Of a stretch of 64,000 bases of DNA, positions 1-64,000 are shown piece by piece. Both the position numbers and the translations under genes were made by a program. Each line of letters starts with the position of its first letter. Position 1 is the first letter of the stretch. Origin of the DNA: Bacillus mojavensis RO-H-1 = KCTC 3706 (GTDB lineage: Bacteria; Bacillota; Bacilli; Bacillales; Bacillaceae); contig NZ_JH600279.1 of NCBI RefSeq assembly GCF_000245335.1, forward strand, positions 682,001 to 746,000. The letters are read 5' to 3'. Below the pieces are notes generated by a model. It saw nothing but the letters and a program-made list of their open reading frames with translations, was not told the DNA's origin and ran no database searches.

Positions 1-1097
1 TCTCCTTCAAAAACATTCATGATCGGGCTCAAAGGTGGAATGTACCAAACCATCGGCAGCGTACGGTACTCAGGATGAAGCGGCAGCGCAATCTTCCATT
101 CGATGATCATCTTATAAATGGGCGATTGCTGTGCAGCCTCTATCCATTCTGTCGGGATGCCCTGTTCTTTTGCTTGTTTAGCAACCTCGGGATCATTCGG
201 ATCAAGAAACACTTCTAATTGAGAATGATAGAGATCCTTTTCATTTTCAGCAGATGCCGCTTCCTCCACCTTATCCGCGTCATACAGCATGACGCCCAAA
301 TAACGGATTCTCCCCACGCATGTCTCAGAGCAGATGGTCGGCAGTCCCGCCTCCAAACGCGGAAAGCAGAGTGTGCATTTTTCGGCTTTGTTCGTTTGCC
401 AGTTAAAATACACTTTTTTATAAGGGCAGGATGAAACACAGTATCTCCATGAACGGCATGCGTTTTGATCCACGAGTACAATACCGTCTTCCTCGCGTTT
501 GTACATGGCACCGGACGGACAAGAGGACACGCACGCCGGGTTGATGCAATGCTCGCAGATGCGCGGAAGATACATCATAAAAACTTCATCGAATTCCGTT
601 TTAATAGACTCCTCCATCTTTTGAACGTTTGGATCTTCAAGCCCCGTAATGTGGCCGCCCGCCAGATCATCCTCCCAGTTCGGCCCCCATTCAATATTCA
701 TAAAATCTCCCGTCAGCGACGATTTTGGCCGCGCTACAGGCTGGTGTTTTTTCTGCGGACTGTTAGTCAGCGTTTCATAATCATAGTTCCAAGGCTCGTA
801 GTAATCATCAATGGTTGGCTGATTCGGATTATAGAAAAGATTTGCAAGGCGGTTGGTTTTCGGGCCTGATTTCAGCTCGAGCTTTCCTTTTTTTAAGGTC
901 CAGCCGCCTTTATATTTGTCCTGATCCTCCCATTGCTTCGGGTAGCCGATACCCGGCTTTGTTTCTACATTATTGAAATACATATATTCGGCACCGGAAC
1001 GGTTTGTCCATGTGTTTTTGCAGGTTACGCTGCACGTGTGGCAGCCGATGCATTTATCTAAGTTCATGACCATTCCGATTTGCGCTTTAATCTTCAA
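1..1097 (-). CDS. narH: Respiratory nitrate reductase beta subunit (N-terminal part; runs off window)
   Basis: NarH is the iron-sulfur electron-transfer subunit of the membrane-bound nitrate reductase NarGHI; it passes electrons from the cytochrome b subunit NarI to NarG on the cytoplasmic face. The frame opens at a TTG whose codons follow the family N-terminus (KIKAQIGMVMNLDKCIGCH) and which overlaps the narG stop by several bases, indicating translational coupling. The first cysteine cluster CIGCHTCSVTC is visible near residues 16-26, and further clusters (CEHCINPACVSSCPSG, CTLC) follow. About 365 codons are present, against roughly 487 in B. subtilis; the C-terminus, narJ and narI lie beyond the left edge. 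Belongs to the narGHJI operon driven from the Fnr-box promoter upstream of narG. Confidence 0.95.
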   Translation of the reverse strand, partial: MKIKAQIGMVMNLDKCIGCHTCSVTCKNTWTNRSGAEYMYFNNVETKPGIGYPKQWEDQDKYKGGWTLKKGKLELKSGPKTNRLANLFYNPNQPTIDDYYEPWNYDYETLTNSPQKKHQPVARPKSSLTGDFMNIEWGPNWEDDLAGGHITGLEDPNVQKMEESIKTEFDEVFMMYLPRICEHCINPACVSSCPSGAMYKREEDGIVLVDQNACRSWRYCVSSCPYKKVYFNWQTNKAEKCTLCFPRLEAGLPTICSETCVGRIRYLGVMLYDADKVEEAASAENEKDLYHSQLEVFLDPNDPEVAKQAKEQGIPTEWIEAAQQSPIYKMIIEWKIALPLHPEYRTLPMVWYIPPLSPIMNVFEG

Positions 1098-4000
1098 GCC
1101 AATCGACCTCCTTCAGCTTGCGGATGACCACATTCAGATCGCGCTGATTCCCCGTAGGTCCGTAGTAGTTAAAGCCGTAGCTGAGCTGGGCATAACCGCC
1201 GATCATCTGTGTCGGCTTGACGTGAATTCTTGTCGGACTGTTATGGGTGCCTCCGCGGTTATTGGTCAGTTTTGTGCCGGGCACGTTGATATGGCGGTCT
1301 TGGGCATGATGCATAAACGCCATTCCTTTTGGTATCCGGTGAGACAGCACCGCTCTCGCTACGACAACCCCATTTCGGTTAAAGCATTCAATCCAATCGT
1401 TGTCTTTGATATCCGCATCCCCCGCATCATCTTTATTCATCCATACCGTAGGCCCGCCGCGAAATAGCGTAAGCATCGGCAAGGAATCAAAATACATGCT
1501 GTGCACGGACCATTTATTATGCGGCGTCAAATAATTGAGGACAATTTCTTTGCCCTCTTGATCAGGCCGCTTGCTTAGAAACGGACGATGCTGGAGGATC
1601 GGTTTAAAGGTCGCCATCGTTTCCCCGAATTCCATCATCAGTTCATGATCGACATAATAGGATTGTCTGCCTGTTAGCGTACGCCAAGGAATCAATTTTT
1701 CCACATTTGTCGTAAACGGCGAATACCTGCGCCCTCCTTTTTCAGAACCTGTAAATGCCGGAGATGTGATCACCGTTTTGGGCTGGGCCGTGATTTGTTC
1801 GAATGTAAAGCATTCTTCCTCCCGTTCTTCCGCCAGGTCTTTCAGCTTCAGGTTTGTGATGTTTTCAAGTGATTCCCATGCTTTCACGGCCACTTTCCCA
1901 TTAGAAGTGGACGATAGGGTTAAAATCGCTTCTGCCGCCTGCTTTGCTTCACTTATATTCGGACACCCCTTTGCAACGCTGTCCGAGGTGATTTCTCCCA
2001 ATCTCTTTTTGAGTGATTCATATTCATCGGCAATTGACCAGCTCATGCCTTTTGTTCCGCTCGGTTTTAAGGCGGCGTTTGGGCCGAGCGCAGTCATTTT
2101 ATGAAAGATTTGCTTGTAGTCCCTTTCAACGACTTGAATGTTCGGCATCGTTTTCCCCGGGACGGCTTCACATTCGCCTTTGCTCCAGTCCTTGATTTTG
2201 CCGAACGGCTGGGCCAATTCCTGCATGGTGTCGTGAAGGAGCGGCGTCGCGACTACTTCTTTCACCGGGTCCATATCGACTTCTTCTGCCAGATCAGAAA
2301 CGGCTTTAGACAGCGCCTTGAAAATATCCCAGTCTGCCTTCGATTCCCACGGAGCTGAGATCGCCGGAGCAAAAGGATGAATGAACGGGTGCATATCGGT
2401 GCTGCTGAGATCGTGTTTTTCATACCATGTCGCCGCTGGTAGCACGATATCGGAATACAGCGCGGTACCGGCCATTCGGAAATCAAGATTGATTAACAAA
2501 TCGAGCTTTCCTTCCGGAGCCTGCTCACGCCATTTGATTTCTTCAGGACGGATGCTGTCGCTGTCGTCATTCATCAAGCCGTTCGTCGTTCCCAAGAGAT
2601 GCTTGAGAAAATATTCATGTCCTTTTCCCGAACTGGAAATCAGATTCGCTCTCCACACGAACAGGTTTCTCGGAAAATTCACTTCATTGTCAGGATCTTC
2701 AATGGCGAATTTCAGCTTTTTCTCTTGAAGCTGTGAGGCCACGTACGCACCAACGTCTTCAGGTGTTGTTGCCCCCGCTTTTTCAGCTTCTTTGTACAGG
2801 TCAATTCCGTTTTTATCAAATGTCGGATAAGACGGAAGCCATCCGAGTCTTGCTGCCAGCACATTGTAGTCAGCGTGATGCTTGTAGCGGGATGACCCAG
2901 CGATCGGTGATGCCAAGTCACTGACCGGCTGATCCTCGTAACGCCACTGGTCAGTCGCAAAGTAGAAAAATGAGGTGCCGTTTTGCAGCTTGGGCACGCC
3001 CTCCCAGTCCTTTGCATTTGCAATCGTCTGCCAGCCTTCAGCAGGGCGGAGTTTTTCCTGACCGACATAATGAGCCCAGCCTCCGCCGTTAACACCTTGG
3101 GCGCCTACCAGTAATACGAGATTTAATACTGCCCGGTAGATCGTGTCAGAGTTGAACCAGTGGTTGATCCCCGCTCCTACAATAATCATGGAACGGCCCT
3201 CTGTATCGATCGCATTTTGGGCAAACTCTCTAGCTATCTTAATGACGGCTTCTTTTTTGATCCCTGTCACCTGCTCCTGCCAGGCTGGCGTAAACGGTTC
3301 AGGATCGTCATACGAGCAGGCTGATTTCTCCCCGATCCCCCGATTCACGCCGTAGTTAGCCAAAATCAAGTCAAACACGGTTGTGACATACACATCTTCA
3401 TTGTCCCTGGCCAGTTTTTTAATCGGCAGGTCTCGCTCAAGCACTCTGTTTCCCTCATTTGAGAAATAAGGGATTCGAACCGTGCCGATCTCGTCCTCTA
3501 TGCCGTGCACTGAGAGCCGAGGTTCAATCGGTTCGCCTGTTTCTTCATCTATCATGTGCAGGTTCCATTTCTTTTGGCCGTCCCAGCGGGAGCCCATTGT
3601 TCCTTGCGGGATCGCGAATGCGCTTGTACGTTCATTCCACACCGCAGGCTTCCACTGATCATGCCCCGTCTGCCGCCCGATGTCCCTTGCATGAAGAAAA
3701 CGCCCGGCTGTATACACGCCATCCTCTTTAGTTAGAGTGACAAAGAACGGGAAATCCGTGTATTGCTTTGCGTACTCTATGAAACGCTCTGTCTTCTGAT
3801 TAACGTAAAACTCCTGCAAGATCACATGCCCCATCGCCATCGCAAGCGCGCCATCTGTTCCTTGGCGAATGCTCAGCCAGTCATCCGCAAATGTTGAGGA
3901 TTCCGCGAAATCCGGACTGATTGAGATGACTTTTGTCCCTTTATAGCGCGCTTCTGCCAAAAAGTGCGCATCAGGCGTCCTTGTGAGCGGGACATTGGAG

Positions 4001-4773
4001 CCCCATGTGATGATATAGCCTGAGTTGTACCAATCACTGCTTTCCGGGACGTCTGTCTGGTCGCCCCAGATTTGCGGGGATGCCGGTGGAAGATCCGCAT
4101 ACCAATCATAGAAACTGAGCATAGGGCCGCCAATCAAAGACATAAACCGCGAGCCTGACGCGTGGCTGATCATGGACATGGCCGGAATCGGGGAAAAGCC
4201 GACATTCCGGTCAGGCCCGTATTTCATGACTGTATAGAGCAGAGAGGCTGAAATCAGCTTCAGTACCTCCGGCCATTCAGCGCGCACAAAACCGCCTTTT
4301 CCCCGCGCCTGTTTAAAGGACTTCGCTTTATCCGGATTTTCAACAATCGATTTCCATGCTTCCAAAGGGTTTTGATGAACCTGCAAAGCTTCCCGCCACA
4401 AATTGATCAGCACACCGCGCACGTATGGATATTTCACACGGAGCGGGCTGTAGATATACCATGAAAAACTGGCCCCTCGCGGACAGCCTCTCGGTTCGAA
4501 ATCAGGTATATCCGGGCCGGTTGACGGATAATTCAGGTTTTGCCCTTCCCATGTGACGATGCCGTTTTTCACGTATATATTCCAGCTGCAGGACCCTGTG
4601 CAGTTGACGCCGTGGGTGGAGCGGACGACCTTATCGTACTGCCATCTGTTTCTGTATACATTCTCCCAATCACGATCTTCATAGGTTGTTTGACTATGTT
4701 TATTTGATTGATGCTCAATAGGAGAGAAATAGTTTAATCTCCTAAACAACGGACTCATTTTCTTTTTTTTCAT
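1087..4773 (-). CDS. narG: Respiratory nitrate reductase alpha (molybdenum) subunit
   Basis: Catalytic subunit that reduces nitrate to nitrite at a bis-MGD molybdenum centre during anaerobic respiration. The 1228-residue length is that of Bacillus NarG. The N-terminus carries the HxxxCxxxC ligand set of the FS0 [4Fe-4S] cluster (His54, Cys58, Cys62 in THGVNCTGSCSW) and a conserved RGCPRGASFSW segment near residue 95. No usual Tat signal is seen, consistent with a cytoplasm-facing enzyme. The ATG follows a GGAAGGAG ribosome site. It is first in the narGHJI operon; the leader of about 30 bases follows a TATAGT -10 and an Fnr box centred near -41. The 3' end overlaps the TTG start of narH. Confidence 0.98.
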   Translation of the reverse strand: MKKKKMSPLFRRLNYFSPIEHQSNKHSQTTYEDRDWENVYRNRWQYDKVVRSTHGVNCTGSCSWNIYVKNGIVTWEGQNLNYPSTGPDIPDFEPRGCPRGASFSWYIYSPLRVKYPYVRGVLINLWREALQVHQNPLEAWKSIVENPDKAKSFKQARGKGGFVRAEWPEVLKLISASLLYTVMKYGPDRNVGFSPIPAMSMISHASGSRFMSLIGGPMLSFYDWYADLPPASPQIWGDQTDVPESSDWYNSGYIITWGSNVPLTRTPDAHFLAEARYKGTKVISISPDFAESSTFADDWLSIRQGTDGALAMAMGHVILQEFYVNQKTERFIEYAKQYTDFPFFVTLTKEDGVYTAGRFLHARDIGRQTGHDQWKPAVWNERTSAFAIPQGTMGSRWDGQKKWNLHMIDEETGEPIEPRLSVHGIEDEIGTVRIPYFSNEGNRVLERDLPIKKLARDNEDVYVTTVFDLILANYGVNRGIGEKSACSYDDPEPFTPAWQEQVTGIKKEAVIKIAREFAQNAIDTEGRSMIIVGAGINHWFNSDTIYRAVLNLVLLVGAQGVNGGGWAHYVGQEKLRPAEGWQTIANAKDWEGVPKLQNGTSFFYFATDQWRYEDQPVSDLASPIAGSSRYKHHADYNVLAARLGWLPSYPTFDKNGIDLYKEAEKAGATTPEDVGAYVASQLQEKKLKFAIEDPDNEVNFPRNLFVWRANLISSSGKGHEYFLKHLLGTTNGLMNDDSDSIRPEEIKWREQAPEGKLDLLINLDFRMAGTALYSDIVLPAATWYEKHDLSSTDMHPFIHPFAPAISAPWESKADWDIFKALSKAVSDLAEEVDMDPVKEVVATPLLHDTMQELAQPFGKIKDWSKGECEAVPGKTMPNIQVVERDYKQIFHKMTALGPNAALKPSGTKGMSWSIADEYESLKKRLGEITSDSVAKGCPNISEAKQAAEAILTLSSTSNGKVAVKAWESLENITNLKLKDLAEEREEECFTFEQITAQPKTVITSPAFTGSEKGGRRYSPFTTNVEKLIPWRTLTGRQSYYVDHELMMEFGETMATFKPILQHRPFLSKRPDQEGKEIVLNYLTPHNKWSVHSMYFDSLPMLTLFRGGPTVWMNKDDAGDADIKDNDWIECFNRNGVVVARAVLSHRIPKGMAFMHHAQDRHINVPGTKLTNNRGGTHNSPTRIHVKPTQMIGGYAQLSYGFNYYGPTGNQRDLNVVIRKLKEVDWLED

Positions 4774-4811
4774 GAGTATTTCACTCCTTCCGAGTCAGGT
4801 ATTCTAAGTTC

Positions 4812-4854
4812 ACTATAAACAGAGGCAGGATATTTCCTTGTGAACTATGTCACA
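4812..4854 (-). promoter_or_regulatory. narG promoter with Fnr box
   Basis: TGTGACATAGTTCACA on the minus strand (4839-4854) is a perfect TGTGA-N6-TCACA dyad. A TATAGT -10 lies at 4812-4817, which puts the dyad centre near -41.5, the class II activator position used by Bacillus Fnr. There is no good -35 hexamer, as expected for an activator-dependent promoter. Confidence 0.85.
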
Positions 4855-4914
4855 CACTCCCCTTTTTTCACAGAAAGTTCACATGAAGAAGAAGGAATGG
4901 ATAGACTGATCAAA

Positions 4915-4945
4915 AAACCCGACTCCTTTTAGGAATCGGGTTCAG
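4915..4945 (-). terminator. Terminator of arfM
   Basis: Inverted repeat ACCCGATTCC-taaa-GGAGTCGGGT (one mismatch) followed by a T-run on the minus strand. The left arm overlaps the last codons and the stop of arfM. It lies upstream of the narG promoter and insulates the nar operon. Confidence 0.8.
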
Positions 4946-5405
4946 CATTTTCATCCTGAGATCTATGCAGATAACGCAAAAACAGCTCATAAGAGAAAAA
5001 GACATTTTGCTGGAGCATCACCAGAAAATTCATCTGCAGCTTCGGGCAATAGGACATGATTTTTTTTAATATGTAAAAAGGGATATTGACCATAAGAATG
5101 TCTTCGGATGTGCGGACTGAAATGAATGGAGATAAGAACAGCCCGCCTTTTTGATCGACGGGAAACACATCGCCTTTTTCCCACAGCGCAACGGTTTGCG
5201 ACCCTTCAGGGAGCCTACTGTCAATAAAACGTATACTGCCTTTTAATACAATATAAATGGATTGAGAATGGAGAAAAGATGGATCCTGATCACATGACCC
5301 GCGGATAAACGTCCCGTTATTCAGCAATGTTTCGACAATGGGTAGAGGCACTTCATTAAACATAGGAAGTTGTTTCAAAAAAAATAAATAGTCACACTGA
5401 TTCAT
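4929..5405 (-). CDS. arfM: ArfM, cyclic-nucleotide-binding-like modulator of anaerobic gene expression
   Basis: ArfM (YwiD) is a Crp/Fnr-like modulator of anaerobic genes in B. subtilis, under Fnr and ResDE control. The 158-residue protein contains a cyclic-nucleotide-binding-type beta-barrel (about residues 10-115, e.g. SIYIVLKGSIRFI and WEKGDVFPVD) but is too short to hold a full Crp-type helix-turn-helix domain. The start chosen is the ATG preceded by CAGGAGGCTTCCCT. An in-frame ATG 31 codons upstream lacks a ribosome site and lies across the Fnr box, so it is rejected. It lies between narG and ywiC, divergent from ywiC. The biochemical mechanism of ArfM is not established. Confidence 0.9.
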   Translation of the reverse strand: MNQCDYLFFLKQLPMFNEVPLPIVETLLNNGTFIRGSCDQDPSFLHSQSIYIVLKGSIRFIDSRLPEGSQTVALWEKGDVFPVDQKGGLFLSPFISVRTSEDILMVNIPFYILKKIMSYCPKLQMNFLVMLQQNVFFSYELFLRYLHRSQDENAEPDS

Positions 5406-5435
5406 AGGGAAGCCTCCTGTGCTAAGGATAGCTTT

Positions 5436-5478
5436 AGTGTAGCCCGGCCGATCCATGACAGCAGTGATGTATTTCACA
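5436..5478 (-). promoter_or_regulatory. arfM promoter with Fnr box
   Basis: TGTGAAATACATCACT on the minus strand (5463-5478) matches TGTGA-N6-TCACA with one change. A TACACT -10 at 5436-5441 puts its centre near -41. The site also lies 70-85 bases upstream of the divergent gene ywiC. Confidence 0.75.
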
Positions 5479-5548
5479 GATGAAATGATGAATGTCACAT
5501 ATTGGCGGTATTGTCGCTTTTATAATGAAACAAGAAAGGAGTGTTTCG

Positions 5549-6268
5549 ATGAAGGCGCTTATTCCGAAGCAGCACGGCGCTTGGGCCATGCTGCTCATTC
5601 CATTTTGCCTCGGTACGGTGAAGGGAGGAGCGGTTCTTTGGCATATTCCCCTATTTTTAGGCTGGCTGTTTCTTTATTTGGCTGTTTATCCTGTTACGCT
5701 GGCATTAAAAAAGAAACAAATCAACGCCTATCAAAAGTGGATATTTTATTACAGTGTTCCAGCCTGCAGCTTTTTGTTTGCCGCTGTCATCCATAAGCCG
5801 TCTTTTATCTGGCTTGCCTTTTCTTTGCTGCCGCTGTTTCTCATTCATGTGTATTATGCCCGGCGAAAAAATGAACGAGCACTGCTGAATGATTTTGCGG
5901 GCGTCTTTTTCTTTTGTGCAGGAGGATTCGCCAGCTGTTGGCTGGGGACGGAAACCCTTAACGGCTGGGCATGGTTTATTTTTGCACAATCTTCTTTGTT
6001 TTTTATCGGAAGTTCATTTTATGTGAAGTCGGTGATCCGGGAGAAGAATAATCGAGGATTTGCCTACTGGTCGTGGGGCTATCACCTGCTCCTCCCCTTG
6101 CTCTCCGCAGCTTTCGGCGCGGGCTGGGCCGTTCTCGCCTTTATCCCAAGCAGTTTGCGTGCTTGGTTTTTTCACGGAAAGAAGTGGCCAGTTCAAACGA
6201 TCGGCATTCTTGAAATCGTCAATGCGTGCGTCTTTTTCGCCATCATGTGCATTTGGCTAACAAGATAA
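5549..6268 (+). CDS. ywiC: YwiC-like integral membrane protein
   Basis: A 239-residue polytopic membrane protein of the YwiC-like family, with about seven to eight hydrophobic segments and short loops; function unknown. The N-terminus MKALIPKQHGAWAML is the conserved family signature. The ATG at 5549 follows AAAGGAG with 7-base spacing. An upstream in-frame ATG would add 19 residues, has no ribosome site and is rejected. It sits divergently from arfM across an Fnr box and converges on fnr with a shared terminator. Its placement inside the anaerobic respiration block hints at, but does not prove, a role in low-oxygen growth. Confidence 0.9.
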   Translation: MKALIPKQHGAWAMLLIPFCLGTVKGGAVLWHIPLFLGWLFLYLAVYPVTLALKKKQINAYQKWIFYYSVPACSFLFAAVIHKPSFIWLAFSLLPLFLIHVYYARRKNERALLNDFAGVFFFCAGGFASCWLGTETLNGWAWFIFAQSSLFFIGSSFYVKSVIREKNNRGFAYWSWGYHLLLPLLSAAFGAGWAVLAFIPSSLRAWFFHGKKWPVQTIGILEIVNACVFFAIMCIWLTR

Positions 6269-6296
6269 AAACAAGGACATATTGCTGTCCTTGTTT
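6268..6296. terminator. Bidirectional terminator between ywiC and fnr
   Basis: Perfect stem AACAAGGACA / TGTCCTTGTT with loop TATTGC, flanked by an A-run on the left and T-rich sequence on the right. It lies between the convergent stops of ywiC and fnr. Confidence 0.8.
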
Positions 6297-6300
6297 CCGC

Positions 6301-7017
6301 TTAATCAATATTGCAAATCTCTAACGGGCAATGTTCGCACTCAATCTCACACCGTAAATAGTCCCGCTGATGCAGTACAATCTTTCCGGATTCCTCTATT
6401 GAAATAACCCCTTGTTTGCGGAGATCACCCAGCATGCGGTTGACGCTCTCTCTTGCCGCCGCGCAAAATTTCGCCAAATCCTGGTTTGTCAGGGCAATGT
6501 TAATGAGAATGCCGTCACTCCGGTTCACTCCATAGCTGTTTGACAAGCGGATAAGGGTGGAATAGAGTGCCCCTTTTTTGCCATGAAGAAGAAGGTCTCT
6601 GATTTTGGATTGAATTTTGCGCAAGTGGGTGCTCATCCATTTCATAAATTCAAATGTCAAAGCACCATTGTGGATTAGTTCCTTTTCAAGTCTGCCTTTA
6701 TTGATGACAAGCACTTCGCCATCCTCCAGCACTTTTGCACTGAGCATATATCTCGGTTCTTCTGTGAAAAGTGTTAATTCACCGACAATATCGTTTTTTT
6801 GGCAGATTCTAAGCGTCAGGTCTTTGCCGTCAGACGTTAGCTTCCCGATTTCAATGAGTCCTGACTGAATCAGATAAAGCTCTTCTGCATCCATTCCTTC
6901 TCGAAACAGGTATGTGTGTTTTTCGATTTTTCTTTTTGTGCTGATGGATTCCAGCAATTGATGAAGATCACTGGAAATAAGATCCTTATCAGATGTTCGA
7001 ACAGAGAGAAAGTTCAT
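6301..7017 (-). CDS. fnr: Fnr, oxygen-sensing transcription regulator
   Basis: A 238-residue Crp/Fnr family regulator that activates narGHJI, narK and arfM when oxygen is absent. An N-terminal cAMP-binding-like domain (about 20-140) is followed by a helix-turn-helix (LTNQDLAKFCAAARESVNR, about 175-200). The Bacillus-type C-terminal cysteine motif CEIECEHCPLEIC carries the [4Fe-4S] ligands, unlike the N-terminal cysteines of E. coli Fnr. The start is the ATG after CGAGGTGAGCTC; a start 8 codons upstream is less well placed. It lies downstream of narK on the same strand, so it can be cotranscribed from the Fnr-boxed narK promoter, closing a positive loop. The gap to narK is 110 bases and may hold a second promoter. 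Confidence 0.97.
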   Translation of the reverse strand: MNFLSVRTSDKDLISSDLHQLLESISTKRKIEKHTYLFREGMDAEELYLIQSGLIEIGKLTSDGKDLTLRICQKNDIVGELTLFTEEPRYMLSAKVLEDGEVLVINKGRLEKELIHNGALTFEFMKWMSTHLRKIQSKIRDLLLHGKKGALYSTLIRLSNSYGVNRSDGILINIALTNQDLAKFCAAARESVNRMLGDLRKQGVISIEESGKIVLHQRDYLRCEIECEHCPLEICNID

Positions 7018-7127
7018 GAGCTCACCTCGCAGAAAAGTCACGTTGTGTATTTATTGTAACGTGAAATCATTTGCGCTTTTCAGAAAAAACTTACAATCTC
7101 GTGAATTCCCCAGTCGCTGGCGGCCCT

Positions 7128-8315
7128 TCAGTTTACGCTGTGCCCGCTTCTCTCTGTATGTGTTTTCATTCTTTCCTGCCAATACATCCATATGACAATG
7201 ACAAAACTTGCTAACGCGACTTCCGAAAGCGCCATAAATCCGATGGCGTATTGTCCCGTCGCCTGAAATACACTCGCTAGGATCAGCGGAGGGAAAAAAC
7301 CGCCTAATCCGCCCATGGCAGACACAACTCCGTTGGCAATTCCCGCTTGTTTAGAAAAATAGAAAGGAACCAGTTTAAAAACCGTCCCGTTTCCAATCCC
7401 TGAGCACACCGCAACCGTTAGCGCCCCAAAGGCATAAATGCCGATCGTCGGCGAAAACGACAGAATCACGCCCGATAATGTCAGGCCGGCAAAGACAAAC
7501 ATCAGGATGCGGAGCGGACTCACTTTATCAGCCAGCCACCCGCCCGCCGGCCTGAGCAGCGTGGATACAGCAATAAAACCTGCCGTCCGCAGCCCGGCAT
7601 CCGCAGGACTCAGATCAAACTGTTCAACAAGAAAGTTTGGCAGATAGATTGTAAACGCGACAAAAGCGCCAAACGTAATAAAATAAAAGAGACTCAGAAA
7701 CCACAGCACATGATTTCGGTAAACAGCTTTGATTTGAGTCTTTACGGACACCTTCACTTTCTTCTCATGCCGGTCACCGAAGAAAAAGTGCAGCAAAGCA
7801 AATAAAGCCAACAGGACCATATACATTTGCACCGTACTTTTCCACCCCGCCGCTTGTGCAATCACGGGAGCTGCAAATGTAGTGATCGCGGTTCCGATAT
7901 TCCCGGCGCCGTATATACCGTTTACAACGCCATGTTTTTCTTTAGGATAGTACTTCGGAAGAGATGTAACACCAATGGAAAAAACGGCTCCCCCAATCCC
8001 TAAGAAAAAACCGCCCGCGATTAAATCAAAGAGAGAATCTGCGATACTGATCCAAAATACAGGGAATAAAAGCAATATAAAGCTGATCATAAAAATGATC
8101 CGCGCGCCAAATCTGTTGGTCAAATATCCCAACGGAATGCGGAGAAGCGATCCTAATATAACGGGTATGGCCGTTACCAAGGAAATTTCGCCTTTGCTCA
8201 AATGAATATCTAATGTGATCTGGGAGATAAGTGAAGAAATCAGCACCCAAACCATAAACCCTGCCACCAAGCTCAATGACTGCAGCGATAATTGAAAGTG
8301 TTGACGGTTAATCAT
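7128..8315 (-). CDS. narK: NarK nitrate/nitrite transporter
   Basis: A 395-residue major facilitator protein of the nitrate/nitrite porter family with 12 predicted membrane spans; it exports nitrite and imports nitrate for respiration. Conserved porter motifs include GSLLRIPLGYLTNRFGAR after TM2 and the nitrate-signature glycine-rich segments GIYGAGNIGTA and GGLGGFFPP. The start is the ATG in the context GAAAGGGGCAAGCCG; an upstream start adding 14 residues is disfavoured. First gene of the narK-fnr unit, with a strong Fnr box upstream. Confidence 0.97.
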   Translation of the reverse strand: MINRQHFQLSLQSLSLVAGFMVWVLISSLISQITLDIHLSKGEISLVTAIPVILGSLLRIPLGYLTNRFGARIIFMISFILLLFPVFWISIADSLFDLIAGGFFLGIGGAVFSIGVTSLPKYYPKEKHGVVNGIYGAGNIGTAITTFAAPVIAQAAGWKSTVQMYMVLLALFALLHFFFGDRHEKKVKVSVKTQIKAVYRNHVLWFLSLFYFITFGAFVAFTIYLPNFLVEQFDLSPADAGLRTAGFIAVSTLLRPAGGWLADKVSPLRILMFVFAGLTLSGVILSFSPTIGIYAFGALTVAVCSGIGNGTVFKLVPFYFSKQAGIANGVVSAMGGLGGFFPPLILASVFQATGQYAIGFMALSEVALASFVIVIWMYWQERMKTHTERSGHSVN

Positions 8316-8352
8316 TCGGCTTGCCCCTTTCACTGATTCAATAATCAGCCTT

Positions 8353-8395
8353 ATCATACAAAAACTCGGTGAAGAAGTTTGTGAACTATATCACA
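8353..8395 (-). promoter_or_regulatory. narK promoter with Fnr box
   Basis: TGTGATATAGTTCACA on the minus strand (8380-8395) is a perfect TGTGA-N6-TCACA site. A TATGAT -10 lies at 8353-8358, so the dyad centre falls near -41. Confidence 0.85.
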
Positions 8396-8410
8396 CGATA
8401 CTGTAACAAA

Positions 8411-8441
8411 AAAAGGACAAAGCCCTCTGGCTTTGTCCTTT
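8411..8441. terminator. Terminator downstream of argS
   Basis: Long perfect stem AAAGGACAAAGCC / GGCTTTGTCCTTT with a 4-base CTCT loop; the minus-strand product ends in a T-run. It separates argS from the narK promoter. Confidence 0.85.
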
Positions 8442-8449
8442 CAGCATGA

Positions 8450-10120
8450 TTACATTTTTTCAGGAGCCGATACGCCGATTAATTGAAGCGCGTTGTTCAG
8501 CGTGATTTGCGTTGCTTTCATTAAAGCTAAACGCGCACGGCTTTTCTCTTCGTTTTCAGGGTCGATGACTTTCTCCGCATTATAGAAGCTGTGCAGAGCT
8601 GAAGCCAAGTCATAAATATAATTCGTCACACGGTGCGGAATTCGTTTTTCCGCCGCTTCCGCCACTGCCTCTGGGAAGCCGCCAATTGTTTTCAGCAGAT
8701 CATATTCTTTTTCTGATTGAATAGGGCTGAAATCTAGATCCGCCGCCGGTGTGAGTCCTTGTTCTTCCCCTTGGCGAAGCATGCTGCAAATGCGGGCATG
8801 TGCGTATTGCGCATAATACACAGGGTTTTCGTTAGATGTTGATACAGCAAGATCCAAGTCAAAATCCATATGCGTGTCAGCGCTGCGCATCGCGAAGAAA
8901 TAACGCACGGCATCCAAGCCGACTTCGTCAATCAGGTCGCGCATCGTTACCGCTTTCCCCGTCCGTTTGCTCATTTTCATTTTCTCACCGTTTTTGTAAA
9001 GGTGCACGAGCTGAATGATTTCTACTTCCAACGTTCCTTTTTCATAGCCAAGCGCTTCAATTGCCGCTTTCATACGCGGGATGTAGCCGTGATGGTCGGC
9101 GCCCCATACGTTGACCAGCTTATCAAAGCCGCGGTCAAGCTTATCCTTATGGTACGCGATATCAGGAAGCAGGTATGTGTATGTGCCGTCCTTTTTGATC
9201 AGTACGCGGTCTTTGTCATCACCGAACGTTGTGGAACGGAACCAAGTCGCGCCGTCTTCCTCATAGACATGGCCTTTTTCACGGAGCGCTTCAAGCGCCT
9301 TGTCGATTTTTCCATTTTGGTACAGTGAAGTTTCTGAATACCACACATCAAACGGCACACGGAAATTTTCCAAGTCCTTGCGAAGCTTTTCCAGCTCGTA
9401 TTTCAGGCCGTATTCACGGAAAAACGCAAGGCGTTCACTTTCCTCTTCGTTAACGAAACGATCACCGTATTCCTCAGCGAGACGCTTTCCGATTGAAATG
9501 ATATCCTCGCCGCGATAGCCGTCCTCCGGCATCGGTTTTTCCAATCCGAGCGCTTCAAAGTAACGGACTTCCACAGAAAGCGCCAGGTTATTAATCTGGT
9601 TTCCGGCATCGTTAATGTAATATTCGCGGCTCACATCATAACCCGCTTTTGCAAGCACATTGCACAAGGAATCGCCGACAGCCGCACCGCGCGCGTGGCC
9701 TAAGTGAAGGTCGCCCGTCGGATTTGCAGATACGAATTCCACTTGAACGCGTTCACCGTTTCCGATGTTTGTTTCTCCATACGCGTCTCCCGCTTCCAGT
9801 ACAGATGGGATCAGCTTCGTTAAATATTGATTGTCCATATAGAAATTAATAAAACCAGGACCGGCGATATCAAGCTTTTCAATAGAAGCCTTTCCTTTAT
9901 CAAAAGAAGTGACAATCTCCTCAGCGATTTGGCGCGGCGCTTTTTTTGCGATTCTCGCCAGCTGCATCGCCATATTTGTTGAATAATCGCCGTGTGTTTT
10001 ATCCTTCGGTGTTTCTAAAACGACGTTAGGAATCTGGCTTTCTTCAGCCAGTCCCGCTTTCAGAACGGCTGCTTTAATTTCCTCTTTCAGCACGTCCTTC
10101 ATTTGTTCCGCAATGTTCAT
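8450..10120 (-). CDS. argS: Arginyl-tRNA synthetase
   Basis: Class I aminoacyl-tRNA synthetase that charges tRNA-Arg with arginine in the cytoplasm. The 556 residues are the usual Bacillus length. An N-terminal Add-1 domain (about 1-110) is followed by the HIGH-type signature [13 protein letters not shown] near residue 131, the KMSK signature KMKMSKRTG near residue 380, and an alpha-helical anticodon-binding domain at the C-terminus. The ATG overlaps the ywiB stop by four bases (ATGA), so the two genes are translationally coupled. Confidence 0.98.
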
Positions 10121-10545
10121 GCGTGAGTTCCTCCCTCATACGTAATCGTCATATTATGTAAATGCTGCTGCTCGTCTCCGACATGCATATCATATGCGAT
10201 ACTGATACGGCCTTTTTCTTCGCCGAGATCAGATTGAATTGATTTTGTGCTCGTTTTCAGCTCAAGCTCACCAAACGACATTTTATATTTGGCGATTGTG
10301 GAAGCTCCAGTTACAAAACGCTGGTTCATTTTGACAGCGCCTGATCTCATGACAAGCACTTCGCCTTCGCTTACTTTCACAATCGTTTTCACTTTGCCTA
10401 AGTCGTGTTCTTCATAATAAGATAGATACACTTTATTCTGTTTCACATAGTAAAATCCGGTGGTGCGGAATTCGATCACTTCTTCGTTTCCGTCATCCTC
10501 GACTACAGATTTCACATGGATTGTTATCGGTGTCTCTTGCTTCAT
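10117..10545 (-). CDS. ywiB: YwiB, DUF1934 lipocalin-like protein
   Basis: A 142-residue cytoplasmic protein of the DUF1934/YwiB family, predicted to fold as a small beta-barrel from its alternating strand pattern; biochemical role unknown. No signal peptide is seen. It is the first gene of a two-gene operon with argS, whose start overlaps its stop. The promoter lies about 40-65 bases upstream. Confidence 0.9.
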
Positions 10546-10584
10546 TCTGACACGTCCTTTTCATCTTTCCACTTTGACTTGAAT

Positions 10585-10613
10585 AGTATAATCATTCGGT
10601 TTGTAAACTTCAA
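10585..10613 (-). promoter_or_regulatory. Sigma-A promoter of ywiB-argS
   Basis: TTGAAG at 10608-10613, a 17-base spacer and TATACT at 10585-10590, read on the minus strand about 40 bases upstream of the ywiB ATG. Confidence 0.6.
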
Positions 10614-10776
10614 CTGCTTCTATCTTACCATCATTGCTCATCAGATTTGAAGATAAACCTCAGAAAAAGCAATTCCTTTATAGAAGAGAAAATCATACCA
10701 CTAATTACCTTGAGGAAATATTACATTTTTCCGAATTCTACCGTTTACAATTCACATTTTCTTCAAAATATATGTA

Positions 10777-10805
10777 TTGAATTGGTAATTTGATAGTTTT
10801 AATAT
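10777..10805 (+). promoter_or_regulatory. Sigma-A-type promoter of sboA-albABCDEFG
   Basis: TTGAAT (10777-10782), 17-base spacer and TAATAT (10800-10805), about 50 bases before the sboA ATG. The 300-base interval 10546-10856 is very AT-rich. In B. subtilis this promoter is repressed by AbrB and Rok and activated by ResD; AT-rich tracts fit but individual sites are not distinguishable by eye. Confidence 0.6.
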
Positions 10806-10856
10806 AAAAGTACATCAAAGATCTGCTAGAAAAACAAAAAAAGGGAGGATTCAATT

Positions 10857-10988
10857 ATGAAAAAAGCTGTCATTGTAGAAAACAAAGGTTGTGCAACATG
10901 CTCAATCGGAGCCGCTTGTTTAGTGGACGGCCCTATCCCTGATTTTGAAATTGCCGGTGCAACAGGTCTATTCGGTCTCTGGGGATAA
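10857..10988 (+). CDS. sboA: Subtilosin A precursor (sactipeptide bacteriocin)
   Basis: Encodes a 43-residue precursor: an 8-residue leader (MKKAVIVE) and a 35-residue core that becomes the head-to-tail cyclic bacteriocin subtilosin A. The core begins NKGCATCSIG and ends TGLFGLWG. All residues of the three thioether cross-links known for subtilosin A are present: Cys4-Phe31, Cys7-Thr28 and Cys13-Phe22 (core numbering). Core residue 6 is Thr, the wild-type form rather than the hemolytic Ile variant. The ATG follows AAGGGAGGATTCAATT. It is first in the sbo-alb operon, separated from albA by a hairpin that should leave sboA mRNA in excess. Confidence 0.98.
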   Translation: MKKAVIVENKGCATCSIGAACLVDGPIPDFEIAGATGLFGLWG

Positions 10989-10998
10989 GGTTCTCCGG

Positions 10999-11032
10999 AA
11001 AAGGGCATAGTAATTTACTATGCCCTTTTTAA
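10999..11032 (+). terminator. Intercistronic hairpin between sboA and albA
   Basis: Perfect stem AAAAGGGCATAGTA / TACTATGCCCTTTT with a 3-base loop (ATT), ending in a T-run, 10 bases after the sboA stop. No separate promoter is obvious before albA, so it probably acts as a partial terminator and 3' stabiliser that raises precursor over enzyme expression. Confidence 0.85.
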
Positions 11033-11122
11033 CTAAAATACAAAATTTAACTAAAATCTACATCTTGGTTATACATACACAATGATTTTTACATTTGAAT
11101 CATATGTATAGGGGATGGTATT

Positions 11123-12469
11123 TTGTTTATAGAGCAGATGTTTCCATTTATTAATGAAAGTGTAAGAGTCCACCAGTTGCCTGAGGGCGGTGTGCTGGAA
11201 ATTGACTACTTGCGTGATAACGTCTCGATCTCTGATTTTGAATACTTAGATCTCAACAAAACGGCTTACGAGCTTTGTATGCTGATGGACGGTCAAAAAA
11301 CGGCTGAACAGATTTTAGAAGAGCAATGCGCAAAGTATGATGAGTCGCCGGAAGACCATAAGGACTGGTACTATGACATGCTCAGCATGCTTTTGAACAA
11401 GCAGGTCATTCAGCTTGAAAACCGGGCACGCTTTCACAAAATCGCCACCAGCGGAAGCAATGAATTTCCAATGCCGCTGCATGCCACATTTGAGCTGACA
11501 CACCGCTGCAATTTAAAGTGCGCTCACTGCTATTTAGAAAGCTCGCCGGAAGCGCTCGGCACCGTACCCATTGATCAATTTAAGAAAACAGCTGATATGC
11601 TGTATGACAACGGCGTTTTAACGTGTGAAATCACAGGCGGCGAAATTTTCGTTCATCCGAACGCCAATGAAATTCTTGAATATGTGTTAAAGAAATTCAA
11701 AAAGGTCGCCGTCTTAACCAACGGAACGCTGATGCGAAAAGAAAGCCTGGAGATGTTAAAAGCCTATAAGCAAAAAATTATCGTTGGCATATCACTGGAT
11801 AGCGTACAGTCCGACGTGCATGATTCATTTAGAGGGAGAAAAGGCTCTTTTGCCCAAACCTGTAAAACGATAAAATTGTTGAGTGATCATGGTATTTTTG
11901 TCAGAGTCGCCATGTCGGTTTTCGAAAAAAACATGTGGGAGATCCACGACATGGCCCAAAAGGTGCGCGATCTCGGTGCGAAAGCGTTCTCTTACAATTG
12001 GGTTGATGATTTCGGAAGAGGCAGAGATATTGTCCATCCGACGAAAGATGCCGAACAGCACCGCAAATTTATGGAGTATGAGCAAAATGTCATTGATGAA
12101 TTTAAAGATTTGATCCCGATCATTCCGTATGAAAGAAAACGCGCGGCGAACTGCGGCGCCGGCTGGAAATCGATTGTGATCAGCCCGTTCGGAGAAGTAC
12201 GCCCGTGCGCGCTCTTCCCGAAGGAATTTTCATTGGGAAATATATTTCATGATTCATATGAAAGCATCTTTGACTCCCCTCTTGTCCATAAACTGTGGAA
12301 AGCGCAGGCACCGCGGTTCAGCGAGCATTGCATGAAAGACAAATGCCCGTTCAGCGGCTATTGCGGAGGCTGTTACTTAAAAGGGCTGAACTCCAACAAA
12401 TACCACAGAAAAAACATCTGCTCCTGGGCCAAAAATGAACAATTAGAAGATGTGGTCCAGCTTATTTAG
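11123..12469 (+). CDS. albA: AlbA, radical SAM subtilosin maturase
   Basis: Radical S-adenosylmethionine enzyme that makes the sulfur-to-alpha-carbon thioether bonds of subtilosin A. The 448-residue protein has an N-terminal peptide-recognition (PqqD-like) region (about 1-110). The radical SAM motif THRCNLKCAHC holds Cys129, Cys133 and Cys136. A C-terminal SPASM region is rich in cysteines (CALFP, CMKDKCPFSGYCGGC, ICSW) for auxiliary [4Fe-4S] clusters. The start is a TTG preceded by GGGGATGG. It begins the processing part of the operon. Confidence 0.97.
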   Translation: MFIEQMFPFINESVRVHQLPEGGVLEIDYLRDNVSISDFEYLDLNKTAYELCMLMDGQKTAEQILEEQCAKYDESPEDHKDWYYDMLSMLLNKQVIQLENRARFHKIATSGSNEFPMPLHATFELTHRCNLKCAHCYLESSPEALGTVPIDQFKKTADMLYDNGVLTCEITGGEIFVHPNANEILEYVLKKFKKVAVLTNGTLMRKESLEMLKAYKQKIIVGISLDSVQSDVHDSFRGRKGSFAQTCKTIKLLSDHGIFVRVAMSVFEKNMWEIHDMAQKVRDLGAKAFSYNWVDDFGRGRDIVHPTKDAEQHRKFMEYEQNVIDEFKDLIPIIPYERKRAANCGAGWKSIVISPFGEVRPCALFPKEFSLGNIFHDSYESIFDSPLVHKLWKAQAPRFSEHCMKDKCPFSGYCGGCYLKGLNSNKYHRKNICSWAKNEQLEDVVQLI

Positions 12470-12481
12470 GAGGGAAACAAT

Positions 12482-12643
12482 TTGTCACCAGCACAAAGAA
12501 AAATTCTACTGTATATCCTTTCAATTATTTTTGTCATCGGCGCGGTCGTCTACTTCGTAAAAAGCGATTATGTGTTTACGCTGATTTCTATCGCCATCGC
12601 CATTATTTTCGGTATGCGCGCGCGGAAGGCTGACTCGCGATGA
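12482..12643 (+). CDS. albB: AlbB, small membrane protein of the subtilosin cluster
   Basis: A 53-residue protein with two hydrophobic segments (about 9-25 and 31-44) and a basic C-terminus (MRARKADSR); it starts at a TTG preceded by TAGGAGGGAAACAAT. The stop overlaps the ATG of albC (ATGA), so translation is coupled. In B. subtilis albB contributes to subtilosin immunity together with albC and albD. The exact role is not known. Confidence 0.9.
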   Translation: MSPAQRKILLYILSIIFVIGAVVYFVKSDYVFTLISIAIAIIFGMRARKADSR

Positions 12644-13359
12644 GCATTTTGGATATACACGATGTATCCGTATGGTACGAGCAAGACAACGTCATCTTAG
12701 AAAACGTAGATTTACATTTAGAAAAAGGCGCCGTTTACGGACTGCTCGGGGTAAACGGCGCCGGAAAAACAACGCTGATCAATACGCTGACTGGGGTTAA
12801 CCGCAATTTCAGCGGACACTTTACGCTGTGCGGCATTGAAGCGAATGCCGGCATGCCGCAGAAAACATCAGATGAGCTGAAGATCCGCCGCTACTTCGCT
12901 GCAGATTATCCGCTTCTTTTTACAGAAATTACGGCGAAGGACTATGTTTCTTTCGTTCATTCTCTGTATCAGAAAGATTTCTCAGAGCAGCAGTTTAACA
13001 GTTTGGCAGAGGAATTTCACTTTTCCCAATACACAAACCGGAGAATTTCCGAGCTGTCCCTCGGCAACAGGCAAAAGGTTGTGTTGATGACTGGGCTATT
13101 GCTCGGGGCTCCCCTGTTTATTTTGGATGAGCCGCTTGTCGGCTTGGATGTGGAGTCAATAGAGGTCTTCTATCAGAAAATGAAAGAGTATTGCAAGGCA
13201 GGCGGAACGATTTTGTTTTCTTCCCATCTGCTCGATGTGGTGCAGAGATTTTGTGATTATGCGGCCATCCTTCATCACAAACAGATCCGGAAGGTCATTC
13301 CGATTGGAGAGGAGACCGATCTTCGGCGTGAATTTTTTGAGGTGATCGGCCATGAATAA
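12640..13359 (+). CDS. albC: AlbC, ABC transporter ATP-binding protein
   Basis: A 239-residue ATPase subunit of a presumed subtilosin export/immunity ABC transporter. Visible motifs are the Walker A GVNGAGKTTL near residue 40, the ABC signature LSLGNRQKV near residue 138, Walker B LFILDEPLVGLD near 157, and an H-loop (SSHLLD) near 195. Overlaps albB upstream by four bases and albD downstream by eight bases. The likely membrane partner is AlbD. Confidence 0.95.
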   Translation: MSILDIHDVSVWYEQDNVILENVDLHLEKGAVYGLLGVNGAGKTTLINTLTGVNRNFSGHFTLCGIEANAGMPQKTSDELKIRRYFAADYPLLFTEITAKDYVSFVHSLYQKDFSEQQFNSLAEEFHFSQYTNRRISELSLGNRQKVVLMTGLLLGAPLFILDEPLVGLDVESIEVFYQKMKEYCKAGGTILFSSHLLDVVQRFCDYAAILHHKQIRKVIPIGEETDLRREFFEVIGHE

Positions 13360-14665
13360 CCTGTTTCCGATTCTGTCATTGCTGTTCAAGCAGCTTTACG
13401 GCCGCCAAGGAAAAAAAGACGCCATTCGTATCACCGCAGGGCTTGCCGTTCTGGCCTTGTTTGAAATCGGGCTGATCCGCCAGGCAGGCATTGATGAATC
13501 AACTTTAGGAAAAACATACATCACACTCGCGCTTCTGTTTATGAATGCGTACATGGTATTTCTCTCTGTTGCATCCCAATGGAAGGAATCTTACATGAAG
13601 CTGAGCTGTCTGTTGCCGATCTCTTCCCGGAGCTTCTGGCTCGCTCAGAGTGTGGTTTTGTTTGTTGATACTTGCTTGAGAAGGACGCTCTTCTTTTTCA
13701 TCTTACCGCTGTCCTTATTCGGAAACGGAACGCTGTCAGGAGCACAAACCCTGTATTGGCTCGGCAGATTTTCGTTTTTTACTGTCTATTCAATTATTTT
13801 CGGCGTTCTGTTAAGCAATCTTTTTGTCAAAAAAAGGAGAACGGCACTCCTGCTGCATGCGGCGGTATTCACCTGCGTGTGCTTCAGTGCGGCTTTGATG
13901 CCTGCCGTGACGATCCCGCTATGTACGATTCACATGCTCTGGGCTATTGCGATTGACTTCCCTTCATTTTTGCAGGCGCCTCAGCAGCAGAGCAAGATGC
14001 ATTCTTTTATGCGGACATCAGAATTTTCGTTTTATAAAAGAGAATGGAACCGGTTTATTTCCTCTAAAGCGATGCTGTTAAATTATATTGTGATGGGGGC
14101 ATTCAGCGGCTTCTTTTCGTTTCAGATGATGAACACCGGCATTGCCGATCAGCATGTCGTCTATATCGTGATTAGCGCTCTCCTGCTGATCTGCTCACCG
14201 ATTGCTTTATTGTATTCTCTTGAAAAAAATGACCGGATGCTGCTGATCACGCTTCCGATTAAACGCAGAACGATGCTTTGGGCGAAATATCGCTTTTATG
14301 CCGGTTTATTGGCCGGCGGGTTTATTTTGATTGCCATGATAATGGGCTTGATCAGCGGCCGGCCGATTTCACTTTTGACTTTTTTGCAGTGTATGGAATT
14401 GCTGCTGGCGGGGGCTTATATTCGGTTAATTTCAGATGAAAAAAAGCCGTCCTTCAGCTGGCAGACGGAGCAGCAGCTCTGGAGCGGTTTCTCTAAATAC
14501 CGTTCCTATGTATTTTGTATTCCTCTTTTTTTAGCAACTTTAACAGGCACTGTTATTTCCTTGGCAGTCATTCCGATTGCCGGGCTGATCATTGTCTATT
14601 TACTGCAAAAACAGGATGGTGGTTTCTTTGATACAAGCGGAAAAAGAGAACGGCTTGGAAGTTAA
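13352..14665 (+). CDS. albD: AlbD, polytopic membrane protein of subtilosin export/immunity
   Basis: A 437-residue integral membrane protein with about ten to twelve hydrophobic segments. It is presumed to be the permease partner of AlbC in subtilosin transport and self-protection. No ATP-binding or catalytic motif is visible. The start overlaps the albC stop and its 3' end contains the start of albE. Assignment rests on position and length. Confidence 0.9.
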   Translation: MNNLFPILSLLFKQLYGRQGKKDAIRITAGLAVLALFEIGLIRQAGIDESTLGKTYITLALLFMNAYMVFLSVASQWKESYMKLSCLLPISSRSFWLAQSVVLFVDTCLRRTLFFFILPLSLFGNGTLSGAQTLYWLGRFSFFTVYSIIFGVLLSNLFVKKRRTALLLHAAVFTCVCFSAALMPAVTIPLCTIHMLWAIAIDFPSFLQAPQQQSKMHSFMRTSEFSFYKREWNRFISSKAMLLNYIVMGAFSGFFSFQMMNTGIADQHVVYIVISALLLICSPIALLYSLEKNDRMLLITLPIKRRTMLWAKYRFYAGLLAGGFILIAMIMGLISGRPISLLTFLQCMELLLAGAYIRLISDEKKPSFSWQTEQQLWSGFSKYRSYVFCIPLFLATLTGTVISLAVIPIAGLIIVYLLQKQDGGFFDTSGKRERLGS

Positions 14666-15818
14666 CCTGCTGACGACTGATCAATTTTCAACCATCTCGA
14701 TCGCCGCGAGCTTTCTGAAGCCGATCGAAAGCGCGGCGAAACCAGAGGAGGAAGCAATCTATTTTTACGGCGCGGCTGCACACCAGAAGCAAAATATCAT
14801 CGACACCTTCGGCTATGCCGCCGGCCGCCGCTTCATGTATTCAGCAAATCTCTTTTTTGACCAGCAGCTGAAAACGTACGGGACCCGCATGATTCACCCG
14901 TTATATGATGAGGGGTTTCAAACAGATACTCTTCTGAACACTTTTGTTGACATGTCCTCTTTTCCGGCTTCTCTTTCTGCCAGCGCAGCGGAAAAGGCAA
15001 AAGCCGAACTGCTGCTGAAAATGGAAAAGAAATTCGCTGACCCATTCTCCTATTCAGCAGCCCGTCTGGCGGAGGAAGCCTTTGGAAACTCGATGTACGG
15101 CACTGCTATGTTTGGCCGAAAAGAAAAGCTAATGGCTGTGCATCCTAAACGTTTTCTGGATGCGTCGGAATTTATCGCTGATTTATTTTCTCAGCAGAAA
15201 CAGCTGAACATATTAGGAAATATACAGTCATGTGATGTTCAGGGACATGCCTCAAAGGCGTCCGCCGTGTCTGCTGTAAGAAAACCTGTGAATCAGCATA
15301 TTTTTGAAACAGAGACACGCAGTACAGCGGGACCGTCCGTTATGACACTTGGCTTTGACTGCGGGGACATGAAAGATGTCCGCGATTATTTAGCCATCCA
15401 GCTGATAGACGGATTGCTCGGCAAGTACGGCCATTCCGCTTTATTTCGGCATTTTCGCGAAAAAGATTTGGCTGTTTACCATGTAATCACCCGCTATGAC
15501 ATCATGAGCAATATGCTGCTTGTTTCCGTATGCACCGACCAGATTTATGAAAACGAGATTCCTCCAAGAATATTGGAAGCTGTATCAGGTTTTTACACGG
15601 ATGGACCCGAATTATACAAGGCAAAGCAATTTTTAATCAATGAAATCCTGCTGCAATTTGATTCTCCTGAAGGGCTCTTAGCTTATATGGGAATCCTGCG
15701 CCGTTTCTCTTGCAAAAAAGAAGACTTGCTGGACAGCATCTCAGCGGTCACTTGCCGTGATTTGCTGCAATTCACCAAGAAAATTACATATATCGGAGCT
15801 CATGTAGTAAGGGGATGA
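14628..15818 (+). CDS. albE: AlbE, M16-peptidase-like subunit lacking the zinc motif
   Basis: Required for full subtilosin production in B. subtilis. The sequence resembles M16 (insulinase-type) peptidases but has no HxxEH zinc-binding motif, so it is likely a non-catalytic partner of AlbF, as in two-subunit M16B enzymes. A C-terminal segment FREKDLAVYHV resembles the R/Y region of such partners. I chose the TTG at 14628 (396 residues), 8 bases after AGGATGG. An in-frame ATG at 14616 and a TTG at 14592 are alternatives without clear ribosome sites. All starts lie inside the albD frame. It overlaps albF by four bases. Confidence 0.85.
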   Translation: MIQAEKENGLEVNLLTTDQFSTISIAASFLKPIESAAKPEEEAIYFYGAAAHQKQNIIDTFGYAAGRRFMYSANLFFDQQLKTYGTRMIHPLYDEGFQTDTLLNTFVDMSSFPASLSASAAEKAKAELLLKMEKKFADPFSYSAARLAEEAFGNSMYGTAMFGRKEKLMAVHPKRFLDASEFIADLFSQQKQLNILGNIQSCDVQGHASKASAVSAVRKPVNQHIFETETRSTAGPSVMTLGFDCGDMKDVRDYLAIQLIDGLLGKYGHSALFRHFREKDLAVYHVITRYDIMSNMLLVSVCTDQIYENEIPPRILEAVSGFYTDGPELYKAKQFLINEILLQFDSPEGLLAYMGILRRFSCKKEDLLDSISAVTCRDLLQFTKKITYIGAHVVRG

Positions 15819-17101
15819 GAGATATGGAAAAGGAAGCCTTTTTTCAACAGCTGGATGAACGAACCGATATCAGATACGCAGAAAACGGAATGGAAATATT
15901 TAGGTTACAATTTCCCCGCGCTCATTTAAGACTGTGCAATGTCAAAACTGGCTTTGGAAGCCGGGATGTCCGCTTACAATCAGAAACCGGAGGCAGGCTG
16001 CTGCCATATGGCACAGCGCACTTTTTAGAACACCTCCTCTTTTGGCATAACGGCCGGAATCTGTATAGTAATTTTTTTGAACACGGAGCGCTGTTGAATG
16101 CATTCACCACTTACACTGATACAAATTTCATGTTTACCTCATTGCCGGATCGGCTTAGACAAACCATTCCAATCCTGCTTGACGCTTTATGGAACCACTC
16201 GTTTGATGAGCAGATCATTGCTCAGGAAAAAGCCGTGATTACAAGTGAAATAGAAACGGCGCTTCTTAACCACCAGCTTCATTACCATTATCAGCTAATC
16301 CAGATGCTGTCTCCTGCCTCACCAGCCGCAGTCTTCCCCGCGGGCAGAAAAAAAGACATTGAGGCTCTAACGGTCTGTGATCTGCAGGAAGCCTATGCGG
16401 CCGCCTACCAGCCCCATCGGATGACGCTATTTCTGATCGGCGGCACAGAAGACGCGGAAACTCTTTTGCCTTCTCAGCTCAGGCTGGAAAATCGCTCTGG
16501 CAGCCGCTCTGACAGAAAAATCATTCCTGCATGCCCTCCCCTCTCACAAAAAGTCGTAAAGGGTGATGAGGAGCAGCCGGAAGACACTTGGACCGGAATA
16601 CAAATCGGGGCGCTCCCAGGAGAAAACGGACTTTTGACATTGAAGCTGTACTGGGACATTGCCTCTCGCATTCTGTTTCATATGGAATCGCCGTTTTTTC
16701 AAGAGATCCGGCAAACGTACCGCTTGAATATCCAAAGCCTATCAGCGGATGTTCACTTATCAGAGGATGGCGGCTTTTTAATCCTTCACAGTAAAGGGGC
16801 ACATTCTTCCGCATACATCGATGTGGCATCTTACTATATCACGCAGCAGAAAAACCGTACCGAAGCCTGGCTTGAATACGGCAAGGATTCTTTAGTCAAC
16901 GCGATCATCTATGACAGTGATTACGTCCGTAAATGCTTTGAATGGGCGGCAGAGTGTGAACAGTATGATTGCTCGTTTCTCGGCCTTTACCGCACCATTC
17001 AGCAGATGGATTCTCATGATTTCTTGGCTCTCATTGAAGCAATGGTTTCTTCTAACAAAGCAGTCATTCATGTGCCTCAGAAAGAAGTGATGACACAATG
17101 A
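15815..17101 (+). CDS. albF: AlbF, zinc M16 peptidase of subtilosin maturation
   Basis: A 428-residue M16 metallopeptidase, the best candidate to remove the 8-residue SboA leader and support head-to-tail cyclisation. The inverted zinc motif HxxEH is intact (HFLEH, His69-Glu72-His73), with a downstream conserved glutamate in EKAVITSEIETA near residue 145. The ATG overlaps the albE stop (ATGA); an internal ATG three codons later is also possible. The last base pairs overlap albG. Peptidase activity is inferred from the motif and cluster context. Confidence 0.93.
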   Translation: MRDMEKEAFFQQLDERTDIRYAENGMEIFRLQFPRAHLRLCNVKTGFGSRDVRLQSETGGRLLPYGTAHFLEHLLFWHNGRNLYSNFFEHGALLNAFTTYTDTNFMFTSLPDRLRQTIPILLDALWNHSFDEQIIAQEKAVITSEIETALLNHQLHYHYQLIQMLSPASPAAVFPAGRKKDIEALTVCDLQEAYAAAYQPHRMTLFLIGGTEDAETLLPSQLRLENRSGSRSDRKIIPACPPLSQKVVKGDEEQPEDTWTGIQIGALPGENGLLTLKLYWDIASRILFHMESPFFQEIRQTYRLNIQSLSADVHLSEDGGFLILHSKGAHSSAYIDVASYYITQQKNRTEAWLEYGKDSLVNAIIYDSDYVRKCFEWAAECEQYDCSFLGLYRTIQQMDSHDFLALIEAMVSSNKAVIHVPQKEVMTQ

Positions 17102-17799
17102 AAAAAAGCACTGTCTTTACTGTGTTATTGCTGTTTGCGGCTATGGCGGCTTATTCCTTCGGCTGGTTTAACTCAGGCGCCGAAGCCGCAGGCCGATATG
17201 TACAGCTGATTAAAAATGACGCTGCCCGCCTTGGGCTGTTGGCTTGTGCCGCTTCCGTACTAATGCTGCCCGCCTTTCTCTATCTTCACTACGTGACGCA
17301 ATCTGTCAAAAACATGACAGCAGCTTTTCAGAAACTCACACAGTCTCATCAAAGCTGCTGTGACTTTCAGCATCGCAAGCTGTGCAGCCGTTATGCCGGC
17401 GATGTAAAATTGCTGCGCGACAGCTATAGGGGCATCCGACAATCATATGTGATGGCTGCTGTATTATATCAGGTCATCGTTTTCGGCTGCATGTTCGAAA
17501 TCGTTAAAGCCGTTCCCTTCAGCTTTCACACGCCCCCTTCCATTACAATGGGGCTAGCGGTGTTACTAATTCTGTATTTATTGTTTTATATGCGAACGTA
17601 TTTGCTTCAGCTATTCCAGCATGGCAGCCTGTTCAGAAAAGTGCTAGTGGTCGTGCTGACAGGAGCCGGGATATGGTGGATGTTCAGTTTTACTATAAGT
17701 GAACTGCTGTTTCTGATCATCTTAGCTGCCATCCAGCAGATCGGATCTTTTATTTATAAACGATTCTCTTATCGCAGTTCCGCTTCTATCGATCTGTGA
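17098..17799 (+). CDS. albG: AlbG, membrane protein of the subtilosin cluster
   Basis: A 233-residue polytopic membrane protein with hydrophobic segments near residues 5-20, 40-62, 115-135, 145-165 and 180-215. The function is unresolved; it is the last gene of the alb operon and its start overlaps the albF stop. It ends six bases from the convergent ywhL stop with no visible terminator between them. Confidence 0.88.
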   Translation: MKKSTVFTVLLLFAAMAAYSFGWFNSGAEAAGRYVQLIKNDAARLGLLACAASVLMLPAFLYLHYVTQSVKNMTAAFQKLTQSHQSCCDFQHRKLCSRYAGDVKLLRDSYRGIRQSYVMAAVLYQVIVFGCMFEIVKAVPFSFHTPPSITMGLAVLLILYLLFYMRTYLLQLFQHGSLFRKVLVVVLTGAGIWWMFSFTISELLFLIILAAIQQIGSFIYKRFSYRSSASIDL

Positions 17800-17805
17800 A
17801 ATAAG

Positions 17806-19161
17806 CTACATCGCAATCGCAGACGGACCGGCGCCAACCGGAATGACCGTCACGGCTTTATAATCACTCGTGCGGTACACGGTCACTGCATTGTCGCCGG
17901 GCTGTGCCGCGTAAATGTATTGATTGTCGGGTGTGACTGTTAAATCAAAGGCATTAGGAAATGATACGTTTGCAATGATACTTTGTGTAGCGGTATCAAC
18001 GACATGTAAATTGTCAATGAGAAACGGTTCACTATAAGTCTCTAAAAAGTAAGCTCTAGTGCTATCCGCAGAAAATACAATCGTCCTCAGGGTGTCAAAT
18101 AGGCGGTCAAAGTCGCCTCCCCTGCTTAATGGTGACAAACTGATTTCTGTTACATTTTTCGGCCACAGTTCATTATTCATCACGTAAGCAAAATTACCAG
18201 CGTAAGGGGTTTGAATTAAGCTTGGATATTCAAATGTATTAATGATACTTGCTACCAACTGGCCTGTATTCACATCATATTGATCAACCGACCATCCACT
18301 CGTATTGGCGATATAGACAAACTGTCCATTTGGATCTAGGGCAAAATCTGAGGCACCAGGTACTGGGAAGACATTAATCACCGTTTGGAAAGCCATGTTA
18401 ATTATATAAATAGAGCCAGCGGCCATCACATACGCGAACTCGTCTGTTGGATCAAATTCAATCTTTCTAGGCCCTCCTCCAACAGTAATGGTATTTATAA
18501 TCGTTAGTGTGTTGTTATCAATTACTGAGACAAGGTTGGTATTCCCATGAAGGACGTACGTGTATGCTTTATCAAAAGTAACGCCTAAATTAGTCGGGAC
18601 AGCAGAAAATGGAATCGTTTTTACAACAGTGTTTAATTCTGCATCAATAACTGAAACCGTGCTGTCTCCAGTATTGGCAGTAAACACGTAAGAACGTTTC
18701 TCCTGCTCCGGCACTAGAATGATTGTTCCCGTTACGGTCAGTGGATTTCCGTAAAAAGGCGGAACAATCACTATATTTTCTAGTGTAACTTGGCTCAGAT
18801 CCGGACAGTCCTCTGCCTGTCCGGAATAATAAACAATTTGATCAATTTCCGCTGTATGAACCTCTGAGATTGCTGCCTCTCCCTGTCCATATTCATTTCG
18901 TACGGGTTCAACACTAACCAATAATTCAATCGTACCTTGAAGGCGAATGCCATAAACAACCCCTGCCTCGGTTAAACAAGGTTCACTGATACATGCAAGA
19001 TTATCAGTATTCCACGTCACGTTCCCAACTGCCTCAGCCGGATCAACAGTAAAACCTAGCGGCACTTCAATCGGCACTTGAAATGGCGCTTCACGGCTGA
19101 CTTCTTCATCACAAAAACAGAAACAATTTTCCTGTAAAACAGAAAGATCATTCTTTTTCAT
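17806..19161 (-). CDS. ywhL: YVTN-repeat beta-propeller protein, paralogue of its neighbour
   Basis: A 451-residue protein of unknown function. An N-terminal domain of about 150 residues starts with a cysteine-rich stretch (ENCFCFCDEEVSRE), has further cysteines (ACISEPCL; DCPDLSQV) and resembles the adjacent gene throughout. The C-terminal 300 residues are roughly 40-residue YVTN/NHL-like repeats (SVIDAELNTVVKTI, SVIDNNTLTIINTI, VYRTSDYKAVTVI) expected to form a seven-bladed propeller. No signal peptide or membrane segment is visible. The ATG follows AAAAGGGATGTG. It lies 33 bases downstream of ywhK on the same strand, probably cotranscribed. Possible roles include spore-surface or extracellular scaffold, but nothing in the sequence decides this. 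Confidence 0.8.
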   Translation of the reverse strand: MKKNDLSVLQENCFCFCDEEVSREAPFQVPIEVPLGFTVDPAEAVGNVTWNTDNLACISEPCLTEAGVVYGIRLQGTIELLVSVEPVRNEYGQGEAAISEVHTAEIDQIVYYSGQAEDCPDLSQVTLENIVIVPPFYGNPLTVTGTIILVPEQEKRSYVFTANTGDSTVSVIDAELNTVVKTIPFSAVPTNLGVTFDKAYTYVLHGNTNLVSVIDNNTLTIINTITVGGGPRKIEFDPTDEFAYVMAAGSIYIINMAFQTVINVFPVPGASDFALDPNGQFVYIANTSGWSVDQYDVNTGQLVASIINTFEYPSLIQTPYAGNFAYVMNNELWPKNVTEISLSPLSRGGDFDRLFDTLRTIVFSADSTRAYFLETYSEPFLIDNLHVVDTATQSIIANVSFPNAFDLTVTPDNQYIYAAQPGDNAVTVYRTSDYKAVTVIPVGAGPSAIAM

Positions 19162-19194
19162 GATTTCACATCCCTTTTAGAAATGAATAGTTGG

Positions 19195-20547
19195 TTAAAT
19201 CGCAATGTCACTCGGTGAAACGCCAAGCGATATGACAGTTTCCACAGAATAGTCATCCGTGTTGTACACAATGATGCTTTGCTCTATAAAACGAGTTGCA
19301 TACAGAAATTCGCCATTCGGGGTAAACGCAAAATCTCTTGCCGATTGCGGAAGATTTCCTATTACGCCTGCACCACTTGGACTGACGGAATATAGATTGT
19401 GAGTGAAACCATCAAACAAATACAATCCTGAACCGCTCTTAAACATTTGATACTCACCCTCATACTCCAGCTCTTGGGTGCTACTGATCGTAAACGTATC
19501 TAAATCAATAATCGTCAAATAATTTAAGAAGTGATCTTGTTCTAATACATAGGCATACCGCTCCGGCGGCTTTGTTTCTATAGAATTGACAATAAGCTCT
19601 CGTTCAATCGTTCCTGTAACGTCACCGGTAGATAAATCCACTTTTTGCACTAAACCAAAATCAAGAACATAGGCGAACAACCCATTAGGATCAATTGCAA
19701 TATCATACCCTTCAACAGGAATAGACCTTTCTACAGTTGAAGTTTCTATTCTGATCACATAAATGGCATTACCGGCGAGAACATAAGCGAAATCGTGCTC
19801 AGGCCCAAATTTAATTGTTTCAGGCGGCTGATCTAGCAGTATGGATGCAGTAACAGTCAATGTGTCATAATCGATGACAGAAATCATATTATTGTTAAAA
19901 TGCAAGACAAACACAGAGCTTTTATCCGGGGTCATCTCAATACCTGTCGGCTCGTACGGAAGAGCAATCGTTGTCACCACGGTATGAGTATTGGTATCAA
20001 TCACTGAAACCGACTGATCATCTGGGTTCGCTGTGAACGCATAAACAGGCTCCGGTCCCGGTACAAGCACAATCGTTCCTGTCACCGATAAAGGACTGCC
20101 GTAAAACGGCGGGACGACAACAAGGTTCTCGATCGTGATGTCACTGATATCCGGGCAATCATCCGGTTCATCAGAATAATAGACGACTTGATCGATCTCT
20201 GCATTGTGAATGACAGAAACAGCCCCCTCCCCTTGTCCATATTGGTTTCGCACAGGTGAGACACTGACGAGGATCGTAACGGTCCCCTGCAGGCGTACTG
20301 CAAATTGAACACCGACCTCATCAGGCTCAGGCCCCGTTTGAATTAAACAGCGTTCACTGACACAGGATAGGCTGTCTGCATTCCACGTGACATTCGCTAC
20401 CGCTTCAGCCGGATCAACAACAAACCCCTCGGGCAATTCTATCGGCGCTTGAAACGTGGCTTCACGGCTGACTTCTTCCTCACAAAAACACAAACAATCT
20501 TGTGTAGCTTCTGCTTTTTCTTTAAAGGAAAGCTTGTTTTTCCTCAT
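19195..20547 (-). CDS. ywhK: YVTN-repeat beta-propeller protein, first of a tandem pair
   Basis: A 450-residue paralogue of ywhL with the same two-part architecture. The N-terminal domain of about 160 residues carries a cysteine-rich start ([12 protein letters not shown]) and CVSERCL. About seven YVTN-type propeller repeats follow ([42 protein letters not shown]). No signal peptide or catalytic motif is recognised. The ATG follows AAAAGGAAGTG. It is transcribed away from rapF and is probably the first gene of a ywhK-ywhL unit. Function unknown. Confidence 0.8.
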
Positions 20548-20690
20548 TTCATCACTTCCTTTTCAACATACACTGCTCACGCAGATACAACAGAATATGG
20601 AAGGTGAATGTGTTTGCTTGTACAAACAGCCGAGGGTAAAAGCTGTTTTTGAAGAAATTCCGGCCACCATGCGGTGTAACGAAAAAAAAA

Positions 20691-20734
20691 TTGCGGTTTT
20701 TTTGCGCTTTTGATCTGAATGAAAATGATAAAAT
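20691..20734 (+). promoter_or_regulatory. rapF promoter with ComA-like half sites
   Basis: TTGCGG at 20691-20696 followed by TTTGCGC, resembling the ComA recognition dyad TTGCGGnnnnCCGCAA with a degenerate second half. A TAAAAT -10 lies at 20729-20734 without a good -35. The position near -43 fits activation by ComA, which is known for rapF in B. subtilis. Confidence 0.5.
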
Positions 20735-20773
20735 ATGACATATATAGAATGGTGAAGGGAGGGATTTTCAAAG

Positions 20774-21919
20774 GTGACAAGTGTCATATCTTCTTCTTCC
20801 GTGGGAGAAAAGATTAATGAATGGTACATGTACATACGCCGATTCAGCATACCGGATGCGGAATACTTACGAAGAGAAATCAAACAAGAGCTGGCCCAAA
20901 TAGAAGAAGACCAGGATCTTCATTTGTATTATTCACTGATGGAATTCCGGCACAATCTGATGCTTGAGTATCTTGAACCGTTAGAAAAAATGCGGATAGA
21001 GGAACAGCCGCGACTGTCCGATTTGCTGCTTGAAATTGATAAAAAACAGGCTCGTTTAACCGGAGTCCTTGATTATTACTTTAATTTTTTCAGGGGCATG
21101 TACGAACTGGACCAGCGGGAGTACTTGTCTGCTATTAAATTTTTCAAAAAAGCCGAAAGCAAGCTTATTTTTGTAAAGGATCGAATAGAAAAAGCTGAGT
21201 TTTTCTTTAAAATGTCTGAATCTTATTACTATATGAAACAAACGTATTTTTCCATGGACTATGCACGGCAGGCATATGAAATATATAAAGAGCACACGGC
21301 ATATAATATTAGATTGCTTCAATGCCATTCTTTGTTTGCTACCAATTTCTTAGATCTCAAGCAATATGAGGACGCCATATCACATTTCAAAAAAGCTTAT
21401 ACAATGGCTGAATCCGAAAAACAGCCCCAATTAATGGGAAGAACGTTGTACAACATTGGGCTTTGCAAAAACAGCCAAGAGCAGTATGAGTCAGCAATCA
21501 CATATTTCAAAAGAGCCATATCCGTTTTTGAAGAAGCTAACATTCTTCCTTCTCTGCCCCAAGCTTATTTTTTGATTACACAAATTCATTATAAATTAGG
21601 AAAAATGGATAAAGCTCATGAGTATCATAGTAAAGGAATTGCTTATTCTAAAGAGGCCGGAGATATCATTTACTTATCAGAGTTTGAATTTTTGAAATCT
21701 TTATACTTATCTGGCCCGGATGAAGAGGCAATTCAAACATTCTTCGATTTTCTCGAAAGTAAAATGATGTATGCTGATCTTGAAGATTTTGCGCTTGATG
21801 TGGCAAAATATTATCATGGACGTGAAAATTTCCAAAAAGCTTCCGCGTATTTTCTGAAGGTGGAACAAGTAAGACAGCTTATTCAAGGAGGAGTGAAATT
21901 GTATGAAATTGAAGTCTAA
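20774..21919 (+). CDS. rapF: RapF, TPR response-regulator inhibitor
   Basis: A 381-residue Rap protein of the RRNPP family. In B. subtilis RapF binds the DNA-binding domain of ComA and blocks competence and surfactin gene activation until inhibited by the PhrF pentapeptide. An N-terminal three-helix bundle (about 1-70) is followed by a tetratricopeptide superhelix (ALKYY/AISHFKKAY-type repeats to about residue 370). The GTG start follows GGGAGGG. The end overlaps the phrF start by 17 bases, the usual rap-phr arrangement. Confidence 0.96.
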   Translation: MTSVISSSSVGEKINEWYMYIRRFSIPDAEYLRREIKQELAQIEEDQDLHLYYSLMEFRHNLMLEYLEPLEKMRIEEQPRLSDLLLEIDKKQARLTGVLDYYFNFFRGMYELDQREYLSAIKFFKKAESKLIFVKDRIEKAEFFFKMSESYYYMKQTYFSMDYARQAYEIYKEHTAYNIRLLQCHSLFATNFLDLKQYEDAISHFKKAYTMAESEKQPQLMGRTLYNIGLCKNSQEQYESAITYFKRAISVFEEANILPSLPQAYFLITQIHYKLGKMDKAHEYHSKGIAYSKEAGDIIYLSEFEFLKSLYLSGPDEEAIQTFFDFLESKMMYADLEDFALDVAKYYHGRENFQKASAYFLKVEQVRQLIQGGVKLYEIEV

Positions 21920-22022
21920 AATATTACTCTCTTGTCTGGCCCTAAGCACAGTGTTTGTCGCAACAAGTATTGCAACTGCACCTGCACATCAAATGGAAGT
22001 TGCTCAGCGAGGAATGATTTAA
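21903..22022 (+). CDS. phrF: PhrF pre-pheromone
   Basis: A 39-residue secreted precursor with a Lys-rich N-terminus, a hydrophobic signal segment (LLSCLALSTVFVATS) and the C-terminal pentapeptide QRGMI. QRGMI is the mature PhrF signal known from B. subtilis; it is re-imported by Opp to inhibit RapF. The ATG lies within the last codons of rapF after AAGGAGGAGTGAAATTGT. Too short for routine gene callers but unambiguous. Confidence 0.95.
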   Translation: MKLKSKILLSCLALSTVFVATSIATAPAHQMEVAQRGMI

Positions 22023-22025
22023 GAT

Positions 22026-22050
22026 AAACCGCCTTCATCGGCGGTTTTTT
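22026..22050 (+). terminator. Terminator of rapF-phrF
   Basis: Perfect stem AAACCGCC / GGCGGTTT with loop TTCATC and a T-run, directly after the phrF stop. Confidence 0.85.
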
Positions 22051-22124
22051 CGTTCCCTCTTTCCAGTTTCCCCATCCATGCTGTCTTGACCCTTGAATAA
22101 GATGTTTGCAAAGCACGGGAACAA

Positions 22125-22154
22125 AAAACATCCAGACAAGAGTCTGGATGTTTC
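22125..22154 (-). terminator. Terminator of speB
   Basis: Stem AAACATCCAGA / TCTGGATGTTT with a 6-base loop, and a T-run on the minus strand just after the speB stop. Confidence 0.85.
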
Positions 22155-22156
22155 TC

Positions 22157-23029
22157 TTATTTCACAAACCCAAGCAGCATTTCACGGATGATTTTGCTGG
22201 CTGTGTTTGCCGTTTGTTCTGAGTGATCGTACACAGGTGCGACTTCCACTAAGTCAGCGCCCTTCACATGTACCTCTGAGCGCGCGATTTCATGCACGGA
22301 TGCAAGCAGTTCTTTAGACGTGATGCCGCCGGCGTCAACAGTTCCTGTTCCCGGTGCGTGTGCAGGGTCTAATACATCAATGTCGATTGTGACATATACC
22401 GGACGGCCTGCCAGCTTCGGAAGTACCTCTTTCAGCGGTTCAAGCACTTCAAACTTAGAGATGTGCATGCCGTTTTCCTTTGCCCATTCGAACTCTTCTT
22501 TCATGCCGGAACGAATTCCGAATGAATACACATTTTGCGGTCCGATCAATTCTGCCGCTTTGCGGATCGGCGTGGAGTGAGAAAGCGGTTCTCCCTCATA
22601 ATCAACGCGAAGATCTGTATGTGCGTCAAAATGGATAATCGCCAGGTCTGGGTATTTCTTGTACATCGCTTTAATGACAGGCCATGACACGAGGTGCTCC
22701 CCGCCCATGCCCATTGGGAATTTCCCTTTTTCTAAAATGCTGTCCACATATTCTTCAATCATATCAAGACTTTTTTGCGGGTTGCCGAATGGCAGCGGAA
22801 TGTCGCCGGCGTCGAAGAAGTTCAGGTCCGCCAGATCACGGTCCAGATACGGGCTGTATTCTTCAAGGCCGATTGACACTTCGCGGATTCTTCCCGGGCC
22901 GAAGCGTGATCCCGGACGATAGCTCACTGTCCAGTCCATCGGCATGCCATAAAGGATGGCGTCCGCCTCTTCCCACTCTGGACGGCTCGCGATAAATACT
23001 TTTCCTGAATAAGCTTCATCAAATCTCAT
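22157..23029 (-). CDS. speB: Agmatinase
   Basis: Ureohydrolase that hydrolyses agmatine to putrescine and urea in the arginine-decarboxylase route to polyamines. The 290-residue protein has the binuclear manganese motifs GGEHLVSWP near residue 110, IIHFDAHTDLR near 135, and YVTIDIDVLDPAHAPGTGT near 215. Its start is an ATG about 60 bases downstream of speE on the same strand, with a terminator-like hairpin in the gap. Supplies putrescine to SpeE. Confidence 0.97.
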   Translation of the reverse strand: MRFDEAYSGKVFIASRPEWEEADAILYGMPMDWTVSYRPGSRFGPGRIREVSIGLEEYSPYLDRDLADLNFFDAGDIPLPFGNPQKSLDMIEEYVDSILEKGKFPMGMGGEHLVSWPVIKAMYKKYPDLAIIHFDAHTDLRVDYEGEPLSHSTPIRKAAELIGPQNVYSFGIRSGMKEEFEWAKENGMHISKFEVLEPLKEVLPKLAGRPVYVTIDIDVLDPAHAPGTGTVDAGGITSKELLASVHEIARSEVHVKGADLVEVAPVYDHSEQTANTASKIIREMLLGFVK

Positions 23030-23052
23030 CTATAAAACCCTCGCTTTCCTGT

Positions 23053-23079
23053 AAAAAAGCGCAAGATTCGCTCCTGCGC
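23053..23079 (-). terminator. Intercistronic terminator-like hairpin between speE and speB
   Basis: On the minus strand, stem GCGCAgGA / TCtTGCGC (one mismatch) followed by T6. It lies between the speE stop and the speB ribosome site and could attenuate speB relative to speE. Confidence 0.6.
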
Positions 23080-23089
23080 CATACATTCA

Positions 23090-23920
23090 TTATTTAATCA
23101 GGTCACTCACAAATTTCGGCAGAACAAACGCCGCTTTATGAAGATCTTTTGTGTAATATTTCGTGTCAATGTCAAAGAAACGGCTGTCTTCCACTGCAAG
23201 CGGATCATATTTTTTCGAACCGATTGTAAATGTCCACAAACCGCTTGGGTATGTCGGAATGTTCGCCGTATACAGCTTTGTAATCGGGAAGATTTCCTTC
23301 ACGTCACGCTGTACATTTGTGATTAATTCCGGTGTGAACCATGGGTTGTCCGTCTGAGCGACGAAAATACCGTCTTCTTTCAGCGCCTTCGCGATTCCGG
23401 CATAGAACCCTTTTGAAAACAGGTTAACAGCAGGTCCGACTGGTTCAGTTGAATCTACCATAATGACGTCATATTGATTTTCAGATTTCGCAATGTGCAT
23501 AAATCCGTCATCCACTTGCACGTCAACACGCGGATCGTCAAGTTTTCCTGCAATAGAAGGAAGAAATTTTTTAGAGTATTCGATGACCTTGCCGTCAATA
23601 TCAACAAGTGTCGCTTTTTTCACGCTCGGATGCTTCAGAATCTCTCTGATGACGCCGCCGTCACCGCCGCCGACAACCAGCACATGCTCCGGATTCGGGT
23701 GCGTAAACAATGGCACATGCGCCACCATTTCGTGATAAACGAATTCGTCTTTTTCTGACGTCATGACCATACCGTCCAAAAACAGCATGTTGCCGAACTC
23801 TTCTGTTTCCACCATTTCTAAATGCTGAAACTCAGTTTGTTCTGTATGTAATGTTTTATTAATCTTCAATGTAATGCCAAAGTTTTTCGTCTGCTTCTCT
23901 GTGTACCAAAGTTCGCTCAA
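23090..23920 (-). CDS. speE: Spermidine synthase
   Basis: Aminopropyltransferase that makes spermidine from putrescine and decarboxylated SAM. The 276-residue protein starts [16 protein letters not shown]. It shows the nucleotide-binding loop [16 protein letters not shown] near residue 80, the acidic [14 protein letters not shown] segment, and the catalytic-region motif [14 protein letters not shown] near residue 154. Upstream of speB on the same strand and divergent from pbpG. Confidence 0.97.
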
Positions 23921-24060
23921 TTGTCATCTCCCTTTCAAGGCTGTATTTCATTTATTGTAAGCGTCTTTTCAGCTTTTATTCCCGGTTGAAATCGCATTTT
24001 CACCTAAGGAAAAAGTATAGAGGATGGCGGGGAAAAAGTAAAGATGCGTCCTGTATGCGA

Positions 24061-24091
24061 TGTTTAAAAACAATCTTTTTTTCTCATAATA
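24061..24091 (+). promoter_or_regulatory. Forespore sigma-factor-like promoter of pbpG
   Basis: TGTTTA (24061-24066), an 18-base spacer and CATAATA (24085-24091) resemble the sigma-G consensus (TGAATA / CATACTA). pbpG is forespore-expressed in B. subtilis. The match is by eye. Confidence 0.45.
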
Positions 24092-24120
24092 GTAGAAACA
24101 TAAAAAAAGGGGGAACCATT

Positions 24121-26196
24121 GTGGATGCAATGACAAATAAACGGCTGAGACTGACGCTCAAAACCGTTCGCGCCTTTATCTTTCTTGGGGCTTTCGCGTG
24201 CTTAGCGGCAGCTGCTGTGTTTATGACTGTCATTTTGATAGCTAAATACCAGGGCGCTCCCTCGGTTCAAGTGCCGCAATCCACGATTTTATTTGCAAGT
24301 GACGGCTCTAAACTCGGGGAGACGAACTATGGCGAAAAACGCTATTGGGTCCCCTTAAAGGACATGAATCCGACGATTGTAAAAGCGACGGTGGCAATTG
24401 AAGACCAGAACTTCTATGATCACCATGGCTTTGATTATAAACGCATGGCCGGTGCGGCGCTGGCCGACTTAAAAGCGCTGGCCAAGGTTCAGGGCGCCAG
24501 CACCATCACTCAGCAATACGCGAGAAACCTGTATCTTGAACACGACAAAACGTGGAAACGCAAATGGAATGAAGCGTTCTATACAATCCGCCTGGAACAA
24601 AACTATTCTAAGGACGAGATATTAGAAGGCTATTTAAATACGATTTACTACGGACACGGCGCCTATGGCATTGAAGCCGCATCCCGCCTCTATTTCGGCA
24701 AGCATGCCAAAAACCTGACAGATGCGGAGGCGGCGCTTTTGGCCGGTATTCCGAAAGGACCTTCCGGCTATTCGCCTTATGTCAATGAAACAAAGGCTAA
24801 GGATCGCCAAAAAACAATTGTGCGGATGATGGAAAAGCAGCGGATGATCAGCAGCAAAAAAGCGGACGAGCTGATCAAAGAGCCTCTTTCCTATCAGCCG
24901 TTGAATAAACACGCCATCAGCAGAAAAGCGCCTTATTTCTATGATAATGCGATGAGAGATTTGGAAAAAAAACTCGGCATGACGCGGGAGCAAATTGAAA
25001 CGAGCGGGTTAAATGTGTATACAACCGTAAATAAACGGCTTCAGCGCATTGCCGAGGAAACCATTACCGAAACAGTTAACGCCGGTTCTGACATTCAAGT
25101 CGGATTTTCAGCCATTGATCCACGCACAGGATATGTTCTCGCTCAAGTCGGTGGCAGAGATTATCAAAAAAGCCCATTTGACCGGACGACACAGGCGAAA
25201 CGCCAGCCCGCTTCGACAATCAAACCGTTACTGTATTATAAAGCGATCCAGAGCGGGTTTACGCCAGTGACACTGATGAAAAGCGAAGAAACCGAGTTTC
25301 AAATAGACGCAAAGGGAGAAACCTATTCTCCAAGCAACTATAACGGTTATTACGCAAACAAACCGATTACGCTTCTTCAGGCGCTGGCGCTGTCTGACAA
25401 CATTTACGCTGTGAAGACCCATCTCTTTCTCGGGATGAACAAGCTCGTTCAGGCGGCAAAGGAATTTGGCATCACCGCGCAGCTCCAAGCGCTGCCATCC
25501 TTGGCCCTCGGCACGGAACCGGTGCGCCCGATTGAGATGGTCAATGCTTACGCTATGCTTGCAAATGGCGGGAAGCAAATTGAACCAACCTTTATCACGA
25601 GGGTAACCGATGCGGCCGGCCATGTACTGTACGAAAGCCCGAATCAGCATAAACAAGTGCTGGATGAAAAAGCTGCCTTTGTGACCGCTAACATGATGAC
25701 AGGTATGTTTGATACCGATTTAAACGGCTATACATCCGTGACAGGACGGACAATCACGGACCGCCTGACTAGAACCTATGCGGGAAAATCAGGCACAACA
25801 AGCGCGGACAGCTGGATGATCGGCTTCAATCCGAAGCTGGCTGCGGGTGTGTGGACGGGCTATGACAAAAACAGCACCATCGACTCAGTCGAAGAAAAAA
25901 ACTATGCCAAAACCATTTGGGCGGAGTTTATGGAGGATGCGCTCAAAGGAGAACCCGAAACAGCCTTTAAACCGCCAAAAGGCGTGACCGGCGTCTACAT
26001 CGATCCGGCAACAGGCTACTCCTCCGGCCCCGGCTGCGCAGCCAAGCATTACACGTATTTTGTGAAAGGCACAGAGCCAGCGAATGTGTGCTACGGTTCA
26101 GAGCCTGTCAAACAAACAAAAGACCAGCATCCAGTCAAGGAAAAGCCCGCCTCCCCGAAAAAGTGGTGGGACAAATGGCTGGGACGGAATCAATAA
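24121..26196 (+). CDS. pbpG: PbpG, class A penicillin-binding protein
   Basis: Bifunctional peptidoglycan glycosyltransferase/transpeptidase of 691 residues used in spore peptidoglycan synthesis, acting at the forespore membrane. A cytoplasmic basic N-terminus and one membrane anchor (about 18-45) come first. The glycosyltransferase domain has EDQNFYDHHGFD near residue 90, ASTITQQYARNLYL and the KWNEAFYTIRLE helix. The transpeptidase domain has the SxxK motif ASTIKP near residue 362, SDN (LSDNIY) and KSGTT near residue 560. The start is a GTG after AAAAAAAGGGGGAACCATT. A longer frame beginning at 23986 has no ribosome site and is rejected. Confidence 0.95.
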   Translation: MDAMTNKRLRLTLKTVRAFIFLGAFACLAAAAVFMTVILIAKYQGAPSVQVPQSTILFASDGSKLGETNYGEKRYWVPLKDMNPTIVKATVAIEDQNFYDHHGFDYKRMAGAALADLKALAKVQGASTITQQYARNLYLEHDKTWKRKWNEAFYTIRLEQNYSKDEILEGYLNTIYYGHGAYGIEAASRLYFGKHAKNLTDAEAALLAGIPKGPSGYSPYVNETKAKDRQKTIVRMMEKQRMISSKKADELIKEPLSYQPLNKHAISRKAPYFYDNAMRDLEKKLGMTREQIETSGLNVYTTVNKRLQRIAEETITETVNAGSDIQVGFSAIDPRTGYVLAQVGGRDYQKSPFDRTTQAKRQPASTIKPLLYYKAIQSGFTPVTLMKSEETEFQIDAKGETYSPSNYNGYYANKPITLLQALALSDNIYAVKTHLFLGMNKLVQAAKEFGITAQLQALPSLALGTEPVRPIEMVNAYAMLANGGKQIEPTFITRVTDAAGHVLYESPNQHKQVLDEKAAFVTANMMTGMFDTDLNGYTSVTGRTITDRLTRTYAGKSGTTSADSWMIGFNPKLAAGVWTGYDKNSTIDSVEEKNYAKTIWAEFMEDALKGEPETAFKPPKGVTGVYIDPATGYSSGPGCAAKHYTYFVKGTEPANVCYGSEPVKQTKDQHPVKEKPASPKKWWDKWLGRNQ

Positions 26197-26197
26197 A

Positions 26198-26230
26198 AAA
26201 TAACCCGGCTGCTTGAATGCCGGGTTATTT
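26198..26230. terminator. Bidirectional terminator between pbpG and the 26.2-kb gene
   Basis: Stem AAATAACCCGGC / GCCGGGTTATTT with a 9-base loop. A-run and T-run flank both sides, matching the convergent genes. Confidence 0.8.
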
Positions 26231-26651
26231 AATATGGTTCTTCCATTATCCATGGGAGCAGCGTCACACAGTCAAGCTGGAGAACGGGTTTCGGGAATCC
26301 TTCGGGGATAAAGTGGTCATCTCTCGGCACTTCAAATGATATATACCAGTTACGGTCCGGATCCCATTCTTTTTCCCCTTCTATAATACGTCCGACAATA
26401 AAATAGCTGGCCACATAAAGATGAAGGTCACCCTCCTGTCCAAATTCATTAATATCCGTACAAACAGACGGCTGAAGACCAAAATCCTCAAACATTTGCG
26501 CCTTTTCACGCGGCAGTGTTTTCATTACTTCCCGGTAATTTTCACAGAGAAGACATTCGCACATATCGTCAATATCTTTTGCATACTGCCTTCTCGTTTC
26601 CTCCACGTCCGCTTCAATGACCCAATCACCAATCCTCATGGTTTGAAACAT
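26229..26651 (-). CDS. Uncharacterised 140-residue protein with a cysteine cluster
   Basis: I do not recognise this gene and do not recall it at this position in B. subtilis 168. The protein is acidic and soluble, with no signal peptide or membrane span. Near residue 30 it has DMCECLLCENYREVMKTLP, a CxCxxCxNYxxxxxxLP pattern followed by FEDFGLQPSVCTDINEFG, reminiscent of short hypothetical Firmicutes proteins with a CxxC-type motif that could bind a metal. The start ATG is preceded by the GGAGAGA-type sequence of the short upstream gap. It has its own flanking terminators and sits as a single gene between pbpG and ywhD. Function unknown. Confidence 0.7.
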   Translation of the reverse strand: MFQTMRIGDWVIEADVEETRRQYAKDIDDMCECLLCENYREVMKTLPREKAQMFEDFGLQPSVCTDINEFGQEGDLHLYVASYFIVGRIIEGEKEWDPDRNWYISFEVPRDDHFIPEGFPKPVLQLDCVTLLPWIMEEPY

Positions 26652-26682
26652 GATATCTCTCTCCTATCTGCCAAAAAAAAAT

Positions 26683-26717
26683 GAAAAACCCCGAGTCTTG
26701 GTTCGGCTCGGGATTTT
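26683..26717 (-). terminator. Terminator-like hairpin downstream of ywhD
   Basis: Stem CCCGAG / CTCGGG with additional inner pairing and flanking A- and T-runs, about 90 bases beyond the ywhD stop and just upstream of the 140-residue gene. Confidence 0.6.
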
Positions 26718-26803
26718 CCATGTCCTATTTCTGTATCACCAGTTTACTCAATGTTCACAGAAAATAATTCAAATTTTCTAAAAGTTCACAGAAAGTTCAC
26801 AAA

Positions 26804-27322
26804 CTAATTTTCTTCTGGAAGCAGTCCTTTTTTCAATTCATCAGAAGAGCGTTCCCACAGGCCTTGGTCATGGTTTTTCAGAAATTCGCCAAGCACTCGC
26901 TTCGAGCTGTCATCCATTTGATCAATGATAATGTTCCGTTTCATCGATTTATCCATCAGATTCACATGCTCCGGCAGCGATTTGTAGCCTCTTCTGATGC
27001 TTCTGTCGACCGTCATTTCACAGGCTGTTACCCCTGCGTAATAAGGGCCCTCTTCTCTTCTGTCAATCGTCACCCATACAAGCCAGTATGGTTTGCCGTT
27101 TGGAACTTCTTCTTTATTAGGCAGAAATTTAATTCCTTTTTCAACGACGCTGCGGGCGTGCATCGCGCCGATGTCAACGAACGCTTCTTTTTCCTCTACA
27201 TCGACGAATACAGGGGAAATGTTATCAAGGCTGAGTGCCCCTACGCCGAATCCGCCGTGTCCGTCTGTCGGATCACTTTTGATAATATTAAACCCGATTG
27301 ATTTTTTCTTTTTTTCTTCCAT
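26804..27322 (-). CDS. ywhD: YwhD family protein
   Basis: A 172-residue cytoplasmic protein of the YwhD family, conserved in Bacillaceae and of unknown function. It begins with a lysine-rich stretch (MEEKKKKS), then a glycine-rich GHGGFGVGALSLDN segment. No known catalytic motif is evident. It lies directly downstream of ywhC with a 12-base gap, so the two are probably cotranscribed. Confidence 0.9.
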   Translation of the reverse strand: MEEKKKKSIGFNIIKSDPTDGHGGFGVGALSLDNISPVFVDVEEKEAFVDIGAMHARSVVEKGIKFLPNKEEVPNGKPYWLVWVTIDRREEGPYYAGVTACEMTVDRSIRRGYKSLPEHVNLMDKSMKRNIIIDQMDDSSKRVLGEFLKNHDQGLWERSSDELKKGLLPEEN

Positions 27323-27334
27323 GAGTTCTACCTC

Positions 27335-27994
27335 CTACAAAAGCGGTTGAAATATCGCTGAAAACAGCTGTAAAATCCGATCTCTTCCGGCATTTAGCAG
27401 TGGCCAAAGCACGTAGGATCCGAGCGGTGTCACAAACAGTACCAAAAAGACGATAAAGCCGTAGCTTTCCGCTTGCGTCATCTTGGCACGCGCCCCCGGC
27501 GGGACGAGATCTTCAATAATACGATAGCCATCGAGCGGCGGCAGCGGCAGCAGATTAAATAAAAACAGAACGAGGTTCAGCTGTATCCAGATTGAAAAGA
27601 ACTGATCCAGTCCTGTACTGAATGCCGCAAGCAGTTCCATTCCGTAAGCATGCATCAACACTAACAAAGAGAAACCGATAAACGCAAGAATCAGGTTACT
27701 GATCGGCCCGGCAATGGATACGAGTACGCCGGCCAAACGAGGTTTCTTAAAGAAACGGCGATTGACGGGAACAGGGCGAGCCCATCCAAAGCCGGCCACC
27801 AGAATCAAAATGGTTCCGAACGGATCAAGGTGTTTGATAGGATTCAACGTCAGTCTTCCTTCTCTTTTCGCCGTATTGTCACCAAATTTATATGCGACAT
27901 AGGCGTGAGCGAGCTCATGCATTGTAAACGAAACAATTAAAGTAATGACCAGATATGGCATTAGAGACAACGGATAATATAAAAAACGGTCCAA
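27335..27994 (-). CDS. ywhC: YwhC, site-2-type membrane metalloprotease
   Basis: A 219-residue intramembrane peptidase-like protein of family M50B. The zinc motif HELAH lies in the first hydrophobic region near residue 26. The second ligand region NLLPLPPLDGYR matches the conserved NPxPxxDG-type motif near residue 157. Five to six membrane spans are visible. The start is TTG at 27994, giving the B. subtilis length and following AAAGAGGG; a frame beginning 10 codons upstream is less likely. Substrate unknown. Confidence 0.9.
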   Translation of the reverse strand: MDRFLYYPLSLMPYLVITLIVSFTMHELAHAYVAYKFGDNTAKREGRLTLNPIKHLDPFGTILILVAGFGWARPVPVNRRFFKKPRLAGVLVSIAGPISNLILAFIGFSLLVLMHAYGMELLAAFSTGLDQFFSIWIQLNLVLFLFNLLPLPPLDGYRIIEDLVPPGARAKMTQAESYGFIVFLVLFVTPLGSYVLWPLLNAGRDRILQLFSAIFQPLL

Positions 27995-28103
27995 GTGAAA
28001 TGATCCCTCTTTCTGAAAATGCAAGAATTTACTTTATTCAGTATACTATAAGAAGCCTCTTTTCCTAAAGAGAGGAAAACGATATAAAGGAGGATTCACA
28101 CCT

Positions 28104-28292
28104 ATGCCATACGTAACCGTCAAAATGCTTGAAGGCCGTACAGACGAACAGAAACGCAATCTAGTTGAGAAAGTAACAGAAGCCGTGAAAGAAACGACCG
28201 GTGCCTCTGAAGAAAAAATTGTTGTCTTTATAGAAGAAATGAGAAAAGACCATTACGCGGTCGCAGGCAAACGCCTCAGCGATATGGAATAA
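28104..28292 (+). CDS. ywhB: 4-oxalocrotonate tautomerase family protein
   Basis: A 62-residue tautomerase subunit. After Met removal the N-terminus is Pro (PYVTVKML), the catalytic base of this superfamily, with the conserved arginine of GRTDEQKR near residue 11. It would act as a hexamer on enol/keto acids; B. subtilis YwhB has phenylpyruvate and 2-hydroxymuconate tautomerase activity in vitro, and its physiological substrate is unsettled. The start follows AAAGGAGGATTCACACCT. Single gene, divergent from ywhC, with its own terminator. Confidence 0.92.
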   Translation: MPYVTVKMLEGRTDEQKRNLVEKVTEAVKETTGASEEKIVVFIEEMRKDHYAVAGKRLSDME

Positions 28293-28300
28293 TCTTTTAT

Positions 28301-28328
28301 AAAGCCGGCGCTTCGCAAGCCGGCTTTT
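28301..28328. terminator. Terminator between ywhB and ywhA
   Basis: Stem AAAGCCGGC / GCCGGCTTT with loop GCTTCGCAA and T-run, between the convergent genes. Confidence 0.85.
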
Positions 28329-28334
28329 TCATCT

Positions 28335-28754
28335 CTATTTCGTCATTTTTTCAATAATGGCTAAAAACGATGCCTTCTCTTCGGCAGTTAAACGTTCAAA
28401 CATGCCGTCAATCAGCTGCTGGCGGTTTTGGATCATTTGAAGAGCCGCTGCCTGCCCCGATTCAGAAAGCGTAATCCATACGGTGCGGCGGTCATTGTTA
28501 TTTCTGGATCTCTCAATAAACCCTTCCTGCTCTAAGTGATTCAGAGCGGTTGTGGTGGCAGAGGGAGACAGTGTGACCTCCTTCAGAATATCCTTTATGG
28601 TGCAGCTCCCATGTCTGTATATGATCCGCAGAATAAATCCTCTTACATTATTCACGTGTTTTGGAACGGTGGCTTCATCTAATTGCTTCGTGCTTTTCAA
28701 ATATTTTGTAAGTGCGTGATCCAGCAAATTTGCTTCCAGTTTGTCATGGTCCAT
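28335..28754 (-). CDS. ywhA: MarR family transcription regulator YwhA
   Basis: A 139-residue winged helix-turn-helix protein of the MarR type. The recognition region is CTIKDILKEVTLSPSATTTALNHLEQEG, and the wing carries the conserved DxR signature (NNDRRTVWITLSESG). The start is the ATG 8 bases after GGGG (MDHDKLEANL); an upstream in-frame ATG adding 10 residues lacks a ribosome site. It may repress itself, since a short inverted repeat lies at the predicted transcription start. Target genes are unknown. Confidence 0.88.
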   Translation of the reverse strand: MDHDKLEANLLDHALTKYLKSTKQLDEATVPKHVNNVRGFILRIIYRHGSCTIKDILKEVTLSPSATTTALNHLEQEGFIERSRNNNDRRTVWITLSESGQAAALQMIQNRQQLIDGMFERLTAEEKASFLAIIEKMTK

Positions 28755-28786
28755 GTAGATTTCCCCATTTCGAGATGCATTCATAA

Positions 28787-28842
28787 CATACGAACGATAT
28801 GATTTACTTATTATTTTACTGATACCAGACAGGGAAAGTCAA
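28787..28842 (-). promoter_or_regulatory. ywhA promoter with possible MarR operator
   Basis: TTGACT (28837-28842), an 18-base spacer and TAAAAT (28813-28818) on the minus strand. The partial inverted repeat CATACGAACGATATG (28787-28801) spans the expected start point. The promoter match is good; the operator is speculative. Confidence 0.5.
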
Positions 28843-28873
28843 AAAAGCAAACAGCGAATTCGCAACTTTTCTC

Positions 28874-30790
28874 CTACATGCTTCGATTTTTCACCTGTTT
28901 GACAATATTCTCTTTAAATACCTGAAAAGGAACTTGTTCACTCTTCTGATGTCCGAACTGACGGACGTTTACCGCCCTTTCATTCACTTCCTGATCCCCA
29001 AGCACCAGCATATACGGGATTTTCTGCATCTGTGATTCTCTGATTTTGTAGCCAAGCTTTTCATTGCGTTCATCAATATTGGCCCTTATCCCGAGCCGCT
29101 TTAGCTCACTCTGCACTTTTTCGCAGTAGTCCATATGAACGTGAGAAACCGGTATAATGTGGACCTGCGTCGGCGCAAGCCAGACTGGGAAAGCTCCACC
29201 AAAATGCTCGATCAAAATGCCGAAGAAACGGTCAATTGAGCCGAATACCGCCCTGTGAATGACGACGGGACGAACCTTTTCATTGTGCTCATTTATATAT
29301 GTTAAATCGAATTTTTCCGGCATCTGAAAATCAAGCTGGATTGTGGCGCATTGGTGGCTCCGTTTCAGAGCGTCTTTAATATGAAAATCGATTTTCGCTC
29401 CGTAAAACGCTCCATCCCCTGCGTTTACTTCATAAGGAAGACCCAGGTCCTCAAGGACGTGTTTCAAGGCGTTTTCAGACATTTCCCACACGCTGTCTTC
29501 ACCTGATGAATCCTCAGGGCGAGTGGAAAGTTCAACCGTATACTCGAAACCGAATGTGCGGTATACCTCGTCAATCAGCCGAATGGCTTCTTTGATTTCA
29601 CTCTCGATTTGATCTTCCCGAACAAAGATATGTGCGTCATCCTGGCAGAACGTCCGGACGCGGAGCATTCCGTTTAGAGCACCGCTGTATTCATGGCGGT
29701 GCACCTGGCCGAACTCCGCCATACGAATCGGCAGATCCCGATAAGAGTACAGGCTGTTTTTAAAGATGAGCATATGGCCAGGGCAATTCATCGGCTTCAT
29801 TGCAAATGCAGTATCATCTACTTCTGAAAAATACATATTGTCGCGATAGTGGTCCCAGTGCCCCGACTGCTCCCATAACCGCTGATTCATCATAAACGGC
29901 GTACGCACCTCGGCGTAGCCGGCATTTGTTTGCAGCTCACGCGAAAAGCGTTCCAGCTCATTGCGGACAATCTGCCCTTTTGGCAAATAAAACGGCATTC
30001 CCGGGGCTTCTTCCGAGAACATAAACAGCTCTAATTGTTTTCCCAGCTTGCGGTGATCCCGTTTCGCTGCTTCTTCCAGCATATGCAGATGCGCCTCAAG
30101 ATCTTTTTTCTTTTGAAACGCAATACCGTACACCCGCTGAAGGACTTCATTTTGGCTGTCTCCTCGCCAATAAGCACCTGACACCCGTGTTAATTTGAAC
30201 GCCTTGATCATTCCTGTTGAAGGAAGATGCGGCCCGCGGCACAGGTCAACAAATTCTCCCTGCTGATACAGCGTAATGTTCTCCCCGCGTGGAATGTCTT
30301 TCAAAATCTCCAGCTTAAACGGCTCGCCTTTTCCTGCAAAAAGCGCTTCAGCCTCCTCGTAAGAAACCTCTATTCGCTTGATATTCATATTTTCGTTTAT
30401 AATATGCTTCATCTCTTTTTCGATGGCCTCTACATCTCCGGAAGTCAGACTCCGATCAAGCTTCATATCATAATAAAATCCGTCTTCAATGACAGGCCCT
30501 ATTCCCAAGGACACTTCGCCGTACAGCCGTTTCACTGCCTGAGCCAGCACATGCGCTGATGTATGGCGAAGCACCTGTAAGCCTTCTGGAGAATCCAGTG
30601 TGATAATTGAAAGCTCAGCATCTTCCTCCAGCTTAAAGCTGACATCAACGAGCCGGCCATTAACCTGTCCCGCTGCTGCTTTCTTTTCCAGACTGGAGCT
30701 GATGGACGCAGCCACCTCTTTGACTGTAGTGCCTTTCGGATATTCCTTTACCTGTCCGTCCGGAAGCTGAATACTTACATGTTTACTCAT
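28874..30790 (-). CDS. thrZ: Inducible threonyl-tRNA synthetase
   Basis: The second, normally silent threonyl-tRNA synthetase of B. subtilis, induced on threonine starvation. The 638 residues contain an N-terminal TGS domain (about 1-65). An editing domain (about 66-225, HTSAHVLAQAV and the CRGPHLPSTG zinc-like motif) follows. The class II catalytic core has motif 2 RMAEFGQVHRHEYSGAL and motif 3-region VVIHRAVFGSIDRFFGIL. A C-terminal anticodon-binding domain follows. The start is the ATG 8 bases after AAGGAG; a GTG three codons earlier overlaps the ribosome site. Expression is controlled by the three T-box leaders upstream. Confidence 0.95.
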   Translation of the reverse strand: MSKHVSIQLPDGQVKEYPKGTTVKEVAASISSSLEKKAAAGQVNGRLVDVSFKLEEDAELSIITLDSPEGLQVLRHTSAHVLAQAVKRLYGEVSLGIGPVIEDGFYYDMKLDRSLTSGDVEAIEKEMKHIINENMNIKRIEVSYEEAEALFAGKGEPFKLEILKDIPRGENITLYQQGEFVDLCRGPHLPSTGMIKAFKLTRVSGAYWRGDSQNEVLQRVYGIAFQKKKDLEAHLHMLEEAAKRDHRKLGKQLELFMFSEEAPGMPFYLPKGQIVRNELERFSRELQTNAGYAEVRTPFMMNQRLWEQSGHWDHYRDNMYFSEVDDTAFAMKPMNCPGHMLIFKNSLYSYRDLPIRMAEFGQVHRHEYSGALNGMLRVRTFCQDDAHIFVREDQIESEIKEAIRLIDEVYRTFGFEYTVELSTRPEDSSGEDSVWEMSENALKHVLEDLGLPYEVNAGDGAFYGAKIDFHIKDALKRSHQCATIQLDFQMPEKFDLTYINEHNEKVRPVVIHRAVFGSIDRFFGILIEHFGGAFPVWLAPTQVHIIPVSHVHMDYCEKVQSELKRLGIRANIDERNEKLGYKIRESQMQKIPYMLVLGDQEVNERAVNVRQFGHQKSEQVPFQVFKENIVKQVKNRSM

Positions 30791-30822
30791 TTCAAACACT
30801 CCTTATTAATCATTGTATATAA

Positions 30823-31050
30823 AAAAACACACCCGTCCCTCTGTAAGGGACGAGTGTGTAATTAACCCGTGGTTCCACCCAAGTTCCCAACGAACATTTA
30901 TGTTCATCGGCTCGGTGCTATAACGCAGCATCAACGGCATTGGATACTGATTGTTCCCCAATGCTGCTCCAAGGCGGTAAATGATATCCCTAAGCTGGGA
31001 AGCTCGCACCTTTCCTTCCCTCTCTGAAAACCGTAAATATCATTCATGTC
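30823..31050 (-). promoter_or_regulatory. T-box riboswitch leader 3 (proximal) of thrZ
   Basis: The minus strand carries the conserved T-box sequence TTGGGTGGAACCACGGGTTA (30864-30883), followed by a long terminator stem ACACTCGTCCCT / AGGGACGGGTGTGT and T-run (30823-30859). Lower Stem I arms ATGATAT / ATATCAT enclose the specifier region; the codon ACC (Thr) is exposed at 30976-30978. Uncharged tRNA-Thr binding would favour the antiterminator. Confidence 0.85.
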
Positions 31051-31078
31051 CTTTTCATCGCATTTCTATATTTATATA

Positions 31079-31305
31079 AAAAAACACACCCGTCCCTCTG
31101 TAAGGGACGAGTGTGTGATTAACCCGTGGTTCCACCCAAGTTCCCAACGAACGTTCATGTTCATTGGCTCGGTGCTGTAACGCAGCATAAACGGCATTGG
31201 ATACTGACTGTTCCCCAACGCTGCTCCAAGGCGGTAAATGATATTCCTAAGCTGGGAAGTTCGCACCTTTTCTTCCCTCTCTGAAAACCGTAAATATCAT
31301 TCATG
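31079..31305 (-). promoter_or_regulatory. T-box riboswitch leader 2 (middle) of thrZ
   Basis: Near-identical tandem copy of leader 3, differing at scattered positions. Terminator stem with T-run at 31079-31116, T-box sequence TTGGGTGGAACCACGGGTTA at about 31121-31140, and ACC specifier at 31233-31235. It must be read through before leader 3. Confidence 0.85.
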
Positions 31306-31336
31306 TCCTTTTCATCGCATTTATTGACTCATATAA

Positions 31337-31565
31337 AAAAACACATCCATCCCTCGCAAGGGACGAATGTGTTAATATTCGTGGTTCCACCCAAATTCCC
31401 AACAAACATACATGTTCGTCGGCTCGGTGCTGTAACGCAGCATGACGGTATCAGATACTTGATTTCCCCGATACGGCTCAAAGGCGGTAAGCTGCTTTCT
31501 CTGCGTTAGGAAGATTTCAGCTGGTCCTTCCCTCTCTGGAAACCGTAAAAAGCATCTCATGTCCT
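31337..31565 (-). promoter_or_regulatory. T-box riboswitch leader 1 (distal) of thrZ
   Basis: The first and most diverged copy. T-box sequence TTTGGGTGGAACCACGAATA at about 31376-31395, terminator stem at 31341-31372 with T-run, and Stem I arms TGCTTT / AAAGCA. ACC specifier at 31486-31488. Together the three leaders give strong, multi-step control of thrZ, as known in B. subtilis. Confidence 0.82.
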
Positions 31566-31594
31566 TATCAGTGCCTGTTTCAATAATTTCATAT

Positions 31595-31623
31595 ATCTTA
31601 CTATAAATTCCTTGAAAAGACAA
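31595..31623 (-). promoter_or_regulatory. Sigma-A promoter of thrZ
   Basis: TTGTCT (31618-31623), 17-base spacer and TAAGAT (31595-31600) on the minus strand, about 25-30 bases upstream of T-box leader 1. It lies in the few bases beyond the mmr stop; no separate terminator for mmr is seen, so mmr transcripts could also enter the T-box region. Confidence 0.6.
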
Positions 31624-31632
31624 TGGACGATT

Positions 31633-33030
31633 TTAAGATGATGCAGAAGCGGATGTTTCTTTATGAAAAGTCAGAAACCGCCACACAAGGAATGCGGCAA
31701 GACTGTATGCCGCGCCCATCATCAAAAACGTAAACCCAGCTCCGGCGTACCAAGTGGCGGACAGATGAATGACCATTCCGGAAACCGCCACGCCAACCAA
31801 TGCCCCGATTTGCCGGTTGGCATTTAAAGCTGCTCCTGCGATATTTGCATGCTCCTGTCCCGCTGTCTTCATAATCACAGCCGTCATGGCAGGAACCGTA
31901 ATGCCAACACCAAGATTCATAGCAGATGTCAGAACCGCAAGCTGCCAGTAAGGCAAATCCGGAGAAACCATGACAAATAGCAGCAATGCCATGATGCAGC
32001 TGACAACCATTGAAACAAACATAAGAAGCCCCGCTTCAAAACGGTTCGCCAGCCGGGCAAACAGCAGATTTCCGACCACAAAGACAGCCATCATCGGCAA
32101 TAGTTCGACTCCCGCTAAAAAGGAACTTGCGCCTCTCGCTTCCTGCAAAAATAGACTGAGCATAAACATGCCGCCGAAAAGAGCAAAATTCAGCAAAAAC
32201 CCAACGAACTGCGCTGCCGAGAAACGTCCGTTTTTATATAATGACGCAGGCAGAATAGATGTTGCCGAAAAAATTTCTCTCAGAATAAAAAGCACAAACG
32301 CCAAAACGGCCGCTGCGAAAGCACCGAGAATGGAGGGCGAACTCCAGCCTATTGAAGCGCCCTGTATCAGCGCAAATGAAAGAAATCCGAGAGCCGCCAT
32401 TCCAAGCAGATGCCCTGTGATATTCACCCGGCTGCCTTTTCCCGGGAAACTGCTGAGCGTTCGATAGGCGCAAATAAGCGCCACAACCCCTAACGGCACA
32501 TTGATCAGAAAAATACTCTGCCAGCCTGCCGCATTCACCAGAACACCGCCGATAAAAGGCCCCAGTCCGGAGGCGGCGGAGACGAGAGCGGCCCACAAGC
32601 CAAACATTTTGGCCCGTACCCGTTCATCGGGGTAAGAGGCAGCCAAAAGGCTGAGTGAACTCGGCATAAACAAAGCTGCGCCAAGTCCCTGCAATAGACG
32701 GCCTGCGATCAGCATTTGGCCATTTGCTGCTACAGCGCATAGACAAGAGGCAAGAACAAAAACGGCCAAACCCAGTATATAAATCGTCTTTGAGCCGTAA
32801 CGATCAGCCAGCGCGCCGCCGGCAAGCAGAAGCGAAGCAAATGTAAGCATGTACCCGTCTACAACCCACGTCACACCTGAAAGTGAAAGGGAAAGAGCGT
32901 TTTTCATATCAGCAATAGCAACATTCACCACAGTCACATCAAGCGTAGCCATAAGAAAACCGAGAGCGAGCACGATTAATACTGAGATGCCTGTTGATCC
33001 TGATTGATGTAATAGCCCGCTGTTTTTCAT
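31633..33030 (-). CDS. mmr: Mmr, MFS drug-efflux protein (methylenomycin A resistance type)
   Basis: A 465-residue drug:proton antiporter of the DHA2 (14-spanner) class. Motif C-like and family motifs LDVTVVNVAIADM in TM1, GGALADRYGSKTIY after TM2 and GPFIGGVLVNAAGWQSIFLINVP in TM5-6 are visible. The start is the ATG 8 bases after AAAGGG; earlier in-frame starts crowd the ribosome site. The start overlaps the ywgB stop, so mmr is translationally coupled to that regulator gene. Substrate not known for this organism. Confidence 0.92.
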   Translation of the reverse strand: MKNSGLLHQSGSTGISVLIVLALGFLMATLDVTVVNVAIADMKNALSLSLSGVTWVVDGYMLTFASLLLAGGALADRYGSKTIYILGLAVFVLASCLCAVAANGQMLIAGRLLQGLGAALFMPSSLSLLAASYPDERVRAKMFGLWAALVSAASGLGPFIGGVLVNAAGWQSIFLINVPLGVVALICAYRTLSSFPGKGSRVNITGHLLGMAALGFLSFALIQGASIGWSSPSILGAFAAAVLAFVLFILREIFSATSILPASLYKNGRFSAAQFVGFLLNFALFGGMFMLSLFLQEARGASSFLAGVELLPMMAVFVVGNLLFARLANRFEAGLLMFVSMVVSCIMALLLFVMVSPDLPYWQLAVLTSAMNLGVGITVPAMTAVIMKTAGQEHANIAGAALNANRQIGALVGVAVSGMVIHLSATWYAGAGFTFLMMGAAYSLAAFLVWRFLTFHKETSASASS

Positions 33031-33499
33031 TGCCATTGCCCTTTCAGCTGATGATTTACCCAATCATCGATTTTTTTAAGGTCATAAAGCTCCCCAATTC
33101 TGTTCATGACACCCTGCAAGGTTTCTTCCTTCATGAGCGAAGCCCATTTATGCTCAATTTCCCCCATTACCGTTTCCAGCACACAGGGATCTCCGCTCTC
33201 AAATACAGATGGCAAAAGACCTTTCCCTTGATACATGGAACCTCTTCCTTCAACAGCTTGATAGACATCATAGAGGGTAATCTCCGTCAAAGGCTTCGTT
33301 ATCGTAAAGCCACCCTTCGTTCCTGGTATAGATTCTGCCAAACCAGCCTGCACCAAAGTTCTCATCAGCTTTTCAGATAAGACGGAGACATGTGCAAGCG
33401 CTGGCTGATCGCCTCTGATGTTAAAGAGGCCTGCACAGGCAGCCGTGACAGTAACAGCAGTACAGAAACTCCCTGCTCCATTCCCGATTTCATTTTCAT
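33027..33499 (-). pseudogene. ywgB: Rrf2 family regulator ywgB, disrupted by a one-base frameshift
   Basis: The gene encodes an Rrf2-type winged helix regulator that presumably represses the ywgB-mmr operon. The frame from the ATG at 33499 (after GGGAG) reads MKMKSGMEQGVSVLLLLS and continues into SPSYLK, then hits TGA. The family continuation KLMRTLVQAGLAES-GTKGGF resumes in another frame through to the stop at 33027. Restoring one A in the AAAA run at 33370-33373 joins the two frames as SYLKKLMRTL. About 45 residues precede and 112 follow the break. Either a real single-base loss or a homopolymer sequencing error. The operator upstream remains intact. Confidence 0.85.
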
Positions 33500-33521
33500 T
33501 ATGCTCACTCCCACCTTATTA

Positions 33522-33566
33522 TGGATAACTATTATCCACAATAGATCTCTTAGCAGGATTTGTCAA
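33522..33566 (-). promoter_or_regulatory. ywgB-mmr promoter with palindromic operator
   Basis: TTGACA (33561-33566), 17-base spacer and TATTGT (33538-33543) on the minus strand make a strong sigma-A promoter. Immediately downstream, across the expected start point, is the perfect inverted repeat TGGATAA-cta-TTATCCA (33522-33538), a good candidate operator for YwgB. Confidence 0.75.
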
Positions 33567-33570
33567 TAAA

Positions 33571-33603
33571 AAAAGCAAAAGAAACGTTTCGTTTCTTTTG
33601 CTT
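33571..33603 (-). terminator. Terminator downstream of ywfO-ywgA
   Basis: Stem AAGCAAAAGAAAC / GTTTCTTTTGCTT with a 5-base loop, T-run on the minus strand; it lies between the ywgA stop and the ywgB promoter. Confidence 0.8.
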
Positions 33604-33610
33604 GGTATGG

Positions 33611-34111
33611 TTAACACATCTGCTTCAGCTCTTCTATGTATTGAAGCGCTTCGTCATATTCTTCATTGGTATACTTTTGCTTGCTTTTGATTGTAAATAC
33701 TTTTTCTTTCTTTTCCTCATCCTCAAGCCCGTCAAAGTATAGAATCGTGGAGACCAGCTCTAAAAACCGTGATGAACGGCTGTTTACACTGTCAATATAG
33801 CGCTTGATATCAGGCATATCAAGATCGGCGTGGTCTAAAAACGCGGAGCCCGTCTCTGTCAGCGAATAACGGTATTGAAAGTAGCCGCCCTTTTTTTCCT
33901 TTACCTCATGCAGGAATCCAAGGTTGCACAGCTCTTCAATTTGGAGCGTCAGTTCCTCCGAATACGGCCCGTAAAAATGAAAATCATATTTCTCATAGAA
34001 AGGAAACTGCATTTTCTTCGCAATATAAATCATTTTTTGCAGCTTCTTTCGCCCGATGATTTCTCCAGAATCCGAGAACACCTTCATCAGTTTTGCATGT
34101 TCTTTCAACAA
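33611..34111 (-). CDS. ywgA: YwgA, conserved hypothetical protein
   Basis: A 166-residue soluble protein conserved in Bacillus next to ywfO; no enzymatic motif is recognised. The sequence (KLQKMIYIAKKMQFPF, FHFYGPYSEELTLQIEELCNLGFLHE) has a winged-helix-like pattern, and resembles the type of fold found in YwgA/phage antirepressor-like proteins, but this is a guess. The start is the TTG after AAAAGGAGATGTCGGGAAT; an ATG 11 codons upstream has no such site. It follows ywfO by about 37 bases in the same operon. Confidence 0.85.
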   Translation of the reverse strand: MLKEHAKLMKVFSDSGEIIGRKKLQKMIYIAKKMQFPFYEKYDFHFYGPYSEELTLQIEELCNLGFLHEVKEKKGGYFQYRYSLTETGSAFLDHADLDMPDIKRYIDSVNSRSSRFLELVSTILYFDGLEDEEKKEKVFTIKSKQKYTNEEYDEALQYIEELKQMC

Positions 34112-34147
34112 ATTCCCGACATCTCCTTTTTCCTTCTTTACCAATTT

Positions 34148-35449
34148 CTATGTCAGTCCCAGCAGCTGCCGGATTTTCATTTTCGCTTCCGGGTGTTCAG
34201 AGCCGTCACAAATCAGGTCCTTCGGATAGTACAGCTTATGATCCGTCCGCCGCTTTCCGGAGATAGATTCCACAATAGCCGACTGTCTGGACAGCTCTTT
34301 AATTTGGCCGTTTTGCGTCAAGAGATGGATCGGCAAACGCTCCTCTTCCTCTCCTGGACGGTAAAAGTCGTATGGCAGATCTGAAGAAGAATCCACGACC
34401 AAATAATAGCTCGGATCGATTCCAGCCTCTTTGAATAATGAGGTCAGCTCAAAATAGGCCGACATCTCTTCATTCGGATTAAATTCAACGTATTGGAACA
34501 GCTGGCGGTTAATGAATCTGCGGCACAAATCGGATAAAATCGGGTCTTCTTCATCCTCCCAGGCCTGGAAGTAATACAAAATAATAGATTCATCCAGCTT
34601 CAAATAATCCTCCAGCGTCAGTTTCCCTTCAAAAATAGAATAAAAATGAACCGGAGCATGAGTGAACACATAACCTTCATCATGGAGCTGCTTCGCTCTG
34701 TGGAGAATCTTCGTTAAAATAACCTCCGCGCTTCTCGTCACTGGGTGGAAATAGACCTGCCAGTACATTTGGTAGCGGCTCATGATATAGTCTTCTACAG
34801 CGTGCATTCCGCTTTGTTTAATGACGATCTGATCCTCACGAGGGCGCATTACCCGGAGAATCCGCTCCATGTCAAAATGGCCGTAGCTGACGCCTGTATA
34901 GTAAGCGTCGCGCTGCAGATAATCCATGCGGTCCGCGTCAATCTGACTCGAAATCAGGCTGACCACTTGTTTGTTTTTATATGTTTTGGCAATGACTTCA
35001 GCAACATCCTGCGGGAAACGCGGGCTCACCTTTCTGAGCACCTGGTTAACCTCTGTGTCTCCCAAAATGATATCTCTTGTAAAATCTTCGTGGTCAAGAT
35101 GAAAGACTTTCTCAAATGAATGCGAGAACGGCCCGTGCCCGAGATCATGAAGCAGCGCCGCGGACAAACAGAGTTCGCGCTCACTGTCATCCCATTCAGG
35201 ACGGCCTTTAAAGACATCATCAACCATTCTCCTGACAATTTCGTAGACACCGAGAGAATGGTTGAACCGGCTGTGCTCAGCGCCATGGAACGTCAAATAC
35301 GTCGTGCCGAGCTGCTTGATTCTGCGGAGACGCTGAAATTCGCGGGTTCCGATAAGATCCCATATCAGCTTGTCCCGTACATGAACATAGCGGTGCACCG
35401 GATCTTTAAACACTTTTTCTTCTGATAATTTTCCATTTGGATACGCCAT
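34148..35449 (-). CDS. ywfO: YwfO, HD-domain dNTP triphosphohydrolase-like protein
   Basis: A 433-residue HD-superfamily phosphohydrolase related to dNTP triphosphohydrolases (SAMHD1/EF1143 group). Metal-ligand residues are visible: His in HGAEHSRFNHSLG, the HD pair in LLHDLGHGPFSHSFE near residue 105, and the later Asp in SSQIDADRMDYLQRD near residue 173. It probably hydrolyses dNTPs to nucleosides and triphosphate in the cytoplasm. The start is the ATG after AGAGGGAATGACG; a start two codons earlier is also in frame. It forms an operon with ywgA. Confidence 0.9.
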   Translation of the reverse strand: MAYPNGKLSEEKVFKDPVHRYVHVRDKLIWDLIGTREFQRLRRIKQLGTTYLTFHGAEHSRFNHSLGVYEIVRRMVDDVFKGRPEWDDSERELCLSAALLHDLGHGPFSHSFEKVFHLDHEDFTRDIILGDTEVNQVLRKVSPRFPQDVAEVIAKTYKNKQVVSLISSQIDADRMDYLQRDAYYTGVSYGHFDMERILRVMRPREDQIVIKQSGMHAVEDYIMSRYQMYWQVYFHPVTRSAEVILTKILHRAKQLHDEGYVFTHAPVHFYSIFEGKLTLEDYLKLDESIILYYFQAWEDEEDPILSDLCRRFINRQLFQYVEFNPNEEMSAYFELTSLFKEAGIDPSYYLVVDSSSDLPYDFYRPGEEEERLPIHLLTQNGQIKELSRQSAIVESISGKRRTDHKLYYPKDLICDGSEHPEAKMKIRQLLGLT

Positions 35450-35610
35450 CGTCATTCCCTCTTTTTTTTAGCCGTGTTTCTATTATATCGACTCTATTCT
35501 TTGAAAACATCCTTGAATTTGTCCGGCGATTTGTTCCATCTTTCCGAAAAACACATCATGTTGAAGCAAAAAAGCCTGACCAGAGGGCCGAGGCTATGAA
35601 AAAATATGTT

Positions 35611-35835
35611 TTACTTTTTTAATTTCTTTTTTACTTTGTCAATCAGCTCATCCTCTGTCGGAGCTGACAGCGGGCGATTGTTCACAAAAGCAAACGATTT
35701 TTTCCGTCCGGGCCCGCAATAAGATTGACACCCTATCTCAACCTTTGCATCCGGGTCTACTTCTTTTAACCGCGGCAGCAATGTTTTGATATTAGTGGCT
35801 TGGCAATCATCACACACTCGAAATTCATTAGCCAT
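35611..35835 (-). CDS. ywzC: YwzC, DUF1450 protein
   Basis: A 74-residue small protein of the DUF1450 family. Cysteines are paired in VCDDCQATN and [19 protein letters not shown], a pattern resembling thin thioredoxin-like or Fe-S ferredoxin folds. Function unknown. Single gene; the ATG follows AGGGAAGCGTACGTC. Compared with memory of 168 the length is similar. Confidence 0.85.
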
Positions 35836-35985
35836 GACGTACGCTTCCCTTCATTTCTATGTTCATCTATGTTTTAAACCTAAAATCGCTTTATCAAAAA
35901 AATCACATCGCTCTTCATTGTACAAGGATTCGACTGTTCCTGCAAGCCGCTCCAGCCTCCGTATCTCCTATTCTTTCAGCCAACT

Positions 35986-36016
35986 TGTATAAATATTTTC
36001 CATTCTGGACATTCTA
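35986..36016 (+). promoter_or_regulatory. Sigma-F/G-type promoter of rsfA
   Basis: TGTATA (35986-35991), 18-base spacer and CATTCTA (36010-36016), close to the sigma-G consensus and compatible with sigma-F (GTATA). It lies about 35 bases before the rsfA ATG. rsfA is known as a forespore gene. Confidence 0.65.
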
Positions 36017-36049
36017 ATATCATGAAAAGAAAAATGGGAGTTGAGATAA

Positions 36050-36826
36050 ATGACAAAACAGCGACAGGACGCTTGGTCAGAAGAAAATGATTTGCTTTTA
36101 GCCGAAACTGTGCTTCGGCATGTAAGAGAAGGCAGCACTCAGCTGAATGCCTTTGAAGAGGTCGGCGATAAATTAAATCGGACGTCCGCAGCCTGCGGAT
36201 TCAGATGGAACGCGGTAGTGCGCCACCAATATGAAAAAGCGCTTCAGCTTGCAAAAAAGCAGCGAAAACAGCGCATGAGAGCTCTCGGAAACGGGCAGCC
36301 TGCGAAGAAAAGACTGTTATATCAGCCTCCTGCTGTTGATCCTGAAACAATTCAAGAAACTGCAGTGCAGGAGGAGCAGGTAAAGCCTGAAACCCCGACT
36401 GCCGAAAATGAGAAGCAGGTTTTGATGTCAGGCGAGCACATGCCTTTTGTGGATGAAAGCTTTAAGGAAGAGTTAGCTAGTCTATCACACTTATTGTCTC
36501 CTCAAACGTCTGCGCCTGATATGACGATGGGTGATGTCATCAGATTCCTGCAGAATTACGAAGGCAATCATGAGCAATCCTCAGCTTTTAAAATGGAAAA
36601 TGAGCGTTTAAAGAAAGAAAATCAAGAATTACAAAGCAAAATAGAACAGCTGGAAGCAGACGTTCAAAAACTTGAAAAAGATCAAAAAACGATCCAAGAA
36701 GATTATGAAACCTTGGTAAAAATCATGAATAGAGCAAGAAAACTAGTTTTATTTGAAGAAGACGAACATGCCTCTCCGTCCTTCAAAATGGACCGGAACG
36801 GAAATTTAGAAAAAATGGCGGAATAG
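36050..36826 (+). CDS. rsfA: RsfA, prespore-specific transcription regulator
   Basis: A 258-residue regulator that modulates sigma-F-dependent genes in the forespore. An N-terminal Myb/SANT-like DNA-binding domain (about 5-65: [43 protein letters not shown]) is followed by a low-complexity Pro/Glu-rich linker (about 85-130) and a long C-terminal coiled coil (about 180-235: [20 protein letters not shown]). The ATG follows ATGGGAGTTGAG. Single-gene unit with its own terminator. Confidence 0.93.
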
Positions 36827-36832
36827 CTTAAA

Positions 36833-36866
36833 AAAATCCCAAGACGATGTCATGTTTTGGGATTTT
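36833..36866 (+). terminator. Terminator of rsfA
   Basis: Stem AAAATCCCAA / TTTGGGATTTT with loop including GACGATGTCATG, directly after the rsfA stop. Confidence 0.8.
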
Positions 36867-36872
36867 GCCATT

Positions 36873-36906
36873 AAAAATCCCCTTTTCCTTTTAAAAAGAG
36901 GATTTT
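36873..36906. terminator. Second hairpin, probably for ywfM
   Basis: Stem AAAATCC / GGATTTT with an extended CCTTTT/AAAAGAGG arm, between the convergent rsfA and ywfM genes; A- and T-runs on both sides. Confidence 0.5.
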
Positions 36907-36963
36907 CTGTTTTGCGGCGGCTCCGTTAGTCTTGTAAAATGAGCACAAGCTTATGCTAATCTA

Positions 36964-37854
36964 TTAAGACACATGAGCCGCATCAGCTGTCTTTTGCTTG
37001 CGAGGCGCTCCTGAAATGACCAGAAGCCCTAACATCATCAGCACGATGCCGAGCCATGAGGAAAGAGAAAGCATTTCACCTATGAAAAACACGCCCAGCA
37101 ATGAGGCGGTCAGCGGCTCAGCCAAGGACAGTGTAACTGCTGCCGAAGCCGGAACCCCGGTGAGCCCTTTTGCAAACAAAAAGTAGGCCGCGCATGTCGC
37201 AATGAACCCGATGTAAAGGCTCGTTCCCCATCCTTTTGGGGTCAGCATCCAAGAGAGATCCGACTGCCACAGTAGCGGCGTCAGCAATATGGCGCTGAGC
37301 ATGAAGACAACAGCTGAGGTCGCTCTCGGCGGCTGTGTTTTCATCATTGATTTACTGATCAAGGTATAACCCGCAAAAGAAGCACCCGCTCCAATCGCCA
37401 TGAGAACCCCTGACACATCAACCCGAACATTGGAGCCGTCTGAAAACAGGAGCCAGCATCCCGCCAAAGCAAATACAGTTGCAATCCACCAGGAATTTCG
37501 CGGCCGTTTTTTTAAAACGGCCCACTCTAAGCTCCCGGCAATAATAGGCGCACTGCCGATGGCAATCACTGTCCCGACCGCAATCCCTGTTTCTTTTACG
37601 GCGGTGAAAAAAAGCGGCTGATAACAGGCCATACAAATCGCTGCTAAAATCACGGGGGGCCATGACCAATTTTTTACGTGAAGCTCACGGCTGATCCAGA
37701 CCACAAGAAGCATGGCGCTGCCTCCTATCAATAATCTAACCGCTCCAAATGCCAGCGGAGTGGCGCTTTCTGGAGCCAGCGCCTGAACGGTGCCGGTTGT
37801 TCCCCAGAAAAAAGCCGCGACCAGCACAAACAAGCTGTAAACATTACCTTTCAT
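36964..37854 (-). CDS. ywfM: EamA/DMT family transporter YwfM
   Basis: A 296-residue ten-span membrane protein of the drug/metabolite transporter superfamily (two EamA repeats, about 8-135 and 150-285). The N-terminus has the typical FFWGTTGTVQAL and the C-terminal repeat ends with PLTASLLGVFFIGE. Substrate unknown. Transcribed as a single gene, convergent with rsfA. Confidence 0.85.
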   Translation of the reverse strand: MKGNVYSLFVLVAAFFWGTTGTVQALAPESATPLAFGAVRLLIGGSAMLLVVWISRELHVKNWSWPPVILAAICMACYQPLFFTAVKETGIAVGTVIAIGSAPIIAGSLEWAVLKKRPRNSWWIATVFALAGCWLLFSDGSNVRVDVSGVLMAIGAGASFAGYTLISKSMMKTQPPRATSAVVFMLSAILLTPLLWQSDLSWMLTPKGWGTSLYIGFIATCAAYFLFAKGLTGVPASAAVTLSLAEPLTASLLGVFFIGEMLSLSSWLGIVLMMLGLLVISGAPRKQKTADAAHVS

Positions 37855-37960
37855 TTGCCTCTCCCCTTTGTATGCAGATGCTGCTGTTATTTTATCGCTT
37901 TTTTTGCTGTAATTGTTTTCTGTTTATAAGAAAGATTTATCTAAAGACAAGATGATAGCA

Positions 37961-37996
37961 AAAAAAAAAAGCATGCCAGCCTATCGGCTGACATGC
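37961..37996 (-). terminator. Terminator of lipL
   Basis: Stem GCATGTCAGCC / GGCTGGCATGC (one mismatch) followed by a run of ten T on the minus strand, nine bases beyond the lipL stop. Confidence 0.85.
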
Positions 37997-38005
37997 AAGT
38001 GACGT

Positions 38006-38851
38006 TCATCCAAACACCTTTTCATTCCGTTCTGTCATCCGGACAAGGTTTTTCTCAAATTCCAATTCCTCGTCAATGGACAGTCCGGCTGAGTAGAGGT
38101 GGGTGCTTAACGCTTTTAATTCCGTAAGCAAAGCGAGCATTAAATCCTGTACGGAGATATCGGTATGCAGAAGCTCACTTAACGATGCCATGGTTTCCGG
38201 ATGTATATCCGGGTAGATGCCTTTTTTGTCGTTCTGTTTATCCTTCAGGGCGGCTTGATAGAATCGTCTGATCAGATCCGCCCTCTCACTGCCGCTTTTA
38301 TCTGCACAGAGATAAATTTGAACGGCTGCCCCGCCGCGAAGACGTCGTTGGGAAATGCCGGCGAACTTTTTGCCGTCAATGCTGAGATCATAGCTGCCTG
38401 GACAATAGGAGCCCTCAATTTCATAGGCTTCAATCTCTGCACCATACGGCTTGAGCATCCGTTTCATCAGTTCAACCATTGCTTCGTATCCTCTGTCTAT
38501 ATCGATGCCCTTCTTTTGGTCCTCGAATATGAGAGAAATATTTAAAACGCCTTCATCCAAAACAACAGCCAGACCGCCGGAATTGCGTACGATGACGCGG
38601 TATCCCTCATTTTCCAGCAAGGCAATGCCGTCCTGCAAAAACGGGAGGCGTGTATCCTGAATACCGAGGACAATCGTGTCGTGGTGCACCCAAGAGCGTG
38701 CTGTCGCCGGCGACACGCCCTTTCCTACAGACGCGCACAGCGTATCATCCATAGCGAAGGATTGCTTCGCATCAAATAAAGGGCCGAGACTGGATTGGTC
38801 AATGACTCTCCATGTCGGCTGCATCAGTAAATCAATCGGTTGGTTTGCCAT
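38006..38851 (-). CDS. lipL: Octanoyl-[GcvH]:protein N-octanoyltransferase
   Basis: Amidotransferase that moves octanoyl from GcvH to lipoyl domains of 2-oxoacid dehydrogenases in the Bacillus lipoate pathway (LipM, GcvH, LipL, LipA). The 281-residue protein shows the biotin/lipoate ligase fold. RNSGGLAVV is the RRxxGG-like loop near residue 90; the catalytic cysteine lies in [19 protein letters not shown] near residue 150 with its lysine downstream. The ATG start gives the B. subtilis length. Confidence 0.95.
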
Positions 38852-38898
38852 CTATGTAAAACCCTTTCATGTTAGGCTTATGAACGAAACCTATTATA

Positions 38899-39798
38899 TC
38901 ATTTCAGCCGTGATGATTGAAAATTGCTTTTCAGCATCGTAATGAAAATTTCTTTATTTTTTGTATTCTCCATGAGAGGAGAATGAATATAAGACAGCTT
39001 GCGCTTTAATGAGAAATCTTTAATGTGGAGAATTGAAATGTCGCGGTGAATCAAATCCTTATGCAGCACGCTTATTGATAAGACCGATAAACCCATGCCG
39101 CTGATTACCGCTTCTTTTACACCTTGATTGCTGCTGATGGTGAACATCGACTTTGGCCGCAGTCCGTTCGAGCTCAGCACATGATCGAGATATTCCCTTG
39201 TGCCGGAGCCTTTTTCCCTTGTCACCCACGCTTCATTTTGCAAATCGCTGATTGATATATCTCTTTTTCCGGCAAGCGGATGCTGGTTCGGAGCTGCGAT
39301 GCACATTTCATCCTCCATGAACGGTTCAATGTCCAGTTCATTCTCGTCGGTATGCCCTTCAATCAGCCCGATATCAGCCTGAAGCATTCGGACACGTTCG
39401 CTTACTTCTTTTGTATTGCCAATCATGACGTCCAGATTCAGCTCAGGATACAGCTTTTGCAGCTGGGCAAGGAGCGGCGGAAGAATATACTCTCCGATTG
39501 TAAAGCTGGCGGCTATTTTCAATTCACCTTTTACATAATGATGATGCGCGTAAATTTCAGCCTTGGCCTGCTCGTAGAGAAATACCATTTGCTTTGCCCT
39601 TTGATACAGAATGTCCCCTGTCGGTGTTGTCGTAAAATGCTTCGGCGACCGATTCAGCAGAGCTGTTTGAAATTCTTTTTCAAGATTTTTGATATGCAGA
39701 CTGACGCTGGGCTGGGAAATCATCAGCTTTTCTGCTGCTTTTGTGAAGTTTTTTTCTTCCACCACCGCGATAAAGGTTTTCAGCACGTCGTAATACAA
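38899..39798 (-). CDS. cysL: CysL, LysR family activator of sulfite reduction
   Basis: A 299-residue LysR-type regulator that activates cysJI (sulfite reductase) in B. subtilis. The N-terminal helix-turn-helix is NFTKAAEKLMISQPSVSLHIKNLE (about 18-42), followed by the effector-binding domain (about 90-290). The TTG start at 39798, after GGGGTGGGGCC, gives the family length; a longer frame from 39816 is less likely. Sits alone between lipL and pta. Confidence 0.93.
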   Translation of the reverse strand: MYYDVLKTFIAVVEEKNFTKAAEKLMISQPSVSLHIKNLEKEFQTALLNRSPKHFTTTPTGDILYQRAKQMVFLYEQAKAEIYAHHHYVKGELKIAASFTIGEYILPPLLAQLQKLYPELNLDVMIGNTKEVSERVRMLQADIGLIEGHTDENELDIEPFMEDEMCIAAPNQHPLAGKRDISISDLQNEAWVTREKGSGTREYLDHVLSSNGLRPKSMFTISSNQGVKEAVISGMGLSVLSISVLHKDLIHRDISILHIKDFSLKRKLSYIHSPLMENTKNKEIFITMLKSNFQSSRLK

Positions 39799-39885
39799 AG
39801 GCCCCACCCCTGTCATGAATAAGATTTATGATGATGATCAGTTTTCTTTATTTTACTCATATCATCTGCCCTGGTAAAGAAGGCG

Positions 39886-39917
39886 CAAAAAAAGCAGCCC
39901 TCTGCGAGAGAGCTGCT
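39886..39917 (-). terminator. Terminator of pta
   Basis: Stem AGCAGCTCTCT / AGAGGGCTGCT (one mismatch) with GCG loop and a T-run on the minus strand just after the pta stop. Confidence 0.8.
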
Positions 39918-39927
39918 ATCGCTTTCC

Positions 39928-40899
39928 TTACAGTGCTTGTGCCGCTGTAATTAATGCGAGATTGTAAACATCTTCAGCGTTACAACCTCTTGAAAGATCG
40001 TTAACAGGCATATTTAAGCCTTGCAGGATTGGTCCTACAGCTTCAAAGTTGCCTAAACGCTGAGCAATTTTGTAGCCGATGTTTCCTGCTTCCAAGCTTG
40101 GGAATACGAATACGTTCGCGTCTCCTTTGATCTCGGAGTCCGGCGCTTTTTTCTCAGCTACAGATGGAACGAATGCAGCATCAAATTGGAATTCGCCGTC
40201 AAGCGTTAATTCAGGCGCTTTTTCTTTCGCGATTTTCACAGCATCCGCTACTTTTTCTGTTTCATCAGATTTTGCTGAGCCTTTTGTAGAGAAGCTGAGC
40301 ATTGCTACGCGAGGATCGATGTCGAACATTTTTGCCGTATTGGCGCTTTCGATCGCGATTTCCGCAAGATCTTGGCTGTCAGGCGCAATGTTGATCGCGC
40401 AATCCGCGAATACGTACTGCTCATCGCCGCGTGCCATGATGAAGACGCCGGAAGTCTTTTTCACGCCTTCTTTTGTTTTGATGATTTGAAGAGCCGGACG
40501 GACAGTGTCGGCAGTTGAATGAGCCGCTCCGCTCACAAGACCGGCAGCCAGGCCTTTGTACACAAGCATTGTGCCGAAGTAGTTCTCGTCTAAGAGCGCT
40601 TTTCGAGCCTGTTCTTCTGTTGCTTTGCCTTTACGGCGTTCCACGAATGCCTGTACAAGATCTTCCATGCCTTCATATGTATGAGGATCATAAATATCAA
40701 CGCCGTCAAGCGTCAAATTCAGTTCTTTTGCTTTTGCTTGGATCTCATTTTCATTGCCGATCACAATCGGATTCAGCACTTTATTGTCTGCAAGCTTGCT
40801 GACCGCAACTAAAATACGTTCGTCCAAGCCTTCAGGAAATACAATTTTAACGCCTTTTCCAGCTACTTTTTCTTGCACTGTTGAAAATAAATCTGCCAC
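39928..40899 (-). CDS. pta: Phosphotransacetylase
   Basis: Converts acetyl-CoA and phosphate to acetyl phosphate for overflow metabolism (Pta-AckA pathway). The 323-residue short form starts with GTG (after GAGGAGGTTTTATT). It shows the conserved KIVFPEGLDERIL, the GAAHSTADTVRPALQIIKTK and KGSAKSDETEKV signature regions, and the C-terminal GPILQGLNMPVNDLSRGCNAEDVYN. Single gene; in B. subtilis activated by CcpA, and a cre lies upstream. Confidence 0.97.
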   Translation of the reverse strand: MADLFSTVQEKVAGKGVKIVFPEGLDERILVAVSKLADNKVLNPIVIGNENEIQAKAKELNLTLDGVDIYDPHTYEGMEDLVQAFVERRKGKATEEQARKALLDENYFGTMLVYKGLAAGLVSGAAHSTADTVRPALQIIKTKEGVKKTSGVFIMARGDEQYVFADCAINIAPDSQDLAEIAIESANTAKMFDIDPRVAMLSFSTKGSAKSDETEKVADAVKIAKEKAPELTLDGEFQFDAAFVPSVAEKKAPDSEIKGDANVFVFPSLEAGNIGYKIAQRLGNFEAVGPILQGLNMPVNDLSRGCNAEDVYNLALITAAQAL

Positions 40900-40937
40900 A
40901 ATAAAACCTCCTCAAAAAGTTACAAAAACGCTTTCTT

Positions 40938-40998
40938 TTACTAGCATACTCTTCTTCCAGTGAAATTCAAACAGCCAACTTTTATTATAGCGCTTTCA
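40938..40998 (-). promoter_or_regulatory. pta promoter and CcpA cre site
   Basis: cre TGAAAGCGCTATAA at 40985-40998 (minus strand). Downstream lie TTGAAT and, after about 16 bases, TATGCT. The cre centre falls roughly -55 to -60 from the expected start, the position used for CcpA activation of pta. A second GAAAGCGTTTTTGTA sequence lies in the leader near 40922-40937. Confidence 0.7.
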
Positions 40999-41168
40999 TC
41001 AAAAAATCTTATTTTTCTAACTAATTTAAGCAACTGATTCTTTCCTTATATGTTCTCTTATTTTTGAGGAGATATACGAATCGGATGTTCAAGGTTTCTC
41101 CACAGTAGAATCGGATAAACTATGATATAGTGAAGGCATTAACGAAAAGATAATAGGAGTGAAGATAA

Positions 41169-41933
41169 ATGAGTGAACAGCAAATGACAAATGAAGCGGC
41201 AAAAACGCTGGACGGCTGGTATGCGCTTCATGATTTCCGCACAATGGACTGGACTTCCTGGAAGCTCCTGTCCAGTGATGAGCGCCAGTCTATCATTCAT
41301 GAATTTACAGGATTGCTTGAAAAATGGGGAGTCGCCCAAAAAGAAGGGAAAGGCTCGCAAACCCTTTACAGCATCGTCGGCCAAAAAGCTGATTTTATGC
41401 TGATGATTCTTCGCCCTACAATGGAAGAATTAAATGAAATTGAGCTCGAATTCAACAAATCAAGACTTGCTGAGTTCACCATTCCGGCTTACTCCTACGT
41501 GTCAGTTGTTGAACTGAGCAACTATTTGGCGAGCGGCGACGGCGACCCGTATGAAAATCCGCATGTACGTGCGCGCCTTTACCCTGAACTGCCGGAATCA
41601 AAATATGTATGCTTCTATCCAATGGATAAAAGAAGATCAGGCAATGACAACTGGTACATGCTTTCTATGGAAGAACGAAGAAACTTGATGAGAAGCCACG
41701 GCTTAATCGGACGCAGCTATGCTGGCAAAGTGAAACAGATCATCACAGGTTCAGTCGGCTTTGATGATTACGAATGGGGCGTTACGCTGTTCAGTGATGA
41801 TGTGCTTCAATTCAAAAAGCTTGTATACGAAATGCGTTTTGACGAAGTCAGCGCGCGCTACGGCGAATTTGGCTCGTTCTTTGTGGGCAACCGCCTTTCG
41901 CTTGATACACTTCCTCAATTCCTATATGTATAA
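41169..41933 (+). CDS. hemQ: Coproheme decarboxylase HemQ
   Basis: A 254-residue chlorite-dismutase-fold enzyme that converts Fe-coproporphyrin III to haem b in the Gram-positive coproporphyrin-dependent pathway. The N-terminal half begins [24 protein letters not shown]. The active-site Tyr lies in the [22 protein letters not shown] segment and the proximal His in [10 protein letters not shown]. The ATG follows AATAGGAGTGAAGATAA. Single gene. Confidence 0.95.
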
Positions 41934-41939
41934 TATCTT

Positions 41940-41968
41940 CTCCCGCCGCAGACGGCGGGAGTTTTTTG
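41940..41968 (+). terminator. Terminator of hemQ
   Basis: GC-rich stem CTCCCGCC / GGCGGGAG with loop GCAGAC and T6, directly after the stop. Confidence 0.9.
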
Positions 41969-42065
41969 ATTCCTATTTATCAGAATTTAAATAAAATTTG
42001 CTATTCTCTCTGTTTTTTCTTACGATGGAGATAATAATCCAATTTTTTCAAAGGAGTGCAGTTAT

Positions 42066-42845
42066 TTGTCAAAACGAACCGCATTTATTATGGGAGCCAG
42101 TCAAGGGATCGGAAAAGCAATCGCTCTGAAGCTAGCAGACCACCATTTTTCCATCGTCATTAATTCGCGAAACTTGGACAATATTGAATCAGTCAAAGAA
42201 GACATATTGGCCAAGCATCCTGAAGCGAGCATCATTGTCCTTGCGGGTGATATGTCTGACCAACAAACGAGAGCCGACGTTTTTCAAAAAATCGAATCTC
42301 AATGCGGACGCCTTGATGTTCTGATTAATAATATTCCGGGCGGCGCGCCTGACACATTTGATAACTGCAATATAGAGGATATGACGGCCACGTTCACACA
42401 GAAAACCGTTGCCTACATTGACGCTATCAAGCGTGCTGCCTCACTGATGAAACAAAACGAGTTTGGCAGAATCATCAACATTGTCGGAAATCTGTGGAAA
42501 GAACCCGGCGCCAATATGTTTACAAACAGTATGATGAATGCCGCTTTAATTAACGCCAGTAAAAATATTTCCATTCAGCTTGCTCCTCACAACATTACAG
42601 TCAACTGCCTGAATCCTGGTTTTATCGCGACAGACCGTTATCATCAATTTGTGGAGAATGTGATGAAAAAGAACAGCATATCCAAACAAGAAGCAGAAGA
42701 ACAGATTGCTTCCGGGATTCCGATGAAACGGGTCGGATCAGCCGAAGAAACCGCAGCGCTCGCCGCGTTTCTCGCCTCTGAGGAGGCCTCCTATATCACA
42801 GGACAGCAAATTTCCGCTGACGGCGGCAGCATGAAAAGCATATAA
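42066..42845 (+). CDS. bacG: BacG, NADPH-dependent reductase of bacilysin synthesis
   Basis: A 259-residue short-chain dehydrogenase (SDR) that reduces the conjugated dienone H2HPP to tetrahydro-hydroxyphenylpyruvate in anticapsin synthesis. The nucleotide loop GASQGIGKAIA is near residue 10 and NNIPGG corresponds to the NNAG motif. The usual Tyr-x-x-x-Lys is replaced by a non-canonical segment around NSMMNAALINASKN, as is known for BacG. The start is TTG after AAAGGAGTGCAGTTAT. Separately transcribed, convergent with the bacABCDEF unit. Confidence 0.92.
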   Translation: MSKRTAFIMGASQGIGKAIALKLADHHFSIVINSRNLDNIESVKEDILAKHPEASIIVLAGDMSDQQTRADVFQKIESQCGRLDVLINNIPGGAPDTFDNCNIEDMTATFTQKTVAYIDAIKRAASLMKQNEFGRIINIVGNLWKEPGANMFTNSMMNAALINASKNISIQLAPHNITVNCLNPGFIATDRYHQFVENVMKKNSISKQEAEEQIASGIPMKRVGSAEETAALAAFLASEEASYITGQQISADGGSMKSI

Positions 42846-42869
42846 AAAAATCCCGCTTTTTAGCGGGAT
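42844..42869. terminator. Terminator between bacG and bacF
   Basis: Stem TCCCGCT / AGCGGGA with TTTT loop and A-run on the left; it overlaps the bacF stop and serves the bac operon. Confidence 0.75.
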
Positions 42870-44059
42870 ACTTCTTGTAATGAGGAAAACGGCAGGTTCA
42901 GCTTTTGAATCCGCATGACAAATTCACGCAGATCCTCCTGCTTCGATACCATTGATATTCTGACATGCCGTTTTCCGTTGCTGCCGAAAATCTCTCCCGG
43001 TGTTACGACAACATGGGCCTGCTCCAGCAAGTAGTCAGCGAATTGGTGAGAAGACTCAAACATTTTTGGAATTTCAGCCCATACATAAAATGTTCCTCTT
43101 GGTTTTTCTATCTTCCAGCCCAGTTCTTTTTCACATAGCTCCCTAAAAAAGTCAATCCGTTCCGCATAGATGCGTTTCAAGCGATCTGTTTGGTCCTGAT
43201 CTCCTGATAACGCCGCACTGGCCGCCTGCTGCAGACCGCCAAACATGCCGACAAAGACGTGATCCTGAAATTCATTGACCGCTTGTATAATCTTTTCATT
43301 CCCCACGGCAAACGCCATTCTCCAGCCGGCCATGTTAAATGTTTTTGAAAATGAATAAAGCTCTGCGCCCACAGTTCTTGCATCCTCCGCCTGCAGGAAG
43401 CTGGCCGGTTTTTTATCAAACTCAAATGCGCCGTACGCAAAGTCATGAATCAGATGAATCTGGTGCTCTTTTGCAAATGCGGCCGCTTTTGCATAAAAAG
43501 CCGCATCCGCCACAGCTCCCGTCGGGTTATTCGGATAGTTCAAAAACATCAGTTTCGCTTTTTGTAACACAGCGGGATCTATTTTCTCAAACTCAGGCAG
43601 ATAGCCGTTTTCTGCGTGCAGCGGCATTTCGTGCAGCTCTGCTCTTGCCATTGTAATACCCGAAAGATATTCAGGATAGCCTGGGTTCGGGACCAGAGCG
43701 ATATCTCCCGGATTGAGCAGGCACTGTGTTAAAACATACAAGCCTGCTTTTCCTCCGCCGAAGAGCGCCACTTCTGTTTCAGGATTGATTGTCACTCCGT
43801 ATTCTCTTTTATAGAAAGCGGCAATCGCTTCCTTCAGAAAGGGATAGCCTCTGAATGGCCCATACCCGTGGAAAGAAGGGTTCACAGCCGCCTCCTGCAA
43901 TGCCTGCACGATATGCGGCGGAGTAGGAAGGTCAGGGTTCCCCTGTCCAAGATTAATGACTTGCGCCCCCGTTTTTTCCATTTCTTTTACCTTTTGAAAA
44001 ACGAGAGAAAATTCTTGCCTTGGAAGTGTCTTGATGACGTCGGACGGTGTTATTTCCAT
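42860..44059 (-). CDS. bacF: BacF, aminotransferase of bacilysin synthesis
   Basis: A 399-residue PLP-dependent class I aminotransferase that transaminates tetrahydro-hydroxyphenylpyruvate to tetrahydrotyrosine. The PLP lysine lies in YSFSKTFNMAGWRMAF near residue 235; NYPNNPTGAV and the Asp of HDFAYGAFEFD are conserved cofactor contacts. Last gene of the bac operon on this strand, 12 bases after bacE. Confidence 0.95.
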   Translation of the reverse strand: MEITPSDVIKTLPRQEFSLVFQKVKEMEKTGAQVINLGQGNPDLPTPPHIVQALQEAAVNPSFHGYGPFRGYPFLKEAIAAFYKREYGVTINPETEVALFGGGKAGLYVLTQCLLNPGDIALVPNPGYPEYLSGITMARAELHEMPLHAENGYLPEFEKIDPAVLQKAKLMFLNYPNNPTGAVADAAFYAKAAAFAKEHQIHLIHDFAYGAFEFDKKPASFLQAEDARTVGAELYSFSKTFNMAGWRMAFAVGNEKIIQAVNEFQDHVFVGMFGGLQQAASAALSGDQDQTDRLKRIYAERIDFFRELCEKELGWKIEKPRGTFYVWAEIPKMFESSHQFADYLLEQAHVVVTPGEIFGSNGKRHVRISMVSKQEDLREFVMRIQKLNLPFSSLQEVSR

Positions 44060-44071
44060 CTGAAAGACTCC

Positions 44072-45253
44072 TTATAAGTGAATTTGCTCAGTTTTTTTAT
44101 CCCGTTCCAAAAAAGATTTGTTCACCAGTTTCGTATGCAAAAACAAACCGCTTACCATGATGACAATCAGCCCCATGATGACAGGAGCCTCTAACACGTT
44201 GATAAGCATGGAACCAATCGAAATGCACAAGCCAATGGACGCTTCAGCCACCGAAAAAATACGCCCTTGAATCTGGTTCGCCGCGTTTTCCTGAACTTTA
44301 ACCTTTGCAAGCACTTCCCCATATTCCATGGCGATGAAAAAGAGGATGGCGCTAATGACAGATACAGCGAAAATGGGCGTGAATAAAAACAGTGCCAGTG
44401 AGACGATTGATAAAATGGTAAAGTACATCAAGCCTTTATTGTTGTTAAAGCCCCATTTGCTGACAAGCGCCGCTCCTATGAAACCGCCGAAGCCGATGCA
44501 GAAGGTAAGGATAAAGTTGCCGATCTCCCCGTCACCCAAAAAGCGGCTGACAATCGGAAAATAGCTGTAGACGATCCCCCAGAGCATCGCCATCGTAATC
44601 ATCGTAAACATGGCGTTTAACACGAATGAATTGGTTTTGATTTCCTTCAGCCCTTCTTTAAAAGACTGAAAGGCCTCTTTTACATTTTCAGACTGAATCG
44701 GGACAAATTGCAGCTTAATTCGCCTGATAAAAAATGCCGAAACCAGGTATGTCACACCGTTAAAGGCAACAGCCATCTCTACAGACCCGGCTAACAGGAA
44801 TAACCCTCCGGCGGCCGCCCCGACAATGATCGAAATGGTCGTAGCTTTAGCGAATAAGGTATTGATCGTTTTAATGTCTGATTCCAATGAAGACATGACC
44901 GCGAGACGCGCCGGATTAAAAAACACGCCGCTCCCGTAAGAGACAAACAGCAGAGCAAGAAAAATCAGCGGATACTCGCCTTTTGGGAGAAAGGTGAGCC
45001 CCAAAAAGATGACGCCCCTAATGACATCCGTCCACAGCATAATTTTAATTCTGTCCAATCGGTCAACGAGCACCCCCAAAAATGGCTGAAACACCATCGG
45101 AATGCTTCTGACCGCAATGACTCCCGACGTCACCCAATAATCGTGATAATATGTAGACAAAATGAGCAGGGCCGGGAGAACACAATAGTCTCCCATAAAC
45201 GAAAGCGCCTGCCCGTAAAGCAAGTATTTAGAATTTGGCTTTAACTGTTTCAT
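44072..45253 (-). CDS. bacE: BacE, bacilysin efflux/self-resistance MFS protein
   Basis: A 393-residue 12-span major facilitator protein that exports bacilysin and protects the producer. RSIPMVFQPFLGVLVDRLDRIK is the motif A-like loop after TM2. It starts at the overlap with the bacD stop (four bases), so it is translationally coupled within the operon. Confidence 0.95.
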   Translation of the reverse strand: MKQLKPNSKYLLYGQALSFMGDYCVLPALLILSTYYHDYWVTSGVIAVRSIPMVFQPFLGVLVDRLDRIKIMLWTDVIRGVIFLGLTFLPKGEYPLIFLALLFVSYGSGVFFNPARLAVMSSLESDIKTINTLFAKATTISIIVGAAAGGLFLLAGSVEMAVAFNGVTYLVSAFFIRRIKLQFVPIQSENVKEAFQSFKEGLKEIKTNSFVLNAMFTMITMAMLWGIVYSYFPIVSRFLGDGEIGNFILTFCIGFGGFIGAALVSKWGFNNNKGLMYFTILSIVSLALFLFTPIFAVSVISAILFFIAMEYGEVLAKVKVQENAANQIQGRIFSVAEASIGLCISIGSMLINVLEAPVIMGLIVIMVSGLFLHTKLVNKSFLERDKKTEQIHL

Positions 45254-46668
45254 ACCGGCAACACATACTTCGCAGTCAGCTTCGCATGCTGCTGGATTTG
45301 TTTAATGGAATCGGCTACATCCTGTGAATTGCTGCCTTTCAGTTCAAATGCGGCAATGGAATTGAAGGCTTCAAACAGGCTCAAATCAACAGATGTACCT
45401 GGTGCCGCAGCCGAGAAAGAAACAAGTTCCGTATCTCCCTTCAGCAGCCCGTCCGGAATGCTGATGGATTCAATGATCATATCCTCCGCCGCTTCAGGAA
45501 GCTGCCCGTTTTGTTTGAAATGCTCCGGATACAAATGACAGTCGGCAATATAGCAAGGCTCTTGTTCCAGCAATCCATCCGGAAGATCGGCGTCTTTTCC
45601 GAAACAGAGAACATCTAACAATAATTGCGCCATGTCGACGCCGAAGACCTTTTTAATATTCGGAATCATATTCCATCCGGCGAATCTGGCCGCAGACTCT
45701 ATTAAACCGGCTTCTCTATTTTTCATTAACTTGATTTCTGTATGTGTCGCACAGTTTTCCAGGCCAAGCCCTTCATTTGCCTTTCTGGCCGCTTCAATAA
45801 CGATCTTTTTCGCTTCATCATCCAAGATGGACGGCGTAATATGCGATGTTTCCGTAAATCCGATTTGCGGTGTTTTGTCATGAATCGCGACTGGAACATA
45901 TTCTCCGTCTGCCATGATCCCTTCTATGCTGATATAGTCGGAGTATCCCTCGGTTTGATACCAGTCCGGGTATTCTCCCTGTAAAAACTCCTCCGCAATA
46001 AACGGGGCTTCAAACGTAACCGCCTTTGGCACATTAATGGATTTCAAATAGTCATTGACTCGGTTAAACTCAGCTTCTGCTGTGTTGGTGTCCGTAATCA
46101 GCGTCACGCCGATTGAACTCGCCAAATAAGTCGGTTTTAAGATGAGCGGTGTACCGATCTCTTTCAGCGCGGCGCGGAAATCTTCAAGGGTTGTGACCCG
46201 TTTGTTTTTGATTGTTTTGACCCCGGCTTTATTAAACGCTGCCCTCATTTTATTTTTATCTCTGGCATTTTCGGCAGCTTGTACACCAGCTCCTCTTAAG
46301 CCGAGTCGTTCACAGGCTTTCGCCATCGGAGCGATGAATAATTCATTGTTTGTTGTGATGGCTTCCGCTCCAAACATTTCAGCAACCTTGACGATTTGCT
46401 CGACTACCTCTTCTTCGGGTTTGTCATGATCCTCATGCGCCCAGTAAATGGAATCGGGATGCTCAAAATCTGCGATGCTCTGAAAATAATCTTTATCCTT
46501 TATGACCGCGACCGAGTATTTTTCAATAAGCGCCGCATGGGAAGCTGTAATGGCAAATGGCCTTGGAATAAAGCTGACCAGGTTATATTTTTCAGCAGCG
46601 CTTTGATAAAACATGTGCGGCGGGCAGCCTCCTAGATCAGCGATAACCAAAACTGTTTTTCTCTCCAT
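45250..46668 (-). CDS. bacD: BacD, L-amino acid ligase (bacilysin synthetase)
   Basis: A 472-residue ATP-grasp ligase that joins L-alanine to L-anticapsin, forming bacilysin; known for broad dipeptide synthesis (YwfE). The ATP-grasp domain (about 140-350) shows GTPLILKPTYLASSIGVTLI and the metal-binding segment ENCATHTEIKLMKNREAGLIESAAR. A conserved N-terminal region includes the DLGGCPPHMFY segment. Within the bac operon, 22 bases after bacC. Confidence 0.96.
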   Translation of the reverse strand: MERKTVLVIADLGGCPPHMFYQSAAEKYNLVSFIPRPFAITASHAALIEKYSVAVIKDKDYFQSIADFEHPDSIYWAHEDHDKPEEEVVEQIVKVAEMFGAEAITTNNELFIAPMAKACERLGLRGAGVQAAENARDKNKMRAAFNKAGVKTIKNKRVTTLEDFRAALKEIGTPLILKPTYLASSIGVTLITDTNTAEAEFNRVNDYLKSINVPKAVTFEAPFIAEEFLQGEYPDWYQTEGYSDYISIEGIMADGEYVPVAIHDKTPQIGFTETSHITPSILDDEAKKIVIEAARKANEGLGLENCATHTEIKLMKNREAGLIESAARFAGWNMIPNIKKVFGVDMAQLLLDVLCFGKDADLPDGLLEQEPCYIADCHLYPEHFKQNGQLPEAAEDMIIESISIPDGLLKGDTELVSFSAAAPGTSVDLSLFEAFNSIAAFELKGSNSQDVADSIKQIQQHAKLTAKYVLPV

Positions 46669-46690
46669 ATGTAAAACACTCCTTCTCTCT

Positions 46691-48766
<2,076 letters not shown>

Positions 48767-48798
48767 GAGCACCAACCAATCTTTTAAATTTTAAGTAA

Positions 48799-48827
48799 AT
48801 TTTATCCAGCGGAGATAAGACTGTCAA
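48799..48827 (-). promoter_or_regulatory. Sigma-A promoter of bacABCDEF
   Basis: TTGACA (48822-48827), 17-base spacer and TAAAAT (48799-48804) on the minus strand, about 30 bases before the bacA ATG. Known regulation in B. subtilis (Spo0A, ComA-Phr, CodY, AbrB, ScoC) would act here; individual sites are not resolved by eye. Confidence 0.75.
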
Positions 48828-48866
48828 CATTATTTGGAAATATTGATAAATATCCCTATACAAACG

Positions 48867-48890
48867 AAAAAACCCTAAAAATAGGGTTTT
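48867..48890 (-). terminator. Terminator of ywfA
   Basis: Stem AAAACCCT / AGGGTTTT with a six-base AT loop; it lies just upstream of the bacA promoter and past the ywfA stop. Confidence 0.7.
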
Positions 48891-48926
48891 ATACATCGCT
48901 TATTTATAGGAATTTAGAAGCTTTGT

Positions 48927-50165
48927 TTATTGATATAATGAATGATCCGCTTTCTGATCATGAATGCCGTACTTTCTGTAGGCAAAAATACTGAGTCCCA
49001 ATCCCAGTACTGTAATGCCTGCACATATGAACCCGACAGCTGTATAACCATATCCCACGTATACCGGTCCCATCAAAGCAGAACCCAACGTCACGGCAAG
49101 ATTCGAGGCGAGGCTGTAAAACGCCATAATTTTCCCGCGATGACGCTCTGAGCAATCACTCAAAATGGTGCTGAGCAGCGTCACCGTCAAGCTCTGCATT
49201 AATCCCCAGATGAATAGACTGATGATGAGCAGAGGCATTGATGCAGGAGCATACGCGATACAAGCCAGCAGAACGCTGATGACCGCCAGCGCAATGACCA
49301 GAGAGCGCATTTTTCCAATACGGTCGGCAATCTTACCAGTAATGACGCTCATGGAAAATCCGATGCCATAAATCATGATAAATAAGCCGGCAGCCGTATT
49401 GCCTCCAGCAAAAACGTCCTGAAGGTAAGAGCCTAAAAACGAATACATACCGTAAAAGCCAATCATATTGCAAAAGGTGATTATGATATAAACGGGAACA
49501 CGCGGCACTTTAAGCGCGTCTCGAAATGTCCCCGCCGGCTCCTCTTTTTCCTCCAGGCTGCTGTTTTTATTATCGTTATGGCGGCGCATTTCAAATAGGA
49601 TGAGCAAAACAACAAGCGCACCCATCAAGGCGAAAATCCAGAACGTCCATCTCCAATGTAAGACGCCGCCTATAAATGATCCGATCGGCACACCGAAAAT
49701 CAGTGCAAGCGACCAGCTTGATACGATCAGTCCCATCACTTTGCCTCGATATGTATACGGGACACGATCCCCGACAACTGCGTAAGCGGTTGGGACAAAT
49801 GCACCTGCTGCCAATCCTGAAAGCGCCCGGCCTAAAAAGAAGAAAAAGATATTGTGTGCCAAAGCGCATATCACGGTTCCTATAATAAAGATCACAAGTC
49901 CCAACATTAAACTCAGTTCTCTCGAGTATTTATCCCCTAAAGGAACCAGCAGCGGGGCACCGATAAAAATCATAATCCCATATATACTGATAGATAGCGC
50001 AAGCACGCTGACATCTGAGTTGAAGGCATCTGCTAAATCAGGCAGCAGCGGTGAAATGACAAGCTCTTCAGATCCAGCCGCAAATACGCCCATTGTTAAA
50101 GCCAACGCAAGAAATAGCGGAAAATGATGTTTTGATTTGCTGTGATTGTTTTGTTTACTCTTCAT
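48927..50165 (-). CDS. ywfA: MFS efflux transporter YwfA
   Basis: A 412-residue 12-span member of the DHA1 drug:H+ antiporter group. GVFAAGSEELVISPLLPDLA in TM1 and MIFIGAPLLVPLGDKYSREL after TM2 are motif-A-type sequences; the central loop is charged. Substrate unknown. It lies immediately upstream of the bac operon on the same strand but with its own terminator, and is divergent from a second MFS gene. Confidence 0.85.
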   Translation of the reverse strand: MKSKQNNHSKSKHHFPLFLALALTMGVFAAGSEELVISPLLPDLADAFNSDVSVLALSISIYGIMIFIGAPLLVPLGDKYSRELSLMLGLVIFIIGTVICALAHNIFFFFLGRALSGLAAGAFVPTAYAVVGDRVPYTYRGKVMGLIVSSWSLALIFGVPIGSFIGGVLHWRWTFWIFALMGALVVLLILFEMRRHNDNKNSSLEEKEEPAGTFRDALKVPRVPVYIIITFCNMIGFYGMYSFLGSYLQDVFAGGNTAAGLFIMIYGIGFSMSVITGKIADRIGKMRSLVIALAVISVLLACIAYAPASMPLLIISLFIWGLMQSLTVTLLSTILSDCSERHRGKIMAFYSLASNLAVTLGSALMGPVYVGYGYTAVGFICAGITVLGLGLSIFAYRKYGIHDQKADHSLYQ

Positions 50166-50193
50166 TCTCCCTTAACACCTCTTCCGGAATCTT

Positions 50194-50246
50194 TTAAATA
50201 TAAAGTTGAATTATAGTTTAGCATCCTTTATTTACAATTTACAATT
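50194..50246 (-). promoter_or_regulatory. ywfA promoter region
   Basis: TTGTAA, about 16 bases and TATAAT (50210-50215) on the minus strand. The divergent gap 50166-50384 (about 220 bases) is very AT-rich and contains two near-identical TTTACAnTTCGAA sequences (about 50238-50250 and 50274-50285). Confidence 0.45.
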
Positions 50247-50330
50247 CGAACGAAAATGAATTTCTTTTTATTATTTACATTCGAATATAAATAAGAGATT
50301 TATTGTTTCAATTTTAAAATAAAATAAAAA

Positions 50331-50353
50331 CATATCCTGGGATATGCTATAGT
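50331..50353 (+). promoter_or_regulatory. Inverted repeat in the promoter of the Bcr-type transporter
   Basis: CATATCC-TG-GGATATG (50331-50346) lies directly upstream of a TATAGT -10 (50348-50353). The position inside the spacer suggests an operator, for a repressor or a MerR-type activator, but the cognate regulator is not in the window. Confidence 0.6.
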
Positions 50354-50384
50354 AATAGGATCATTTGTTAAGGTGGGTCATGTG

Positions 50385-51584
50385 ATGAATCAAGGTTATT
50401 CAACAGCCGCGCGTTTCAGGCTCGGCATGGTATTCATTCTCGGCACGCTGGCGTCATTCGGGCCGCTGTCTCTTGATATGTATTTGCCTGCTCTTCCCCA
50501 AGTCGCTGCCGACCTGCATACGACCGCGTCACTCGCACAGCTGAGCTTAACGTTCTGTCTGCTCGGGCTTGCGCTCGGACAGATTATCGTCGGACCGCTT
50601 AGTGATATGAAAGGGCGCCGGAAACCGCTGATCATATCAATGGTGCTTTATACACTCTCTTCCTTATTATGCGCGTTCAGCCCTTCTGTCGCGTTTCTAA
50701 TTATCATGAGGTTTATCCAGGGCTTTACCGGAGCGGCGGGGATTGTCATCGCCCGCGCCACTGCCCGCGATATGTACTCAGGCAAAGACCTGACCGCTTT
50801 TTTCTCATTGTTAATGCTCGTAAACGGAGCGGCACCAATTTTAGCCCCGATTACGGGAGGATTCATCCTTCAATTTACTGACTGGTCAACCGTGTTTATC
50901 GTGCTGGCCGGGATCGGGTGTCTTATTTTTGTCGCGGTTCTTACCGCATTGCCTGAATCACTGCCTCCTGAAAAACGGACAAAGGGCGGACTCCATGAGA
51001 CGCTGACCACATTTCGGCACTTGCTTGCCGACCGGGCGTTTATGGGTTTTGCTTTCAGCCAGGCCTTTATCATGACCGGCATGTTTGCTTATATTTCCGG
51101 TTCGCCATTTGTCCTGCAAAACATATACGGTGTGTCGGCCCAGATGTTCAGCATGTTGTTTGCCATCAACGGGGCGGGCATTATTGCGGCTACACAGATG
51201 ACAGGGCGGCTGGCCAAAAATGTTGATGAGCGCAAGCTGTTCATCTCTGGTCTATTGATCTCCATCATCGGAAGCGCCGCACTTCTTTTGTCGCTCACTT
51301 TTGACCTCGGGCTGTTCGCTGTCTGCGCATCTTTATTTATTATCGTCTCCAGTGTCGGTATCGTCACAACGACAGGTTTTACGCTGGCGATGCAAAAGCA
51401 GGAAAAAGGGGCGGGCAGCGCCGCGGCGCTCCTTGGGCTTCTGCCCTTTATCGGAGGGGCCATTGCCGCTCCGCTCGTCGGTGTTGCCGGGGAAGAAAGC
51501 GCGTGGCCGATGGCGCTGAGTATATTTGGCTTTGATGTGCTCGCGATATTGTCCTATGTGTTTCTTGTCAGACGTAACGCATAA
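50385..51584 (+). CDS. Bcr/CflA family drug-efflux transporter
   Basis: A 399-residue 12-span DHA1 transporter of the Bcr/CflA (bicyclomycin/chloramphenicol resistance) type. PLSLDMYLPALPQVA in TM1, VGPLSDMKGRRKPL (motif A) and RFIQGFTGAAGIVIARA (TM4, motif B) are typical. It resembles YdgK of B. subtilis, but I do not recall a gene here in 168, where ywfA and rocC are neighbours, so it may be an extra gene. The ATG start is 8 bases after AAGGTGG; a GTG four codons upstream overlaps that site. It shares a bidirectional terminator with rocC. Confidence 0.85.
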   Translation: MNQGYSTAARFRLGMVFILGTLASFGPLSLDMYLPALPQVAADLHTTASLAQLSLTFCLLGLALGQIIVGPLSDMKGRRKPLIISMVLYTLSSLLCAFSPSVAFLIIMRFIQGFTGAAGIVIARATARDMYSGKDLTAFFSLLMLVNGAAPILAPITGGFILQFTDWSTVFIVLAGIGCLIFVAVLTALPESLPPEKRTKGGLHETLTTFRHLLADRAFMGFAFSQAFIMTGMFAYISGSPFVLQNIYGVSAQMFSMLFAINGAGIIAATQMTGRLAKNVDERKLFISGLLISIIGSAALLLSLTFDLGLFAVCASLFIIVSSVGIVTTTGFTLAMQKQEKGAGSAAALLGLLPFIGGAIAAPLVGVAGEESAWPMALSIFGFDVLAILSYVFLVRRNA

Positions 51585-51614
51585 AAAGCTCTCCGGCCTC
51601 CCGGAGAGCTTTTT
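51584..51614. terminator. Bidirectional terminator between the Bcr-type gene and rocC
   Basis: Perfect stem AAAAAGCTCTCCGG / CCGGAGAGCTTTTT with loop CCTC, between convergent stops. Confidence 0.9.
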
Positions 51615-53027
51615 CTATTGCGCTTCTGTTTGCTCTTTTTTCAGCGGTTCTTTTTGTAAGCGTTTCTTGATGCTCAGATGATAGTACGCATAGCAGAAAA
51701 TAATGAGTGGTACACCGCAGTACAAGCCGATTCTTTGATCTGGGATGAAAATAAGGCTTATCAATATGCATCCGTATAATACAAATCCAAGAATCGGCAC
51801 CAACGGATAAAGAGGTGTTCTGAATTCCAGGTCGTTCACGTTCCCGCCTTCAGCGAGGAACCGCCTGCGAAAGAAAAATTGCGAGGCGCAAATGGACATC
51901 CACGCGACAACTGTCACCATCCCTGAGATTGATATACACCATAAATAAACGGTTTCTGCAGCCATGACGCTAGTCAGCAGCGAACAGCCGGAAATCCCAA
52001 TCGTAATCAGCAGGGCATTGATCGGCACCCCTTTTTTGGTCAGTCTGGTTAAAAGGGCCGGACCCATTTTGTTTGTTGAAAGCGACCACATCATGCGCGA
52101 GGCTGCATATAAACCAGAATTGGCAACAGATAAAATCGCCGTTAATATGACAAAGTTCATCATATCAGCCGCAAACGGGATGCCGATTTGATCAAGCACC
52201 GCTACAAACGGACTTTCAATCACCCCCGCTGTTTCGTACGGAAGAATGGCGACCAAGACGAACATGGCCAGCACAAAGAAAAACAGCGTTCGCCAGATGA
52301 CATTTCGAATGGACTTCGGCAGTGTCTTTTCCGGACTTTCACTCTCCCCTGCCGCAATTCCGACCAGCTCCGTCCCCTGAAATGAGAAATTGACCATAAC
52401 CAGCGTAAACATAACAGCCAGCACACCATTTGGAAACAGTCCTTTATCGGTCATGAAATGAGATAGAAAAGGCGTTTCCTGGCCGCCTTTAAAATCAATC
52501 AAGCCAAACACAGCGCACCCGCCGATCACGATAAATAATATGATCGCTGTCACTTTGATGCTCGAAAACCAAAATTCCATTTCCGCAAAGCTTCTGACTG
52601 ACAGCACATTAATTAAAAAGATGATGATACCGAAAACGAGGCACCATATCCAGATTGGCACGGAGGGCAGCCATCTTTGCATCAAAATGCCCGCTGACGT
52701 TAGCTCCAAGCCGACTGTATTCGCCCAGCTGAACCAATACAGCCAGCCGATCATAAAACCTGTCGACGGTCCCAAAAACTTTGCAGCATAAGCTTGAAAC
52801 GATCCGGAGACCGGCATGGCAACAGCCAGCTCCCCTAAACAAAGCATGACTAGATACATTAAAAATCCGCCAATCATATAGGCAACAATGGCTCCGAGCG
52901 GCCCCGCCTGGCTGATCGTAAAGCCTGAACCTAAAAACAGACCGGTGCCGATGACGCCGCCCAAGGCAATCATAAACAAATGCCGGCTTTTCATACTGCG
53001 CTGCAATTCATTTTTATGATCCTGCAT
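51615..53027 (-). CDS. rocC: RocC, amino acid permease of arginine/ornithine catabolism
   Basis: A 470-residue 12-span APC-family permease (amino acid transporter) for arginine/ornithine uptake. The first segment has GGVIGTGLFLGSG and TM3 GLELTSAGI-type sequence. The start is one of two adjacent ATGs; the second is better spaced from GGGAGAAGG. It overlaps the rocB stop. Last gene of rocABC. Confidence 0.94.
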   Translation of the reverse strand: MQDHKNELQRSMKSRHLFMIALGGVIGTGLFLGSGFTISQAGPLGAIVAYMIGGFLMYLVMLCLGELAVAMPVSGSFQAYAAKFLGPSTGFMIGWLYWFSWANTVGLELTSAGILMQRWLPSVPIWIWCLVFGIIIFLINVLSVRSFAEMEFWFSSIKVTAIILFIVIGGCAVFGLIDFKGGQETPFLSHFMTDKGLFPNGVLAVMFTLVMVNFSFQGTELVGIAAGESESPEKTLPKSIRNVIWRTLFFFVLAMFVLVAILPYETAGVIESPFVAVLDQIGIPFAADMMNFVILTAILSVANSGLYAASRMMWSLSTNKMGPALLTRLTKKGVPINALLITIGISGCSLLTSVMAAETVYLWCISISGMVTVVAWMSICASQFFFRRRFLAEGGNVNDLEFRTPLYPLVPILGFVLYGCILISLIFIPDQRIGLYCGVPLIIFCYAYYHLSIKKRLQKEPLKKEQTEAQ

Positions 53028-54727
53028 CATCCTTCTCCCTTCGGCTCTTTTGTGCTGATATTCATCCGATAGCTTTGCAAAAGGTGAACAGTGGTCTGCT
53101 GTATCAGATCAGGCAATATATGAAATGTGTACGGCTTGTATACTCTTTCAGTCCATTTATGTCCGTCTTTGCCGTATACCCCCATGTTAATGGAAGGAAT
53201 GTTCAGTTTCCGTATGTCTTTGAACGGAATGGTTCCAATCATCTCCCACCCCGGGAAGTTTCTGATAAAGGAATCAATTTCGTCATCGGTTTCGTGCAGC
53301 GACAAAAAGCTGCCGTCTGCCAAGTAAGGGAAAAACTTTTTGAAAACAAATGTTTCACCTGTCGTTTTGGCGGTTTTGTCCAGCGCTTCTTTGATCACAT
53401 GCTGCAATAGCTGGTCTCTTGTGCTTTCTTCTTTTAAATAGTTATGCGGTAAATAAGGAGGAGCATAAAACAGAATGACTTTTGCGCCCTGATCGGGATC
53501 AAGCTTTTGGAGTTCTTCAATTGCATGAAAACATCTCATGCGCAGTTCAAGGTGCTCATTGGCTTTGAATGCTTGCTCTATACACTGCTCAGGATCGATA
53601 CCGCGGCTTCTTAGCTTTTCCATGTACTGGTCCAGACTGAAGACTTGAATATCCCAAGACAAATGTCTCTTTGGAAGATTTGTTCGCTTTAGATATTCTT
53701 CATAATAATCAGATAATTTTTGTTTTGTGATCCGGCACGCCTCCTCAGCGACTTGGGTAAGCTGGTCCATGACTTCCTTTGCTGTTTTTTCATATATAAA
53801 ATAATTGAAATACAAATAGCTGCTGACGGCGGTTTGGACGTTATAGGATTCCTTGTTATCACGCTGGTACAAGCAGGATGGGGGCAGAACCAATTCGCCT
53901 TCAATCTTTTCTGCTAAATGAATATTGTTGTGGATGCGGCTTGTGATTTCAGAAGAAATGAAATTTGGATCAATGCCAGCAAGCGTATCTCCGACATGCA
54001 CTTCCCGGCCTGATATATAAAAGCAAGGCAGCAGCTTTCCCGCGGCTCCGGTGTAAATATATCTTGTTGAATCACCATCGTATAGCGGCGTAATGAAATC
54101 GGTATTAATAGCAGCCAGATACTGAATCTGTTTCTCCTTTTTTAATCGGTTCAGCTCAGAAATACTGGCGAGAATACCGGCATGCTGACTTTCTTCATCC
54201 GGATTTGCCATAAATAATAAATTTCCCGGCAATGCTTCGCGGTTCTCTGAAAAGTGCAGGAGATTGGACAAATGCACTGCGATGCCGCTTTGCATGTCGA
54301 CAGAGCCTCTGCCGAACATCCATTCACCCGACTTGGCGTCCCGCTGAACGTCTTCATCAAAAGCATAGCTGGAGAAATACTCAGCCAATTTTTCAGAATC
54401 AAAAGCGATATCCTTTAGCGGTCCAAAATCTTCAATTCCCACTGTATCCAAGTGGGCGTGATAAATGACGGTATTCCGGCTTTCCCCACTGCCTTTCACA
54501 AACGCAAACATATTTTTCCGGTTGTACGGGTCGTTAGGTATAGCCTGCTCCCATACATGGCAAGGATGTTCCTGAAAATAAGGATAGCTCATGATGACTT
54601 CTTTGATAAAATCAGCTTTCGTCCCTTCCCCGATGGTGCCATTCACACTGCTGAGACTGACCAGAGACTTTGTCAGTGCCTCAATCCGTTCTGCCGGCAT
54701 CATGTGACTGATTTTTGTATAGAGCAT
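53027..54727 (-). CDS. rocB: RocB, M20-type peptidase-like protein of arginine catabolism
   Basis: A 566-residue protein in the roc operon with an M20/M28 zinc-peptidase pattern: VIYHAHLDTVG near residue 90, GRGSVDMQSGIAV near 145 and NPDEESQHAG near 180. The catalytic role is not firmly established, though it is needed for or accompanies arginine use. The overlap with rocC and the stem-loop in the 71-base gap from rocA support coordinated expression. Confidence 0.9.
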   Translation of the reverse strand: MLYTKISHMMPAERIEALTKSLVSLSSVNGTIGEGTKADFIKEVIMSYPYFQEHPCHVWEQAIPNDPYNRKNMFAFVKGSGESRNTVIYHAHLDTVGIEDFGPLKDIAFDSEKLAEYFSSYAFDEDVQRDAKSGEWMFGRGSVDMQSGIAVHLSNLLHFSENREALPGNLLFMANPDEESQHAGILASISELNRLKKEKQIQYLAAINTDFITPLYDGDSTRYIYTGAAGKLLPCFYISGREVHVGDTLAGIDPNFISSEITSRIHNNIHLAEKIEGELVLPPSCLYQRDNKESYNVQTAVSSYLYFNYFIYEKTAKEVMDQLTQVAEEACRITKQKLSDYYEEYLKRTNLPKRHLSWDIQVFSLDQYMEKLRSRGIDPEQCIEQAFKANEHLELRMRCFHAIEELQKLDPDQGAKVILFYAPPYLPHNYLKEESTRDQLLQHVIKEALDKTAKTTGETFVFKKFFPYLADGSFLSLHETDDEIDSFIRNFPGWEMIGTIPFKDIRKLNIPSINMGVYGKDGHKWTERVYKPYTFHILPDLIQQTTVHLLQSYRMNISTKEPKGEG

Positions 54728-54753
54728 ACATCATCCCCCTCATCCCAAAATGT

Positions 54754-54786
54754 AAATAGTGCGATCTAAACACAATCGCACTATTT
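54754..54786 (-). other. Stem-loop between rocA and rocB
   Basis: Stem AAATAGTGCGAT / ATCGCACTATTT with a 9-base loop and no long T-run on the transcribed strand. A candidate processing or stability element that could raise rocA over rocB rather than a terminator. Confidence 0.6.
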
Positions 54787-54798
54787 CCGTTTTCTCAA

Positions 54799-56346
54799 TT
54801 AATACGCTTCGGATGTTGTTTTCGCCTGCATATGAAGAATTAAATAATCCGGACCTCCTGCTTTTGAGTCTGTTCCAGACATATTAAATCCGCCGAATGG
54901 CTGATAGCCGACAATAGCTCCGGTACAGCCTCTGTTAAAGTATAAGTTTCCGACATGAAAATCCTCGCGAGCCCGCTCAATGTGCGCACGGTTTTTTGTC
55001 AGCAGAGCGCCTGTCAGTCCGTATTCTGTGTTATTTGCAATCTCAAGCATATGGTCGAAATCACGCGCTTTGCAGATGGCAGCAACCGGCCCGAAGATTT
55101 CTTCCTGCATGAGGCGTGCATGTTCATCAACATCTGCAAAGATCGTCGGCTGAATAAAGTAGCCTTTTGAATCATCACCTTCTCCGCCGGTCAAAAGCTT
55201 GCCTTCAGACTTGCCGATTTCAATATAGCGCATGACCTTATTATAGGATGCTTCATGAATGACAGGTCCCATATACGTATCAGGATCTTCCGGACTTCCG
55301 ACTGTCAGCGTTTTGGTCAGCGCAACTGCTTTTTCTACGACTTCATCATAGACATCCTGATGAATCACTGCACGGGAGCCCGCTGAACATTTTTGCCCTG
55401 AGTACCCGAATGCGGAGTAAACGATAGAAGAGGCAGCAAGATCCAAATCAGCATCTTTGTCGACAAGCACTGTATCTTTCCCGCCCATTTCAGCAATCAC
55501 GCGTTTCAGCCATTTTTGGCCCGGCTGCACTTTTGCGGCACGCTCATAAATTCGGCAGCCGACAGCACGGGAGCCTGTAAATGATACAAATCTTGTTTTA
55601 GGGTGTTCAACTAAGAAATCACCAATTTCGGCTCCATCTCCCGGAATGTAATTGAGAACGCCGTTTGGCAAACCCGCTTCCTCCATCACCTCGACAAATT
55701 TAGCAGCCACGACTGGCGCAGCATCTGCCGGCTTCAGCAGAATTGTATTCCCCGTAACAATCGCAGCCGCAGCCGTTCCTGCCATAATGGCGAGCGGGAA
55801 ATTAAATGGCGAAATGACAATGCCGACGCCAAGCGCTTCATAATGATATTGATTATGCTCGCCTGCCCGGCTCTTTACCGGAGCCCCGTTCTTCAGCTTT
55901 ACGATTTGGCGCGCGTAGTATTCCAAAAAGTCTATTGCTTCCGCTGTGTCAGCATCTGCTTCCTTCCAAGGTTTTCCCGCTTCCTTTACCAGATAGCTTG
56001 AAAATTCATGCTTTCTTCTGCGTAAAATAGCCGCAGCTTTAAAAAGGATATTCGCGCGATGCTCCGGTCTTTGTTTTTTCCACGATTCAAATGCCTGTAA
56101 CGCCGATTGCATCGCTTTTTCAGCAAGCTCTTGATTAGCCGTTGAGGCGTAGCCGATCACTTCTTCCTTATTGGCCGGATTAATCGAAACAATTTTGCGA
56201 TCCGTTTCGATCTTTTCTCCATTAATGACAAGCGGATAATGCTTGCCGAGCTGAGTATTTACAAAGGCCAATGATTCTTGAAAGGCTGTTTTATGCTTCG
56301 CTTCCTTAAAATCAGTAAATGGTTCGTGCGCATATGAAACGGTCAT
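54799..56346 (-). CDS. rocA: RocA, 1-pyrroline-5-carboxylate dehydrogenase
   Basis: A 515-residue aldehyde dehydrogenase that oxidises 1-pyrroline-5-carboxylate (glutamate semialdehyde) to glutamate with NAD. The catalytic Cys lies in [13 protein letters not shown] and the Glu in [18 protein letters not shown] is the nucleotide loop. The ATG follows GAGGGGGACTACAT. First gene of rocABC, preceded by a sigma-L promoter. Confidence 0.97.
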
Positions 56347-56391
56347 ATGTAGTCCCCCTCGTTATGTAATATGTCTTCTCATAAAGATAAA

Positions 56392-56407
56392 AGCAAGATT
56401 CGTACCA
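56392..56407 (-). promoter_or_regulatory. Sigma-L (sigma-54) promoter of rocABC
   Basis: TGGTAC-GAATC-TTGCT on the minus strand fits the -24/-12 consensus TGGCAC-N5-TTGCA. It lies about 46 bases before the rocA ATG and needs RocR. Confidence 0.8.
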
Positions 56408-56493
56408 GTGCTTCGCCTTTTCACAAAAAAACTTGCAGAATCGCAGAGAAATTTGTCAGAAATCTAAACATATTGCCTTCTGTGAATAGAAAG

Positions 56494-56510
56494 TGCAAAA
56501 TCACTTTGCG
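56494..56510. promoter_or_regulatory. RocR binding dyad (upstream activating sequence)
   Basis: Imperfect dyad TGCAAAATCACTTTGCG about 95-110 bases upstream of the rocABC sigma-L promoter, of the type bound by RocR. In B. subtilis this region also acts as the downstream activating sequence for rocG. Confidence 0.6.
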
Positions 56511-56536
56511 ATTTTCATCCATACACAAACAAAAAA

Positions 56537-56551
56537 GCAAAATTTTTTTGC
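56537..56551. promoter_or_regulatory. Second RocR-like dyad, or rocG terminator
   Basis: GCAAAA-ttt-TTTTGC dyad. On the minus strand it is followed by a T6 run 25-35 bases after the rocG stop, so it can also serve as an intrinsic terminator. The two uses cannot be separated from sequence. Confidence 0.45.
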
Positions 56552-56576
56552 AGGAGGAGGGAGGGATTACCCCCAC

Positions 56577-57851
56577 CTAAACCCACCCGCGGAATTGAGA
56601 CGCCTCTGCAGACTTTCTGATGCCCGTCATGTAAGCCGCCAAGCGCATATCGACTTTGTGTGTGGCCGCAGTCTGATAAATCGTTTCAAATGAATTGACC
56701 ATCACGTTTCTCAGCTTTTCCGCAACCTCTTCTTCTGCCCAATAATACCCTTGGTTGTTTTGAACCCATTCAAAATAAGAAACCGTTACACCGCCTGCAC
56801 TCGCCAGTATATCGGGCACAAGGAGTACCCCTTTTTCATTCAAAATCTTTGTCGCGTCGATTGTCGTCGGCCCGTTAGCCGCTTCGACCACAATTGAGGC
56901 CTTAATGTTATGGGCATTTTTGGCTGTGATTTGATTTGAGATAGCCGCAGGCACTAAAATATCGCATTCTTGTTCGAGCAGCTCTTCATTTGTAATGACA
57001 TCTGTAAATAAATTGGTGACCATTCCGAAACTGTCCCGCTTATCGAGCAAATAAGGAATATCGAGGCCATCCGGGTTGTACAGACCGCCGTGGGCATCCG
57101 AAATACCGATAACCTTGGCGCCGGCATCATGCATAAATTTAGCCAGAAAACTGCCGGCGTTCCCAAAGCCCTGTATGACGATGCGCGCGTTTTGCAGCTT
57201 GATTCCTTTTTTCTTAACGGCTTCTTCTATACAAATGGTTACGCCTTGTGCTGTTGCTGTTTCCCGGCCCTGTGATCCGCCTAAAACGAGCGGTTTTCCT
57301 GTGATAAAACCCGGAGAATCGAATTCCCGTAGCCGGCTGTATTCATCCATCATCCACGCCATAATTTGCGAATTGGTGTACACATCGGGAGCGGGAATAT
57401 CCTTTGTGGGGCCGACTAACTGGCTGATGGCGCGGACATACCCCCGGCTCAGCCGTTCCAATTCTCCAAATGACATCGTCCGCGGATCACAAATAATGCC
57501 GCCCTTTCCGCCGCCGTATGGCAAATTCGTGATGCCGCATTTGAGCGTCATCCAAATCGATAATGCCTTTACTTCCTCTTCATTCACTTCGGGATGAAAA
57601 CGCACGCCCCCTTTTGTCGGGCCGACCGCGTCATTGTGCTGTGAACGATAGCCTGTAAACACTTTCACGCTGCCGTTATCCATTTTCACCGGAATTCGTA
57701 CAGTGAGCATTCTCATTGGCTCTTTCATTAACTCATACATTCCGCTCGGATAGCCCAGTTTCCGCAGGGCTTCCTTTATGATCGCTTGCGTAGACAGAAA
57801 TAAATTGAGAGCTTCTTTTTCTTCATCCTTTGTGATTTGTTTTTCTGACAT
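56577..57851 (-). CDS. rocG: RocG, catabolic NAD-dependent glutamate dehydrogenase
   Basis: A 424-residue glutamate dehydrogenase that deaminates glutamate to 2-oxoglutarate in the final step of arginine use; it also binds GltC in B. subtilis. GGGKGGIICDP near residue 110 carries the catalytic Lys, TKDIPAPDVYT follows near 150, and VIQGFGNAGSFLA is the NAD-binding loop near 225. The start is the ATG after GATGAGGTGAAAAAC; a start three codons earlier is in frame but badly spaced. Confidence 0.96.
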   Translation of the reverse strand: MSEKQITKDEEKEALNLFLSTQAIIKEALRKLGYPSGMYELMKEPMRMLTVRIPVKMDNGSVKVFTGYRSQHNDAVGPTKGGVRFHPEVNEEEVKALSIWMTLKCGITNLPYGGGKGGIICDPRTMSFGELERLSRGYVRAISQLVGPTKDIPAPDVYTNSQIMAWMMDEYSRLREFDSPGFITGKPLVLGGSQGRETATAQGVTICIEEAVKKKGIKLQNARIVIQGFGNAGSFLAKFMHDAGAKVIGISDAHGGLYNPDGLDIPYLLDKRDSFGMVTNLFTDVITNEELLEQECDILVPAAISNQITAKNAHNIKASIVVEAANGPTTIDATKILNEKGVLLVPDILASAGGVTVSYFEWVQNNQGYYWAEEEVAEKLRNVMVNSFETIYQTAATHKVDMRLAAYMTGIRKSAEASQFRGWV

Positions 57852-57887
57852 GTTTTTCACCTCATCATTATTTTATCTTCAGGAAAA

Positions 57888-57901
57888 TGTAAGCGCTTTT
57901 A
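57888..57901. promoter_or_regulatory. CcpA cre site in the rocG leader
   Basis: TGTAAGCGCTTTTA matches the cre consensus TGWAANCGNTNWCA except at the last positions. It lies between the rocG promoter and start codon (about +40 to +54), as expected for CcpA roadblock-type repression of rocG. Confidence 0.75.
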
Positions 57902-57953
57902 AAAAACTGAAATAGATCAATTCCTTTCTTCACTGGGTTCACCCTTATCTACA

Positions 57954-57969
57954 TGCAAGATTCGTACCA
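57954..57969 (-). promoter_or_regulatory. Sigma-L promoter of rocG
   Basis: TGGTAC-GAATC-TTGCA on the minus strand, about 105 bases upstream of rocG. It is identical over the first 15 bases to the rocABC promoter. Activated by RocR from the site downstream of rocG in B. subtilis. Confidence 0.82.
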
Positions 57970-57984
57970 GTTTTTAAAACATAC

Positions 57985-58012
57985 AAAAAAGAGGCTGATA
58001 CCACATCAGCCC
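57985..58012 (-). terminator. Terminator of yweA
   Basis: Stem GGGCTGAT / ATCAGCCT-type with a short loop and T-run on the minus strand, about 20 bases beyond the yweA stop. Confidence 0.75.
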
Positions 58013-58031
58013 CTGATCATTTCTATTCCTA

Positions 58032-58496
58032 TTAACGAGGGTCAATCACCAGCTGCGTTTCAGCATTTAAACTGCCGATTCCCAAACCGTTTACTACATC
58101 GCCTTTAATCGTGTAAGTGCCTGCGCGCGGAAGCGTTTTGCGCACCATCACGAGGTCAAATTCGGTTGCGCCTAACAAATCAAGCGTAAGCGGGAGTCTG
58201 ACCGTTTTTCCATCGTTTAAAATCTGTGTTTCTTTCAGTGTTCTTCCATTTACAGAATCTCTTGTTGTCGCGTGGAATCCGTCAGGAAATTGAAACTCAA
58301 CTGCTCCCAGAGAAAGCACTGCGTTTGGTTTATAAGTCACTTCAATATCTGAAGTTGTCCATTCTTTTGTACTGTTTATCGTTTTTGCCTCAATTGTTGC
58401 AGACTGCGCATGAGCTTGGCCTGAAGGAAGCAAGATTGATAGCAAGACAGCTGAACTGATGAAAAATGAAGATACGAATGAAGTTCTTTTTAACAT
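58032..58496 (-). CDS. yweA: YweA, secreted BslA-like protein
   Basis: A 154-residue secreted paralogue of the biofilm hydrophobin BslA (YuaB). A classical signal peptide (about 1-30, cleavage near GQAHA-QS) leads into an Ig-like domain with conserved AVLSLGAVEFQFPDGFHATTRDSVNGR. It lacks the C-terminal CxC motif that follows the Ig domain in BslA, ending at LVIDPR. Probably a minor surface-layer component. Its upstream region holds a palindrome within the promoter spacer. Confidence 0.9.
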   Translation of the reverse strand: MLKRTSFVSSFFISSAVLLSILLPSGQAHAQSATIEAKTINSTKEWTTSDIEVTYKPNAVLSLGAVEFQFPDGFHATTRDSVNGRTLKETQILNDGKTVRLPLTLDLLGATEFDLVMVRKTLPRAGTYTIKGDVVNGLGIGSLNAETQLVIDPR

Positions 58497-58557
58497 GACA
58501 ATTTCCCCCTCAAATCACTGTTGAATTGGCCAGAGCGTCCTCTGCAGAAAAAGCATT

Positions 58558-58586
58558 TAACCCGTAATTCGCGAATTACCAATTCT
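58558..58586 (-). promoter_or_regulatory. yweA promoter with palindromic operator candidate
   Basis: The minus strand has TTGGTA, about 16-17 bases and TTAAAT/TAAATG. The perfect 16-base palindrome GTAATTCGCGAATTAC (58564-58579) occupies the end of the -35 and the spacer, an ideal repressor position. The interval 58497-58772 otherwise shows no gene. Confidence 0.55.
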
Positions 58587-58772
58587 TTTTCTTAAAAATT
58601 AATCTATCACCAATTTCCATGGAAGTAAATGCTTTTTTAGTAATATTAACACTTAAATGTAAATAATAAATTCATCCCATTTTCACAAGATTCTAATAGA
58701 CTGTTTTCGACCTGTATCTAGTAAAATATACGCCTATTTTTTCTATCTTTTGTCCCGATAACAAAACAGGAC

Positions 58773-58804
58773 AAAAAAAGTCGAAGATGCCTGATGATCT
58801 TCGA
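58773..58804 (-). terminator. Terminator of the sps operon
   Basis: Perfect stem TCGAAGAT / ATCTTCGA with loop of 8 and T7 on the minus strand, about 20 bases beyond the spsL stop. Confidence 0.85.
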
Positions 58805-58823
58805 TGGATAGCTGCTCTATGAT

Positions 58824-59279
58824 CTATTTAAATTCGGTATTCCAGTTAAAACCGATTGTCTCATCATTCCATGGGATTCTTTTTTCATCGGGCTGATCAG
58901 GGTTATACGAGGTTGTTGTAAAATAAATAATTGTTAGCGGCGTTTCGCCCAGCACTCTGTATCCGTGAGCGACGCCTTTTGGAATCAACAACAGCATCGG
59001 GTTGTCTTCTCCCATATAATAGACATCGGTTTCTCCTTTTGTTTCTGAATCCTCCCGCAGGTCGTAAAGGACAACCTGAGCGTGGCCGGTCGGGAAGAAC
59101 CAGAGATCGTCCTGCTTCTCGTGATAATGAAACGCTTTAATCACACCCGGATAGCTTTTGGACCAAGACGCCTGCCCAAAATGCTCAAGGAGGTTCTCAT
59201 CATCGCGAACCAGTTCAGCAAAAAAACCTCTGTCATCACAATGCTTTGTCAGTTTCTTCACCTTGACTCCTTCAATCAC
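58824..59279 (-). CDS. spsL: SpsL, dTDP-4-dehydrorhamnose 3,5-epimerase-like protein
   Basis: A 151-residue cupin-fold sugar epimerase (RfbC-like) of the spore coat polysaccharide dTDP-rhamnose pathway. ASWSKSYPGVIKAFHYHEKQ contains the catalytic-region His, and IPKGVAHGYRVL is conserved. The start is the GTG 8 bases after AAAGGAG; the longer frame to 59354 overlaps spsK and has no ribosome site. Last gene of the operon; overlaps the spsK end by 8 bases. Confidence 0.9.
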   Translation of the reverse strand: MIEGVKVKKLTKHCDDRGFFAELVRDDENLLEHFGQASWSKSYPGVIKAFHYHEKQDDLWFFPTGHAQVVLYDLREDSETKGETDVYYMGEDNPMLLLIPKGVAHGYRVLGETPLTIIYFTTTSYNPDQPDEKRIPWNDETIGFNWNTEFK

Positions 59280-60123
59280 AAGCACTGCTCCTTTCCTGCA
59301 AATATTCCCGTAAAGCATCCCGCCAATGACGCGGCCGTATGCCGGCTTCTTCAATAGCCCTGTGGCTCAGCACAGAGTAAGCCGGCCGGGGTGTCGAATT
59401 CCCATATTCTTCTGTCGTTACAGGTGTAATCGTTGTGTTCAGCCCGCTTTCTTCCATAATAGCCTTTGCAAACTCATACCAGCTGCATATGCCTGAATTG
59501 CTGACATGGTAGATGCCCGGCGGATGGCTGAACAGCTTGATGACCGCTTCCGCCAAATCCTTCGTATAGGTCGGCGAGCCGATTTGATCGTTCACAACCC
59601 GCAGCTCTTGTTTTGTTTCAGCGAGCTTCAGCATCGTATGAACAAAATTGCTGCCGCTTTGTCCGTACACCCACGATGTTCTGATGATCGTGCTGTCTGT
59701 TCTTGCTAACTGGATCAGCTCTTCTCCGAGTTTTTTACTTTTGCCGTAGATGGTGTTCGGGTCGAGGTGGTCGTCTTCCCTGTATGGCTGGGTCCCCTTC
59801 CCGTCAAACACATAATCCGTGCTGATATGAACATATTGCGCTCCGATGCGGGATGACTCCAGCGCTGTGTAGTAAGCGCCAATACCATTGATCAAGTATG
59901 CTTTATCCAGCTCCGTCTCGCATTTGTCAACGGACGTAAACGCGGCGGTATTGACCACGATATCCGGCTGATAATGCCCGAACGAATGCCGTACAGAACG
60001 CTGATCGGCGATGTTCATCATCTGCTTTGTTAACGCAATGACCTCATATCCGGCTTGCTTCAGCCGCCGGCACAGCTCCAAGCCAAGCTGTCCGCTCGCA
60101 CCGGTCACCAATACCTTTGTCAA
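59272..60123 (-). CDS. spsK: SpsK, dTDP-4-dehydrorhamnose reductase
   Basis: A 283-residue RmlD-type reductase producing dTDP-L-rhamnose. VTGASGQLGLELCRRL is the nucleotide loop and the catalytic YxxxK is in TIYGKSKKLGEELI near residue 130. The start is TTG after AGAAGGTGATCCGA; a longer frame from 60219 would overlap spsJ heavily. Follows spsJ by 13 bases. Confidence 0.92.
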   Translation of the reverse strand: MTKVLVTGASGQLGLELCRRLKQAGYEVIALTKQMMNIADQRSVRHSFGHYQPDIVVNTAAFTSVDKCETELDKAYLINGIGAYYTALESSRIGAQYVHISTDYVFDGKGTQPYREDDHLDPNTIYGKSKKLGEELIQLARTDSTIIRTSWVYGQSGSNFVHTMLKLAETKQELRVVNDQIGSPTYTKDLAEAVIKLFSHPPGIYHVSNSGICSWYEFAKAIMEESGLNTTITPVTTEEYGNSTPRPAYSVLSHRAIEEAGIRPRHWRDALREYLQERSSACD

Positions 60124-60136
60124 TCGGATCACCTTC

Positions 60137-61084
60137 TCATCGGTCATTGTCTGTATACCAGCGAATCGTGCGCGCAATACCTTCTTCAAACGGCACTTCC
60201 TGCCGCCAGCCAAGCTCATTTTTCAGCTTTGACGCATTGATCGCGTAGCGCCGGTCATGCCCTTTTCGGTCTTCGACGTGAGCAAACAATTCCTCACAGC
60301 CCAAATGTTTCATGATGATACTCGCCAGCTCTTTATTCGTGCGTTCATTTCCGCCGCCGATATTATACACCTCACCGTCGGTTCCTTTTTCTAAAATCAG
60401 CTTGATGGCGCGGCAATGGTCCTCTGCAAAAAGCCAGTCTCTGATCTGAAGCCCGTCACCGTAGAGCGGAACCGGCAAGCCTTGTTTTGCATGGCGGATA
60501 ATCGTTGGGATCATTTTTTCACTATGCTGATATGGGCCGTAATTGTTGCTGCAGCGTGTAATAATAGCCGGCAGCTTGTGTGTTTTCACATACGATAGCA
60601 CAAGTAGGTCAGAGCTCGCTTTGCTCGCGGAATAAGGGTTGTTAGGAGAAAGCGGCGTTGTTTCCGTAAATGCGGGATCATTCGCTTCTAAATCCCCGTA
60701 CACCTCGTCTGTTGAAATATGAATCAGCTTTTTGGCTTTCCCTTGTAAGACTGCCTCCGCCAGACGGTATGTGCCCATGACATTCGTTGTGATAAACGGC
60801 TCCGCTTGGGAGATGCTTCTGTCTACATGCGATTCCGCGGCGAAATGAATCACGGCGTCATAGGTCTCGTCAAACGCCCGGTCAATATCCTCCTGAATGC
60901 TGATATCCCCTTTTACAAACCGAAACCGGCTGTTTCCCTTTAGTTTTTCGATTTCCTGCGGGTGGCTGGCATACGTTAATTTATCTAAAACGGTAATGCG
61001 CGCATCCGTTTCCTTCAGCATGAGCTTTGTAAACGTGAGCCCTATGAATCCGGCCCCGCCTGTAATGAAATATGATTTTGCCAT
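60137..61084 (-). CDS. spsJ: SpsJ, dTDP-glucose 4,6-dehydratase
   Basis: A 315-residue RmlB-type SDR dehydratase that forms dTDP-4-keto-6-deoxyglucose. [13 protein letters not shown] at the N-terminus is the NAD loop, and [10 protein letters not shown] plus [11 protein letters not shown] (YxxxK near residue 147) are catalytic motifs. The start is the ATG at 61084, two bases from the spsI stop; a longer frame beginning at 61171 lies inside spsI and is rejected. Confidence 0.94.
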
Positions 61085-61086
61085 AG

Positions 61087-61824
61087 CTATTCGTCCTGTC
61101 CTTTCTGTAAAGCCTGATGTACCAGCCGGGAGGCGAGATAAAGCGATTCGTGTGTTCCTGCATCGACCCACCAGCCCGATAACACATCATACGTCAGCTT
61201 GCTGTTTTCAATGTATAAATTATTTACATCAGTGATTTCCAGCTCGCCGCGCTTTGATGGTGATATTTGTTCAATATACGAAAACACTTCTGCATCATAC
61301 ATGTAAATGCCGGTTACACAAAGGTTGGTCGGCGGATTTGCAGGCTTTTCAATAATGGATCGAATTTGTTTGTTTTTTTCATCAATTTCAGCAATTCCAA
61401 AACGTTCTGGATCATCCACTTCTTTCAGAAGCACCTTCGCCCCTTTTCCCTGCTGTTGAAATCGCTCCGTATAAGGCTTTAATGAATCTTCAAAAATATT
61501 ATCACCTAATAATAAAATGAAAGGCTTCTTTCCGGTAAAGCGTTTTGCATACGATAACCCATCTGAAATTCCAGATGCGGCGGGCTGCACTTGATAAGTG
61601 ACGGAGACGCCCAGCTCCTCCCCGCTTCCAAGCAGCTTATAAAACTGAGGCATGTGCTCTTTTTGGCTGATAAGTAAAATCTCTTTAATTCCGGCTTCCT
61701 CAAGCTTCATTATCGACCAGTAAATCATCGGATAAGGGCCTACAGGAAGCAAATGCTTGTTGACGGCTTTGGTTAAGGGCATAAGGCGTGAGCCGTTTCC
61801 TCCGGCTAAAATGACACCTTTCAC
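61087..61824 (-). CDS. spsI: SpsI, glucose-1-phosphate thymidylyltransferase
   Basis: A 245-residue RmlA-type nucleotidyltransferase making dTDP-glucose, the first step of rhamnose supply for the spore polysaccharide. The N-terminal signature [27 protein letters not shown] and the LLGDNIFED metal site are intact. The start is GTG after AAGGAAGTGTTAAT. Directly upstream is a 370-base region of decayed spsE, so expression of spsIJKL may now depend on read-through or a local promoter. Confidence 0.95.
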
Positions 61825-61984
61825 ATTAACACTTCCTTACATGCATTTTTATATCTTATCATCAAGCAAATCATAATAGATGGGTGATACCCGGTTCATT
61901 CCTTTTCCATTTACGAGCGGCAGGCCGATTCACTCTGCAGCTGAGACATCAGGGCGCTCGCCTGCTTTTTGATAGAGGACTGAG

Positions 61985-62197
61985 ACCAAGTGATAGTCTT
62001 CCGGCCGCCGTTTTGTCGGCTTGAAACATTTGAAATTTAACGAATTTAATGATATTGCACCCGCTTCCGACGCGGCATCAATCCCGTGCAAAGGCCTAAT
62101 CCCTTTTACCGTCATGATTAATACCTGTCGTCTCGAAACTATTAAAAACGGGAGCGTGCTTGCCGACAGTTTTGTTCGTGATCTGAAAACCCGCCAT
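61985..62197 (-). pseudogene. spsE: Remnant of spsE (sialic-acid-synthase-like spore polysaccharide gene)
   Basis: Starting at an ATG that overlaps the spsD stop (TAATG), the minus strand reads MAGFQITNKTVGKHAPVF, then GINHDGK, interrupted by TAG and TGA stops. Shifted frames then give VKFQMFQAD and KTAAG. These blocks follow in order the N-terminus of SpsE (about residues 1-70 of some 370). Several frame changes and stops show that it is dead. Everything downstream, including spsF and spsG, is missing: only about 160 bases (61825-61985) remain before spsI, with a short hydrophilic reading frame (KKQASALMSQLQSES) that might be the tail of the last deleted gene. Confidence 0.8.
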
Positions 62198-63066
62198 TAT
62201 TTCGCCTTCTTGCCCGGCCAAATGTGGTAATTATAATACGATTGAACAGCGGTAAATCCCATTCTTTCATATAGGCGGATCGCTCTTACATTATGAAGCT
62301 GCGTCCCCGCTGTTACCGTTTTATGCTTCAATGTCTCCGGTTGTTCTATGAGATGCGCCAATAAATTAAACGCGACACGCTTGCCTTCATACCCCGGCTT
62401 CACAGCCATCAAATCAAGCACATACTCATCACCTTTTGATAAACCTTGCAGGTAGCCGATCATCTCTCCATTATATTTAGCAGCAATATTGATATCTGCT
62501 CTCCCCGACAGATTGTTTCGTGTCCACTCTTGAAAGATTTTGTTCGCCGCCTCACGGCTAAGAAAAGGATCGTGAAAATATCTGCTTTTCGCAAATGCGT
62601 CGCTGGCTAACTGGCAAATCTCTTCGGTGTCTCCAGGTTCAGGCTGAACCAGTTCAAAAAATGGCGGCGTTTTTTCATATGGAGACGGAGTGTTCACCAG
62701 TTTAAGCAAACTGCCGACAAAATAAGAGGACGGCTGCTGCTGAATGACATGTACTGCTCCAATATCCTCTGCCGGTACACGCACAAACACAAAATCTGTT
62801 TCATCCATTTGCCGAACAGAATACAGGGCCTGAAACAGCTGTTTTAGCTGCCCTGTGCTGTTGGCCACGAGAAGCTTTACGTTCATGACTTTTTTCTGAA
62901 GCATTTTGCTTTCCCAAAGGGCGTCTTCATACAGCATCACGCCTTGAAGCTGACTGTTTTCAAACAGGCCGAGCGAAAATTGATACGATCCGTCAAGCGT
63001 CATCTGTTTGCTTTGGAGAAATTCCATGATCGCCTCTTGGGAAACATTCTCTTTTATCGTATACAC
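62197..63066 (-). CDS. spsD: SpsD, GNAT-type acetyltransferase of spore polysaccharide synthesis
   Basis: A 289-residue protein with a C-terminal GNAT domain (about 150-285: VLDLMAVKPGYEGKRVAFNLL is the acetyl-CoA-binding region; VRAIRLYERMGF follows). It probably N-acylates an amino sugar made by SpsC. The start is GTG, immediately after the remnant spsC stop (TAG-GTG). The frame is intact although its neighbours on both sides are broken, so it may be a recently orphaned gene. Confidence 0.9.
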   Translation of the reverse strand: MYTIKENVSQEAIMEFLQSKQMTLDGSYQFSLGLFENSQLQGVMLYEDALWESKMLQKKVMNVKLLVANSTGQLKQLFQALYSVRQMDETDFVFVRVPAEDIGAVHVIQQQPSSYFVGSLLKLVNTPSPYEKTPPFFELVQPEPGDTEEICQLASDAFAKSRYFHDPFLSREAANKIFQEWTRNNLSGRADINIAAKYNGEMIGYLQGLSKGDEYVLDLMAVKPGYEGKRVAFNLLAHLIEQPETLKHKTVTAGTQLHNVRAIRLYERMGFTAVQSYYNYHIWPGKKAK

Positions 63067-63412
63067 CTAACCAGCCCCTTTTGCGGTGTCCCGCACGGCC
63101 TCAATCACGCCGTTGACATCTTCGTCAGACATTGATGGATACAGCGGGAGTGACAGGGTGCGTTTGTAATTATTCATGGCGCGCGGGTAGTCTGTTTCCT
63201 TAAACCCAAATTGCTTTTGATCATACGGATGAATATGCACTGGGATAACATGAACACTGTGTGCCGATATTGTATTCATCCTTTAAAGCCGTAAACATCT
63301 CATTCCGAGTGACACCGGCCTGCTTTCCATTGGCTTGCAGGACATATACATGCCAGGCATGCCGGCCTTCATTGTGAACAAACGGCGTGATCAGCTCTGA
63401 CAAACGCGGCAA
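63067..63412 (-). pseudogene. spsC: C-terminal remnant of spsC (aminotransferase), frameshifted
   Basis: Only about the last 110 residues of the 389-residue DegT/DnrJ/EryC1-type aminotransferase remain. ELITPFVHNEGRHAWHVYVLQ to KDEYNIGT lie in one frame; SVHVIPVHIHPYDQKQF to the C-terminus lie in another. Removing one base within 63258-63264 joins them as NIGTSVHVIPVHIHP. The PLP-binding and catalytic N-terminal part is absent, deleted up to the end of spsB. The protein cannot be functional. Confidence 0.85.
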
Positions 63413-63414
63413 TG

Positions 63415-63999
63415 TTATTCAGAATGATTCCGCCTGTAATCAACCCCTGTTTTCGCTTCCAGTGCCGAAAACAAGGCGAGTGTCGACTCAGTAACCGGGT
63501 AATTGGAAGCCGTAAATGACTGACGCGCCGCTTCTGCCCTCTGATACATGGCGGGATTTCGAAGAACCTCAATCAGGGTATGCGCTAATTCCTCCGGCTT
63601 TTCAAATATAAAATCGCCAAGAGACTCGTAATACGGGTACGTGCGGTTTCCGGTCGATTTTCCGATTAGTGCGGGTTTTTGAAACAGCATGGCCTCAAGA
63701 CCCACCGTTGAGGTTTGCGTTACAGCGGCGTCTGCATACGCCAGGATATCGTACAGATCCATCTCTTTTTTGATGATTCTGCATGCTTTATGTTTTTTTG
63801 CCGCCGCATGATATATATCCAGCTTGTTTTTTCCGATTTCCCACGGGTGAGGTTTAATGATGATTTGCAGCTGTTTTTGCGTGGAAAGCTCATCTAACAC
63901 ACTTGAATAAAATTCTTCCGAGAAGGGCTGTGTGGCGATCAAAACGATTTTTTTAGACGGGTGAAAGGCCAGCTTTCGATAAAATACTGACATGTCCAT
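63415..63999 (-). CDS. spsB: SpsB, C-terminal part (runs off window)
   Basis: At least 194 residues of the C-terminus of SpsB, a protein of spore coat polysaccharide synthesis resembling capsule polysaccharide / CDP-glycerol glycerophosphotransferase-type enzymes. [41 protein letters not shown] and [16 protein letters not shown] are typical of that family's nucleotide-binding half. The last residues (RRNHSE) may come from the start of spsC after the deletion. The 5' part lies beyond the right edge, so its integrity is unknown. Confidence 0.8.
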
Positions 64000-64000
64000 A

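Follow-up and report, generated by a model that had tools for sequence, protein, structure and literature searches.

Remnants of spsE, spsF and spsG in a Bacillus sps operon and the probable replacement of legionaminic by pseudaminic acid genes

Both non-orthologous pathway displacement and serotype-like cassette switching are known at surface-polysaccharide loci, and one gene of the pathway considered here, spsM, is the integration gene of phage SPbeta. The closest described system is that of B. subtilis, where, according to the available text of its description, SpsM, C, D, G, E and F produce CMP-legionaminic acid (CMP-Leg) under the control of sigma-K and Leg is reported as required for the assembly of the crust (Dubois 2020, PMC7439481); the available part of a second paper lists sps and yodU-ypqP (= spsM) among the mother-cell genes (PMC517825). 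For B. thuringiensis, the same available text describes a seven-enzyme pathway to pseudaminic acid (Pse) that proceeds by way of Pen and Pal (Dubois 2020, PMC7439481).

The window analysed here is a stretch of 64,000 bases (G000:C3:682001-746000, G000 being its genome) with the sps operon on the minus strand. As the reference for remnants we used B. halotolerans (L009), which at 93% in SpsD came closest among the four named loci found and in which spsC-D-E-F-G-I form an uninterrupted run. Operon, gene order and flanks are the same as in the B. subtilis CMP-Leg system, as far as the available text of PMC7439481 describes it, and spsA, B, D, I, J, K and L are orthologous and intact in G000, whereas spsC, E, F and G, together with spsM, have decayed. 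The features in the window are:

58827..59270, minus strand: spsL, intact, given without stop codon (longest ORF 58824-59354); 99% to B. halotolerans, no internal stop
59275..60123, minus strand: spsK, intact, given without stop codon (longest ORF 59272-60219); 97% to B. halotolerans, no internal stop
60140..61084, minus strand: spsJ, intact, given without stop codon (longest ORF 60137-61171); 99.7% to B. halotolerans, no internal stop
61087..61824, minus strand: spsI, intact, 245 aa; 98% identical to B. halotolerans SpsI, stop-free
61825..62196, minus strand: sps gap with degenerate spsE, spsF and spsG (tblastn, DNA match, stops)
61825..61921, minus strand: spsG 3' remnant, gene bases 954-1023, plus the spacer to spsI (DNA match, tblastn)
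61920..62002, minus strand: spsF remnant, gene bases 597-679, aa 192-226 (DNA match, tblastn)
62013..62197, minus strand: spsE remnant, the 5' 173 bases of the gene, aa about 1-58, interrupted by stops (tblastn, DNA match)
62197..63066, minus strand: spsD, intact GNAT acetyltransferase, 289 aa (ORF; Pfam GNAT)
63067..63426, minus strand: spsC remnant, bases 121-167 joined to 843-1170, frameshifted (DNA match, tblastn)
63415..64000, minus strand: spsB, 3' part, intact; the whole gene, 480 aa, leaves the window (L003 7415-8857)

A sequence-only reading of this stretch had placed 372 bases between an intact spsD and an intact spsI, which the coordinates bear out (61825-62196, minus strand), and had recognised, from a start codon overlapping the spsD stop, an SpsE N-terminus broken by stops, which ORF reading and tblastn confirm. 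It had further held that homology ends after the spsE piece, and in this it was mistaken: pieces of spsF and spsG come next, and by comparison with B. halotolerans the three remnants stand in the order spsE, spsF, spsG of the intact operon. The spsE remnant matches B. halotolerans SpsE at 63% over 62 columns (tblastn, E 2e-14), the spsF remnant shares 94% nucleotide identity with its counterpart over 83 bases (tblastn E 1e-9), and the spsG remnant corresponds to aa 317-341 at 80% (tblastn, E 2e-7). Aligned with the B. halotolerans sps region, the gap is in line with the deletion through spsE-F-G that had been proposed, but its homology runs on into spsF and spsG. The proposed inactivation and deletion of spsE, spsF and spsG holds, only degenerate pieces of all three being left. 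The decay of spsC had been missed; in the comparison with B. halotolerans, most of its 5' two-thirds is deleted and its 3' part is split over two frames.

The lesions extend to a second locus. In B. halotolerans, spsM sits between msrB and phy, unlinked to sps, and at this site G000 (L072) retains only scraps of the gene, aa 18-40 and 55-88, in different frames, with no intact SpsM among the matches listed in a protein search. Of the six genes of the SpsM-C-D-G-E-F pathway, spsD alone is intact in G000; with spsC and spsM gone besides spsE-F-G, the Leg pathway is, to judge from gene content, dead in this genome. Gene names outside sps (ywn, cge, phy, msr) follow the B. subtilis map.

From the sps lesion it had been concluded that the organism cannot make the sialic-acid-like precursor, a claim that is not supported and is probably wrong, as an intact seven-gene Pse cluster of the Pen-Pal type lies about 130 kb off in the same genome:

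G000:C3:608293-615092 (L004 2293-9092), outside the window: Pse cluster, seven genes, at the ywnG-ywnF site

The consequence to be expected of the sps lesion, as far as gene content predicts it, would be a changed sugar and not an absent one. A search of the rest of the genome for spsE found no SpsE orthologue and a different NeuB-family synthase: the strong second match is PseI, the last gene of the cluster, and a weak, partial one (about 33 bits), with counterparts in other genomes, is presumably a DAHP-synthase relative, so that the candidate of an intact spsE elsewhere was rejected.

The cluster comprises Pen, Pal, PseC, an SpsF-like cytidylyltransferase, PseG, PseH and PseI. The first-step enzymes Pen and Pal were both found through their best solved matches in the PDB, 6bwc (E 3e-140), which we take to be Pen, for the first gene and 6bwl ('Pal', E 2e-156) for the second; the first gene stays below the NCBI PseB cut-off (325 vs 408 bits). 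PseC, PseG, PseH and PseI pass their curated NCBIfam cut-offs (518/424, 324/154, 142/93 and 514/340 bits). The cytidylyltransferase matches Pfam CTP_transf_3 with 107 bits and the PseF model only weakly (35 bits vs a cut-off of 206), and its assignment is the least certain in the cluster. Set beside the B. thuringiensis Pen-Pal CMP-Pse pathway, as far as the available text describes that system, the G000 cluster is alike in its seven genes, in having Pal and 6bwc as best solved matches and in its PseC, G, H and I above the cut-offs, and differs in lying at ywnG-ywnF behind a sigma-K-like block and in a cytidylyltransferase far below the PseF cut-off. Among the matches listed in a literature search there was no paper on Pse in Bacillus spores; the only listed paper with both Pse and B. 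mojavensis (PMC7912018) is, in its available text, unrelated, and the available parts of PMC4191935 and PMC13228054 gave nothing on this subject.

We surveyed 44 genomes of the genus, one per species, of which 33 bear sps genes; sps loci were read in 14 of these 33 and spsM loci in 9, and the remainder rests on protein searches; locus L082, which proved to be a misplaced stretch, does not enter the analysis. By these searches, the Pse cluster (PseI and Pen) is found in 6 of the 44 genomes and SpsE in 27, never both in one (0/44), with 11 having neither. The Pse genomes are G000, G007, G010, G023 (B. inaquosorum KCTC 13429), G032 and G066 (Bacillus sp. N13C7), and relative to G000, PseI is at least 88% identical in the others and the first gene at least 91% (89.9% over its full length in G010). 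In all six, the seven Pse genes are near full length and stop-free, spsC, spsE and spsF are in pieces or gone, and spsG is at most partial; spsM is broken in five and was not found beside msrB in G032. Among the 27 SpsE genomes, the eight with loci read have spsC, spsE and spsG open throughout and spsF open in all but one (7/8, the exception being G063).

We consider it probable that Leg has been replaced by Pse, repeatedly, and that the sps lesion is one half of such a pathway replacement. This lineage would have acquired the seven-gene Pse cluster at ywnG-ywnF, with a block ahead of it that resembles a promoter for sigma-K, the mother-cell factor; the supply of CMP-Pse late in sporulation would have made the older CMP-Leg pathway dispensable; and stops, frameshifts and deletions would then have worn down spsC, E, F and G, together with the unlinked spsM, while spsD and the other genes for the crust glycan (spsA, spsB, spsI-L) were kept. 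As sps and spsM are mother-cell genes in the available part of PMC517825, the new cluster would be expressed where Leg was made. The cluster is presumably expressed in the sporulating mother cell, its product is probably Pse, and this would reach the spore crust; we infer, too, that the gain of Pse came before the loss of Leg.

The block upstream of the Pse cluster is nearly invariant in all six genomes, and the DNA preceding it differs from genome to genome in both length and sequence. The motif AC-N16-CATANNNT sits 64-73 bases ahead of the first Pse gene in each of the six; with a spacer of 15-18, this pattern has a chance probability of 0.028 per random 91-mer of the same composition and of 0.14 per 400-mer, and it occurs in the window 0.125 times per kb and strand. 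A stricter sigma-K pattern, whose -10 has a final A (CATANNNTA, the letters that we take to be those of the sigma-K -10), matches upstream of none of the six clusters, missing by one base. An invariant AGGC stands 10 bases ahead of the -35 in the aligned blocks and may be GerE-like; a simple GerE pattern had no match upstream of the six clusters. Homologous blocks are present at 11 of the 12 sites examined, the exception being the empty site of G015, and in all 11 aligned sequences the -35 AC and the -10 CATA are invariant. The site is occupied in G005, G012, G020 and G063 by a frame of about 600 aa, a 599-aa fusion of NeuB and cytidylyltransferase, with the homologous block ahead of it:

L052 8823-10622, with further copies in L053, L054 and L066: NeuB-cytidylyltransferase fusion

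The domains of the fusion were assigned by a Pfam test on the G005 copy, to which the other three are about 90% identical. As a displacing cassette it was rejected, all four carriers having spsE. A sigma-K-like block without any gene between ywnG and ywnF is kept in G004, which we take to be B. subtilis 168 (L064 about 13765-13825), as if a cassette had been lost.

In its layout, the upstream block agrees with the sigma-K motif published in the available part of PMC517825, whose -35 spans five bases and has C at position 4 and whose -10 spans ten bases, with a gap of 14-16 between the two. This bears on the reading that what the Pse cluster serves to decorate is flagellin or the vegetative surface, its anticorrelation with the Leg genes then reflecting coincidence or competition for shared precursors, which we regard as rather unlikely. 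In other bacteria, clostridia among them, Pse is a sugar of the flagella (available text of PMC13317340), and the upstream block falls one base short of the strict sigma-K pattern, but the block is invariant at its -35 and -10 in 11/11 sequences and also stands ahead of a different NeuB-family gene at the same site, and sigma-D and sigma-A patterns matched upstream of none of the six clusters. Patterns for sigma-E promoters, tried alongside these two, were likewise rejected (0/6).

Plain loss, the view taken from the sequence alone, holds that the nonulosonic acid branch of sps is dispensable and that the crust does without any such sugar, nothing having functionally replaced it. The wrecked Leg genes would fit this, but the absence of SpsE among the 33 sps-bearing genomes is confined to those with an intact Pse cluster (6/6 vs 0/27 of the others; Fisher 9e-7, kinship ignored), spsA, B, I, J, K and L are stop-free in all six of these, and a tree of 14 genomes yields five branch-disjoint pairs, every one contrasted in opposite directions (sign test p 0.0625, the lowest possible with five pairs), and we consider plain loss quite unlikely. 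It also draws on two genomes with decay and no Pse. One is G063, in which spsE is present, most of spsF is lost (L044, about 10640-10856) and spsB and spsI have one stop each; the sps operon can decay without Pse, as this genome illustrates, and its spsF loss may represent the same kind of replacement at the scale of a single gene (G063 has the NeuB-cytidylyltransferase fusion) or an operon simply decaying. The other is G029, where no SpsA orthologue, SpsB, SpsD, SpsE or Pse cluster was found and a split spsM remains, and which represents either loss without replacement by Pse or missing assembly. In the 11 genomes with neither SpsE nor Pse, a search for SpsB, made without a positive control, found none (0/11), and in three of them, G029, G014 and G024, matches to SpsA reached 48% or less, against more than 80% in the controls G004 and G002.

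Switching between Leg and Pse genes must, on the tree, have occurred more than once. The tree covers 14 of the 33 sps-bearing genomes (6/6 Pse, 8/27 SpsE) and nine genes, located beside these loci or in other parts of the genome, with 7839 of 10819 columns used (G011 23% and G018 38% filled). In two fully supported placements, G000 stands next to the Leg species G015 and G010 next to the Leg species G020; G007 groups with the Leg species G005 and G063, Pse and Leg species being interleaved. Treating the six Pse genomes as one clade is rejected (p-AU 2e-6), and with it one ancestral loss; the Pse/Leg label needs at least 5 changes. The lesions themselves have at least four structures among the six Pse genomes:

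Structure 1, G000: remnants of spsC, E, F and G
Structure 2, G007: spsC base 115 joined to spsG base 636; the only Pse genome in which spsD is lost
Structure 3, G032: 64 and 88 bp left
Structure 4, G010, G023 and G066: a common junction of spsE about 125 to spsG about 183, with spsC differing

As G010, G023 and G066 have a common junction, which fits a haplotype moved by recombination or an ancestral polymorphism, the number of independent losses is settled only as more than one. Between G000 and G032 the Pse genes are 94.8% identical and other genes 81.5%, and between G007 and G066 the values are 96.4% and 92.5%; by this measure of sequence identity, the Pse cluster is shown to move horizontally. 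An assembly or sequencing artefact in a draft genome has next to no claim as the explanation of the sps lesion, for although the G000 assembly is a draft of 29 contigs and the msrB beside its spsM scraps is frameshifted, the remnants are diverged and stop-bearing, and in five further genomes of the genus the loss is seen at this place too, in versions of their own, with the same genes lesioned differently in these five other species and spsM stop codons, too, in two of them.

One Leg gene departs from this pattern. SpsD is present in 32 of the 44 genomes, namely the 27 with SpsE and five of the six with Pse, a survival that pure replacement does not explain: a gene serving Leg alone would be expected to decay along with those around it. 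For spsD, dN/dS comes to 0.215, 0.224, 0.239 and 0.155 in four pairs of Pse genomes (0.155 being the value for G000-G032, where dS is near 1.2 and close to saturation), 0.101-0.166 in four Leg-Leg pairs, 0.203, 0.161 and 0.143 in three mixed pairs, and 0.20 between G000 and B. halotolerans. These values are suggestive of an spsD still under purifying selection, perhaps slightly relaxed, and go no further than that because pairwise values include the time before the loss. SpsD may have a substrate independent of Leg; it is not essential, as G007 has lost it.

While the genomic exchange of Leg and Pse is well supported by the comparison of gene sets, a broader picture can be drawn only tentatively, although we would give it serious consideration. 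In it, the nine-carbon sugar on the spore surface would be exchanged within the B. subtilis group in the manner of a serotype; at ywnG-ywnF, one conserved mother-cell promoter would stand ahead of a full Pse cluster, a NeuB-cytidylyltransferase fusion or nothing; the arrival of Pse would each time be followed by the collapse of Leg at two unlinked loci; spsD would have a role other than in Leg synthesis; and 168 would still have a promoter orphaned by the loss of its cassette. What this case has in common with pathway displacement and with the serotype-like switching of cassettes at surface-polysaccharide loci is the horizontally moved alternative cassettes at one site, the mutually exclusive pathways and the degenerating genes of the loser; the differences are that the surface here is probably that of the spore and that the displaced genes lie at two other loci, outside the exchanged cassette. 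Species that dropped Leg with an alternative pathway in hand each time suggest that the sugar is exchangeable and would offer ready-made test cases for its role. Either the transferase for nonulosonic acids in the spore accepts both sugars, or it has changed together with the sugar, and a comparison of Leg and Pse species would therefore narrow the search for it.

The decay of spsM would also destroy the gene that SPbeta uses for integration. Among the matches listed, spsM is in two pieces, 4.5 kb to 134 kb apart, in G002, G004, G011, G018 and G029, all without a Pse cluster, as would fit prophage-like insertions where SPbeta is known to integrate. The neighbours of spsM show damage of their own: in G000, msrB (L072 8383-8815), which adjoins the dead gene, is frameshifted after about codon 21, either in reality or by assembly error, and the phytase gene beside spsM is in fragments in G007 (L060 6911-7173) and frameshifted in G010 (L075 8084-9225).
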